Assembly (NCBI RefSeq): GCF_000686945.1
Contig: NZ_JMME01000018.1
Location: forward strand, 1-46,442
Length of the DNA stretch: 46,442 nt
Reading direction: 5' to 3'
Origin: Selenomonas sp. AE3005
GTDB taxonomy: Bacteria > Bacillota > Negativicutes > Selenomonadales > Selenomonadaceae
Both the position numbers and the translations under genes were made by a program. Positions 1 to 46,442 of this stretch are shown here, piece after piece. The first letter of the stretch is position 1. Each line of letters begins with the position of its first letter. Under the pieces are notes generated by a model that saw nothing but the letters and a program-made list of their open reading frames with translations, made no database searches and had not been told where the DNA came from.

Positions 1-294
1 AGAAGATTTATCAAAGCATGTCGAGAAAAGGAACTTGCCTGGACAATAGTGTAATGGAAAATTTCTTTGGCATAATGAAGCAGGAAATATATTATGGTCA
101 TACATACCACAGCTTTGAAGAATTGAGGGAAGCCGTACAGAAATACATCACTTACTACAACAACCATAGGATCAAGGCACGATTGGGCTGGCTAAGCCCA
201 GTGGAATATCGGTTGCGGCATGCAGCAGCATAATAAAAACCGTAGCAGCAACAAATGCTACTACGGTTAGGTCTAACTTTTTGGGGTCACTACA
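1..294 (+). mobile_element. Right end of an IS3-family insertion sequence
   Basis: The window opens inside this element. It holds the C-terminal end of an OrfB-type transposase, then an imperfect hairpin at 240-266, then a terminal sequence at about 270-294 whose reverse complement begins TGTAGTGACCCCAAAAAGTT. That is the usual style of an IS3-family terminal inverted repeat (TG start, C-rich tract). The left end lies outside the window, so target duplication and intactness cannot be judged. The exact outer base (294) is inferred from the repeat style. Confidence 0.75.
3..233 (+). CDS. IS3-family transposase OrfB, C-terminal part (cut by window edge)
   Basis: The reading frame is open from the first bases of the window, so the ATG at 18 is internal and the true start is upstream. 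The visible part carries the end of the DDE integrase core: CLDNSVMENFFGIMKQE, where the Glu of MENFF is the expected third catalytic acidic residue, followed by the typical tail YNNHRIKARLGWLSPVEYR. This closing motif is characteristic of the rve domain in IS3-group transposases, which cut and join IS ends. Whether the transposase is complete cannot be told from this window. Confidence 0.85.
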   Translation, partial: KIYQSMSRKGTCLDNSVMENFFGIMKQEIYYGHTYHSFEELREAVQKYITYYNNHRIKARLGWLSPVEYRLRHAAA

Positions 295-320
295 GTTCAG
301 GCAGTCTGTTTTGGGTAATA

Positions 321-1079
321 TTAAAGTTTTTGGGCGTTGAGGCCGAAAAGCGGCAGTGTATCGAAGTGCATATCAGGGTCAACGTGAACCAGCGGGGCGA
401 TATCATCGTCAATTGTGACCTGCATGCCTAAGTCTTGAAGAAATTGGGCGTCCCATTGCGGGCGGCGATGGGTGCTGATACGCAGCTCGTCTTTGATTTC
501 ATTGCATTCAGTGACGAGTTCTTCCTTGATGTTGGCATGGACATCTTTTTGTTCGTCTTTGCGGGAAAATGTTACCAGGCCGTAATCGGAATCAAAATTC
601 AGCAGCCTGCCGCCTTTTTTCAGTACGCGGTACCATTCGCGATAAGCCTGCATAACATCAGGCAGTGTCCAGGTGAGGTTGCGGCTGATGACCACATCAA
701 AGGCAGCGTCCGCAAAGTCCAGCTCCTGGGCGTTCATCTTGGCAAATTCAGCATGACAGCCGGCGGCCATAACATTTTGCTTGGCCTGATGCAGCATATC
801 GCCTGACATGTCAATACCGGTTACTTCATGTCCCTGCTGGCTGAGCAGAATGGCAAAGAATCCGGCTCCAGTGCCGATATCAAGGATTTTTAAAGGCTTA
901 TCAGTCCATAGCTTGCCAGCCAGCAAGGTACTCCAGGCCGGGCCGCAGGGGCCGGTCAGCTCCTTGAGCCGTAATTTGCTGAAGTCAGCACTGCGCATAT
1001 CCCAATAGGATTCAATTTGTTTATTCAGCTGCGGATTGGGACGGTACCCATGTAAGGGCGCGAGTGGCTTGGTGTTCAT
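321..1079 (-). CDS. Class I SAM-dependent methyltransferase
   Basis: This is a 252-residue protein. The start chosen is the ATG at 1079, preceded on the minus strand by AAGGAG at good spacing; an upstream in-frame ATG at 1178 lacks that support. Motif I is ILDIGTGAG (residues 65-73), followed by the SAM-ribose acidic residue in GIDMS (D90) and motif IV-like FDVVISRNLTWTLPD. The layout is that of the UbiE/Methyltransf_11 type. The substrate cannot be named. The gene stands alone, between the IS end and the divergently transcribed rpsB, so context gives no clue to its role. Confidence 0.85.
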   Translation of the reverse strand: MNTKPLAPLHGYRPNPQLNKQIESYWDMRSADFSKLRLKELTGPCGPAWSTLLAGKLWTDKPLKILDIGTGAGFFAILLSQQGHEVTGIDMSGDMLHQAKQNVMAAGCHAEFAKMNAQELDFADAAFDVVISRNLTWTLPDVMQAYREWYRVLKKGGRLLNFDSDYGLVTFSRKDEQKDVHANIKEELVTECNEIKDELRISTHRRPQWDAQFLQDLGMQVTIDDDIAPLVHVDPDMHFDTLPLFGLNAQKL

Positions 1080-1248
1080 ATATATGTACTCCTTAAAAAC
1101 GATTATATCTAAAGTTAGTTTACCGCCAATGAAGGAGATTTTTAAGCCCCCAGGGGGGATAAAAAAGCTGCAATACACAACAATATTTATATAGCGGCTA
1201 TAGCGGTCAAAAATTGCCGGCAGATATAAAAAAATTTTCGTTTACCTA

Positions 1249-1389
1249 TTGTGCAACCGTCGTGGTTATGCTATAATTTTTCGCGGTGTAAGAAAAAGCA
1301 TGGGTTTCCGATATCTGCCCTGTGCCTCGGGTATGGAGGTGGTGCAGAAGATGAGGAGCCCAGAAGAAAAAAACAGGAGGTGCACCAAC
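1249..1389 (+). promoter_or_regulatory. rpsB promoter and 5' leader
   Basis: The -35 is TTGTGC (1249-1254), the spacer is 17 bp and the -10 is a perfect TATAAT (1272-1277). About 105 nt of purine-rich leader follow, ending in CAGGAGGTG ahead of the rpsB ATG at 1390. Autogenous S2 leaders are known in other bacteria, but I cannot draw a convincing conserved fold here. The gap 1080-1248 holds the methyltransferase upstream region and no gene. Confidence 0.7.
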
Positions 1390-2106
1390 ATGGCAGTTAT
1401 TTCCATGAAACAGTTACTTGAAGCAGGTGTTCATTTCGGACACCAGACCCGCCGTTGGAACCCGAAGATGGCTAAATACATCTTTACGGAGCGTAACGGT
1501 ATCTACATCATCGACCTGCAGAAGACCGTTAAGAAGGTTGATGAGGCTTATGCTTTCCTGCGCAGCGTTGCTGAAGAAGGCAAGAGCGTTCTCTTCGTTG
1601 GTACGAAGAAGCAGGCTCAGGAAGCTATCAAAGAAGAAGCTCTCCGCGCTAACATGTTCTATGTGAACGAACGCTGGCTCGGCGGCATGATGACCAACTT
1701 CCAGACCATCCAGAAGCGCGTTAACCGCCTGAAGGAACTCGAGGCTATGGAAGCTGACGGTACTTTCGAAGTACTGACGAAGAAAGAAGTACAGGGCCTC
1801 CGTCATGAGATGGAAAAGCTGGAGAAGTATCTCGGCGGTATCAAAGAGATGAACAAGCTCCCCGGCGCTCTGTTCGTAGTAGACCCGCGCAAAGAGCGTA
1901 TCGCTGTTGCTGAGGCTCGCAAGCTCAACATTCCTATCGTGGCTATCGTTGATACGAACTGCGATCCGGATGAAGTTGACTACGTAATCCCGGGCAACGA
2001 TGACGCTATCCGCGCTGTGAAACTGCTGACTGGCCGCATGGCTGATGCCATCATGGAAGGCCGTCAGGGTGAAGGCGGCGACGCTGCAGAGGCTGCCGCT
2101 GAGTAA
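1390..2106 (+). CDS. rpsB: 30S ribosomal protein S2
   Basis: This is a 238-residue S2 protein of the small ribosomal subunit. The start [20 protein letters not shown] and the signature [26 protein letters not shown] are diagnostic, as is [11 protein letters not shown], and the length is normal. The ATG at 1390 is chosen because it follows AGGAGG and matches the family N terminus; the frame is open further upstream to 1249 without homology. It heads the block rpsB-tsf-pyrH-frr, the standard bacterial order. The acidic, Ala-rich tail after [10 protein letters not shown] is normal for the family. Confidence 0.97.
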
Positions 2107-2135
2107 TTCGTTACTCGACTAGGTAAAACATGATG

Positions 2136-2166
2136 GGGTAAGGGACTATTATCCCTTACCCTTTTA
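2136..2166 (+). terminator. Hairpin terminator/attenuator between rpsB and tsf
   Basis: GGGTAAGGGA (2136-2145) and TCCCTTACCC (2152-2161) form a perfect 10-bp stem with a 6-nt loop, followed by TTTT. It would reduce read-through from rpsB into tsf. No separate promoter is obvious in the 30 bp before tsf, so partial termination is likely. Confidence 0.75.
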
Positions 2167-2195
2167 TTATTTGCATATTTGGGAGGAAATTTTAA

Positions 2196-3062
2196 ATGGC
2201 AATTACGGCTGCAATGGTTAAAGAACTGCGCGAAAAGACTGGCGCAGGCATGATGGACTGCAAGAAGGCTCTGACGGCTACTGACGGCGACGCTGCTAAG
2301 GCTGTTGACTGGCTCCGTGAAAAGGGCATTGCTAAGGCTGAAAAGAAGGCTGGCCGCGTAGCTGCTGAAGGTGCTGTAGGTGCTTTCGTTGCTGCTGATG
2401 GCAAGACTGGCTGCGTAGTGGAAATCAACTGCGAAACCGACTTTGCTGCTGGCAATGACCAGTTCAAAGAACTGCTGGCTAAGGTTGCTGAGCATATCGT
2501 GGCTACGAAACCGGCTGACCTCGACGCTCTGAATGACAGCGAAATCGAAGGCAAGAAGGTTTCCACGCTGATTACCGAAGCTACGGCTACCATCGGCGAA
2601 AAGATTTCCCTGCGCCGTTTCGCCTGCTACGAAACCGAAGGCCGTCTCGCCAGCTACATTCACATGGGCGGCAAAATCGGCGTTCTCGTTAACCTGACTG
2701 GTGGCGACGAACAGCTGGGCAAGGACGTAGCTATGCAGATTGCAGCAGCTGCTCCGATGGCTGTTGACCGCGCTGGCGTTGACGCCTCCGCTCTGGAACA
2801 TGAGAAGGAAGTTCTCCGCAAGCAGGCTGAAGAAGAAGGCAAGCCGGCTAACATCATCGAACGCATGGTTGAAGGCCGTATCAACAAGTTCTACAAGGAA
2901 GTCTGCCTCAACGAACAGATTTTCGTTAAGGATTCCGAAAAGACCATCAAAGATGTACTCGGCGATGTAAAAGTTACCGAATTCACCCGTTTCCAGCTGG
3001 GCGAAGGCATCGAAAAGAAGCAGGACGACTTCGCTGCTGAAGTTGCTGCACAGCTGAAGTAA
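2196..3062 (+). CDS. tsf: Translation elongation factor Ts
   Basis: This 288-residue protein is the guanine-nucleotide exchange factor that recycles EF-Tu-GDP. The N terminus MAITAAMVKELREKTGAGMM is the EF-Ts UBA-like domain signature, and CETDFAAGNDQF is the core motif that contacts EF-Tu. The length matches bacterial EF-Ts. The start ATG follows GGGAGG. Its Ala/Glu/Lys-rich composition explains long open frames on the opposite strand, which are not genes. It lies 89 bp after rpsB with an attenuator-like hairpin between them. Confidence 0.97.
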   Translation: MAITAAMVKELREKTGAGMMDCKKALTATDGDAAKAVDWLREKGIAKAEKKAGRVAAEGAVGAFVAADGKTGCVVEINCETDFAAGNDQFKELLAKVAEHIVATKPADLDALNDSEIEGKKVSTLITEATATIGEKISLRRFACYETEGRLASYIHMGGKIGVLVNLTGGDEQLGKDVAMQIAAAAPMAVDRAGVDASALEHEKEVLRKQAEEEGKPANIIERMVEGRINKFYKEVCLNEQIFVKDSEKTIKDVLGDVKVTEFTRFQLGEGIEKKQDDFAAEVAAQLK

Positions 3063-3082
3063 TAAAGAAATATAAAACTTTC

Positions 3083-3131
3083 CAGCGGATAGCACAAAAC
3101 TTTTGTGTTATCCGCTGTTTTCATGTATAAT
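3083..3131 (+). terminator. tsf terminator overlapping the pyrH promoter
   Basis: CAGCGGATAGCACAAAA (3083-3099) pairs with TTTTGTGTTATCCGCTG (3101-3117) with one mismatch, followed by TTTT. The 3' arm also contains TTGTGT (3103-3108), which lies 17 bp before TATAAT (3126-3131). The same DNA therefore looks like the end of the rpsB-tsf unit and the promoter of pyrH-frr. Confidence 0.75.
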
Positions 3132-3148
3132 ATACTAAGTGTGAGTAA

Positions 3149-3912
<764 letters not shown>

Positions 3913-3913
<1 letters not shown>

Positions 3914-4470
3914 TGGTAAAAGAAATCCTATCCACACATGAAGAACGTATGCAGAAATCTATCGAAGCACTGAAGCGTGAATTCGCCTCCCTGCGTGCAG
4001 GCCGTGCTACGCCGTCCCTGCTCGACAAGGTTACGGTTGACTACTATGGCACGCCGACGCCGGTAAACCAGATTGCCAAGGTGGCAGTGCCGGAGCCGCG
4101 CATGATTATGATTCAGCCCTATGAAAAGACCATGCTGCATGAAATTGAAGTGGCTATCATGAAGTCTGACCTGGGACTGTCTCCGAACTCTGATGGTACG
4201 GCTATTCGTCTGGCCATTCCGGCCTTGACGCAGGAACGCCGTCAGGAACTGGTTAAGACCGTAAACAAGAAAGCTGAAGAGGCTAAAGTTGCTATCCGTA
4301 ATATCCGCCGTGATGGCAACGATGCGGTGAAGAAACTGGAAAAAGCCAAGGAAATCACTGAGGACGAATCCAAGAAAGCTCAGGAATCCGTGCAGAAACT
4401 GGCTGATAAGTACGTGAAAGTTGTAGATACTACGCGTGCAGCCAAGGAAAAGGAAGTAATGGAAGTCTGA
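3913..4470 (+). CDS. frr: Ribosome recycling factor
   Basis: This 185-residue RRF, with EF-G, splits the post-termination ribosome. Recognisable segments are FASLRAGRATPSLLDKVTVDYYGTPTP at the first hinge, IQPYEKTMLHEIEVAI, and the helical tail RNIRRDGNDAVKKLEK. Length and ends match the family. The ATG shares its first base with the pyrH stop, which implies translational coupling. The stop codon in turn overlaps the next ATG (TGATG). Confidence 0.97.
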
Positions 4471-4679
4471 TGATACCGGATATCGTCGCCCTGCCTTGGG
4501 AAGAAGGAGAAAAACTCCTGCAGGAGGCACAGGTTGCCTATGTGACTGAAATTACCAGGTCCACGCGTGATTTTTTCCCTGTGGACACTAACAGAATGTA
4601 TGTTATCCGCCAGCGTGAGTCAGAGGGAAAACTTCTCGTTACCCTGGCGGCTAAACAAGTTCCTGCAAAGGAGGTGTAA
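4470..4679 (+). CDS. Small hypothetical protein (69 aa)
   Basis: The start ATG overlaps the frr stop (TGATG) and the stop is 4 bp before the ferredoxin start, so it is tightly embedded in the operon and probably translated by coupling. The sequence MIPDIVALPWEEGEKLLQEA begins with a pattern that resembles half of a PASTA repeat (P-D-[IV]-x-x-L-x-x-x-x-A), and the rest is predicted alpha/beta. No catalytic motif, signal peptide or membrane segment is visible. I do not recognise a family with confidence. A small regulatory or RNA-binding role is possible but unsupported. Confidence 0.7.
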   Translation: MIPDIVALPWEEGEKLLQEAQVAYVTEITRSTRDFFPVDTNRMYVIRQRESEGKLLVTLAAKQVPAKEV

Positions 4680-4683
4680 CACA

Positions 4684-4854
4684 ATGGCATATAAAATTGG
4701 TGAGGATTGCATTTCTTGCGGTTCCTGCGCTGCTACTTGTCCGGTAGAGGCAATCAGCGAGGGTGCAGAGCGTTATGAAATCGACCCGGATAAGTGCGTA
4801 GAGTGCGGCGCTTGCGCTGCTGGCTGCCCGGTATCGGCTATCGAGGCTCCCTGA
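4684..4854 (+). CDS. 2[4Fe-4S] ferredoxin
   Basis: This 56-residue protein is a typical clostridial-type bacterial ferredoxin. Two CxxCxxCxxxCP motifs (C9, C12, C15, C19 and C38, C41, C44, C48) bind two [4Fe-4S] clusters. It is preceded by AAGGAGG. It would act as a low-potential cytoplasmic electron carrier. Its place in a cluster with ispG, whose [4Fe-4S] enzyme needs a one-electron donor such as ferredoxin or flavodoxin, suggests but does not prove a partnership. A terminator follows directly. Confidence 0.95.
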   Translation: MAYKIGEDCISCGSCAATCPVEAISEGAERYEIDPDKCVECGACAAGCPVSAIEAP

Positions 4855-4868
4855 CGCGAAAAAGGCAG

Positions 4869-4904
4869 GCCCCTCTGGTGCGTTTTGGCAGAGGGGCTTG
4901 TTTT
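4869..4904 (+). terminator. Intrinsic terminator after the ferredoxin gene
   Basis: GCCCCTCTG (4869-4877) pairs with CAGAGGGGC (4889-4897) and is followed by TTGTTTT. It separates the pyrH-frr-ferredoxin unit from uppS. Confidence 0.85.
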
Positions 4905-4944
4905 GTGTTATGTATAGAAAAATTTCCTAGCGAGGGATTAACAT

Positions 4945-5760
4945 ATGTTAAAAAAGATATTGGGAAAAGCTGTCTCTACCTTAGCTGGTGGCGATGATTT
5001 TGCTATTCCCCAGCACGATTCACCGCTGTTTGCCGGTTTGGATTGGGACAAGCTCCCACGGCACGTAGCAGTGATCATGGACGGTAACGGCCGCTGGGCT
5101 AAGGGGCAGGGGATGCTTAGAACTGCTGGGCACACTGCCGGTGTCAAGACGCTGAAGAATATTCTTAAGACGGCCATAGGTTTGAAACTCGACGCTTTGA
5201 CTGTGTATGCTTTTTCCACAGAAAACTGGAAACGTCCGGAAACGGAAGTCAGCTTTTTGATGAATCTGTTTTCTGAGTACCTGCATAAAGAAGTACAGGA
5301 AATGCATGAGGATAATGTGCAGATTCATTTTCTGGGCAGGCTGGAGGGGCTGCCGAAATCACTCCAGCAGCAAATGCATGACGCGGAAGAACTGATGAAG
5401 GACAACACCGGTGTTAAGTTCAACGTGGCGGCTAATTACGGCGGCCAGGACGAGATAATACGGGCCGTGCAGAGTCTGGCTGGCAAAGCTGCCAACGGCG
5501 AATTAAATCCTGCGGATATTGACGAGGCTATGTTTGACAACAGTCTGGATACGGCAGGCAATCTGCCGGTTGACCTCGTTATCCGTACCAGTGGTGATAT
5601 GCGCTTGTCAAATTTCCTGTTGTGGCAGGCTGCTTATGCAGAGTTTTATTTTACCGATGTGAACTGGCCGGAATTTTCGCCGGAGTGTTTTGTGGCGGCA
5701 ATGAAAGATTTTGCCAGCCGCGACCGTCGGTTTGGGGGACTCAATGATAATAAGAAATAG
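4945..5760 (+). CDS. uppS: Undecaprenyl diphosphate synthase (cis-prenyltransferase)
   Basis: This 271-residue cis-prenyltransferase extends farnesyl diphosphate with isopentenyl diphosphate to make the C55 lipid carrier for peptidoglycan and other envelope glycans. HVAVIMDGNGRWAKGQG (40-56) holds the catalytic Asp (D46) and substrate motif I. YAFSTENWKRP and the C-terminal DLVIRTSGDMRLSNFLLWQ and YAEFYFTDVNWPEF match conserved regions III-V. The N-terminal 35 residues before the core are somewhat long. It starts the uppS-cdsA-dxr-rseP-ispG-proS series. Confidence 0.96.
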   Translation: MLKKILGKAVSTLAGGDDFAIPQHDSPLFAGLDWDKLPRHVAVIMDGNGRWAKGQGMLRTAGHTAGVKTLKNILKTAIGLKLDALTVYAFSTENWKRPETEVSFLMNLFSEYLHKEVQEMHEDNVQIHFLGRLEGLPKSLQQQMHDAEELMKDNTGVKFNVAANYGGQDEIIRAVQSLAGKAANGELNPADIDEAMFDNSLDTAGNLPVDLVIRTSGDMRLSNFLLWQAAYAEFYFTDVNWPEFSPECFVAAMKDFASRDRRFGGLNDNKK

Positions 5761-5775
5761 TGGGAGCGTTGCTTT

Positions 5776-6603
5776 TTGTTAGTTAGAATTATAACGGGAA
5801 TTATTGGCATAGCCGCGGCAGCCTTTGTGATACAGACAGGGGGCGTGGTTTTTGCCGGCTTTACACTTTTGCTGATGCTGCTGGCCTGGTTTGAATACGC
5901 CAGAGCCTTTTCTGAACGGGGCATGGGGCTGGCATTGTTTACGGGACTTGTGGTCCTGGGACTTACCTGGTACGCTGCCTGGCAGCGGCCGGAATATCTG
6001 GCTTTGGCCTGGCCGCTGACAGTGCTGATTACCTTGCTGGAAAGTGTGCTTATGCGCAGCACTACGAATATTATGGAGGCCCTGGCCTCCGGTGCCGGTC
6101 TTATCTATATCGGTTTCCCTTTTGTCTGCCTGTTGCAGCTGCGCGGTATGATGCCGGAAACTGTGTTTAATACGGATATTGGCAGCTTTACCTTTGGCTG
6201 TGCCTTTGTTTGGATTATGTTCATTGGCACCTGGGCCAGTGATACCTTTGCCTATTTTACGGGGACGGCTATCGGCAGGCATAAACTTTGCCCGTCTATC
6301 AGTCCCAACAAAACAGTAGAGGGCTTTATGGGTTCTCTGGTGGGGACGACAGCGGCAGTAGCAGGTTTGGGTTATTATCTCCAGCTGCCCCTGCAGGAGA
6401 TGGCTGTATTGGGGCTTTTAATCGCTGTTTTGGCCACCTTAGGTGATTTGGTGGAATCGGTGGCTAAGCGCTATGTCGGCATCAAGGATTCCGGCAACAT
6501 TATCCCCGGTCATGGTGGTGTATGGGATAGATTTGACAGTGTGCTCTTTACGGCACCGCTGGTCTATTTCTTTGTGCAGTTTGTGAACTTGTTGGGCAAA
6601 TAA
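5776..6603 (+). CDS. cdsA: Phosphatidate cytidylyltransferase
   Basis: This 275-residue integral membrane enzyme makes CDP-diacylglycerol from CTP and phosphatidate for phospholipid synthesis. Several hydrophobic segments span the first 200 residues. The C-terminal family signature runs from SVAKRYVGIKDSGN through PGHGGVWDRFDS. The start is a TTG at 5776 preceded by GGGAGCG, because no ATG gives a full-length family N terminus. It lies 15 bp after uppS and 12 bp before dxr. Confidence 0.94.
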   Translation: MLVRIITGIIGIAAAAFVIQTGGVVFAGFTLLLMLLAWFEYARAFSERGMGLALFTGLVVLGLTWYAAWQRPEYLALAWPLTVLITLLESVLMRSTTNIMEALASGAGLIYIGFPFVCLLQLRGMMPETVFNTDIGSFTFGCAFVWIMFIGTWASDTFAYFTGTAIGRHKLCPSISPNKTVEGFMGSLVGTTAAVAGLGYYLQLPLQEMAVLGLLIAVLATLGDLVESVAKRYVGIKDSGNIIPGHGGVWDRFDSVLFTAPLVYFFVQFVNLLGK

Positions 6604-6615
6604 GGAGTGCAGCAG

Positions 6616-7767
6616 ATGAAAAATATAGCAGTATTAGGCTCCACCGGCTCCATTGGCACGCAGACGCTTGAAGTGGTGCGCCGCAACCCGGAGCTTTTTC
6701 ATATCAGTGTGTTGGCCGCTAATTCCCGTGATGAATTATTTGAACAGCAGATTCGTGAGTTTGAGCCGGAACTGGCTGTACTGGCTGATGAGGCCGCTTA
6801 CCTGCGCTTAAAGAGCCGTTACAGCGGCAAAACACAGCTGGCTGGCGGCCGTCAGGCTTTTATTGACGCCGCTGCCTTTGACGGCGTGGATACAGTGGTT
6901 ACTTCCATGATGGGCTTTGCCGGTCTGGAACCGACTATGAAGGCGTTGGACGCGAAAAAGAACATCGCGCTGGCCAATAAGGAAACTCTGGTCGTAGCCG
7001 GGGAAATTGTTACCCGCCGGGCCAAGGAACAGGGCGTCAAGATTCTTCCCGTCGATAGTGAACACTGTGCTTTTTTCCAGTGCCTGCAGGGCGAGAAGAT
7101 GGAGTCCATCGAAAAGCTCCTGTTGACCTGTTCCGGTGGCCCCTTCCGTGGCAAGCAGCGGGCAGACCTCGTGGGCGCAACAAAAGAACAGGTATTGGCA
7201 CATCCCACCTGGAACATGGGGCAGAAGATTACTGTGGACTCTGCCAGCCTGGTCAACAAGGGGCTGGAAGTCATTGAGGCCAAGTGGCTCTATGATGTCA
7301 GTTATGACCAGATTCAGGTAGTGGTACATCCGCAGAGTATTGTGCATTCCATGGTGCAGTTCCGTGATGGGGCAGTGATTGCGCAATTAGGTTCTACCGA
7401 TATGAAACTGCCTATTCAGTATGCGCTGACTTATCCTGACAGGGTACAGTCCTCCTTTGACCGACTGGACTTCTGGCAGATGAAGGATTTGACTTTCAGC
7501 CAGCCGGATACGGAAACGTTCAAAGGGCTGAAGTTTGCCTATGAGGCTGGTGCTATGGGCGGCAGTATGCCCTGCGTCTTTAACGCTGCCAATGAAGTGG
7601 CTGTCGGCGCCTTCCTGAAGGACGAAATCAAATTCCTGGATATTTACGATATCATCGAAGAAACCATGCTTAAGCGCGAGTGCATTGTCGAGCCGACGCT
7701 GGAGGAACTCTTCGCTGAGGACGCCTGGGCACGTGAGTTTGCCCGGGGACTTTTACAGAAGAAATAA
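6616..7767 (+). CDS. dxr: 1-deoxy-D-xylulose 5-phosphate reductoisomerase
   Basis: This 383-residue enzyme catalyses the first committed step of the MEP isoprenoid pathway, DXP to 2-C-methylerythritol 4-phosphate with NADPH. The NADPH fold motif is AVLGSTGSIGTQTLEVV near the N terminus. Active-site segments are ALANKETLVVAG, PVDSEHCAFFQCLQG (metal and substrate) and HPTWNMGQKITVDSASLVNK. The ATG at 6616 is chosen over a GTG at 6607 because GGAG lies 8 nt before it. Neighbouring ispG acts later in the same pathway. Confidence 0.97.
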   Translation: MKNIAVLGSTGSIGTQTLEVVRRNPELFHISVLAANSRDELFEQQIREFEPELAVLADEAAYLRLKSRYSGKTQLAGGRQAFIDAAAFDGVDTVVTSMMGFAGLEPTMKALDAKKNIALANKETLVVAGEIVTRRAKEQGVKILPVDSEHCAFFQCLQGEKMESIEKLLLTCSGGPFRGKQRADLVGATKEQVLAHPTWNMGQKITVDSASLVNKGLEVIEAKWLYDVSYDQIQVVVHPQSIVHSMVQFRDGAVIAQLGSTDMKLPIQYALTYPDRVQSSFDRLDFWQMKDLTFSQPDTETFKGLKFAYEAGAMGGSMPCVFNAANEVAVGAFLKDEIKFLDIYDIIEETMLKRECIVEPTLEELFAEDAWAREFARGLLQKK

Positions 7768-7782
7768 GGGGACGGTGACACT

Positions 7783-8820
7783 ATGGTACTAACTATTGCC
7801 GCAGCCGTTTTTGTCTTTGGGCTGTTGGTGCTGGTACACGAATTAGGACATTTTATAACCGCCAAGCTGACAGGCATGCGGGTAGATGAATTTGCCATTG
7901 GCTTTGGACCTAAACTGCTTAGCTTTACTTATGGTGAAACCGTGTATTCATTACGCGCTGTGCCCCTGGGTGGTTTTAATGATATTGCCGGTATGGACCC
8001 CAGCACCAATGAGGCCGGCAGCCGCGGCTATTGTGAAAAGCCGGTGCTGTCGCGCATGATTGTTATCCTGGCCGGTTCTATTATGAATTTTATCCTGCCG
8101 GTGGTTATTTTCTTTGGGATTTATTTAGTGGCTGGTGTCAGCACACCGAATACCGAGCCGGTTTTTGGTACGGTAATTGCCGGCAAGGCTGCCGACCAGG
8201 CAGGCCTTAAGGCTGGCGACCGCATTATCAGTCTGGACGGCAAGGAAATTTCCACATGGACAGAATTTGTGGATAATATCAAGGATAACGAAGGTACAGC
8301 AGTCACGGTAGTGGCTGAGCGTGACGGGGAAAAAATAACTGCCACGATGACTCCGGCCTATGATTCGCAGGCCAAAAGGGCAATGGTGGGTGTTATGAGT
8401 TCTGTGGATACCCGTTATCCTGGTGTATTTGAGGCTGTCAGCCTGTCTTTACAAAAGACCGGAATGATTATCGCCATGATGCTGGATGCGTTGGTGCAAA
8501 TCATTATGAAACTTTCCGGGGCAGAATTGGCCGGACCGATTGGTGTGGCGCAGATGGCTGGGCAAGTGGCGCAGATGGGTTTTGTTCCCTTGTTAAACTT
8601 TGCTGCTTTCCTGAGCCTGAATCTGGGTATTGTAAATTTGTTCCCGATTCCGGCACTTGATGGCGGCCACTTTGTGACACTGTGTGTGGAGGCCGTACGC
8701 GGCAAGCCCATGAGCCCCAAGGCACTGGAATACACCCAGAAGTTTGGGATTGTATTGCTCATCCTGCTGATGGTGCTGGCTACGAAAAATGACATTGTGC
8801 GTGTCTTTACGGGAGGCTAA
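7783..8820 (+). CDS. rseP: Site-2 protease, RseP/RasP family intramembrane metalloprotease
   Basis: This 345-residue membrane zinc protease belongs to the regulated intramembrane proteolysis family. The zinc motif HELGH (19-23) lies in the first transmembrane segment. A PDZ domain follows around residues 115-190 (KAADQAGLKAGDRIISLDGKEI). The second catalytic motif NLFPIPALDGG sits in a later transmembrane segment. Known family members cleave anti-sigma factors or remnant signal peptides; the substrate here is unknown. The position between dxr and ispG is common in Firmicutes. Confidence 0.95.
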   Translation: MVLTIAAAVFVFGLLVLVHELGHFITAKLTGMRVDEFAIGFGPKLLSFTYGETVYSLRAVPLGGFNDIAGMDPSTNEAGSRGYCEKPVLSRMIVILAGSIMNFILPVVIFFGIYLVAGVSTPNTEPVFGTVIAGKAADQAGLKAGDRIISLDGKEISTWTEFVDNIKDNEGTAVTVVAERDGEKITATMTPAYDSQAKRAMVGVMSSVDTRYPGVFEAVSLSLQKTGMIIAMMLDALVQIIMKLSGAELAGPIGVAQMAGQVAQMGFVPLLNFAAFLSLNLGIVNLFPIPALDGGHFVTLCVEAVRGKPMSPKALEYTQKFGIVLLILLMVLATKNDIVRVFTGG

Positions 8821-8825
8821 GATAA

Positions 8826-9908
8826 ATGTTTGAACGCAAGCAAACGCGGCAAATACATATTGGCAAGGTGGCTATCGGCGGCGGTGCACCTATATCTGTT
8901 CAGTCCATGTGCAATACTAAAACGACAGATACAGTGGCAACCGTTGCGCAGATAAAAGCGCTGCAGAATGCCGGCTGTGATATTGTCAGAGTGGCAGTGC
9001 CCGATATGGAGGCGGCCAAGAACCTCGGCAATATCATCAAGGAAATCAGTATTCCACTGGTAGCCGATATTCATTTTGATTACAAGCTGGCGCTCGAGGC
9101 CATAGAGCAGGGCATTTCAGCCCTGCGTCTGAATCCCGGCAACATCGGTGGGGAAGAAAAGGTCAGGGCAGTGGTCAAGGCGGCAAAAGAGGCCCATATT
9201 CCCATTCGTATTGGCGTGAATGCCGGTTCGCTGGATAAGAAGATTCTGGCCAAGTATGGTGCTGTGACGCCGGAGGCCTTGGTGGAATCGGCCATGCAGC
9301 ATGTGAAGATTTTGGAGGACCTGGATTTCCATGACCTCAAAATCTCCTTAAAAGCCCATGATGTGCCGTTGACGTTGGCGGCTTACCGCTTGATGAGCAA
9401 GACGGTGGATTATCCGCTGCACCTGGGTATTACGGAGGCCGGGACAGTGAACACAGGGATTATCAAATCTGCTGTGGGCATTGGTGCCCTGCTGTCCGAA
9501 GGCATTGGCGATACCTTCCGTATTTCGCTGACGGGCGACCCGGTGGTGGAAGTCAAGGTAGCCAATGAAATCTTAAAGTCCTTAGGGCTGAAAGAATACG
9601 GCCCGACTCTTGTGGCCTGTCCGACCTGCGGCCGTACCAGTATCGACCTGCCGGCTATTGCTGAACAGGTGGAAAAGAAACTGGCCGGCATTAAAGACCC
9701 CATTGACGTGGCGGTAATGGGCTGTGTGGTAAATGGCCCGGGTGAGGCCCGTGGTGCCGATGTGGGCATTGCCGGCGGCAATGGTGAAGGCCTGATTTTC
9801 CGCAAGGGAGAAATCATCCGCAAAGTGCCGGAAGATAAATTAGTGGAAGAACTCTTTAAAGAAATAGATGCCATATTGGAGGAACGAAAGAACAATGCGA
9901 GCAAGTAA
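8826..9908 (+). CDS. ispG: 4-hydroxy-3-methylbut-2-en-1-yl diphosphate synthase
   Basis: This 360-residue [4Fe-4S] enzyme of the MEP pathway reductively converts MEcPP to HMBPP. The N-terminal TIM barrel starts with [19 protein letters not shown]. Cluster ligands are C265 and C268 in [11 protein letters not shown] and C300 in [11 protein letters not shown], the latter next to the conserved Glu. It is the short bacterial form without the middle domain. The proS start overlaps its last 14 bases. It needs a reduced ferredoxin or flavodoxin; a ferredoxin gene lies about 4 kb upstream. Confidence 0.97.
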
Positions 9909-11616
9909 TTTATATGCACCAACGCTGCGCAATACGCCGGCAGAGGCCGAAATTGCCAGCCATCAGCTGATGTACCGTGCCGGAATGATCCGCAAAGTTG
10001 CCGGCGGTATGTACACTTATCTGCCCCTGGGCTGGCGCGTAATCCGCAAGATTGAGGAAATTATCCGCGAGGAAATGGACGCTGCCGGTGGTCAGGAAAT
10101 CGGCATGCCGATTCTGCAGCCGTCCGAGCTTTGGGAAGAAAGCGGCCGCTGGGCGGCTTATGGCGATGAAATGATGCGTATTAAAGACCGTCATGGCCGT
10201 AATTTCTGCCTTGGTCCGACGCATGAAGAAATGATTACGGATTTGGTACGCGACGAAGTCAGCTCCTACAAGCAGCTGCCCCTGATGCTCTATCAGATTC
10301 AGGACAAGTTCCGTGATGAGCGCCGTCCGCGTTTTGGTCTGATGCGCAGCCGTGAATTTATCATGAAGGATTTGTACTCCTTTGATAAGGACGTAGAAGG
10401 CATGAACGTTTCCTATCAGAAGATGTACGATGCTTATACGAATATCTACAACCGCATGGGCCTGGAATTCCGTCCGGTAGAGGCTGATAACGGCGCCATC
10501 GGCGGCGGCCATTCCCATGAGTTCACAGTGCTGGCTGAGGCTGGTGAGTCCAATATCGCGTACTGCACCAAGTGTGACTATGCGGCCAGTGATGAAAAGG
10601 CAGCCCTTTCACCGATTGTTGGAGCTGATGAGGCAGAACTGCCGCTCGAAAAAGTGGCTACGCCGGGCACCAACACGATAGAAGGTCTCGTTGAATTCCT
10701 GAACGTGCCCATCGAAAAGACCATTAAGGCCGTAGCTTACAGCAGCGACAATGGCAAACTGGTGCTGGCTTTCGTTCGTGGTGACCATGATGTGAATGAG
10801 GTCAAGGTTATCAATCAGGTAGAAGGCGCTTTGGAACTGACGATGGCTGAAGAAGAAACAATTAAGCAGGCCGGCGGTTATCCGGGCTTTATGAGTGCTA
10901 TCGGCATTCAGCCCAGTGAAGATGTGATTGTACTTGTTGACCCGACGGTTATGAATATGCACAATGCCGTGGCTGGTGCCAACGAAGTGGACGCGCATTA
11001 CAAGAATGTGAACCCCAAGCGTGACTTCAGTGCTGAAGGCATTATCGTAACTGACCTGCGCATGGTCAAGGAAGGCGACGCCTGCCCGCATTGTGGAGCA
11101 GAGATGAAGATGACGCGCGGTATCGAGGCTGGTCAGGTATTTACGCTGGGGACGAAATACAGCCAGGCTATGGGCGCGATGTTCCTCGATGAATCCGGCA
11201 AGCAGCAGCCGCTTTACATGGGCTGCTACGGTATCGGCGTAGGCCGTACTATGGCTGCCGCTATCGAGCAGAACAACGATGAAAACGGCATTATCTGGCC
11301 GCGCGCTATCGCCCCGTTCGAGGTGGTAGTTGTAGCTGTAAATGCCAAGAAAGACGACCAGCTGGCATATTCTGAGGAAATCTATAAGGAATGTAAGGCT
11401 GCTGGTTTTGACACCCTGCTCGATGACCGTAAGGAACGTGCCGGTGTCAAGTTCAAGGACTGCGACCTTATCGGTTATCCCTTGCGTGTAGTGGTAGGGC
11501 CTAAGGCTGTGGAAGAAAATCAGATTGAAATCAAGGTTCGTAAGACAGGCGAAATGTTTACGGTCAGCCGTGAAGAATACCTGGATAAGGTTAAAGAATT
11601 GCTTGCGAACCTCTAA
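9895..11616 (+). CDS. proS: Prolyl-tRNA synthetase (bacterial type with editing insert)
   Basis: This 573-residue class II synthetase charges tRNA-Pro. Class II motif 2 is at [17 protein letters not shown] and motif 3 at [14 protein letters not shown] YbaK/INS editing domain lies between them, roughly residues 230-390 ([20 protein letters not shown]), so it is the bacterial long form that clears Ala-tRNA-Pro. The C-terminal anticodon domain contains [13 protein letters not shown]. The ATG at 9895 is chosen because GGAGG precedes it and [15 protein letters not shown] is the family N terminus. It overlaps ispG by 14 bp and ends the block. Confidence 0.97.
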
Positions 11617-11666
11617 GTTTCATAAATCCATAAGGGACTATTAAGCAGTCTGCTGATAAACAGAAA

Positions 11667-11707
11667 CTCCCGTTGACGAATGATTAAGCGTCAACGGGAG
11701 GTTTTTT
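11667..11707 (+). terminator. Intrinsic terminator of the uppS-proS unit
   Basis: CTCCCGTTGACG (11667-11678) and CGTCAACGGGAG (11689-11700) form a perfect 12-bp stem with a 10-nt loop, followed by GTTTTTT. It abuts the left terminal repeat of the next element. Confidence 0.92.
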
Positions 11708-12312
11708 ATTGCAGTTTGACTGTTAGTGTCTGCTTTATTTTGTTTGTTACAGCTCAGTCGGGTGGAGGTGGTAATACTTTTCGCTGTTTCACTAAATGTC
11801 CCACCAGCAAACGACTGGCATTTTTAGCGGCCTTGCGCCGGGCAGGCCAGCGGCGCGATTATTCATCATGGTGTCCAGTGACTATTGTTTGTGGGCCAGT
11901 CCTCACTGCGTTCGGACAGTCGTTCCACTGCGAAAAGCATCACCACCTCCGCCCTAAGCGACGTTCGTGTAAAATGATTCTTTCGCAGTGACAGGGAACA
12001 AGTACATTGATGTTCTTGTAACGGGAGCAACGGGTTCGTGACAATTGTAAAGGTCGTTGCTGGGGGGCGAACGGGGTAGTGATTTTTATGCGGGGAGCGA
12101 CTGCCTGAGCGCAGCGAAGGCCGGCACACTGTAGTACGCAGCTAAAAAATTACGCTGAAAGGAGCGCCGTTGGCCTGCCCGGCGCAGGTAACTGGGCAGT
12201 GCTATTTAGCGAGGTGTGTCGTTTAGCGGAGGCAGAAAAATCACTACCCCGTGAACCCCAGCCACGTATGAACGGGATACGTTTAAGAACTCGTTATCTG
12301 TCAAACTGCAAT
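11708..12312. repeat. 605-bp gene-free element with terminal and internal inverted repeats
   Basis: Both ends carry a perfect 13-bp inverted repeat: ATTGCAGTTTGAC (11708-11720) and GTCAAACTGCAAT (12300-12312). Inside are further pairs: 11761-11784 with 11930-11953 (21/24), 11832-11856 with 12164-12188 (23/25), 11926-11935 with 11981-11990 (10/10), 12026-12032 with 12055-12061 (7/7), 12071-12087 with 12236-12252 (17/17) and a small hairpin ACGTAT/ATACGT near 12264. The open frames over it show no domain or homology I recognise. No clear target duplication flanks it. It could be a MITE-like element, a decayed IS, or a long structured RNA; I cannot decide. Confidence 0.7.
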
Positions 12313-12348
12313 TCATATGTATGAATAGGTTGTGATGTAAGCCTGGAC

Positions 12349-12377
12349 TTGACAAAAAAGATAAACTACACTAATAT
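12349..12377 (+). promoter_or_regulatory. Promoter of the cobalamin riboswitch-mutAB unit
   Basis: TTGACA (12349-12354) and TAATAT (12372-12377) are separated by 17 bp. Transcription would start near 12384, just before the riboswitch aptamer. Confidence 0.8.
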
Positions 12378-12399
12378 TATCATTAGGTTTTAATATATT

Positions 12400-12600
12400 T
12401 GGGAATAGGTGTCCATAGGACTTAATAGGGAATCCGGTATAAGCCGGAGCGGTCCCGCCACTGTAAGGGGGAGTCCTGCACAATATGTCACTGGGGTAGA
12501 AATGCGTACCTTGGGAAGGCGCTGCAGGATGATGAAACCGAGCCAGGAGAACTGCCTGTTCTAGCATCACCGTGATACCTTGGGGTGTCGTGCCTGCGAG
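12400..12600 (+). ncRNA. Cobalamin riboswitch (B12 element)
   Basis: The conserved core is visible in order: TTAATAGGGAATCCGGT and CCGGAGCGGTCCCGCCACTG near 12420-12466, then GGGAAGGCGCTGCAGGATGA and CCGAGCCAGGAGAACTGCCT near 12514-12559. This is the B12-box architecture that binds adenosylcobalamin or related cobalamins. A terminator follows at 12649, so control is probably at transcription. The regulated genes encode a B12-dependent mutase, which is unusual for this riboswitch class. The outer limits are approximate. Confidence 0.93.
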
Positions 12601-12648
12601 CGATGGGTAGGGGATTGAATCTAAGCGTGGTATATTGGCGCAATAGAG

Positions 12649-12688
12649 GGCAATCTATCTGTATTTCGCAGATGGATTGCCTTTTTTT
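12649..12688 (+). terminator. Riboswitch expression-platform terminator
   Basis: GGCAATCTATCTG (12649-12661) and CAGATGGATTGCC (12669-12681) form a 12-of-13 bp stem followed by seven T residues. It lies between the B12 aptamer and mutA, as expected for a transcriptional OFF switch. Confidence 0.88.
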
Positions 12689-12726
12689 AGTGCTTGTGAT
12701 ACTGCAAAACAAGAGGAGGCTGTGCT

Positions 12727-14907
12727 ATGAGTAATGAAACCGGCGGTGAGCTGGACCTGCAGGCCATTTTAAAAAAGGCCGAGCAGCAGACGGACTTTCC
12801 AGATGTACCTTTAGACGAGTTTACTCCGCCTACTTATGAGGAATGGAAAGAGGCCTGTATCACCCTGCTCAAAGGGGCGCCCTTTGACAAGAAGATGTAT
12901 ACCAAAACCTATGAGGGTATCACCTTCGACCCCATGTATTTTCGCAAGGATACGGAGGATATTCTGCCGAAGAATTCCTTCCCGGGAATGGGCGATTACC
13001 TGCGTGGGGCCCAGCCGAGCGGTTATGTCGGCAAGCCTTGGGGGATTGCCCAGGCCTGCGATGAAACCTTGCCCGAGGAAAATAATGAGCTCTTACGCCA
13101 TGAGCAGGAAAAAGGTTCGACCATTTATAATATCAAACTGGACAGTGCGAGCTTGAAGGCGCAGGATGTGCGTGAGGCTGCTGCTCCCGGTGATGAAGGT
13201 GTGTCAGTGACGACCTTGGACGACATGCACACTTTGCTGGCTGGTTTAAAACTTGATAAATATCCCGTGTATATCTATGCCGGGGAATCGGCTTTGCCCA
13301 TGTTGTCCCTGTTTGCCGGGACGCTTAAGGCCTCCGGACAGGACATGACGAAAATCCGTGGTGTTGTCGGTGCTGACCCGTTGGGAGAACTCACAGCCAA
13401 TGGCAAAAACAGCAAGGATACAGCCAGCCTGTATTGTGATATGGCTAAGTGTGCCAAGTGGGCAGTGAAAAATGCACCGGGACTCAAAACTGTCTTTGTG
13501 CGCAGTGACGTTTACAGCCGGGGCGGGGCTAATGATGTGCAGGAATCGGCCTATACGCTGGCTACGGCTGTGGCTTACCTGCGTGCTTTGCTCGAACGCG
13601 GTCTGACGATAGACGAGGCAGCCGGGCAGATTATGTTTGGGTTCTCCATGGGGGCGAACTTCTTCCTGCAGATTGCCAAACTGCGTGCCCTGCGTCCGCT
13701 GTGGGCACAGATTGTGGAGGCTTTCGGCGGCAGCAAAGAGGCGCAGCGTATGCATATCCATGCACGTCCGGCCCTGTTCTTTAAGACGGTTTATGACCCG
13801 TATGTAAATATGCTCCGCAATACCACGGAGATTTTCTCCGGTGTTGTGGGCGGTGTAGATTCCTTTGAAAGCTCGCCGTTTGACGAACCTATCCGCAAGG
13901 GCGATGAATTCTCGCGCCGTATTGCACGTAACGTGCAGATTATCCTGCAGGAAGAATTTGGCCTTTTACAGCCGATTGACCCGGCAGGCGGTTCCTGGGC
14001 GGTGGAAACTCTCACCAAGCAGATGAAGGAAAAAGTCTGGGCTGAGTTTCAGACGATAGAGGGCAAGGGCGGCATGCTGGCAGCCCTGCAGGAAGGCTAT
14101 CCGCAAAACGAGATTGCGGCTGTCCTCGCAGCCCGTTTCAAGGCCTCGGAAACCCGTAAGGACCGCATTGTGGGCAACAATATGTACCCGAATATGACGG
14201 AAACTCTGCTCGACCAGCGTCCTGAGGATATGGCCGAGAATAAGAAACAGCGTACGGCACAGGTAACAGCCTATCTGGCTGATATCGATGAGGCCTTTAA
14301 GACGGAAAAACTTGCGGCTTTGCAGGCTGGCGAGGGCTGTCTGGTAAGTCTGGCTATTGACGCGGCACAGGCTGGCGCTACTACGGCAGAAATCGCCGGG
14401 GCTTTGCAGGGGGACGAAAGCGAAACTGTTACGGCTATCGAGCCGCATCGCTGGAGTGAACGCTTTGAGGCTCTGCGCAAGACCACGGAAGATTATAAGG
14501 CCAAGCATAATGATAATGTGAAGATTTTCCTGGCCAATATGGGGCCGATTCCGCAGCATAAGGCCAGAGCTGATTTCACCACGGGCTTTTTACAGGTTGG
14601 TGCTTTTGAGGTGCTCGGCAATAACGGCTTCTCCACGGTGGAAGAGGCCGCACAGGCAGCCAAGGAATCCGGGGCAGATGCTGTGGTTATCTGCTCGACG
14701 GATGCCACTTATCCGGAGATTGTGCCACAGCTGGCACCGAAACTCCATGAGGTATTGCCTGAGGCCACGGTGTTCTTAGCCGGTGCTGCACCGAAGGATT
14801 TACTGGAAACCTATAACGAGGCCGGTATTGATGAATATATTTCCGTCAAGGCCAACTGCTATAAAATCCTGCAGCTCCTGCAGCAGAAGAAAGGGATGAT
14901 TGCATAA
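12727..14907 (+). CDS. mutA: Methylmalonyl-CoA mutase, small (beta) subunit
   Basis: This 726-residue subunit of the heterodimeric mutase interconverts succinyl-CoA and methylmalonyl-CoA. The TIM-barrel mutase domain covers the first ~500 residues (for example [23 protein letters not shown] and [15 protein letters not shown]). The C-terminal flavodoxin-like domain lacks the DxHxxG cobalt-ligand motif (here [13 protein letters not shown]), which is why this is the non-catalytic small subunit. AGAGGAGG precedes the ATG. The stop overlaps the mutB start (TAATG). It lies behind a cobalamin riboswitch. The enzyme is central to succinate-propionate fermentation. Confidence 0.96.
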
Positions 14908-17105
14908 TGAGCTACCAAAATCCTGACTTTACCCAAATGAGCCTGCGGGAACCGACGGGAGCAGATGTCAAAGAGTGGGAAAAACTCTTTTCTGCACAGG
15001 CCGGGGCTGAGTTTGACAGCCTTACCCGCCGTACGATGGAGCATATTCCCGTAAAGCCGCTCTATAACCATGATGAATACGACCACATGAACCATCTGGA
15101 TTTTGCCAGCGGTATCCCGCCGTGCCTGCGTGGGCCGTATTCCACGATGTATGTGTTCCGTCCCTGGACAGTACGCCAGTATGCCGGTTTCTCCACGGCT
15201 GAGGAATCCAATGCTTTCTACCGCCGCAATCTGGCTGCTGGTCAGAAGGGCCTGTCCATCGCCTTTGACCTGCCGACACACCGCGGTTATGACGCTGATA
15301 ATCCACGCGTGGTTGGTGACGTAGGTAAGGCCGGCGTGTCTGTCTGCTCCATGCTTGATATGAATATCCTGTTCTCGGGTATTCCCCTTGACCAGATGTC
15401 CGTATCCATGACCATGAACGGCGCGGTACTGCCGATTCTCGCGTTCTTTATCCAGTCCGGTGTTGAGCAGGGCGTGGACAAGAAAATCATGGCCGGCACG
15501 ATTCAGAATGATATTCTGAAGGAATTCATGGTGCGTAACACTTATATTTATCCGCCAGAAATGTCCATGCGTATTATCGGTGATATTTTCGAGTACACGA
15601 CAAAATACATGCCGAAGTTCAACAGCATTTCGATTTCCGGTTACCATATGCAGGAGGCCGGAGCGCCGGCTGATATCGAACTGGGCTACACGCTGGCTGA
15701 TGGCCTGGAGTATATCCGTACAGGTATCAAGGCCGGCCTGCCGGTCGATGCTTTTGCCAAGCGTCTGTCCTTCTTCTGGGCCATTGGCAAGAATTATTTT
15801 ATGGAAGTGGCCAAGATGCGGGCAGCCCGTGTACTTTGGGCAAAAATCGTCAAGTCTTTTGGCGCCGAAGACCCCAAATCCATGGCGCTCAGAACGCACA
15901 GCCAGACGTCCGGCTGGTCGCTTACGGCACAGGACCCGTTCAACAATATCTCGCGTACGGCAATGGAGGCCATGGGCGCAGCTCTCGGTCATACCCAGTC
16001 CCTGCATACCAATGCCCTCGACGAGGCTATCGCTCTGCCAACGGATTTCTCGGCGCGCATTGCGCGTAATACGCAGCTCTACATTCAGGACGAAACCAGC
16101 GTCTGCAAGATTATTGACCCCTGGGGTGGTTCCTACTATGTGGAGGCGCTTACCAACGAAATCATCCGCCGTGCCTGGGCGCATATTCAGGAAGTCGAGG
16201 CTTTGGGCGGTATGGCCAAGGCTATCTCCACGGGCCTGCCCAAAATGCGTATCGAGGAAGCTGCAGCCCGTCGTCAGGCACAAATCGATTCCGGCAACGA
16301 AACCATTGTCGGCCTGAACAAGTATCGTCTGGAAAAGGAAGACCCGCTGGAAATCCTGGCTATCGACAATACCGCCGTACGCAATGCGCAGGTGGAACGC
16401 CTCGAAAAACTGCGGCGTGAACGCAATGAGGACGATGTGCGCCGGGCTCTGGAGGCGATTACCAAAGCTGCCGACAGCCGTGACAACGGCAACCTGCTGG
16501 AATGTGCAGTGGAGGCCGCCCGTGTCCGTGCGTCCCTGGGCGAAATCTCCGATGCCGTGGAAAAGGTTTCGGGCCGCTATCAGGCGGTAATCCATACCAT
16601 TTCCGGCGTGTATTCCTCCGAGTTCACCGACAAGACGGAACTCGAGAAAGCGCGTTCCATGGCAGACGAGTTCGAAGAACTCACGGGCCGTCGTCCGCGT
16701 ATCTTTGTCGCCAAGATGGGACAGGATGGTCATGACCGTGGTCAGAAGGTTATCGCCTCGTCCTTTGCGGACATGGGCTGGGACGTCGATGTGGGCCCGC
16801 TGTTCCAGACGCCGGAAGAAACGGCGCAGGATGCGGTGGACAACGATGTGCACATGGTCGGATTCAGCTCGCTGGCTGCCGGGCATAACACCCTTCTGCC
16901 GCAGCTGGTCGACGAACTCAAAAAGCTGGGCCGTGAGGATATCATGGTCTGCATTGGCGGCGTAATTCCTGTCCAGGATTACGACAATCTTTACGAGCAT
17001 GGCGCGGTAGCTATTTTTGCACCGGGTACCAATATCCCGGAGGCCGGCATTAAGCTCCTGACACTGCTTATTGACCGGGCTAAGGAGGAACTGGCCGAAG
17101 AATAA
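14907..17105 (+). CDS. mutB: Methylmalonyl-CoA mutase, large (alpha) catalytic subunit
   Basis: This 732-residue B12-dependent subunit has its N-terminal barrel starting near [20 protein letters not shown] and [19 protein letters not shown] (coenzyme-A and substrate region). The C-terminal cobalamin-binding domain has MGQDGHDRG, where H609 is the expected lower axial cobalt ligand, followed by GFSSLAAGH and IGGVIP. It is fused by TAATG overlap to mutA, so a 1:1 complex is expected. A short terminator separates it from meaB. Confidence 0.98.
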
Positions 17106-17111
17106 CAGACG

Positions 17112-17141
17112 AGCCCTCCCTGATTTTGAGGGAGGGCTTTT
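17112..17141 (+). terminator. Hairpin terminator/attenuator between mutB and meaB
   Basis: AGCCCTCCC (17112-17120) and GGGAGGGCT (17130-17138) form a perfect 9-bp stem followed by TTTT. Read-through to meaB is probably partial, which would give less chaperone than mutase. Confidence 0.85.
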
Positions 17142-17155
17142 TGAAGGAGGCAATG

Positions 17156-18349
17156 ATGGAGAAAAAATATAGTACATCAAAGCCCAGCTGGGTGCCAGAG
17201 GAACCGAATGAAAAATTTGCCTGCTCGGTCATGGGCGGCATCGAAGGCATCAAGGATACCACCGTCGGCAATATCAATCCTGCGCTGACCAGTGGGAAGA
17301 TGAAACCCAAACGGCGTCTGATTATGTCTGAGGATGACTATGTGGGCGGGGTACTGAACGGGGACAGAATGACGCTTTCCCGGGCGATTACCCTGATTGA
17401 AAGCAACAGTCCGCGGCATTTTGCCAAGGCCCAACGGGTACTGCAGCGGTTGCTGCCGCATACAGGCAAGGCCCTGCGCATTGGCATTACCGGTGTACCG
17501 GGAGCCGGCAAAAGCACTATGATTGAGGCTTTTGGCAATATGCTCTGCGATGCCGGTCACAAGGTTGCGGTGCTGACCGTTGACCCGACAAGTTCCGTTA
17601 CCAAGGGCTCTATACTGGGGGATAAGACCAGGATGGGGACCCTGTCGCGGCGGCGCGAGGCTTTTATCCGCCCCTCGCCGGCCGGCGGAACACTGGGGGG
17701 CGTTGCCCGTAAAAGCCGGGAAACCATGCTGATGTGTGAGGCGGCAGGGTATGACGTCATTATCATTGAGACCGTAGGCGTGGGGCAGTCTGAAACTACC
17801 GTGCGCTCGATGGTGGACTTTTTCCTGCTCGTGGTGCTCACTGGTGCCGGGGATGAACTGCAGGGAATCAAAAAGGGGATTATGGAACTGGCTGACGCTA
17901 TCGTGGTCAACAAGGCTGATGGGGATAATCTGGTGAAGGCCAAGGTATCACGGGGCCAGTATGAGCGGATGCTCGAATACATACGTCCGGCTACTCCCGG
18001 CTGGCCGACACATGCCTATATGTGTTCAGCTCTCGAAAAAACGGGACTCAAAGAACTTTGGGAAGTCATTAAGGGCTTTCGGGAAAATACACAAAAGAGC
18101 GGTGTTTGGCATAAGCGCCGTGACAGCCAGCTGCTCGATTGGATGCACAGCATGATAGATGAGCACCTGCATAATCTGTTCTTTGAGGACCCTGTGATTA
18201 CTGGCCGTATGCCGGAGGTAAGGGAGGCCGTGCTTGATGGTACGATTTCCCCGACGCAGGCAGTAGCAGAGCTCGTAAAACTATTTGATGTGGAACGTGC
18301 GGCCCGGCGGCAGGTGGATATTTTCCATCCCGAACAGGAAAAGGGGTGA
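17156..18349 (+). CDS. meaB: MeaB/ArgK-family G3E GTPase, mutase chaperone
   Basis: MeaB-type GTPases load and protect the cobalamin cofactor of methylmalonyl-CoA mutase. The protein has 397 residues. The Walker A motif GVPGAGKST is at 113-121, with VDPTS, IIIETVGVGQSE and VVNKADGDN further on. The typical MeaB core starts around residue 58 (SEDDYVGGVLNGDRMTLSRAITLIES). The first ~55 residues, including ACSVMGGIEGIKDTTVGNIN, are an unusual extension. AAGGAGG at 17144-17150 supports starting at 17156 (or 17153), so the extension is probably translated; a later ATG at 17324 would remove it. Confidence 0.94.
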   Translation: MEKKYSTSKPSWVPEEPNEKFACSVMGGIEGIKDTTVGNINPALTSGKMKPKRRLIMSEDDYVGGVLNGDRMTLSRAITLIESNSPRHFAKAQRVLQRLLPHTGKALRIGITGVPGAGKSTMIEAFGNMLCDAGHKVAVLTVDPTSSVTKGSILGDKTRMGTLSRRREAFIRPSPAGGTLGGVARKSRETMLMCEAAGYDVIIIETVGVGQSETTVRSMVDFFLLVVLTGAGDELQGIKKGIMELADAIVVNKADGDNLVKAKVSRGQYERMLEYIRPATPGWPTHAYMCSALEKTGLKELWEVIKGFRENTQKSGVWHKRRDSQLLDWMHSMIDEHLHNLFFEDPVITGRMPEVREAVLDGTISPTQAVAELVKLFDVERAARRQVDIFHPEQEKG

Positions 18350-18353
18350 ACTG

Positions 18354-18917
18354 GTGTATACCAAGAAAATATACTTTTCCGGCGGTGATTTTCACGAACT
18401 GCAGGCTGTATTTGACCATGTGCCGGGAGTTACGGCGGTGCGTGCCGGCTACATCAATGGGGAAAAGCCGGCAGATTTTGCCAGCGTAGCCAGCGGACAG
18501 GTCAAAGCCTATATGGGCGTAGAAGTTACGTACAATCCCAAGAAAGTGGATATATCAAAGCTGCTGGATATGCTGTTTGCGATTGTTAATCCTTATGTAC
18601 CTGATGGTCAGGGGAAGGCCAGGGGGACTATGTACAGGGCCGGGGTGTTCTACACTTCGCCTGAGGATGAACCGCAGGTGCAGCTGCATCTTAACTTCAT
18701 TGCCAATCGGGGCAAACCGCCTGTAGTGGGGACTGCAGGACTTACGGTAAATGACCCGAACAGCAATCCGAAACTGGCGCGGAAAATGTGTGCTCTTGCC
18801 GGGCCTTTGCAAAATTTTCAGGAGGCAGAGGCAGCCGAGCAGGATTACCTGACAAAGCATCCGCAAACTGAAACCTTTATAGACTTTGCCAGGCTGCAAG
18901 CCTATGTAAAATTTTAA
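18354..18917 (+). CDS. MsrA-fold protein lacking the catalytic cysteine
   Basis: This 187-residue protein starts at GTG 18354, 4 bp after meaB, with AAGGGGTGA just before it. It aligns along its length with peptide methionine sulfoxide reductase A: KIYFSGGDFHELQAVFDHVPGV matches the MsrA start, AGYINGEKP matches the GY.NG motif, and GQGKARGTMYRAGVFY matches the DQGxDxGTQYRS region. The catalytic Cys of GGCFWG is replaced by Asp (D12), and other active-site residues also differ. It is therefore unlikely to be a methionine sulfoxide reductase. Its place in the mutase operon suggests a role with mutase, cobalamin or CoA esters, which is only inference. Confidence 0.75.
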   Translation: MYTKKIYFSGGDFHELQAVFDHVPGVTAVRAGYINGEKPADFASVASGQVKAYMGVEVTYNPKKVDISKLLDMLFAIVNPYVPDGQGKARGTMYRAGVFYTSPEDEPQVQLHLNFIANRGKPPVVGTAGLTVNDPNSNPKLARKMCALAGPLQNFQEAEAAEQDYLTKHPQTETFIDFARLQAYVKF

Positions 18918-18921
18918 TGTA

Positions 18922-18964
18922 AGCAGGACTGTGAGAAGTGATTTTCACGGTCCTGCTTTTTTTA
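18922..18964 (+). terminator. Terminator of the mutA-mutB-meaB-msrA-like operon
   Basis: AGCAGGACTGTGA (18922-18934) pairs with TCACGGTCCTGCT (18945-18957), followed by six more T residues. It marks the end of the mutase unit before the ABC importer. Confidence 0.92.
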
Positions 18965-19001
18965 TCCCCCCACGGGGCTTACGGGCAGGGGGAAAATCAT
19001 G

Positions 19002-19018
19002 TATGATAAAAAATCATA
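19002..19018. promoter_or_regulatory. Palindrome upstream of the importer genes
   Basis: TATGAT (19002-19007) and ATCATA (19013-19018) form a perfect 6-bp inverted repeat with a 5-bp spacer, 24 bp before the first importer gene. It overlaps a second small palindrome, ATCATGTATGAT (18996-19007). A dimeric repressor could bind here. I see no convincing -35/-10 pair beside it, and the regulator is unknown. Confidence 0.4.
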
Positions 19019-19041
19019 AACCTATTGGAGGCCAGGCTGGC

Positions 19042-19983
19042 ATGAACTATGCGATAAGACGATTTCTGCAGTTGATACCGATTTTGTTTGGCATTACTTT
19101 TTTGTCGTTTTTGTTGATGTATTTAGCCGGCAGTGACGCGGTGACGGAAATGTACAGCAACCGGGGCGTCGAGGTCGCCCAGGAAATCATTGATGAACGA
19201 AAAGCAGCGCTGGGGCTGAATCTGCCTTTTTTTCAGCAGTATCTCAACTGGCTGGGGGCCATGCTGCAGGGGAATATGGGCATAAGTTATGTGACAGGGG
19301 AAGATGTACTTACGGCCTTTATGCGCAAACTGCCGGCCACGCTTTTGCTGACAGGTTCAGCTGTGGCTGTCACGGTGCTTATCTCCCTGCCTTGCGGCAT
19401 TTTAGCGGCGGTGCGTCATGACCGGCTGGTGGATTTACTGCTGCGCTTTGGCAGCTTTTTAGGCAATGCCATGCCTAATTTTTTTGTGGCGATGCTGCTC
19501 ATGGAGTTCCTGGGGATACAACTGGGGATTTTGCCGGTTATAGCCAGCGGTACGGATATCGAAAGTGCTATCATGCCGACGCTGACACTGGCCATTGCCA
19601 TGTCAGCCAAGTATCTGCGGCAGGTGCGCAGCGCTGTGCTGGAGGAACTGAACAAAGAGTACGTGCAGGGGGCCAGAGCCCGGGGCGTGAGTGCAAACGT
19701 CATTCTTTGGAAGAATGTCATGAAGGCGGCCATGTTGACCATTATGACCTTGCTGGCGTTATCCATCGGCAGCCTGCTGGGGGGCACAGCGATTATCGAA
19801 AGTATCTTTATGTGGGATGGTGTCGGCAAGCTGGCAGTAGACGCCATAAATATGCGTGACTATCCCCTCATTCAGGCTTACGTCATGTGGATGGCCATTA
19901 TCTATGTCTTTGTCAATCTGACGGCGGATTTACTTTATCATTATTTTGACCCGCGTATCCGGCTGGGAGGGAGTGCCAAATGA
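19042..19983 (+). CDS. ABC importer permease, DppB/NikB type
   Basis: This 313-residue inner-membrane permease has about six hydrophobic segments. The N terminus MNYAIRRFLQLIPILFGITF is typical of DppB/OppB/NikB proteins, and the cytoplasmic EAA-like loop is ARARGVSANVILWKNVMKAA. It pairs with the next permease to form the transmembrane channel. The ATG at 19042 follows GGAGG at 10 nt and matches the family start; the open frame reaches back to 18931. It overlaps the next gene by 4 bp (ATGA). Whether nickel, another metal complex or peptide is carried cannot be told from the permease. Confidence 0.9.
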   Translation: MNYAIRRFLQLIPILFGITFLSFLLMYLAGSDAVTEMYSNRGVEVAQEIIDERKAALGLNLPFFQQYLNWLGAMLQGNMGISYVTGEDVLTAFMRKLPATLLLTGSAVAVTVLISLPCGILAAVRHDRLVDLLLRFGSFLGNAMPNFFVAMLLMEFLGIQLGILPVIASGTDIESAIMPTLTLAIAMSAKYLRQVRSAVLEELNKEYVQGARARGVSANVILWKNVMKAAMLTIMTLLALSIGSLLGGTAIIESIFMWDGVGKLAVDAINMRDYPLIQAYVMWMAIIYVFVNLTADLLYHYFDPRIRLGGSAK

Positions 19984-20837
19984 GTCAGGCAATGGCACCA
20001 ACGGTGCGCCGGCAAAATGTGCGGCAGAATCATTTACAGAAGAAACTTTATATTTGGGGCGGTCTGGCATTGCTGCTGATATTGGCAGCATTTTTCAGTG
20101 ATTATCTATGCCCCTATGACCCCTATGTGCAGGATATGAGCATGACCAAGGCGGCGCCCTCGGCAGAGCATCTGCTGGGGACTGACCGTTATGGCCGTGA
20201 TATGCTGTCCCGGGTGATTGCCGGCAGTAAAACAAGTATCTATGCGACCTTGCTGCTGGTGAGTTTTATTACCATTTTCGGCAGCCTGGTGGGCATTATC
20301 TGTGCCTGGACAGGGAAATGGCTGGATACGGTGCTGATGCGTTTGTCTGATATGTTTTTGGCCTTCCCGGGACTCGTCTTTGCGCTGGCTGTGGCAGCGG
20401 TACTGGGGGGCGGTGTCCACAATGCCATCTTTGCCTTGGCGGCCATCAGCTGGCCCAAGTATGCCAGATTAGCCCGCAGCCAGACATTGGCCCAGCAGGC
20501 AGCAGTTTATATGCAGGCGGCGCGCATGGCCGGCAGCAGCAACTTTAAACTGATACGTAAACATGTTATTCCGAATATTGCCGGCCCCATTTTGGTCACG
20601 GCTATGCTGGATATCGGCACGATGATGATGGAACTGGCCGGCCTGTCGTTTTTAGGGCTGGGGGCCAAGCCACCAGTTCCTGAGTGGGGGAGCATGATGA
20701 GCGACACGAGAAACCTGCTGCCCACACAGCCGTGGGTAACGCTGGCACCCGGTTTTGCTATCTTTATTTCTGTAATGATTTTTAATCTGCTGGGTGATAC
20801 GGTCAGGGATTATCTTGACCCGAAAAATAGGAGATAG
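19980..20837 (+). CDS. ABC importer permease, DppC/NikC type
   Basis: This 285-residue second permease has the OppC-type N-terminal pattern: a cytoplasmic lead, one transmembrane segment, then DPYVQDMSMTKAAPSAEHLLGTDRYGRDMLSRVI, which is the family hallmark. The EAA loop is ARMAGSSNFKLIRKHVIPN, and WGSMMSDTR near the C terminus is also typical. Its start overlaps the previous stop by 4 bp and its stop is 2 bp from the ATPase gene, so the pair is co-translated. Confidence 0.92.
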   Translation: MSQAMAPTVRRQNVRQNHLQKKLYIWGGLALLLILAAFFSDYLCPYDPYVQDMSMTKAAPSAEHLLGTDRYGRDMLSRVIAGSKTSIYATLLLVSFITIFGSLVGIICAWTGKWLDTVLMRLSDMFLAFPGLVFALAVAAVLGGGVHNAIFALAAISWPKYARLARSQTLAQQAAVYMQAARMAGSSNFKLIRKHVIPNIAGPILVTAMLDIGTMMMELAGLSFLGLGAKPPVPEWGSMMSDTRNLLPTQPWVTLAPGFAIFISVMIFNLLGDTVRDYLDPKNRR

Positions 20838-20839
20838 AA

Positions 20840-21661
20840 ATGACAGATATAATTCGTTATGAGCATGTGGATATAAGTTACAACGGGCAGCTGGTTGTTA
20901 ATGATATAAGTTTTACCCTGCAGGCCGGCGAAATCCTGGGCATTGTGGGGGAAAGCGGCAGCGGCAAGTCAACACTGCTGAAAGCAGCACTGGGCATGCT
21001 GGGACGTGACGGCCTGGTGACACGGGGCGACATTTACTATCGCGGCCTGGACCTGCCGGATATCAACGAACGGGAAAGGCAGAAAATCAGTGGCGCGGAA
21101 ATCGGCATGATTTTTCAGCAGGCCGGCAACAGTTTTTGCCCCATTCGTACAGTGGGCACACAGATAAAGGAAATGATGGCGGCACATGGATATGATAACG
21201 CCCGGCTCGTGGAGCAGGAAACCTGTGAAATGTTTACTAAATTTGGTTTCACGGAACCAAAGCGTATTTGGCAGAGCTATCCTTTTGAACTGTCCGGCGG
21301 TATGCAGCAGCGTGTGGGAGTAGCTGCGGCCATGCTGTTAAAGCCTAAAATCCTGCTGGCTGATGAACCGACATCGGCGCTGGATGTGACGGTGCAAAAG
21401 CAGGTCATTGAGGAAATGCTGCTGGCGCGTGAGCTCTTTGGCACGGCCATTATTTTGGTCACGCATAATATCGGTGTTATCAGGGCTATGGCCGATACGA
21501 TGCTGGTATTACATCAGGGAAAAATGCAGGAATACGGCCCGGCTAAGGATATATTGGCAAATCCGCAGTCGGCTTATACACAGAAACTTTTGGCAGCCGT
21601 GCCAAAACTGAGGAGGTCAGCAGCAGGATATGGACAAGCTGTTGCAAGTTGCGCATCTTAA
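20840..21661 (+). CDS. ABC importer ATPase, DppD/NikD type
   Basis: This 273-residue ATP-binding subunit has Walker A GESGSGKST, signature LSGGMQQRVG, Walker B ILLADEPTSALD and the switch His in VTHNIG. The C-terminal oligopeptide-binding tail is shorter than in OppD, as in NikD. It works with the next ATPase as a heterodimer. The 3' end overlaps the next gene by 32 bp in another frame, so the last residues (GYGQAVASCAS) are probably lineage specific. Confidence 0.92.
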   Translation: MTDIIRYEHVDISYNGQLVVNDISFTLQAGEILGIVGESGSGKSTLLKAALGMLGRDGLVTRGDIYYRGLDLPDINERERQKISGAEIGMIFQQAGNSFCPIRTVGTQIKEMMAAHGYDNARLVEQETCEMFTKFGFTEPKRIWQSYPFELSGGMQQRVGVAAAMLLKPKILLADEPTSALDVTVQKQVIEEMLLARELFGTAIILVTHNIGVIRAMADTMLVLHQGKMQEYGPAKDILANPQSAYTQKLLAAVPKLRRSAAGYGQAVASCAS

Positions 21662-22388
21662 AAAAGTTTTTCCGCAAAAAGACAGGCCGGATATTGTGGC
21701 GGTCGATGATGTGAGTTTTTCCCTGCAACCAGGCGAGAAACTGGCTATTATCGGGGAAAGCGGCAGCGGCAAAACAACGGTAGCACGTCTGATTGCCCGG
21801 CTGACAGATGCGACAGAGGGAAAGATAATCCTGGCTGGTGAGGATATAACACGGGCCGGCGGGGCACAATTAAAAAAGGCCTATGCGAAAATGCAGATGG
21901 TGTTTCAAAATCCTGTGGACAGTTTTGACCCCAGATGTACCTTGGGGGACGGTATCAGTGAAAGCCTTATCAACCATGGACGGAGCAGGGCACAGGCCAC
22001 AGCGATAACCCAAAAACTGTTGGCCATGTGCGAGCTGGGAGAAGAGTTTGCCCGGCGTTATCCGCATGAGGTCAGCGGCGGCCAGTGTCAACGGGCGGCG
22101 ATTGCGCGGGCCTTAGCCATTGAACCGCAGCTGCTCATCCTCGATGAGGCAACTTCAGCGCTGGATGTGACTGTACAGGCGGAGATAATTTCATTACTGA
22201 ACCGCCTGCAGCAGGAACGGCAAATGGCGTATCTTTTTATCTGTCATGATATAGCGCTCGTACAGGATTTTTGCGACAGGGTGCTGGTCATGCAGGCTGG
22301 CCGAGTCGTAGAGGCAGGTACGGCAGAGGAAGTGATTAACAATCCGCGTCAGGCTTATACCAGGACGCTGCTCGACAGTGTCTTGTGA
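21630..22388 (+). CDS. ABC importer ATPase, DppF/NikE type
   Basis: This 252-residue partner ATPase has Walker A GESGSGKTT, signature VSGGQCQRAAIARA, Walker [13 protein letters not shown] and the switch His in FICHDIA. It is the short NikE-like form without a C-terminal metal-binding extension. The ATG lies inside nikD, with GAGGAGG about 14 nt before it, which is long spacing; coupling to the upstream gene may help. The binding-protein gene follows 33 bp later. Confidence 0.92.
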   Translation: MDKLLQVAHLKKVFPQKDRPDIVAVDDVSFSLQPGEKLAIIGESGSGKTTVARLIARLTDATEGKIILAGEDITRAGGAQLKKAYAKMQMVFQNPVDSFDPRCTLGDGISESLINHGRSRAQATAITQKLLAMCELGEEFARRYPHEVSGGQCQRAAIARALAIEPQLLILDEATSALDVTVQAEIISLLNRLQQERQMAYLFICHDIALVQDFCDRVLVMQAGRVVEAGTAEEVINNPRQAYTRTLLDSVL

Positions 22389-22421
22389 TGATTTATAGCA
22401 GCAGGAAGGAGATTTTTACAG

Positions 22422-23972
22422 ATGAAATGGAAAAAACTACTGGCTTTAGGACTGGGCTTATGCCTGAGTATGGGCGTGCTGGCAGGTTGCGGCAGTGATA
22501 AAGGCGCCGGCACAGGGGGGAAGGTACTCACTATCGGGGATACCACCTTTAACAGCTCCAATGAAGAGCCGGACGTAAATCCGCATAACGCTTATGCCGG
22601 TTGGGCCTGTATCCGTTACGGCATAGGTGAGACGCTCATAAAATACTCCGACAATATGGAGATTCAGCCCTGGCTGGCTGTCAAATGGGAGAATGTGGAC
22701 GAACTTACCTGGAAGTTTACCCTGCGTGATGATGTGACCTTCTCCAGCGGCCGCAAGCTCGATGCTGCCGCTGTAAAGCAATGCTTTACGCATTTGGTGG
22801 AGAATAATAAACGGGCGGCGCAGGATTTAAAGATTGACTCCATGGAGGCTAATGGGCAGGAGCTTATCATCAAAACCAAAGAGCCGAAACCGGCCCTGCT
22901 CAATTACTTAGGTGACCCATATGGCTGCATAATCGATGTGGAGGCCGGATTTGACAAGGGGATTGTGGCCGGCACTGGCCCTTACATTGCCGTAGATATG
23001 AAAACGGACGACCATCTGACACTGAAGAAAAACGACAAGTATTGGGGCGGCATGCCAAAACTTGATAAAATCACAATCCGGACCATAACTGATGGCAATA
23101 CGCTTTCCAATGCCCTGCAGTCTGGTGAGGTGCAGGCCGCCTATGGCATGGCTTACGAAAGCTATCCGCTCTTTAGAAATGACAAATACAATATTTCGCA
23201 GATTTCCACTTCCCGTTGTTTCTTTGGCAAGATGAATTTTGACCCGGATTCGCCCTGTGCTGACCCGGCTGTACGTCAGGCTATTGCCATGGGGATTGAC
23301 AAGGAAAACTTTGTTGCCAAACTGCTCGATGGCAATGGCTTTACGGCTAATGGTGTGTTCCCGGCCGGACCGGCCTTTGGCGGTGACAAGGTGAAGGCGG
23401 AAAAGTTTGACCCCGAGGGAGCAAAACAGGTACTGCAGGCTGCGGGCTGGGTGGATACGGACGGCGATGGCATCCGCGAAAAGAACGGCAAAAAGCTCGT
23501 TATTAAATGGCTGACTTACCCCAGCCGTCAGGAATTGCCGCTGTTGGCAGAATCTGCGCAGGCGACGCTGAAAGATATCGGTATGCAGGTAGAGGTCAAC
23601 AATACGGCTGACAACAATCAGGTGGTGAAAGACGCCAAGGCCTGGGATGTTTACGCCATGGCCAATGTGCAGGCACCTACCGGTGACCCCGAATACTGGT
23701 TCACGGTATTCGCTGTTGGCACAGCTACCAAGAATCAGGGCAAATATCATAGTGCCAAACTTGACGCGCTGGAAACGCAGCTGAGCCGTGAATTTGACCC
23801 GGCCAAACGTGCCGAACTGGCGCTGGCCATGCAGCAGACTGTTCTTGATGACCACGCCTTTGTATTCTGTTCCTTCCTCAAAATGAGCATGATTTCCAAG
23901 GCCAATGTCAAGAACTACACCTCCCATGCCTGTGACTATTACCAGGTGACAGCTGATTTGGACGTGGAGTGA
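22422..23972 (+). CDS. Extracellular solute-binding lipoprotein, family 5 (NikA/DppA type)
   Basis: This 516-residue lipoprotein has lipobox LAGC with the acylated Cys at 23. The family 5 fold is clear: DVNPHNAYAGWACIRYGIGETLIKY, KFTLRDDVTFSSGRKLDAAAV, GTGPYIAVDMKTDDHLTLKKNDKYWGG and AVRQAIAMGIDKENF. It captures ligand for the four-gene transporter upstream and comes last in the cluster. The gene order permease-permease-ATPase-ATPase-binding protein and the NikA-like opening suggest nickel or a metal chelate, but a peptide importer is also possible. Confidence 0.9.
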   Translation: MKWKKLLALGLGLCLSMGVLAGCGSDKGAGTGGKVLTIGDTTFNSSNEEPDVNPHNAYAGWACIRYGIGETLIKYSDNMEIQPWLAVKWENVDELTWKFTLRDDVTFSSGRKLDAAAVKQCFTHLVENNKRAAQDLKIDSMEANGQELIIKTKEPKPALLNYLGDPYGCIIDVEAGFDKGIVAGTGPYIAVDMKTDDHLTLKKNDKYWGGMPKLDKITIRTITDGNTLSNALQSGEVQAAYGMAYESYPLFRNDKYNISQISTSRCFFGKMNFDPDSPCADPAVRQAIAMGIDKENFVAKLLDGNGFTANGVFPAGPAFGGDKVKAEKFDPEGAKQVLQAAGWVDTDGDGIREKNGKKLVIKWLTYPSRQELPLLAESAQATLKDIGMQVEVNNTADNNQVVKDAKAWDVYAMANVQAPTGDPEYWFTVFAVGTATKNQGKYHSAKLDALETQLSREFDPAKRAELALAMQQTVLDDHAFVFCSFLKMSMISKANVKNYTSHACDYYQVTADLDVE

Positions 23973-23975
23973 ATC

Positions 23976-24004
23976 TTGACAAAATAGCGCTGCATTGATA
24001 TACT
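23976..24004 (+). promoter_or_regulatory. tRNA-Leu promoter
   Basis: TTGACA (23976-23981), a 17-bp spacer and TATACT (23999-24004) give a near-consensus sigma-A promoter. It lies 14 bp before the tRNA and just after the solute-binding protein stop codon. Confidence 0.85.
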
Positions 24005-24017
24005 AATTGGTGTTTTC

Positions 24018-24102
24018 GCGGATGTGGCGGAACTGGCAGACGCGCTGGATTTAGGATCCAGTGCCGCAAGGCGTATGGGTTCGACCCCCTTCATCCGCAC
24101 CA
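24018..24102 (+). tRNA. tRNA-Leu (anticodon UAG)
   Basis: The acceptor stem is GCGGATG (24018-24024) with CATCCGC (24092-24098), then A and an encoded CCA end. The anticodon stem CTGGA/TCCAG encloses loop TTTAGGA, anticodon TAG, which reads CUN leucine codons. A long variable arm (GCCGCAAGGCGT region) marks a class II tRNA, as expected for leucine. The T-arm contains GGTTCGACCC. It has its own promoter and terminator. Confidence 0.97.
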
Positions 24103-24113
24103 AATGAAGATAG

Positions 24114-24142
24114 AGCGATAGCTTTCGGGCTATCGCTTTTTT
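24114..24142 (+). terminator. tRNA-Leu terminator
   Basis: AGCGATAGC (24114-24122) and GCTATCGCT (24129-24137) form a perfect 9-bp stem followed by a T run. Confidence 0.92.
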
Positions 24143-24157
24143 GTATATTTTCGTGTA

Positions 24158-24186
24158 TTGACTTATTGCCTTCCATCGGTTACAAT
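24158..24186 (+). promoter_or_regulatory. glmS promoter
   Basis: TTGACT (24158-24163), a 17-bp spacer and TACAAT (24181-24186). Transcription from about 24193 would place the glmS ribozyme within the 5' untranslated region. Confidence 0.75.
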
Positions 24187-24261
24187 GTACGAGTGCTTGT
24201 TAAGAAAGGCACAAAGTAAGAAGAAATCCAGAGAGAATAATCCTGTTGTTCTGGTGTACTA

Positions 24262-24434
24262 AAAGGACGTAAGTTCTAGCGCAAGTTCTTGCAAGCGGAG
24301 CGAATGCTTGCAAGAAGACGAGGAGAAGGTTGTCGAAACGTCAGCGGATGCCTTCCGGTTAGCTCAGCCGATAGAACCTGATGAAAGTCCCATTGTGAGG
24401 TGGGAGACAAGTCAGGGGAGAGCGCAGCAGGATA
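24262..24434 (+). ncRNA. glmS ribozyme-riboswitch
   Basis: The self-cleaving, glucosamine-6-phosphate-dependent ribozyme is recognisable by its conserved core. The cleavage site lies before GCGC at 24279, P1 is an 11-bp stem (24286-24296 with 24306-24316), and then come ACGAGGAGAAGGTTGTCGAA, GCGGATGCCTTCCGGT, GTGGGAGACAAGTCAGGGG-like and AGCGCAGCAGGAT. In this class, GlcN6P binding triggers cleavage and mRNA decay, lowering GlmS. It ends 26 bp before the glmS ATG. The outer limits are approximate. Confidence 0.95.
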
Positions 24435-24459
24435 GTACAATTTAATAGGAGGTACTATT

Positions 24460-26289
24460 ATGTGTGGTATCGTAGGTTATGTCGGTGACAAAGAGGCAGC
24501 AGGTTTTCTGGTTGAAGGTCTGGCTAAGCTGGAGTATCGTGGTTATGACTCCGCTGGTATCGCTGTCTTTGACGGAGCTAAAATCGGCGTGGAAAAGAGT
24601 GTAGGGCGTCTCGCCGCACTCCGTGACAAGCTGAAAAGCCATGAGCTCAAGGGCACGATGGGTATCGGTCATACCCGTTGGGCAACGCATGGCCGTCCGT
24701 CTGATGTCAACTCCCATCCCCATACGGATTGCTCCGGGGATTTCGTGGTGGTACACAACGGCATTATCGAAAACTATCTGACGCTGAAGGAAGAACTCAT
24801 CGAAAATGGTCATTCCTTCAAGTCGGAAACGGATACGGAAGTAGTAGCCCATTTAATCGAAGAAGTCTACAATGGTGATTTTGTGGCATCTGTCCGTGAA
24901 GTTCTGCGCCGCGTGGAAGGTTCTTACTCGCTCGTATTCATGAGCAGCAAGCATCCTGGTACGCTGATTGCCACTAAGCAGGATAACCCGCTGGTTATCG
25001 GTGTAGGCGAAGGCGAAAACTTCATCGCCTCTGATATTCCGGCTATTATTCAGCGCACCCGCCGTACTTACATTCTGAACGATGGTGAATTGGCTGTTAT
25101 CACGAAGGACAGCATCAAGATTTCCAATCGTCAGGGTGAGCCCGTGACCAAGAAGATTTTCGAGGTTAACTGGAACGCTGAGGCTGCCGAAAAGGGCGGT
25201 TATGAGCACTTCATGCTCAAGGAAATTCATGAACAGCCGAAGGCTGTCCGTGACACCATGAGCCAGCGTATCGCTAAAGACGGCAAGACCATTGTGATGG
25301 ACGAGCTGAAATGGGACGCTGACTATCTGAACTCCTTTAACAAGATTTATATCGTAGCCTGCGGCACGGCTTATCATGCCGGCATGGTGGGTAAATACTA
25401 TATCGAAAAACTGGCCCGTACGGTCGTTGAAGTAGACGTGGCGTCTGAATTCCGCTATCGTGAGCCGATTGTGGATGAAAACACGCTGTTCATCGCTGTT
25501 TCCCAGTCCGGTGAAACCAGTGATACGCTGGCTGCTATGAAGGAATCCAAGCGTCTGGGTGCCAAGACTTTGGCCATCACCAACGTGGTTGGTTCTTCCA
25601 TCGCCCGTGAGGCTGACCAGGTGCTCTACACCTGGGCTGGTCCGGAAATCGCTGTGGCCTCCACGAAGGCTTACACGACGCAGATTGTGCTGTTCTTCAT
25701 GCTGGCTCTGTACATGGCCGAAATCAAGAAGACGGTTGCTCCGGAACGTGTAGCTGAACTCATTGCTCAGCTGCAGAAGATTCCGGCACAGATCAGCGAA
25801 ACGCTTTCCGATGTGGAACCGCTGAAGACCTTTGCTAAGCGCTATGGTTTCAATGACGATGTATTCTACATTGGCCGTGGCTTGGACTATCATGTAGCAT
25901 TGGAAGGTTCCCTGAAACTTAAGGAAATTTCCTATATCCATGCTGAGGCTTATGCAGCCGGCGAACTCAAACACGGCACGCTGGCCCTGATTGTGGAAGG
26001 CGTTCCTGTTATCGCTCTGGCTACGCAGAAGAGCGTTTACGAAAAGACGCTTTCGAACATCAAGGAAGTCAAGGCTCGTGACGCTGTGGTTATCGGTATC
26101 GCTACCGAAGGCGACGAGGAACTGGAGAAATATGTTGACCATGTGATGAAGGTTCCCGAAACGGACGAACTGGTTATTCCGATTCTGACCGTTGTTCCCC
26201 TGCAGCTCCTGGCATATTATGCCGCTATCACCCGTGGCTGCGATGTGGATAAACCGCGTAACCTGGCTAAATCCGTTACAGTTGAATAA
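24460..26289 (+). CDS. glmS: Glutamine-fructose-6-phosphate aminotransferase (isomerizing)
   Basis: This 609-residue enzyme makes glucosamine-6-phosphate from fructose-6-phosphate and glutamine, the first step to UDP-GlcNAc for peptidoglycan and LPS. MCGIVGYVGD at the N terminus carries the nucleophilic Cys after Met removal (Ntn glutaminase domain, ~1-240). Two SIS isomerase domains follow (CGTAYHAG, SQSGETSDTLAA, and the C-terminal KSVTVE end). AGGAGG precedes the start, and the glmS ribozyme in the leader controls it. Confidence 0.98.
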   Translation: MCGIVGYVGDKEAAGFLVEGLAKLEYRGYDSAGIAVFDGAKIGVEKSVGRLAALRDKLKSHELKGTMGIGHTRWATHGRPSDVNSHPHTDCSGDFVVVHNGIIENYLTLKEELIENGHSFKSETDTEVVAHLIEEVYNGDFVASVREVLRRVEGSYSLVFMSSKHPGTLIATKQDNPLVIGVGEGENFIASDIPAIIQRTRRTYILNDGELAVITKDSIKISNRQGEPVTKKIFEVNWNAEAAEKGGYEHFMLKEIHEQPKAVRDTMSQRIAKDGKTIVMDELKWDADYLNSFNKIYIVACGTAYHAGMVGKYYIEKLARTVVEVDVASEFRYREPIVDENTLFIAVSQSGETSDTLAAMKESKRLGAKTLAITNVVGSSIAREADQVLYTWAGPEIAVASTKAYTTQIVLFFMLALYMAEIKKTVAPERVAELIAQLQKIPAQISETLSDVEPLKTFAKRYGFNDDVFYIGRGLDYHVALEGSLKLKEISYIHAEAYAAGELKHGTLALIVEGVPVIALATQKSVYEKTLSNIKEVKARDAVVIGIATEGDEELEKYVDHVMKVPETDELVIPILTVVPLQLLAYYAAITRGCDVDKPRNLAKSVTVE

Positions 26290-26302
26290 GATTTTCATAC
26301 AG

Positions 26303-26332
26303 CAGGATGAGCGTATTGCTCATCCTGTTTTT
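26303..26332 (+). terminator. glmS terminator
   Basis: CAGGATGAGC (26303-26312) and GCTCATCCTG (26318-26327) form a perfect 10-bp stem with a 5-nt loop and a following T run. Confidence 0.93.
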
Positions 26333-26432
26333 TATGGATTTTTACTATTAAATGTGATAAGATGGATAACGCAGGCCATTTACAGGACAGCTATTGTCGG
26401 GCTGCAATACACGATAAGAAAAGGGACGATAA

Positions 26433-27503
26433 ATGGAAAAAGAACTTTTGCGTCTTGAACGCGTCAACAAAAGCTATGATGGTCGGCAGATTCTTGAAGA
26501 CCTGGATTTAACCATTCACGAGAATGAATTTGTGACTCTTTTGGGCCCTTCGGGTTGTGGTAAGACCACTATCCTGCGGCTGATTGGCGGTTTTGAAACC
26601 CCGGACAGCGGTAAAATCTGGTTTGACGGTCAGGATATTACCAATTTGCAGCCGGAGAAACGGCAGGTCAATACGGTGTTTCAGAAGTATTCCCTGTTCT
26701 CGCATATGGACGTGGCAGAGAACATTGCCTTTGGCCTGAAACTCAAAGGGAAAAGTTCAAGTTACATTCGCGATAAGATAAAATATGCCTTGAAACTTGT
26801 GAATCTGGACGGTTATGAACACGCCCGGGTTACGCAGATGTCCGGCGGCCAGCAGCAGCGTATCGCTATTGCCCGGGCTATCGTCAACGAGCCGAAGGTT
26901 TTGCTGCTGGATGAACCTTTGTCCGCACTTGACCTCAAACTGCGGCAGAACATGCAGCGCGAGCTGGTAAAGATTAAACGGGAACTGGGGATAACGTTCG
27001 TGTTCGTCACCCATGACCAGGAAGAGGCACTGTCAATGTCGGACACGGTGGTGGTCATGAACCAGGGCTGGATTCAGCAGATAGGCACGCCGGAAAATGT
27101 TTACAATGAACCGGAAAATGCTTTCGTGGCTGACTTTATCGGTGACAGTAATATCATCGATGGCACGATGGTTCGCGACCGGCTGGTGCATTTGCTCGGC
27201 AAAGATATTCCCTGCATTAACACGGGTTTTGGTGAAAACGTGCCTGTCGATGTGCAGATTCGCCCGGAAGATATTCAGATTTGTGCCCCGGAGGACGGGC
27301 AGTTTACCGGCAGAATCAAGCAGGTTGTCTTTAAGGGAACCGTGTATGATATCACCATTGAGGCTGGTGGGTTTGAGTGGCTGGTGCAGACGATTACCGG
27401 TCATGAGCAGGGCAAAGAGGTCGGCATTAAACTGGCAGCGTCAAACATTCAGATTATGGCCAAGCCCGAATCTGAGGATGAGGAGGCGGTGACCGATGAA
27501 TGA
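26433..27503 (+). CDS. potA: Spermidine/putrescine importer ATPase
   Basis: This 356-residue ABC ATPase energises polyamine uptake. Walker A is GPSGCGKTT (38-46), the signature MSGGQQQR, Walker B VLLLDEPLSALDLKLR and the switch His THDQEEA. The C-terminal TOBE-like regulatory domain covers roughly residues 240-350 (VDVQIRPEDIQI). It heads potABCD and overlaps potB by 8 bp. No well-formed promoter is certain in the 100 bp after the glmS terminator; GATAAGATGG near 26355 could hold a -10. Confidence 0.94.
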   Translation: MEKELLRLERVNKSYDGRQILEDLDLTIHENEFVTLLGPSGCGKTTILRLIGGFETPDSGKIWFDGQDITNLQPEKRQVNTVFQKYSLFSHMDVAENIAFGLKLKGKSSSYIRDKIKYALKLVNLDGYEHARVTQMSGGQQQRIAIARAIVNEPKVLLLDEPLSALDLKLRQNMQRELVKIKRELGITFVFVTHDQEEALSMSDTVVVMNQGWIQQIGTPENVYNEPENAFVADFIGDSNIIDGTMVRDRLVHLLGKDIPCINTGFGENVPVDVQIRPEDIQICAPEDGQFTGRIKQVVFKGTVYDITIEAGGFEWLVQTITGHEQGKEVGIKLAASNIQIMAKPESEDEEAVTDE

Positions 27504-28335
27504 GCGCCTCAGCAGCCAGCGGTTTCTGGCCTTGCCCTTCGGCTTATGGGCGGCGCTGTTTATCGTGCTGCCACTGTTTTTCGTTCTGTGGAACGGTCTG
27601 ACGGACGGCGCGGGTTCTTTTACGCTGGAGAATATCCAGACGGTACTCCAATGGGAGTACCTAAAAGCACTGGGCTTATCGGTGGAACTGGCACTTATCA
27701 GCACAGTTATCTGTCTGGTAATGGCCTATCCCCTGTGCCTTATCCTGCGTGAACGCCGGGAAAATCTGGGCATATTGGTCTTTGTGTTGTTTTTGCTGCC
27801 GTTGTGGATGAATTCCCTGCTCACCACGATGGCCTGGCAGACGATTCTGGAAAAACATGGCCTTATCAATATGTTTTTAACCTGGCTGGGCCTGCCGGCG
27901 GTGCAGATAATCAATACGCCGCTGGCTATCATCATCGGCATGGTGTATAATTTCCTGCCCTATATGGTACTGCCGCTGTATGTGGCCTTAAACCGTATTG
28001 ATGACAGTATTATTGAGGCCGCCCGCGATTTGGGGGCCAATCATTACCAGACTCTGAAACGGGTATTGCTGCCGCTGTCCATGCCGGGCATTATCAGTGG
28101 CTCGACCATGGTATTTATTCCGGCCCTGACTACCTTCGTTATCAGTGCTCTGCTTGGCGGCAACAAAGTACTGCTGGTGGGTAATATCATCGAACAGGAA
28201 TTTACCGCCGCTTATGACTGGCAGCTGGGCAGTGCGCTGTCCATGGTGCTTATGGTTTTCATCATCTTAAATATCCTGTTGGAGGCCTTTACGGAAAAAG
28301 AGGAACGCCATCAGGTTGAGAAAGGAAGGCCATAA
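27496..28335 (+). CDS. potB: Spermidine/putrescine importer permease PotB
   Basis: This 279-residue inner-membrane permease has about six transmembrane segments and the EAA loop EAARDLGANHYQTLKRVLLPLSMPG, which docks PotA. The order within the operon and the similarity to the next permease identify it as PotB. The start lies within the end of potA and the stop overlaps potC (TAATG), so all four genes are translationally coupled. Confidence 0.93.
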   Translation: MNERLSSQRFLALPFGLWAALFIVLPLFFVLWNGLTDGAGSFTLENIQTVLQWEYLKALGLSVELALISTVICLVMAYPLCLILRERRENLGILVFVLFLLPLWMNSLLTTMAWQTILEKHGLINMFLTWLGLPAVQIINTPLAIIIGMVYNFLPYMVLPLYVALNRIDDSIIEAARDLGANHYQTLKRVLLPLSMPGIISGSTMVFIPALTTFVISALLGGNKVLLVGNIIEQEFTAAYDWQLGSALSMVLMVFIILNILLEAFTEKEERHQVEKGRP

Positions 28336-29132
28336 TGCAGAAAGTAAAAAACATTTATCTGGGCGCCATTGTGGCATTTCTCTATGCACCGATTGTTGTG
28401 CTCATTGCGCAGTCCTTTAACGCCAGCCGTTACCGCGGCCAGTGGACGGGTTTTACCTGGGACTGGTATGCTAAGCTGGTGGAAAGTGAAGATATTTTAA
28501 ACGCCTTTACCAATACGCTGACCATCGGGGTGACCTCAGCTTTGCTGGCAACGCTGCTGGCGTTGATTACCGCCCTGGGTATGCGGCAGATGGGACGGCA
28601 GAGCCGCATGCTTATGCGCGGCCTGGCTAATATCCCCCTGCTCAATGCCGATATCGTTACGGGTATTTCCCTGATGTTACTCTTTTTGGGGCTGGGACTC
28701 CGGCTGGGGTATGATACCATTTTGCTGGCGCATATCGTCATCAATCTGCCGTATGCGATGTTGTGTATTTTACCGCAGGTATTATCCATGGATAAGGTCT
28801 GCTATGAGGCTGCCCGTGACCTTGGGGCCTCGCCATTGCTGGCTTTCCGCAAGGTAATCCTGCCGGAACTGGCACCGGGCATTGTCGCCGCTTTTCTCCT
28901 GTCCTTTGCCATGAGTGCCGATGATTTTATCGTGACATATTTTACCAAAGGTGCCGGCATAGAGACATTGACGACGGAAATATATTCAGAATTGAAACTG
29001 GGTGTGCACCCGGAAATGTATGCTTTGTCCACCCTGTTCTTTTGCGGGGTTCTGGTTTTTGCGGCACTTCTTATGCTTAATTACAAGGTTATCCGCCGTT
29101 ATCGGCAGGCAGAAAGGAGTGACCAGGGCTGA
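28335..29132 (+). CDS. potC: Spermidine/putrescine importer permease PotC
   Basis: This 265-residue permease has the PotC N terminus with YAPIVVLIAQSFNASRYRGQWTGFTWDWY, a common PotC landmark, and the EAA loop EAARDLGASPLLAFRKVILPELAPG. It also contains SFAMSADDFIVTYFTKGAG, typical of PotC. It forms the channel with PotB. Stop and next start overlap (TGATG). Confidence 0.94.
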   Translation: MQKVKNIYLGAIVAFLYAPIVVLIAQSFNASRYRGQWTGFTWDWYAKLVESEDILNAFTNTLTIGVTSALLATLLALITALGMRQMGRQSRMLMRGLANIPLLNADIVTGISLMLLFLGLGLRLGYDTILLAHIVINLPYAMLCILPQVLSMDKVCYEAARDLGASPLLAFRKVILPELAPGIVAAFLLSFAMSADDFIVTYFTKGAGIETLTTEIYSELKLGVHPEMYALSTLFFCGVLVFAALLMLNYKVIRRYRQAERSDQG

Positions 29133-30223
29133 TGAGATTATTAAAGAAACAGTATCTGCGTTCCTTACTGGCTGTACTGCTGGTTATGGCGGCCTTTTCC
29201 CTGTCCGGCTGCGATATGTTTGACAAGGAAGAGGAGGACGGCGATAATGTGCTTTATGTATATAGCTGGGGTGACTATCTCAGTGAAGATGTCATAAAGC
29301 AGTTTGAAGAGGAAACTGGCATAAAGGTGGTACTCGATGAGTACGACACCAATGAGAGCATGTATCCCCGTATTGCGGAAGGGGCGGAGGCGTATGATGT
29401 GCTGTGCCCCTCGGACTACATGATTGACAAGCTGATTCATAACAATCTGATTCAGCCCTTGGACTATAATAAACTGCCGCAGGCTAAGGCTAACATCAGC
29501 AAGGACTTCTTCGAGCAGGCCAAGGCTTTTGACCGGGAAGGCTGCTATACCGTACCTTATTGCTGGGGAACGGTAGGCATTATGTACAACACGAAACTGG
29601 TGAATGAGCCGGTGGACAGTTGGCAGATTCTCTGGCAGGAAAAATATCGGGACAGCATTCTCATGCAGGATTCTGCCCGTGATGCCATCATGGTGCCGCT
29701 GAAGATTTTGGGTTATTCCATGAATACTACCAACCAGGCTGAGCTGGAGGCGGCGCGGGATATGCTCATTGCCCAAAAGCCCCTGGTACAGGCTTACGGC
29801 GTGGACGATATCCGCGATAAGCTGAGTTCCGGCGAGGCAGCTTTGGGCGTGATTTTTTCCGGCGAGGCTATTAACCTCATGAAGTCCAATCCGGATTTAC
29901 GTTTCCAGCCTGCGCCTAAAGAAGGAACCAATGTATGGATTGATGGCTGGGTTATTCCCAAGAATGCCCGTCATGTGGAAAACGCTCATAAATTTATCGA
30001 TTTCATGTGCCGTCCGGATATTGCTGCAGCCAATTTTGAGGAATTAGGTTACTCTACGCCGAATACCACTGTACGGGAACAAGTGGAAGAGGACCTTGGC
30101 GAATATGTTGATGTGGCTTTTCCGCCGGAAAATGTATATAAAGGCCAGGAATCCTATAGTTATTTAGGCGAGGCTCTGGACAAATTGTATACGAAATTGT
30201 GGTTGCAGGTAAAAGTTAACTGA
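29132..30223 (+). CDS. potD: Spermidine/putrescine-binding lipoprotein
   Basis: This 363-residue substrate-binding lipoprotein has lipobox LSGC, acylated Cys 27. The mature domain starts LYVYSWGDYLSEDVIKQFEEETG, the standard PotD opening, and includes YDVLCPSDYMIDKL and YCWGTVGIMYN. It traps polyamine outside the membrane for PotABC. The short acidic linker after the lipobox (DKEEEDGDN) is a normal tether. It ends the pot operon; no strong terminator is seen directly after it. Confidence 0.95.
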   Translation: MRLLKKQYLRSLLAVLLVMAAFSLSGCDMFDKEEEDGDNVLYVYSWGDYLSEDVIKQFEEETGIKVVLDEYDTNESMYPRIAEGAEAYDVLCPSDYMIDKLIHNNLIQPLDYNKLPQAKANISKDFFEQAKAFDREGCYTVPYCWGTVGIMYNTKLVNEPVDSWQILWQEKYRDSILMQDSARDAIMVPLKILGYSMNTTNQAELEAARDMLIAQKPLVQAYGVDDIRDKLSSGEAALGVIFSGEAINLMKSNPDLRFQPAPKEGTNVWIDGWVIPKNARHVENAHKFIDFMCRPDIAAANFEELGYSTPNTTVREQVEEDLGEYVDVAFPPENVYKGQESYSYLGEALDKLYTKLWLQVKVN

Positions 30224-30293
30224 TTTATACAGGAAAAATGGTCTTTTTGTCGAATAACACTTAAGGAACAAATGTTCAAGAGGAGGAATGAAC

Positions 30294-30737
30294 ATGAATG
30301 TAAAAGCCGAAGTGTTTAAAAAATATCTGGAAGAAAAAAAGATTGAGGCCTTTCAGATTGAAGAAGTAAAAGACGATGCCCAGGAAACTGTGGTATTTCG
30401 TTCGCATATCGTAGTGGAAGGTCAGCAGCTGCCGACCTTGGTACTGCTCGATGCCAGCGTTTTTTCCATGATTCGTGTGCAGATTTCTCCGAAGGCCCGC
30501 ACGGAAGAGAATGAGTTGTCTGTTCTGCGCATGATTAGCGAGCAGAACATGAAATACAAGCCCTTCAAGCTGTATTTTGACCAAAATGGTGCTCTGATTC
30601 TCGATGTCTGCCTGCTGACTCCGGGCAGTGAGGAAAAGGACTTCCCCCAGCTGGGTGATGAAGTTTATGGCATGTTTGATGTGCTGATTAAGTTCCTGGA
30701 AGAAAACTATCGCAGCTGGATGAAAGAAATCTGGTAA
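30294..30737 (+). CDS. Conserved hypothetical protein, possibly YbjN-like
   Basis: This 147-residue soluble protein has no signal peptide or membrane segment. The ATG at 30294 is chosen because AGGAGG lies 7 nt before it; the in-frame ATG at 30288 is too close to that site. The pattern VKAEVFKKYLEEKKIEAFQIEE then a beta-rich middle and LLTPGSEEKDFPQLGDEVYGMFDVLIKFLEENY resembles the YbjN or type III chaperone-like fold, but this is only a shape-level guess. It stands alone between potD and the sulfur genes and has its own terminator. Confidence 0.75.
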   Translation: MNVKAEVFKKYLEEKKIEAFQIEEVKDDAQETVVFRSHIVVEGQQLPTLVLLDASVFSMIRVQISPKARTEENELSVLRMISEQNMKYKPFKLYFDQNGALILDVCLLTPGSEEKDFPQLGDEVYGMFDVLIKFLEENYRSWMKEIW

Positions 30738-30763
30738 GATAGCTGTATAAGTATCAGTCTATA

Positions 30764-30797
30764 AAGGCTCTGTCCGTTATTGTGGACAGGGCCTTTT
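30764..30797 (+). terminator. Terminator after the 147-aa hypothetical gene
   Basis: AAGGCTCTGTCC (30764-30775) pairs with GGACAGGGCCTT (30784-30795) with one mismatch, followed by TT. Confidence 0.85.
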
Positions 30798-30816
30798 AGT
30801 TTACATATTTACATTA

Positions 30817-30849
30817 ACCATTGACATAATAGGTGAATGTATTATACGA
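30817..30849 (+). promoter_or_regulatory. Sulfur-regulon promoter/operator, copy 1 (metI-like gene)
   Basis: ACCATTGACATAATAGG (30817-30833) matches the palindrome found at five other promoters in this region, with an imperfect left half. TTGACA (30821-30826) is the -35 and TATACG at 30843-30848 is the probable -10. Unlike four other copies it is not followed by a hairpin leader and terminator. A repressor bound to the palindrome would block RNA polymerase. Confidence 0.65.
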
Positions 30850-30892
30850 TGGATACATCATGATTTTATACGACAGGAAATGAGGAAGGTAT

Positions 30893-32032
30893 ATGCAGGA
30901 TTTTACATTAGAAGTACATGGTTGTCATGAGTATGACAAAACGGGGGCCATAAGCGAACCTATTTACTTGTCGGCCACCTTCCGCCATCCGGCTTTTGGC
31001 CAAAGCACTGGCTACGATTATGGGCGCGTGGCTAATCCGACCAGAGAAAATCTGGAAAAGTCTGTGGCCATGCTGGAGCAGGGGGAGCGCTGCTGGGCGG
31101 TATCTTCCGGCATGGCGGCTATAAATCTGGTGCTGAAACTTTTTAAGCCGGGTGATCATGTGCTGTTGTCAGAGGATTTATATGGGGGCACGGTGCGGCT
31201 GGCCAATGATATATACAGTCATTATGGCATAGAGTTTGAATTTGTGGACACCACGGATATGGAGCTCGTGTCAGGGCAAATCCGGGCCAATACCAAGGGC
31301 TTGTTTATTGAAACACCTTCCAACCCGATGATGTTAATCAGCGATATCAAGGCGTTGGCGCAGCTGGCCCATGCTAATGACGCCTGGCTGATTGTAGATA
31401 ACACTTTCCTGTCACCGCATTTTCAGAAACCGATAACTTTAGGGGCGGACATTGTGGTGCATAGTGGTACCAAATACCTGTGCGGCCATAATGATGTAAT
31501 CGCCGGTTTCCTGATAGTGGCCGATAAGGAGGGGGCGGCAGCCAGGCGGGTGGAACTGCTGGCCAAGTCTGAAGGGCCCAACTTATCGACATTTGACTCT
31601 TGGCTTATGCTGCGCAGCTTAAAAACGTTGGGCTTGCGTGTGGAAAAGCAGGCCGAAAATGCCCTGGCCATTGCCAAGTGGCTGCAAAAGCAGCCACAGG
31701 TGACCGCCGTGTACTATCCGGGCCTGCCGGAGCATCCCGGTTTTGCTTTGCAGTCCCGTCAGGCTGTGGGCTTTGGAGGTATGGTATCCTTTAAGGTGAC
31801 ATCTGCGGAACTTGCCAAGAACGTATTGGCCAGATTAAAACTCATTGCCTTTGCGGAAAGCCTGGGCGGCGTGGAAAGCCTGCTGACATATCCGCTGGCC
31901 CAGACGCATGCGGAAATGCCGCAGGAACTATTAGCACGTACAGGTCTTGATGATAAGCTGTTGCGGCTGTCTGTGGGGATAGAGGCCGTGGCAGATTTAA
32001 TTGCTGATTTGCAGCAGGCCTTGGAGGGATAA
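30893..32032 (+). CDS. metI: Cystathionine gamma-synthase/O-acetylhomoserine thiolyase family (MetI-like)
   Basis: This 379-residue PLP enzyme belongs to the Cys/Met metabolism family. K194 in HSGTKYLCGHND is the expected PLP Lys; YDYGRVANPTRENLE and SSGMAAI are the phosphate and cofactor regions. It is followed 3 bp later by a MalY/PatB-type beta-lyase, the same arrangement as metI-metC of Bacillus, so cystathionine synthesis followed by cleavage to homocysteine is the likely role. Cystathionine gamma-lyase is an alternative. The name is assigned by analogy. Confidence 0.8.
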   Translation: MQDFTLEVHGCHEYDKTGAISEPIYLSATFRHPAFGQSTGYDYGRVANPTRENLEKSVAMLEQGERCWAVSSGMAAINLVLKLFKPGDHVLLSEDLYGGTVRLANDIYSHYGIEFEFVDTTDMELVSGQIRANTKGLFIETPSNPMMLISDIKALAQLAHANDAWLIVDNTFLSPHFQKPITLGADIVVHSGTKYLCGHNDVIAGFLIVADKEGAAARRVELLAKSEGPNLSTFDSWLMLRSLKTLGLRVEKQAENALAIAKWLQKQPQVTAVYYPGLPEHPGFALQSRQAVGFGGMVSFKVTSAELAKNVLARLKLIAFAESLGGVESLLTYPLAQTHAEMPQELLARTGLDDKLLRLSVGIEAVADLIADLQQALEG

Positions 32033-32035
32033 AAT

Positions 32036-33208
32036 ATGACTGATTTTACAGAAGTAGTCGACAGACGGGGAACCGCCTGTTTAAAATATGATTTTGCGGC
32101 AGAGCGCGGCTATCCTGCTGATGTGCTGCCGTTTTGGGTAGCGGATATGGACTTTAAAACGCCGGAGCCGGTACGGCAGGCGCTGATAAGCAGCAGTGAA
32201 CACGGGATTTTTGGCTATACTGATGTGACACCTGCGTATCGTGACGTACTGGCCGGCTGGTTTCAGCGCCGGCATAACTGGCAGATAGACAAGGCGTCCC
32301 TGGTGGTGACTCCCGGCGTGGTCTTTGCCATCTGTACGGCGGTTCGCGCATTTACGGAGCCGGGGGACAGAGTGCTCATTTGTCCGCCGGTTTATTATCC
32401 CTTCTCCGAGTCCATCAAAAGCAATGGCCGCAAGCTGGTAGAAAGTCCCTTGGTGGAAAAGGCCGGCCATTATGAAATTGACTTTGCGGACTTTGAGGCC
32501 CAAATCGAGGCGCAGCAGGTCAAAATGTTTATCTTGTGCAGTCCGCACAATCCGGTAGGCCGGGTGTGGCAACAGGAGGAATTGCAGAAGGTGGCCGCGA
32601 TATGTCAAAAGCATGATGTATTGGTAGTAGCTGATGAAATCCATCAGGATTTTGTGCGCGAGGGGAATAAACATACGGTGTTTGCCTCACTGTCACCGGA
32701 ACTGGCGCAACGGGTTATCACCTGCACCAGCCCCAGCAAGACCTTCAATCTGGCCGGCCTGCAGATTTCTAACATCTTCATCGAAAATCCTGACCTGCGG
32801 CAGCGGTTCAGGACAGAAATGACCGCAGCCGGTTACAGCCAGCCCAATGCGTTGGGATTGTTTGCGGCTCAGGCAGCTTATCGGGAAGGTGACAGCTGGC
32901 TGCAGGAATTGCTGGCATACCTCGAGGAAAACTTGCAACGGACGCGGACTTTCCTTAAAGAAAACCTGCCACAGGTAAAACTAATCGAACCGGAGGGAAC
33001 GTATCTTTTGTGGCTCGACTGCCGCGCCTTGGGACTGAGTAACAGGGAACTTGATGAGCGTATCATTCAGCAGGGGAAATTATGGCTGGACAGCGGCTGG
33101 ATTTTTGGCCGCAGCGGCGCCGGTTTCCAACGGATAAATATGGCCTGCCCGTGGTCTGTTTTACAGGAAGGGCTGCAGCGTTTAGCTGCCTGCTTAAAAA
33201 ATGTGTAA
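32036..33208 (+). CDS. MalY/PatB-type cystathionine beta-lyase
   Basis: This 390-residue fold-type I PLP enzyme of the aminotransferase I/II superfamily has K235 in TSPSKTFNLAGLQISN as the PLP Lys, and SPHNPVGRVW and VADEIHQDF as conserved cofactor-binding segments. The N terminus VVDRRGTACLKYDF and LPFWVADMDF are typical of MalY/PatB C-S lyases, which release homocysteine, pyruvate and ammonia from cystathionine. It follows the metI-like gene with 3 bp between them and shares its promoter. Confidence 0.9.
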   Translation: MTDFTEVVDRRGTACLKYDFAAERGYPADVLPFWVADMDFKTPEPVRQALISSSEHGIFGYTDVTPAYRDVLAGWFQRRHNWQIDKASLVVTPGVVFAICTAVRAFTEPGDRVLICPPVYYPFSESIKSNGRKLVESPLVEKAGHYEIDFADFEAQIEAQQVKMFILCSPHNPVGRVWQQEELQKVAAICQKHDVLVVADEIHQDFVREGNKHTVFASLSPELAQRVITCTSPSKTFNLAGLQISNIFIENPDLRQRFRTEMTAAGYSQPNALGLFAAQAAYREGDSWLQELLAYLEENLQRTRTFLKENLPQVKLIEPEGTYLLWLDCRALGLSNRELDERIIQQGKLWLDSGWIFGRSGAGFQRINMACPWSVLQEGLQRLAACLKNV

Positions 33209-33220
33209 AGAACAAATAAA

Positions 33221-33253
33221 CCTATTGACATGATGGGTGTAACAGTGTAATAT
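33221..33253 (+). promoter_or_regulatory. Sulfur-regulon promoter/operator, copy 2
   Basis: The palindrome is CCTATTGACATGATGGG (33221-33237). The -35 TTGACA (33225-33230), a 17-bp spacer and -10 TAATAT (33248-33253) fit a strong sigma-A promoter. The spacer carries a GTGTAAC-A-GTGTAAT tandem. It drives leader 1 and the C39-fold/Fe-S gene pair. Confidence 0.8.
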
Positions 33254-33259
33254 TAAGTC

Positions 33260-33338
33260 ATCGTCGGGTGGACGAACGAACTGACTGGATGACCAGAGGT
33301 TTTGCAAGAAAGTGATTTCTGTGCAAATCCTCTTTTTT
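33260..33338 (+). ncRNA. Leader RNA 1: putative attenuator with alternative hairpins
   Basis: From the predicted start the transcript folds a 5'-terminal hairpin TCGTC-GGGTG-GACGA (33261-33275). Then follows AACTGAC (33279-33285), a TGG/CCA stem (33286-33288, 33293-33295) and GAGGTT (33296-33301). GAGGTT is also within the 5' arm of an intrinsic terminator, AGAGGTTTTGCA (33295-33306) with TGCAAATCCTCT (33322-33333) and six T residues. The AAC...GTT pairing and the terminator are mutually exclusive. It is one of four such leaders here; I know of no named family that matches. Confidence 0.75.
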
Positions 33339-33377
33339 ATTTTGCTATTGTGCAGCTGTATGTGAGGTGACCTGTTT

Positions 33378-33998
33378 ATGAAAAATCCATTGCGTTATCA
33401 GGTGTCGGAGTATGATTGCGGGCCAACCTCCATGCTCAATGCGGTGTCCTATCTGTTTGCGCGGGAAGAAATTCAGCCGGAAATCCTGCGCAATATCATG
33501 ATTTACTCACTGGACTGTTATGGCCAGAGCGGCGTGCTGGGGCAAAGCGGCACATCACGGATGGCGATGATGTTTTTATCGCGCTGGCTGTCAGGCGTGG
33601 GCGACGCCGGGCTTTTACCCATTGAGTGCCAGTATCTTTCCGGCAAGTCCGTGTATCTGGGGGAGCAAAGCCTGGTAGTTGATGCATTGAACCGTGGCGG
33701 CGTGGTGGTTATGCGCCTATATATGGACGGGGAACATTATGTACTGCTTACGAAAAGGGAAGGGGAGAATATTTATCTCTTTGATCCTTATTACATGACA
33801 GAGAATCCTTTTGGCAGTGAGATTGAGTTCAATTTGGAACAGCCCTGCCGCTACAACCGCATTGTTCCTTTTGCCTGCTTTAACCGGGAGGAGGCAGCGC
33901 CTTATGCCTTGGGGAAAGTGGCGGAACGGGAGGCCGTATTGCTGTTTGACACGCGCAATAAACTGACTGCGGAAAGGACGATTGAGTATTTCATATGA
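33378..33998 (+). CDS. C39-like papain-fold protein
   Basis: This 206-residue protein has a probable papain-like triad: C14 in YQVSEYDCGPTSMLNA, H120 in MDGEHYVLLTK and D136 in YLFDPYYM. This arrangement is that of peptidase C39-like domains, which cleave peptides or act as transpeptidases. There is no signal peptide, so it is cytoplasmic. Its CymR-type promoter and leader place it in the sulfur regulon, so degradation of a Cys-containing peptide, such as glutathione-like or gamma-Glu-Cys compounds, is a reasonable but unproven idea. The ATG follows GAGGTGA. Confidence 0.8.
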   Translation: MKNPLRYQVSEYDCGPTSMLNAVSYLFAREEIQPEILRNIMIYSLDCYGQSGVLGQSGTSRMAMMFLSRWLSGVGDAGLLPIECQYLSGKSVYLGEQSLVVDALNRGGVVVMRLYMDGEHYVLLTKREGENIYLFDPYYMTENPFGSEIEFNLEQPCRYNRIVPFACFNREEAAPYALGKVAEREAVLLFDTRNKLTAERTIEYFI

Positions 33999-34015
33999 TT
34001 CAGGAGTGATTTGCT

Positions 34016-34813
34016 ATGCCAAAGACGGAACGGGTAAAACTGAAGGAAAAAATCAAACGGCGGGCGGCGGCGCTGGATATCAACATGGTAGGAGTAGCGC
34101 CAGTGGAACGTTGGGTACAGGAACCACATCAGCCGGCGGAATACTGGCCACAGAATATCTGGCCCTGGAGCCGCAATGTCATCGTCATGGGCATGCAGAT
34201 AATGCCCTCGATGATTGAAACGACGCCCTCGGTGGTTTACTCGGAGCTTTACAATACCACCAACCGCCTGTTGGATAATGCCGCCTATCGCATTGCTAAT
34301 TTCCTGAATGAAGAAGGTTATCGCGCGCATTTCTTTCCGCGGGATTGCTACGGGGATATATCAGCCCTGGTCAAACGGCCGGAGGCAGCGTTCTCGCAGG
34401 TGCTGGCCGGACTCTACGCAGGCTTGGGCACCGTGGGTATGAATCATACCCTGCTGACGAAAAAATATGGTTCCCGTATACGGCTCGTGTCGGTTATCAC
34501 GGACGCGGATTTGCCGGCCGACAAGCTGATAAAGGAGGATATCTGCCTGGGCTGTCAGATTTGCGTTAAGGCTTGCCCCATGCAGGTGTTTTCCCCGGTA
34601 AAGGGGCAGGTTATCGCGAAGATGGACAAGCATAAATGTGCCCTGTGCCATCAACAACTCAAACAGGAGTTTCATTATCCCTGCGGCCGTTGTATCGCGG
34701 CCTGTCCGGTGGGCGAAGATAAGAAACGCTACGGCCGGACGGCCATAAGCCAGGCAGGCATACTGCACTGCCGTGACTTTGGTGCTGCTGACGCCGGCAC
34801 AATTGCCCGGTAA
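34016..34813 (+). CDS. QueG-like [4Fe-4S] reductase-family protein
   Basis: This 265-residue protein has an N-terminal domain resembling epoxyqueuosine reductase and corrinoid-type reductases (ALDINMVGVAPVERW, GLYAGLGTVGMNHTLLTKKYG), then two Fe-S motifs: CLGCQICVKACP and a split second set, CALC...CGRCIAACPVG. It is shorter than true QueG and lacks its C-terminal repeats. It lies 17 bp after the C39-fold gene and shares its promoter and leader. A function in sulfur metabolism is suggested only by co-regulation. No terminator is evident before the next promoter. Confidence 0.75.
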   Translation: MPKTERVKLKEKIKRRAAALDINMVGVAPVERWVQEPHQPAEYWPQNIWPWSRNVIVMGMQIMPSMIETTPSVVYSELYNTTNRLLDNAAYRIANFLNEEGYRAHFFPRDCYGDISALVKRPEAAFSQVLAGLYAGLGTVGMNHTLLTKKYGSRIRLVSVITDADLPADKLIKEDICLGCQICVKACPMQVFSPVKGQVIAKMDKHKCALCHQQLKQEFHYPCGRCIAACPVGEDKKRYGRTAISQAGILHCRDFGAADAGTIAR

Positions 34814-34868
34814 AAAAGGCAGGGCGAAAAGAAAAAAACCGAGCTTTGGGGTGTAAACTAAATCTATA

Positions 34869-34901
34869 CCCATTGACATAATAGGTGTAATAGTGTAACA
34901 T
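34869..34901 (+). promoter_or_regulatory. Sulfur-regulon promoter/operator, copy 3
   Basis: The palindrome is CCCATTGACATAATAGG (34869-34885), with -35 TTGACA (34873-34878), a 17-bp spacer and -10 TAACAT (34896-34901). A GTGTAAT-A-GTGTAAC tandem lies between the boxes. It drives leader 2, the M20 amidohydrolase, the metNI relic and the cystathionine-type enzyme at 36794. Confidence 0.8.
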
Positions 34902-34907
34902 AAAGTC

Positions 34908-34985
34908 ATCGCCAAACAGCGAGGAAACTGACTGGAAGAACCAGAGGTTTTGCAAAGGAGATTTTTCCTATGCAAAACCTCTTTT
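34908..34985 (+). ncRNA. Leader RNA 2: putative attenuator with alternative hairpins
   Basis: The 5' hairpin is TCGC-CAAACA-GCGA (34909-34922). AACTGAC (34926-34932) is followed by stem TGG/CCA (34933-34935, 34941-34943) and GAGGTT (34944-34949). The terminator pairs AGAGGTTTTGCA (34943-34954) with TGCAAAACCTCT (34971-34982), then a short T run. The order and spacing match leaders 1, 3 and 4, while the 5' hairpin has a different sequence but still pairs. Confidence 0.75.
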
Positions 34986-35022
34986 GTTTTCTGCGTTTCT
35001 AAAGGAAAATGAGGTGACAAGT

Positions 35023-36189
35023 ATGGAGCATTGTGATAGTGAGTTTGCCAGGGCCTGCCGCAGATTTTTACATCAGCACCCGGAACTGAGTGGGCAGGAA
35101 TACAATACAGCCAAATATATCCGTGATAAGCTGACGGAGTTCGGTATAGAGTATCAGGAAGTGGGCGGGACGGGAACATTTGCCTGGATAAAGGGGGATA
35201 ACGATAATGGCCGCAGGATTCTCTTACGGGCAGATATTGACGCCCTGCCTATAGAGGAACAGACAGTTTTACCGTATAAGTCAGTCAATCCTGGCGTAAT
35301 GCACGCCTGCGGCCACGATATCCATACGGCGGCCTTGCTGGCAGCAGCGAAGAAACTGGCCACAGGGAAAGATAAATTTTCTGGGACGGTATTGCTGGCT
35401 TTTCAGCATGCTGAGGAATTTGGCCATGGTTCGCAGTATTTCCGGGAGCAGGGGCTGCTGACAGGTTATGACCGGGCTTTTGGTGTCCATATTGCGCCGG
35501 ATGTGCCGCTGGGGACAGTGGTGCTTTCCCGCAAAGCTGACGCAGCCTCCTGTGATTTTTTCCGCATAACGCTTACGGGCAGGAAAGCGCATACCTCCAA
35601 GCCGCATTTAGGCAGAGATGCTTTGCAGGCCGGGGCTGTGCTGGTCGGAGAAATTGCCAAACTGCCACGCCGTCTGCTGCCGGCTGATGAACCCGTCAAT
35701 GTGGGCATTGGCGTCTTTAAGGCAGGTACTTCTTATAATATCATTGCCGATAGTGCCACCATTGAAGGCAGTTTTCGCGTGTTTTCCGAGGACAGCCGGC
35801 AAAAGATCCAAGCCGGAATCAGTGAGCTGGCAGGGCAGGTAGCCGCAGGCTATGGTGTGCAGGCGGCCGTAGAATACGACTGCTTTGCCAGAGCCATTGT
35901 CAATGATGAAACAGTCCGGGAGGAAGTTTCACAGGTGGTGGCTGACCTGCTCGGTGAGGATAAGATTCAGATTTCGGAAACGCCAGTCTTTGGCTTTGCG
36001 GCTGATGATTTTGCCGAATACATCAGGGAAATACCCGGCGTATATGCGCATGTGGGCACGGCGCAGGCAGATTCTGATTCGGCAAAGGTGCTGCATAGTG
36101 AGAAACTGGCACCGCCGGATGAAGTAGTGGAGATAGCCGCTGATTTGCATATAAACTACGCGTTGACTTTTTTAGGGCGCGCTAATTAA
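35023..36189 (+). CDS. M20-family amidohydrolase (N-acyl amino acid deacylase type)
   Basis: This 388-residue zinc or manganese hydrolase has the M20D pattern: RADIDALPIEEQ, HACGHDIHTAALLAAAK, FQHAEEFGHGSQYF and, near the end, a His in HVGTAQ. The family cleaves acyl or aminoacyl amides; members in sulfur regulons often deacetylate S-modified N-acetyl-cysteine, which would fit here. The ATG at 35023 is chosen because GAGGTGA precedes it; the frame opens at 34984 inside the leader terminator. First gene after leader 2. Confidence 0.87.
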   Translation: MEHCDSEFARACRRFLHQHPELSGQEYNTAKYIRDKLTEFGIEYQEVGGTGTFAWIKGDNDNGRRILLRADIDALPIEEQTVLPYKSVNPGVMHACGHDIHTAALLAAAKKLATGKDKFSGTVLLAFQHAEEFGHGSQYFREQGLLTGYDRAFGVHIAPDVPLGTVVLSRKADAASCDFFRITLTGRKAHTSKPHLGRDALQAGAVLVGEIAKLPRRLLPADEPVNVGIGVFKAGTSYNIIADSATIEGSFRVFSEDSRQKIQAGISELAGQVAAGYGVQAAVEYDCFARAIVNDETVREEVSQVVADLLGEDKIQISETPVFGFAADDFAEYIREIPGVYAHVGTAQADSDSAKVLHSEKLAPPDEVVEIAADLHINYALTFLGRAN

Positions 36190-36220
36190 CAGTAGAATGA
36201 TGAAAGAGGGTTGACCAGAA

Positions 36221-36773
36221 ATGTCAAAGACATTAAAGATATCAACAGCGTGTGGCCATTGCCCGGGCGCTGGCGACGGACCCGGAAATCCTGCTTTGCG
36301 ATGAGGCCACCAGCGCCCTGGACCCGCAGACAACGAAGTCAATATTGAAACTGCTGGCACGTCTGAATACGGAGCTGGGGATTACCGTGGTGGTCATTAC
36401 GCATGAAATGGACGTTATTAAGAAACTGTGCCACAGGGTAGCAGTCATGGAGCAGGGGCGCGTGGTTGAGTAAAACACCGTGTATTCGCTCTTTGCACAG
36501 CCGGTACAGGAGATAACGAAGAATTTCATCAACACTACTTCCAACCTGTCAGAAATATATCAGCTGATTGAGGATAAGGCCGAGATTGCCGAGTTATCCG
36601 CTGACGAACAGCTGGTGAAAATGCATTATCAGGAAACCAATGTAGCGGAACCCTTGATTTCCTATATATCCAAGAAATTCGATGTGACGGTGGGGACAGT
36701 AGTGGTACTGGTGGCTATTGTCTGTCTGATACAGTTTCTGGGCAATAAGCTGGCCGAGAAGAACACACATTGA
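36221..36773 (+). pseudogene. Collapsed metN-metI methionine transporter relic
   Basis: Three pieces are joined. 36221-36239 keeps a start codon and a few codons. Then, in another frame, comes the C-terminal half of a MetN-type ATPase (36240-36470; [31 protein letters not shown]). It stops at TAA 36471-36473, where the same frame continues as NTVYSLFAQPVQEITKNF, the expected MetN linker. This runs into the start of the NIL domain (ETNVAEPLISYISKKFDV). That is fused directly to the last segment of a MetI-like permease (GTVVVLVAIVCLIQFLGNKL). Two internal deletions and one nonsense codon explain it. No metQ is present. Confidence 0.85.
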
Positions 36774-36793
36774 CTTATGCAGGGGGAATAAAT

Positions 36794-37987
36794 ATGGGAA
36801 ATAATCTGAATACCCGTCTTAACCATACAGGCGATGGCCAGTTTTACAAGCAGGTGGCGCAGTCATCATCAGTGCCGGAAGTGCTGCCTGTATATCGCAC
36901 CTCGGTATTTGCGTTTGACGATGTGCCGTCGGTGGATAGAATTTATGAGGGCGAAGATGACGGATATATTTACAGCCGGATTAAACACCCCAATACGGAG
37001 GCCGTGAGTGAAATCCTGGCGGCTGCGGAGGAAACGGAGGCGGCGCTGGTGTTTTCCTCGGGTATGTCAGCCATCGCCCTGAGTATTCTGTCAGTGGTAC
37101 AGCAGGGTGACCATATTATTTCTTCGCCGGTGCTTTATGGCGGTGTACATGATTTCCTGTCTAAGGAGCTGGCCCGTTTTGGTGTCAGCGTGACCTTTGT
37201 GGATTTCCTGCGGGAAAACATTGCGGATTTTATCCGCCCGGAAACAAAACTTATATACACGGAATCCATTTGCAATCCGTTGATGGAAGTGCCGGATATG
37301 GCAGCGGCCGCCAAAGTGGCGCACGAGCACGGCCTGCTTTTTTTCGTCGATAATACCTTCGCTACGCCTGTAGTGGTAAAACCGGCGAAACTGGGGGCCG
37401 ACGTGGTGCTCTACAGCGCCACGAAATACCTGGGCGGTCATAGCGACCTTGTCGGCGGGGCCGCGGCCGGCAATCGGGAGATTATCGGTAAAATCCGCAG
37501 GACACTGACGCTTTACGGGGCGGTACTGGGGGCAGATGACAGCTGGCTGCTGGCGCGCAGTCTGCGCACGCTTAGCCTGAGAGTTAAGACACATTCGCGA
37601 AATGCTTTGCAGGTAGCAGAATTCTTGGCGAAACATCCCAAGATTGAAAAGGTTTTTTATCCCGGCCTGAAATCTTCACCGAGTCATAAACGGGCAAAGG
37701 CTCAGTTTGCCGAGGGGCTTTATGGCGGCATGCTGAGCTTTAACCTGCGCGGCGGTGAGCAGGAGGCGTCTACAGTTATCCGCGAACTGTCAACTATCAA
37801 GTATGTACCCAGTCTGGCTGGTACCGCCACGACATTATCCTATGCCGCTAAGACATCACACCGCTTTTATCCGCCGCAGGAACTGGCCGCTGTGGGAATT
37901 ACCCTGGGACAGCTGCGGTTGTCTGTGGGCCTGGAAGAGGCAGAGGATATCATTGCGGAACTTGATGGCGCTTTAGCAAAAATATAA
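36794..37987 (+). CDS. Cys/Met metabolism PLP enzyme (cystathionine synthase/lyase type)
   Basis: This 397-residue fold-type I enzyme has K211 in YSATKYLGGHSD as the PLP Lys; YSRIKHPNTEAVSE and SSGMSAIALS are the cofactor-phosphate segments. It is a paralogue of the gene at 30893 and of the gene at 43368. Cystathionine gamma-synthase, gamma-lyase, methionine gamma-lyase or a related thiolyase are all possible; the sequence alone does not separate them. The ATG at 36794 follows GGGGGAA and lies just past the metI relic stop, so the gene once belonged to a metNI operon and is now read with the amidohydrolase. Confidence 0.85.
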   Translation: MGNNLNTRLNHTGDGQFYKQVAQSSSVPEVLPVYRTSVFAFDDVPSVDRIYEGEDDGYIYSRIKHPNTEAVSEILAAAEETEAALVFSSGMSAIALSILSVVQQGDHIISSPVLYGGVHDFLSKELARFGVSVTFVDFLRENIADFIRPETKLIYTESICNPLMEVPDMAAAAKVAHEHGLLFFVDNTFATPVVVKPAKLGADVVLYSATKYLGGHSDLVGGAAAGNREIIGKIRRTLTLYGAVLGADDSWLLARSLRTLSLRVKTHSRNALQVAEFLAKHPKIEKVFYPGLKSSPSHKRAKAQFAEGLYGGMLSFNLRGGEQEASTVIRELSTIKYVPSLAGTATTLSYAAKTSHRFYPPQELAAVGITLGQLRLSVGLEEAEDIIAELDGALAKI

Positions 37988-37993
37988 AATAAA

Positions 37994-38026
37994 CCTATTG
38001 ACATGATAGGTGTAATAGTGTAATAT
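37994..38026 (+). promoter_or_regulatory. Sulfur-regulon promoter/operator, copy 4
   Basis: The palindrome is CCTATTGACATGATAGG (37994-38010), close to symmetric. -35 TTGACA (37998-38003), 17-bp spacer, -10 TAATAT (38021-38026). The spacer holds a GTGTAAT-A-GTGTAAT perfect tandem. It drives leader 3 and the sulfonate importer operon. Confidence 0.82.
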
Positions 38027-38032
38027 AAAGTC

Positions 38033-38108
38033 ATCCTGAAGGGGACGAAAACTGACTGGATAACCAGAGGTTTTGCATAGGCTTATTTCTATGCAAAACC
38101 TCTTTTTT
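38033..38108 (+). ncRNA. Leader RNA 3: putative attenuator with alternative hairpins
   Basis: The 5' hairpin is TCCT-GAAG-GGGA (38034-38045, one wobble). AACTGAC (38050-38056), stem TGG/CCA (38057-38059, 38064-38066) and GAGGTT (38067-38072) follow. The terminator is a perfect 15-bp stem, 38066-38080 with 38089-38103, plus a T run. This is the strongest terminator of the four leaders. Confidence 0.78.
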
Positions 38109-38134
38109 ATTGTCAGCAAGAGGGAGGAATCATT

Positions 38135-39190
38135 ATGAAATTAAATTGGAAACTTTTGGCGGCCGGTGCAGGTTTTATGGCTATGCTGGCTTTAGCCGGC
38201 TGTGGCAGCAGCGACAGCGGAAATACCGGGACGGCCAAAACCGTCTTTACCGCGTCAAATAAATATGACGGTGACTTGTCAAAAGTCACTTTGCATATTG
38301 GGGCCGCGTCCGCTAAGAATGCGCAGGGGATTGTGGAGGCGGCAGGCCTGGACAACACACCTTATAAGGTGGAATTCCACAATTTGCGCAGCGGCGGTCT
38401 GGTTTTGGAATCCATCGCTGCTGGTCAGCTGGACGCCGGCTGCGGCAGTCAGATACCGCCGATTTTTGCCTCCTTGGCCAATAATGGCGGCAACTTTAAA
38501 ATCATCGCTATCAGAAAAGGGACGACTTTAAATCAGGAGCTTATCGTCAGCGCACAGCAAAAGGAAAAAATAAAGACAGTGGCCGATTTGCGGGGCAAGA
38601 AGGTCGGCTATGTAAAGAACACCACGGCGCAGTATTTCCTCTACAAGATGCTATCGGAGGCCGGGCTGACCTGGAATGATATCGAGGCGCTGCCCATGTC
38701 TACTTCCGATGGTCTGTCGGCTATCAGCACTGGTGATATAGACGCCCTGGCCTCTTATGATAATGCTGTTATTGTGGGCAAGCAGAAAGGAGCGGCTTTG
38801 CTGCAGTCAGCCGAAAATATTCTCTCGGGGGATTATTACTGGTACGCCTCACTCGATACTATCAATGACCCGGCCAAGCACGCCGCTTTGGTTGATTACC
38901 TGGAACGCATCAATGAGGCCAACGAATGGGCGCGTCAGCATCCGCAGGCCTGGGCAGAGTTTGAGTCCAAAGCGAGCAACCAGTCGCCGGAGGAAATCAG
39001 AAAACGTTTTGAAGAAGGAGAGGCGCAGCGCAAGGGGCGGATTGCACCTATTGATGACGCCACGATTGCCTCAGAACAGGATATCATCAACAGCTTTACC
39101 GCACTGGGCGCTTTAAAGCAGCCGCTGGAGGCCGTTAAACTGTTTGACCGTTCCTTTGACGCGGCCATTGCTAAATTTAAGATTTACTGA
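38135..39190 (+). CDS. ssuA: Aliphatic sulfonate/taurine-type binding lipoprotein
   Basis: This 351-residue NitT/TauT-family substrate-binding lipoprotein has lipobox LAGC with acylated Cys 23. Mature segments VTLHIGAASAKNAQGIVEAAG, FHNLRSGGLVLESIAAGQLDAG, VADLRGKKVGYVKNTTAQYFLYK and LSAISTGDIDALASYDNAV match the SsuA/TauA fold. It delivers an organosulfur compound to the permease-ATPase pair that follows. The promoter and leader mark it as a sulfur-starvation gene; the exact substrate (sulfonate, taurine, sulfate ester or other) is not determined. Confidence 0.87.
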   Translation: MKLNWKLLAAGAGFMAMLALAGCGSSDSGNTGTAKTVFTASNKYDGDLSKVTLHIGAASAKNAQGIVEAAGLDNTPYKVEFHNLRSGGLVLESIAAGQLDAGCGSQIPPIFASLANNGGNFKIIAIRKGTTLNQELIVSAQQKEKIKTVADLRGKKVGYVKNTTAQYFLYKMLSEAGLTWNDIEALPMSTSDGLSAISTGDIDALASYDNAVIVGKQKGAALLQSAENILSGDYYWYASLDTINDPAKHAALVDYLERINEANEWARQHPQAWAEFESKASNQSPEEIRKRFEEGEAQRKGRIAPIDDATIASEQDIINSFTALGALKQPLEAVKLFDRSFDAAIAKFKIY

Positions 39191-39202
39191 GGAGGGAACA
39201 AT

Positions 39203-40018
39203 ATGGCTAAGGAGGCAGCTATACAGGCACTGCCCGTGGGGAAAGGCAGTCTGTGGAAAAAGTATCTTGCTGACTGGTCGCTTATCTGGTCGGTGCCGTT
39301 ATTCCTGCTGGCGTTATGGATTTATTTTGCTCAGACAAATCAGTTGAATCAGTTGTTTCCCAAGCCGGAGGAACTCATAACGACGACGATAAGATTCATC
39401 AAAGATGGTACGCTGGCAGCCAATCTGCAGATAAGCGCCGCCAGAGCTTTTGGGGGACTGGCCATTGGCGGTTCTATCGGTTTTGTGCTGGGGATAGCAA
39501 CTGGACTTTACCGCCGGGCTGACCAGGTTTTAAACACGCCGATACAGATGATAAAAAGCGTACCGCGTCTGGCAATTCTGCCCTTGATTCTCGTGTGGTT
39601 CGGTATTGGGGAAACCTCCAAGATAATACTGATAGCGCTCAGTACCTTTTTCCCAATATACCTGAACACCTTTCATGGTATACGTTCCATCGAGGCCGGG
39701 TTATTGGAAATGGGGCATATTTACGGTCTCACGCGCTGGGAAATGTTTAAAGATATTATTTTTCCGGGCGCATTGCCGTCGGTTATGATTGGCTTTCGCC
39801 AGTCCTTGGGGGGAACCTGGCTGATACTGATTGTGGCAGAAACGGTGGCCGCAAAATCGGGTATCGGCTATATGGCAACGAATGCCCGGGAATACATGAT
39901 GATGGACGTTATCGTGCTGAGTATGATTATGTATGCGCTGTTGGGGAGTATATCGGACTTGCTGGCGGTACAGCTGACCAAACGGCTGCTGCGCTGGAAT
40001 CCTAATTACAGGAGGTGA
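39203..40018 (+). CDS. ssuC: Sulfonate-type ABC importer permease
   Basis: This 271-residue permease of the SsuC/TauC/NrtB family has about six hydrophobic segments. The EAA loop region is IEAGLLEMGHIYGLTRWEMFKDIIFPGALPSVMIGFRQSLG, and WLILIVAETVAAKSGIGYMA is a family landmark. A GAGGAGG site lies upstream of the ATG. It forms the channel for the binding protein before it and the ATPase after it. Confidence 0.9.
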   Translation: MAKEAAIQALPVGKGSLWKKYLADWSLIWSVPLFLLALWIYFAQTNQLNQLFPKPEELITTTIRFIKDGTLAANLQISAARAFGGLAIGGSIGFVLGIATGLYRRADQVLNTPIQMIKSVPRLAILPLILVWFGIGETSKIILIALSTFFPIYLNTFHGIRSIEAGLLEMGHIYGLTRWEMFKDIIFPGALPSVMIGFRQSLGGTWLILIVAETVAAKSGIGYMATNAREYMMMDVIVLSMIMYALLGSISDLLAVQLTKRLLRWNPNYRR

Positions 40019-40024
40019 CGGACG

Positions 40025-40774
40025 GTGTCAGGATATAGGATTGAACTTAGACATGTAAATAAATATTTTGGCGATACTCAGGTATTGCGTGATATAAATA
40101 TCGAGATTGAGCCCGGGGAGTTTGTGGCGTTGGTCGGAAAAAGCGGCTGCGGCAAGAGTACCCTGCTGCGCCTGATTTCTGTGTTGGACCGGCAGTCGGG
40201 CGGTGAAATCCGCATACAGGACCGGCTCGTGGACAAGATAGATGCCAATGTAAGGTTTCTGTTTCAGGACGCGCGGCTGCTGCCGTGGAAAAATGTCTGG
40301 CAAAATGTCATTCTCGGTTCACCGGAACGCAGTCGTGATAAAGCCTATCAAGCCTTAGCGGCAGTCGGCTTATCCGGCCGGGAAGAGGCCTGGCCATCTG
40401 ACCTGTCCGGCGGCCAGCGGCAGAGAGTGGCCCTGGCCAGAGCTTTGGTGGGCACGCCCAAGGTGCTGCTCCTTGATGAACCTTTAAGTGCTCTGGACGC
40501 GCTGACCAGGCTCAATATGCAGCAATTGATAGAAAAACTTTGGAAACAGCTGGGGCTGACGATTATTTTGGTAACGCATGACGTGTCAGAGGCCGTGAAC
40601 CTGGCAGACAGGGTTATCCTGCTTGATGACGGCCAAATTACCCTGGATAAAAGTATAGAACTGGCCAGACCACGGGTGCGCAGCATTGACACGGCCCATT
40701 ACGAACATCTTATCCTGTCGCATATCATGGGGGATGAGGCAGGGAAGAATCTGGCAGAAGAATACGTAATTTAA
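40025..40774 (+). CDS. ssuB: Sulfonate-type ABC importer ATPase
   Basis: This 249-residue ATPase has Walker A GKSGCGKST, Q-loop FLFQDARLLPW (the FQDARLLPW form is characteristic of SsuB), signature LSGGQRQRVALARA, Walker B VLLLDEPLSALDALT and the switch His THDVSEA. The start is a GTG at 40025, six bases after the permease stop, with GGAGG upstream. It completes the ssuABC-type importer. Confidence 0.92.
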   Translation: MSGYRIELRHVNKYFGDTQVLRDINIEIEPGEFVALVGKSGCGKSTLLRLISVLDRQSGGEIRIQDRLVDKIDANVRFLFQDARLLPWKNVWQNVILGSPERSRDKAYQALAAVGLSGREEAWPSDLSGGQRQRVALARALVGTPKVLLLDEPLSALDALTRLNMQQLIEKLWKQLGLTIILVTHDVSEAVNLADRVILLDDGQITLDKSIELARPRVRSIDTAHYEHLILSHIMGDEAGKNLAEEYVI

Positions 40775-40789
40775 GAAAAGGTGATTTTG

Positions 40790-41962
40790 ATGAAGATAAC
40801 ACAGGTAGAGATATTTCATGTACATACCCGGCCCCAGTCCGGGCAGCGGCCGATATTGGTCAAAGTGTCTACTGACGAAGGCATATACGGTTTAGGGGAG
40901 GCTGGTATGGCCTATGGCCGGGGCGGTTCCGGTGCGGTGGGGGCTATTAAGGATTTTGCCGGCCTGCTTATCGGGGAAGACCCGTTCAATACGGAAAAAA
41001 TCTGGGAAAAACTGCTGAAGGAAACCTTTTGGGGACAGGGCGGCGGCACGATTATCTTTTCGGCCATCTCTGCGCTGGACATCGCTCTTTGGGATATAAA
41101 GGGCAAAGCCTTGGGCGTGCCGGTTTATAAACTGCTGGGCGGCAAGGTGCGTTCGCAGCTCCGGGCGTATGCCTCGCAGCTGCAGCTGGGCTGGGGCAAA
41201 GTGCGTAAGCCGAAAGGGCCCAAGGAAGATTATGCGGAGGAGGCCCGTAAGGCCATCGCCGAAGGTTATGATGCTGTAAAGGTCGATGTCCTGGGCTTTG
41301 ACCGGGAGGGGAAAGCCCTGCCGCATTTGGAGGGGCCGCTTTCCCATAAATACATTGCCTTGGGGGAAGAACGGGTGGCAGCTATCCGGGAGGCCGTCGG
41401 CCCGGAGGTGGATATCATCATCGAAAACCACGCCCGGACAGATTTGGTCAGTGCCATTCAGTTTGCCCAGGCTGTGGAAAAATATAATATTTTCTTCTAT
41501 GAGGAAGTCAATACGCCGCTTAATCCGCAGTTATTGCGCGAGGTCAAGGACAAGGTCAATATTCCCCTGGCCTCCGGGGAACGCATTTACTCACGCTGGG
41601 GCTACCTGCCCTATTTTGAGAACCGTGCCATTGACGTTATCCAGCCGGATTTGGGTTCGTGCGGCGGCTTTTCGGAGTTCAAGAAAATTGTCGATACGGC
41701 GCATGCCTATGAAATTACAGTACAGGCACATGTGGCCGGCACAGGCGTGGCTGAGGCTGCGGCGCTGCATGCGGAGGCAGCCATTCCGAATTTCTGCATT
41801 CATGAACATCATCAAAAGACCTTGCTGCCGGAATATCAGGAACTGGTGGTGTATGATTATCAGCCTAAAAATGGCTATTATACTGTACCGGAACTGCCCG
41901 GCATTGGTCAGGAGATTACAGACGAAGTGTATAAGCAGTCAGATTATGTAGTGGTTAAATAA
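40790..41962 (+). CDS. Enolase-superfamily enzyme (mandelate racemase/dehydratase subgroup)
   Basis: This 390-residue enzyme has a capping domain at the N terminus and a TIM barrel. Candidate metal ligands are E212 in IIIENHAR, E238 or E239 in YEEVNTP and E264 in ASGERIYSRWG; H214 and H314 (VQAHVAGTG) are the likely acid/base pair, a set like that of D-galactonate dehydratase. QPDLGSCGGFSEFKKI is a further subgroup motif. The ATG at 40790 follows AAAAGGTG. In family terms it should dehydrate or epimerise a sugar acid; in this operon it may act on a sulfur-bearing acid, which is inference. Confidence 0.85.
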   Translation: MKITQVEIFHVHTRPQSGQRPILVKVSTDEGIYGLGEAGMAYGRGGSGAVGAIKDFAGLLIGEDPFNTEKIWEKLLKETFWGQGGGTIIFSAISALDIALWDIKGKALGVPVYKLLGGKVRSQLRAYASQLQLGWGKVRKPKGPKEDYAEEARKAIAEGYDAVKVDVLGFDREGKALPHLEGPLSHKYIALGEERVAAIREAVGPEVDIIIENHARTDLVSAIQFAQAVEKYNIFFYEEVNTPLNPQLLREVKDKVNIPLASGERIYSRWGYLPYFENRAIDVIQPDLGSCGGFSEFKKIVDTAHAYEITVQAHVAGTGVAEAAALHAEAAIPNFCIHEHHQKTLLPEYQELVVYDYQPKNGYYTVPELPGIGQEITDEVYKQSDYVVVK

Positions 41963-41991
41963 TGACCGCTAAAACGAAGGTGGTGTGTATT

Positions 41992-42597
41992 ATGTTGGGA
42001 GATTGCGCAAATTGCAATGCTAATCACATGTGTTTTCAAAAGGGCAGGAGCTGCGTACCAGTGGAACAGGCGCAGGTGCTGTCCCTGTATGACAAAGAAG
42101 AACGCAAAATCATGAAAGCCGCAGCTTATGTTGAGGCGACGTATTATATGAAGTATACCCGTTTGCAGGAAACGGCAGCTTTTGCTAAAAAGATGGGCTA
42201 TAAGACGATTGGTCTGGGATTTTGTATGGGGATTAGGGACGAGGCAAGGCTTTTTGCAAAATTCTTTGCTGACCAGGGCTTTGATGTTCAGTCAGTTTGT
42301 TGTAAGAATTGTGGCATAGGCAAGGATGTCCTGCATTTGAAGAAAGTCAATCCGGCCAATGAGGTTGAGCCTATGTGTAATCCGAAGGCGCAGGCACAAT
42401 ATTTAAATGAACACGGGACGGAGTTGTTTGTTTCTGCCGGGCTGTGTGTCGGGCATGATGCGCTCTTTTCCAAAGCATGCCATGGGCCGGTGACTACTTT
42501 GGTGGTAAAAGACCGCGTACTCGGCAATAATCCCATGGCGGTTGTTTATTCCGGCTATTGGAAGAAAAAGCTGGGGCTGGCAGAACAGGATTTATAA
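41992..42597 (+). CDS. DUF1847 cysteine-rich protein
   Basis: This 201-residue protein starts at ATG 41992, eight bases after AAGGTGG; an in-frame ATG at 41962 overlapping the previous stop (TAATG) would add 10 residues. Cys residues are clustered: MLGDCANCNANHMCFQKGRSC at the start, VCCKNCGIGK in the middle, and GLCVGHDALFSKACHG near the end, suggesting metal or cluster binding. This matches the pattern of the DUF1847 family, whose function is unknown to me. It closes the sulfonate operon. Confidence 0.8.
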   Translation: MLGDCANCNANHMCFQKGRSCVPVEQAQVLSLYDKEERKIMKAAAYVEATYYMKYTRLQETAAFAKKMGYKTIGLGFCMGIRDEARLFAKFFADQGFDVQSVCCKNCGIGKDVLHLKKVNPANEVEPMCNPKAQAQYLNEHGTELFVSAGLCVGHDALFSKACHGPVTTLVVKDRVLGNNPMAVVYSGYWKKKLGLAEQDL

Positions 42598-42610
42598 CTC
42601 GGAAGAAGAT

Positions 42611-42740
42611 GTCCCCCACCTCTGCAGGTGGGGGGCGAATATCATAACAGGCGGTGAGCACATATCTCCCGCCTCGTGCGACGCAAAGCTAGTCTCTGTG
42701 GGAAAACGCCAAGAGGAAGTTTTGCCTACGGCAAAACTGG
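42611..42740. repeat. Hairpin-rich non-coding segment
   Basis: Three hairpins in a row: CCCCCACC-TCTGCA-GGTGGGGG (42613-42634), GGCGGTGAG with CTCCCGCC (42650-42673, one bulge) and AGTTTTGCC-TAC-GGCAAAACT (42718-42738). The first has the look of the end structures of IS200/IS605-type elements, but no transposase is present and no T run makes it a standard terminator. It could be a solo end or MITE-like relic, or simply structured spacer between operons. Confidence 0.45.
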
Positions 42741-42770
42741 AACAACGGCGTTATAAACAAGGAGAATCGA

Positions 42771-42803
42771 CATATTGACATAATAGGTGTAATAGTGTAA
42801 CAT
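42771..42803 (+). promoter_or_regulatory. Sulfur-regulon promoter/operator, copy 5 (no attenuator)
   Basis: CATATTGACATAATAGG (42771-42787) with -35 TTGACA (42775-42780), a 17-bp spacer and -10 TAACAT (42798-42803). The GTGTAAT-A-GTGTAAC tandem is present. Here the leader is only about 23 nt and goes straight into GGAGAG and the ATG at 42833, with no hairpins or terminator. Confidence 0.78.
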
Positions 42804-42832
42804 AAGGTCATCGTCATTTAGGAGAGATGTGT

Positions 42833-43153
42833 ATGAAGGATGTACCTGTTGATGTATTGAATTACATTATGTCGGTTTTACGGGGCCTGTACTTCGGGGA
42901 AGTGGTACTGGTTGCCCAGAATGGTGTGCTGATTCAAGTGGAGCGTACCGAAAAAATGCGTGTGCACCCCTGGCAGGGCATTCCTGAACCTGCGGCCTGG
43001 TCGGAAGATACAGAGCGGAATCTGCGCCGGACCATTGAACGGGAACTGGCCAGCCTGTATTATGGCCGCCTTAGTATCATCGTAAAACAGGGTACAGTTA
43101 CCCATTTCGACCGGCTGGAAAAACAACGGTTTATGGATGGCGATGGCATTTGA
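42833..43153 (+). CDS. Tandem DUF2292 protein (YezD-like)
   Basis: This 106-residue protein is built of two similar halves: DVLNYIMSVLRGLYFGEVVLVAQNGVLIQVERTEKMR (about 7-43) and LRRTIERELASLYYGRLSIIVKQGTVTHFDRLEKQR (about 64-99). Each matches the small DUF2292/YezD pattern of a helix followed by a YG.(V/L)..(I/V)..G.(V/L)....R.EK motif. YezD-type proteins occur in sulfur regulons of Firmicutes; their role is unknown. The ATG at 42833 fits GGAGAG better than the one at 42827. Confidence 0.82.
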   Translation: MKDVPVDVLNYIMSVLRGLYFGEVVLVAQNGVLIQVERTEKMRVHPWQGIPEPAAWSEDTERNLRRTIERELASLYYGRLSIIVKQGTVTHFDRLEKQRFMDGDGI

Positions 43154-43197
43154 CAGGTCATTGTGTTTGACAAGTCAAGGAATATATTTCTCGAAAA

Positions 43198-43230
43198 ACT
43201 ATTGACATAGTAGGTGTAATGATGTAATAT
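43198..43230 (+). promoter_or_regulatory. Sulfur-regulon promoter/operator, copy 6 (metY-cysK)
   Basis: ACTATTGACATAGTAGG (43198-43214) has the inner inverted repeat CTA...TAG. -35 TTGACA (43202-43207), 17-bp spacer, -10 TAATAT (43225-43230). The spacer contains GTGTAAT-GATGTAAT. It drives leader 4 and the metY-cysK pair. Confidence 0.8.
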
Positions 43231-43236
43231 ATAGTC

Positions 43237-43345
43237 ATGCCAAGGATATTGGCAGGTAATTGAACACAAAAAGAACTGACCAAAAAAATTGGAGGTTCCG
43301 AAAGCAATACCCCTTGTAATGAAGGGAGCTTTTGGAACCTCTTTT
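43237..43345 (+). ncRNA. Leader RNA 4: divergent attenuator, same architecture
   Basis: The 5' hairpin is TGCCAA-GGATA-TTGGCA (43238-43254). After a longer linker come AACTGAC (43274-43280), stem CAA/TTG (43281-43283, 43289-43291) and GAGGTT (43292-43297). The terminator pairs 43292-43305 with 43328-43341 (13/14), with an inner hairpin CCCTT/AAGGG, then TTTT. Stem sequences differ from leaders 1-3, yet pairing and the AACTGAC/GAGGTT frame are kept. This is the most informative copy for covariation. Confidence 0.75.
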
Positions 43346-43367
43346 AGCTATGAAGGGAGATTTTATT

Positions 43368-44651
43368 ATGAGCCAGTACAAATTTGAAACTTTACAGCTG
43401 CATGTAGGACAGGAACAGCCGGACCCGGCATCGGATGCCCGTGCAGTACCTATTTACCAGACCACTTCCTATGTATTCCGCGACAGCCAGCACGCAGCTG
43501 ACCGTTTTAATCTGACAGACGCCGGTAACATCTATGGCCGTCTGACGAATTCCACGCAGGATGTGCTGGAAAAGCGTATTGCTGCTTTGGAAGGCGGTAC
43601 GGCAGCTTTGGCCGTGGCCTCTGGTGCTGCAGCCATCACTTATACGATTCAGGCTTTGGCCGCTAATGGTGGTCATATCGTAGCACAGAAAACGATTTAC
43701 GGCGGCACCTACAATCTGCTGGCACATACGTTGACGGAGTTCGGCGTGGAGGCGACTTTTGTAGACGCTCATGACCTGGCTGAAGTAGAAGGGGCTATCA
43801 AGGAAAACACCCGGGCAGTTTATCTCGAAACGCTGGGCAACCCCAACAGCGATATCCCTGACATTGACGCGATTGCCGAAATTGCCCATAAACATGGCCT
43901 GCCGCTCGTGATTGATAATACTTTCGGCACGCCGTATCTGATTCGCCCGCTGGAACATGGTGCGGATATCGTAGTACATTCGGCTACGAAATTCATCGGC
44001 GGCCATGGCACGACTTTAGGCGGCGTAATTGTCGATGGCGGCAGCTTTGACTGGAAGGCCAGCGGCAAGTATCCCGGCATCGCTGACCCGAACCCCAGCT
44101 ATCATGGCGTATCTTTTGCCGATGTGGCTGGCCCGGCGGCCTTTGTAACCTATGTGAGAGCTATTCTGCTGCGTGACCTGGGCGGGGCAATTTCCCCGTT
44201 CAATGCTTTCCTGCTGCTGCAGGGCGTAGAAACGCTGTCCCTGCGGCTGGAACGCCACGCTGAAAATACGAAGAAGGTTGTAGAATTCCTCTCTAAGCAT
44301 CCGCAGGTGGCTAAGGTTAACCACCCATCCCTGCCGGACCATCCTGACCATGCGCTTTATGAAAAGTATTTCCCGAATGGCGGTGCGTCTATCTTTACTT
44401 TCGAAATCAAGGGTGGCAAAGACGCAGCCTGGAAGTTTATTGATAATCTGGAGATTTTCTCCCTGCTGGCTAATGTGGCCGACGTTAAGAGCCTCGTAAT
44501 TCATCCGGCCTCTACGACGCATTCCCAGCTGACGGACGAGGAACTGGATGACCAGGGCATTTCCCAGAGCACTATCCGCCTGTCCATTGGTACAGAGCAT
44601 ATTGATGATATTATCGCAGACCTGGAAAAAGGTTTTGCTGCTGCTAAATAA
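43368..44651 (+). CDS. metY: O-acetylhomoserine sulfhydrylase
   Basis: This 427-residue PLP enzyme makes homocysteine from O-acetylhomoserine and sulfide (direct sulfhydrylation). The N terminus [20 protein letters not shown] and [21 protein letters not shown]-type segment are MetY hallmarks, and the length is greater than cystathionine synthases. K208 in [11 protein letters not shown] is the PLP Lys. The ATG at 43368 follows AAGGGAG; the frame reaches back to 43332 inside the terminator. It is followed by cysK with 20 bp between them. Confidence 0.93.
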
Positions 44652-44671
44652 CAGCAGAGGAGGAGATTGTT

Positions 44672-45604
44672 ATGGCAAAGATTTATAATAGCGTTACGGA
44701 ACTTATCGGCAATACGCCGTTGCTAAAAGTTAATAACTTTATCAAGGCTAATGACCTGCAGGCTAATATTTTTGTCAAACTCGAATATTTGAACCCGGCC
44801 GGCAGTGTTAAAGACCGTATTGCCAAGGCGATGATTGAACAGGCTGAAAAGGAAGGCAAAATCAACAAGGATACCGTGATTATCGAGCCGACCAGTGGCA
44901 ATACGGGTATTGGCCTGGCCAGCTTTGCAGCAGCCCGTGGTTACAAGGCAATTTTGACCATGCCGGAGACCATGAGCGTGGAACGCCGCAATCTTTTGAA
45001 GGCTTACGGTGCGCAGATTGTACTGACTGATGGTGCCAAGGGCATGAAGGGGGCTATTGCCAAGGCTGAAGAACTGGCTCAGGAAACGCCGAACGCCTTT
45101 ATCCCGTCGCAGTTTACCAATCAGGCTAATCCGGCTGTTCATGAGGCGACTACCGGCCCGGAAATCTGGCAGGATACGGACGGCAAGGTTGATGCCTTTG
45201 TGGCAGGTGTTGGTACCGGCGGCACGCTTACCGGTGTAGGCCGTTATCTGAAAAAGCAGAAGGCCGATATTCACGTGACAGCTGTTGAACCGGAAAGCTC
45301 GCCGGTTCTGAGCAAAGGAACGGCTGGCCCGCACAAAATTCAGGGCATCGGTGCCGGCTTTGTACCGGAAACGCTCGATACCAAAGTTTATGATGAGGTT
45401 CTGCCTATCAGCAATGAGGACGCCTTTAAGTATGGCCGTCAGTTTGCGCATAGTGAAGGCGTGCTGGTTGGTATCTCCGCCGGGGCAGCTTTGGCTGCAG
45501 CGGTGAAACTGGCCCAGCGTCCGGAATTTAAAGGCAAGAACATCGTGGCTCTGCTCCCGGATACGGGGGACAGATACCTCTCCACGGAACTGTTTAATGA
45601 CTAA
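44672..45604 (+). CDS. cysK: Cysteine synthase A (O-acetylserine sulfhydrylase)
   Basis: This 310-residue fold-type II PLP enzyme makes cysteine from O-acetylserine and sulfide. K47 in NPAGSVKDRIAKAM is the PLP Lys; PTSGNTGIGLA (73-83) is the substrate loop, and GVGTGGTLTGVGRYLK binds the cofactor phosphate. VGISAGAALAAAVKLA and LPDTGDRYLST at the C terminus are typical of CysK. GAGGAGGAG precedes the ATG. It shares the promoter and leader of metY, and in many Firmicutes CysK also serves as a partner of the CymR repressor. Confidence 0.96.
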   Translation: MAKIYNSVTELIGNTPLLKVNNFIKANDLQANIFVKLEYLNPAGSVKDRIAKAMIEQAEKEGKINKDTVIIEPTSGNTGIGLASFAAARGYKAILTMPETMSVERRNLLKAYGAQIVLTDGAKGMKGAIAKAEELAQETPNAFIPSQFTNQANPAVHEATTGPEIWQDTDGKVDAFVAGVGTGGTLTGVGRYLKKQKADIHVTAVEPESSPVLSKGTAGPHKIQGIGAGFVPETLDTKVYDEVLPISNEDAFKYGRQFAHSEGVLVGISAGAALAAAVKLAQRPEFKGKNIVALLPDTGDRYLSTELFND

Positions 45605-45634
45605 GCTCACTCTCCTAAATACACAATAAATAAA

Positions 45635-45677
45635 AAATGGCGCTGCCCGGTGACTAAACACCCGGGCAGCGCCATTT
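45635..45677. terminator. Bidirectional terminator between cysK and the Rrf2 gene
   Basis: AAATGGCGCTGCCCGG (45635-45650) and CCGGGCAGCGCCATTT (45662-45677) form a perfect 16-bp stem. A T-rich end follows on the plus strand, and an A run before the left arm gives a T run on the minus strand. It can end both convergent genes. Confidence 0.92.
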
Positions 45678-45680
45678 GTG

Positions 45681-46076
45681 TCAAAGTAAATCAGTTAATT
45701 TTTTTTTGTAAAAGAAATCGTGAACCAGTTGGTGGTATTCCATCCAAAGGGGGAGAGTCTTACAAATTTTTTGGCGCTGGCAGTCATAGCTGGCGTCTGA
45801 TAAACAGGCTACAGGGGCCAGGGAACCTTCCATTAGTTCAATGATTTCCCCAATGGAGTATTCTTCCGGGGCACGGCAGAGTTTATAGCCACCGCCCTTG
45901 CCACTGGCCCCGATAAGCAGCCCGTTAACAACCAGGTCCTTGACGATAATCTCTAAGTATTTTTTGGAGATTTCCTGACGGGCAGCTATATCTTTGAGAG
46001 GAATGTATTTACCGTTTTCGTTTTCAGCTAAGTCCAACATAACGCGCAGGGCATAACGCCCACGAGTAGAAATCAT
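45681..46076 (-). CDS. Rrf2-family transcriptional regulator, CymR/IscR-like
   Basis: This 131-residue winged-helix regulator opens with MISTRGRYALRVMLDLAENE, and LKDIAARQEISKKYLEIIVKDL is the recognition-helix region; SGKGGGYKLCRAPEEYSIGEIIELMEG is the wing and signature. Cys residues C91, C99 and C105 (CX7CX5C) sit where IscR-type members bind an Fe-S cluster, though the spacing is not the IscR CX5CX5C. CymR-type members repress cysteine genes with CysK. Lying next to cysK, it is the best candidate to bind the shared palindrome. AAAGGAG precedes the start. Confidence 0.9.
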   Translation of the reverse strand: MISTRGRYALRVMLDLAENENGKYIPLKDIAARQEISKKYLEIIVKDLVVNGLLIGASGKGGGYKLCRAPEEYSIGEIIELMEGSLAPVACLSDASYDCQRQKICKTLPLWMEYHQLVHDFFYKKKLTDLL

Positions 46077-46104
46077 GGTATCAGCTCCTTTATCTTACTG
46101 ACCA

Positions 46105-46134
46105 ATTATACCGCAAGGTTAATAGGCTTGACAA
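46105..46134 (-). promoter_or_regulatory. Promoter of the Rrf2-family regulator
   Basis: On the minus strand TTGTCA (46129-46134), an 18-bp spacer and TATAAT (46105-46110). CCTATT, one half of the sulfur palindrome, lies in the spacer, so weak self-regulation is possible. Confidence 0.65.
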
Positions 46135-46163
46135 TCTTTTTTATCTTTTTTGTAAAAAGGGTG

Positions 46164-46192
46164 TTGACAGGGAGAGACAAACCGTGTAACAT
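46164..46192 (+). promoter_or_regulatory. rRNA operon promoter P1 (inferred)
   Basis: TTGACA (46164-46169), 17-bp spacer, TAACAT (46187-46192). It is the first of two tandem strong promoters pointing toward the window end. Confidence 0.7.
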
Positions 46193-46296
46193 AATACAAG
46201 TCGCTGCAAGACACGGCAGACAAACAGCTGACACAGCCTTGAATGGCAAGCAGTTGTGAGGTGCCGCAAAGCTTTGAAAATTTTCTAAAAAAGATG

Positions 46297-46325
46297 TTGA
46301 CAAGCTAAGCTGAATGCGATAAGAT
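46297..46325 (+). promoter_or_regulatory. rRNA operon promoter P2 (inferred)
   Basis: TTGACA (46297-46302), 17-bp spacer, TAAGAT (46320-46325). The start region after it (AGTCGCT...GATAAACAG) is similar to that after P1, as is common for duplicated rRNA promoters. Confidence 0.72.
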
Positions 46326-46361
46326 AAGTGAGTCGCTTGAAACGACAGGCGATAAACAGAT

Positions 46362-46377
46362 TGTTCTTTGAAAACTA
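46362..46377 (+). promoter_or_regulatory. boxA-like antitermination site of an rRNA leader
   Basis: TGTTCTTTGAAAACTA is the common boxA-type sequence found before 16S rRNA genes in Firmicutes. The 65 bp after it up to the window edge have no gene, so a 16S gene probably starts just beyond the window. Confidence 0.72.
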
Positions 46378-46442
46378 AACAATGCAAATAATCATGCAAC
46401 ATGATTAAAGCCAGATGTTTGAGAAACTTTTAGTTTCTTATT

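Follow-up and report, generated by a model that had tools for sequence, protein, structure and literature searches.

What is the 605-bp segment found at positions 11708-12312 of the window, the whole 46,442-nucleotide stretch of Selenomonas DNA analysed here? The earlier note, made from the letters of this stretch, had described a mosaic of inverted repeats and proposed either a non-autonomous mobile element or a large structured RNA. Comparison of the segment with its copies and their sites in related genomes leads us to regard it, on balance probably, as an interspersed DNA repeat of the MITE-like, non-autonomous kind. Its copies would dock next to certain terminators, where one could take the place of another in the same or the reversed orientation. 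Among the matches listed in the open-licence PubMed Central literature there was no earlier report of the repeat in Selenomonas.

The segment (all features are on the plus strand unless stated) is bounded by terminal inverted repeats that are perfect over 13 bp, ATTGCAGTTTGAC at 11708-11720 and GTCAAACTGCAAT at 12300-12312, the latter being the left end read on the minus strand. The genus consensus of the left end including its flank is TAAATTGCAGTTTG. The perfect 17-bp internal pair noted before joins 12071-12087 to 12236-12252, and the imperfect pairs were found as described, with a complementarity of 92% for 11832-11856/12164-12188 and of 88% for 11761-11784/11930-11953. An independent repeat finder recovers the same pairs (28 nt at 86%, 28 nt at 86%, 23 nt at 96% and 18 nt at 89%). 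In 300 dinucleotide shuffles the longest perfect inverted pair measured 12 bp, short of the 13 bp of the ends, and against 60 shuffles per strand the segment folds with z-scores of -8.0 on one strand and -8.1 on the other. The pairs define two hairpin domains of about 195 nt. Domain H1 (11760-11954) is closed by the stem arms 11760-11787 and 11927-11954; it contains a self-complementary GC-rich arm (11834-11856) and, in the fold, an apical hairpin (11889-11927). Domain H2 (12064-12259), with stem arms 12064-12091 and 12232-12259, is approximately the reverse complement of H1 and holds the partner GC-rich arm (12164-12186), which is 96% complementary to that of H1. The centre hairpin (11991-12019) lies in a strongly conserved stretch of the copies in the same genome. 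When the window's H1 region was aligned with H2 of the related copy L047, taken in reverse complement, the identity was 71%. The element is thus a quasi-palindrome made of two hairpins that are roughly each other's reverse complement. This organization accounts for the interlocking pairs that had been noted: H1 and H2 are separate hairpins and the crossing 23-nt pair connects their interiors.

The view that the segment has no credible gene was borne out. Its two longest frames are each open in only two of 36 aligned copies and matched no Pfam family, so that a protein gene was rejected; no ORF is conserved across the 36 copies. The segment had also been placed between a terminator and a promoter. 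The terminator half of that statement holds, a hairpin with a 12-bp stem and a T-tract being present on the left at 11667-11707; to the right of the element Rfam identifies the start of a cobalamin riboswitch at 12390. Rfam matches in the window include this riboswitch (12390-12573) and a glmS ribozyme (24267-24428).

That the segment might be a single-copy sequence without conservation, the outcome set by the earlier note against its own proposal, is contradicted by the copies in its own genome and by matches across the genus. The genome of origin (2.82 Mb in 25 contigs), whose proS protein matches S. ruminantium records at 97% and so points to Selenomonas, yielded 46 match pieces that merge into 37 copies, the segment included: 28 near full length, two adjacent partial ones, one interrupted by an IS110-type insertion sequence and six internally deleted. 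The longer copies are 83-91% identical to the segment. The suggested search for multi-copy elements with the same ends was positive. The terminal repeat, with up to three mismatches, has 53 matches in this genome, of which 51 lie at copy ends; of the other two, one is a lone end next to a terminator hairpin (C4:210508) and the second probably matches by chance. Copies in other genomes carry similar terminal repeats. Within the genus, 15 of the 22 genomes searched, the own genome included, have from at least 26 to at least 66 matching pieces each, and the same search found no member of the family in the other seven. At the family level 19 of 189 genomes match; outside the 15 copy-bearing genomes there are only four weak matches of 23-68 bases (genomes G018, G082, G112 and G182; E values of 5.5e-6 to 7e-4). 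As far as these searches reach, the repeat is found strongly in one genus only. No Rfam family matched the element, either in the segment or in 14 loci searched with their flanks, which makes this an abundant repeat family without an Rfam match in a common rumen genus. It was not found in phage records, nor was one exact 25-base pattern found in viral contigs, and phage cargo was rejected on these grounds. A truncated copy is present on the S. ruminantium plasmid pSR1 (L051), with the same left flank as the chromosomal copy L099; this suggests capture of a chromosomal segment, and the plasmid copy was rejected as a proof of transposition because it is truncated and came with its chromosomal flank.

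The catalogue of copies used below comprises those that were fetched, a subset of the copies of each genome. Forty matches whose ends were not found were omitted at first; many were regained with relaxed ends, keeping one copy per locus. The repeats break assemblies in several genomes, and copy counts are uncertain in G009, G016 and G001 because their contigs often end inside copies. Full-length copies mostly measure 590-610 bp. Mini forms of about 270-440 bp also exist, and some deletion variants lack H1 or H2: a single-hairpin mini form of about 272 bp occupies three sites of G002 (L310, L316 and L317) and short copies occupy two further sites (L300 and L301). Three copies of 735-875 bp in another genome than that of the window (L302, L303 and L309) have the centre module, with its hairpin, duplicated. 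Some copies contain other elements. An IS110-family transposase gene (L060, 1901-3389) is inserted in the H2 region of one copy of the own genome, and apparently one DDE-type insertion sequence (transposase checked in L308) lies inside the G002 copies L308, L314, L315, L319 and L313, with one shared insertion point immediately after H1 in four of them and a different one in the fifth.

Covariation was scored on an alignment (A1) of 36 of the 126 copies then catalogued, taken from 14 genomes. The first alignment of copies had been made without the two partial copies of L059, and L060 had entered it with the insertion sequence excised. In the tested structure 88% of the cells are paired. Changes on both sides of a pair occur in 22 pairs and 93 cells, more than in any of 500 shuffles and any of six slides, with the caveat that kinship among sequences can by itself push a score past shuffles of this kind. 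Further pair types are no more numerous than in the shuffles, 103 of 500 of which reach the same count. Compensatory support sits mainly in the H1 and H2 stems, with changes on both sides in eight of the 26 main-helix pairs of H1, in both pairs of its short upper continuation and in eight of the 28 pairs of H2. The crossing 23-nt pair, formed by the GC-rich arms, is mostly invariant (change on both sides in one of 23 pairs) and has therefore no independent support as an interaction.

These findings bear on the second proposal, that of a large structured RNA. The copies would then be dispersed genes for such an RNA, subject to gene conversion as rRNA genes are, and flipped passively by recombination or template switching at their short inverted ends. 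Besides the covarying H1 and H2 stems, this reading is favoured by the consensus fold, which is more stable on the plus strand (-74.4) than on the minus strand (-64.4), as it is in 25 of the 36 single copies, and by the excess of G-U over A-C changes within genomes in the centre hairpin (13:2) and in H2 (48:23), both toward the plus strand. However, over all pairs the two kinds of change are even (118:108), neither H1 (18:21) nor the ends (24:21) are biased, and the long pairs lean the opposite way, toward the minus strand (15:41). The existence of copies without H1 or without H2 also speaks against an RNA gene, and gene conversion alone would preserve the orientation of copies, yet about half of those at orthologous sites are reversed (see below). 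We hold this explanation to be possible but unlikely. The compensatory changes in H1 and H2 fit a conserved folded single-stranded DNA as well as an RNA; the covariation proposed as a check is thus present, and it neither shows nor excludes the RNA reading itself.

Further data on the interspersed repeat come from orthologous sites. Flank matching identified 68 cross-genome orthologous pairs of copies, 35 in the same and 33 in reversed orientation (24 and 26 in a first, stricter count), and 15 of the 31 site groups hold both orientations. Orientation is thus, to judge from these pairs, random between species. The contents of the sites turn over as well. In the best-sampled pair of close genomes, G005 (one contig) and G015, 20 orthologous pairs occupy 19 sites of G015, and their mean flank identities are 90-97%. 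Element identity reaches at least 0.90 in only five of these pairs (four same, one reversed) and is lower in 15 (six same, nine reversed); the background level, from all 380 pairs between these two genomes in a multiple alignment, is 0.865 +/- 0.030. In these 15 pairs, the copies at one site are about as alike as random ones. Retained copies keep their orientation 4:1 while the replaced ones do so 6:9, a trend only (one-sided p about 0.15). A first test on 14 orthologous pairs gave four of them a rank between first and third among the cross-genome pairs and the other ten a lower one. Flank identity reaches into the end repeat and stops there in most of 13 pairs displayed. In G000, G002, G007 and G009, copies of one genome clearly resemble each other more than they resemble those of other genomes; in G004, G005 and the G010-G015 group, the resemblance is about equal between and within genomes.

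Reversal at about half of the orthologous pairs could also be read as the work of invertible switches, in which a site-specific recombinase flips each copy at its end repeats, with phase variation of the neighbours, while gene conversion scrambles the contents. Two reversed pairs agree with this: L208/L240 keeps 0.92 identity and L219/L249 is 98-100% alike over approximately its first 165 columns. Serine recombinases, which might do the flipping, are encoded in every one of the 15 genomes with copies, and six of the seven copy-free genomes encode them too. In 14 of the 15 reversed pairs tested, no shared run is unusually long, so that simple in-place inversion alone fails to explain them. Variants of the end repeat do not clearly stay with the flank either, and are too few for a crossover-point test. 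We consider invertible switches very unlikely. Identity profiles along orthologous copies are mosaic, as in L211/L243, a pair in the same orientation with an identity of 0.935 that falls outside the 20 close pairs by its mean flank identity below 90%. Such profiles, which would also be compatible with conversion among RNA genes, show what looks like partial conversion in addition to replacement.

Examination of empty sites, as the earlier note had advised, gave a clear case: the site of L234 is vacant in G012 with both flanks kept. Among 13 G005 or G015 sites without a partner among the fetched copies, nine are occupied or apparently so, two vacant and two undecided. Most sites are therefore common across species, as would be expected of positions fixed long ago rather than of an element that jumps freely. 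At the offsets tried, no direct repeat stood out clearly as a target-site duplication specific to the element, though a constant AATT may be one. Two other candidates were discarded. The proS locus is not an empty site, as other genes follow proS in the 26 loci displayed and blastn found copies in none of 80 proS loci. A palindromic attachment-site scar, TAAATTGCAATTTA, had no exact site among the matches listed (G002 and part of G005), which were mostly end repeats. The proposal of a mobile element is thus partly supported, by copy number, shared ends, non-coding character, a site occupied in one species and vacant in another, and turnover; it falls short of proof, since no clear target duplication and, in the genomes examined, no autonomous partner were found.

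A more specific form of exchange can be envisaged, to which we give little credence. Some forty fixed docking sites, many of them marked by a terminator hairpin, would hold folded cassettes of about 600 bp, continually swapped among the sites in either orientation; the enzyme responsible would read single-stranded DNA in its folded form or an RNA copied from the cassette. Owing to the quasi-palindrome, both orientations and both strands would then display nearly the same double hairpin.

The link between the repeat and terminators extends well beyond the window. The three bases outside each element end are mostly TAA. A stem-loop followed by a T-tract lies within 70 bp of the end in 53 of 125 copies and in 15 of 617 control window sets, which were placed further out and are probably mostly coding. 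The hairpin at 11667-11707, outside the element and proposed as its docking feature, has the apex CGTTGAC...GTCAACG. A hairpin with the apex CGYTGAC...GTCARCG occurs within 110 bp of 48 of the 164 catalogued copies (orthologous sites being counted separately), always 1-13 bp from the end, against eight of 2516 control windows; the other 116 copies lack it by this strict pattern. Eight of the 12 perfect CGTTGAC hairpins of the own genome adjoin a copy and four do not. In the window the apex is confined to one of six called terminators, the neighbour of the element, and in two sets of proS loci of other Selenomonas every terminator lacks it (0 of 9 and 0 of 16). The copy-free genomes G008, G017 and G018 have eight, seven and seven such hairpins, and three other copy-free genomes have none. 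The CGTTGAC...GTCAACG terminator hairpins form a genus-level class with a variable outer stem (11667-11701 in the window, and L336-L355), also present in some copy-free congeners. We infer that the apex hairpin is a pre-existing class of terminator that marks the docking place. The tight tie of many copies to one hairpin class makes target recognition directly testable. One docking site is located just upstream of an rRNA operon (L121, L122 and L089; 16S match in L121).

The position of many copies beside terminators, at sites common across species, might instead mean that the repeat serves the host as an intergenic DNA structure, reinforcing termination or controlling the nucleoid or supercoiling, which spread long ago and was kept where useful. 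The seven of 22 genus genomes in which the search found no family member argue against this, as do the turnover of copy contents and orientation and the presence of copies between diverging genes (37 of 152 scored with a crude ORF call). We find a host function highly improbable.

The repeat, if it is mobilised in trans as we favour, would require a mover encoded elsewhere. The genomes searched for an autonomous relative with the same ends, G000 and, by an exact 11-base search, G002, G005 and G015, yielded none. In G002, two ends 2.3 kb apart enclose a transposase, but this belongs to an ordinary DDE insertion sequence that has entered a copy; the insertion sequence has its own ends and occupies another position in L313. 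The Y1 transposase is absent from six of the 15 copy-bearing genomes (G002, G005, G009, G014, G015 and G016) and the IS110 recombinase from nine, some of these assemblies being incomplete; both were rejected as required movers for this reason. In the mechanism that we propose, a trans-acting recombinase or transposase would recognise the ends and perhaps the neighbouring hairpin. A docking site would thereby exchange its copy for another, facing the same way or reversed, and recombination between copies would generate mosaics as well. Membership among MITEs is not established because a mobilising partner and a clear target duplication were not found. Since contents and orientation turn over between close species, the docking sites can be used as a natural record of copy replacement by a gene-less repeat.

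Several known systems share features with the Selenomonas repeat. Invertons are likewise bounded by inverted repeats and occur in both orientations. Most reversed copies of the repeat look instead like other copies rather than the same copy turned, one genome per species being compared. ROOL RNAs are about 600 nt long and known from a rumen setting. The repeat differs from ROOL, GOLLD and OLE by the lack of an Rfam match, its tens of dispersed copies and its terminal inverted repeats; it resembles them in being large, non-coding and heavily structured, as these RNAs are portrayed in PMC12286853. With IS110-mobilised elements the difference lies in the nine of 15 repeat-bearing genomes devoid of the recombinase. 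ORF-less group IIC introns of similar size exist. The repeat has no Rfam group II match, possesses inverted ends and sits in either orientation beside its hairpin, unlike these introns. Rfam did not bear out a group II intron that had been suspected next to L232. Docking at terminators is common to the repeat and to group IIC introns, as the latter are described in PMC7923331. REP/BIME sequences, associated with RAYT (Y1) transposases, are likewise intergenic palindromic repeats with many copies in PMC2817692; the Selenomonas repeat is much larger, has perfect inverted ends and occurs in six genomes without Y1. Prokaryotic MITEs are given as 50-500 bp in the review PMC10969869. At 605 bp the repeat is longer; it has no clear target-site duplication, no parent transposon was found for it, it is not an evident decayed gene and it carries two conserved hairpins with compensatory changes. 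We do not file it as a MITE because of its size and the lack of a clear target duplication. It nevertheless has terminal inverted repeats and no functional transposase gene, and it shares with MITEs, as outlined in that review, a short, non-coding nature, many dispersed copies and deletion variants, to which mobilisation in trans would, for the Selenomonas repeat, be added.
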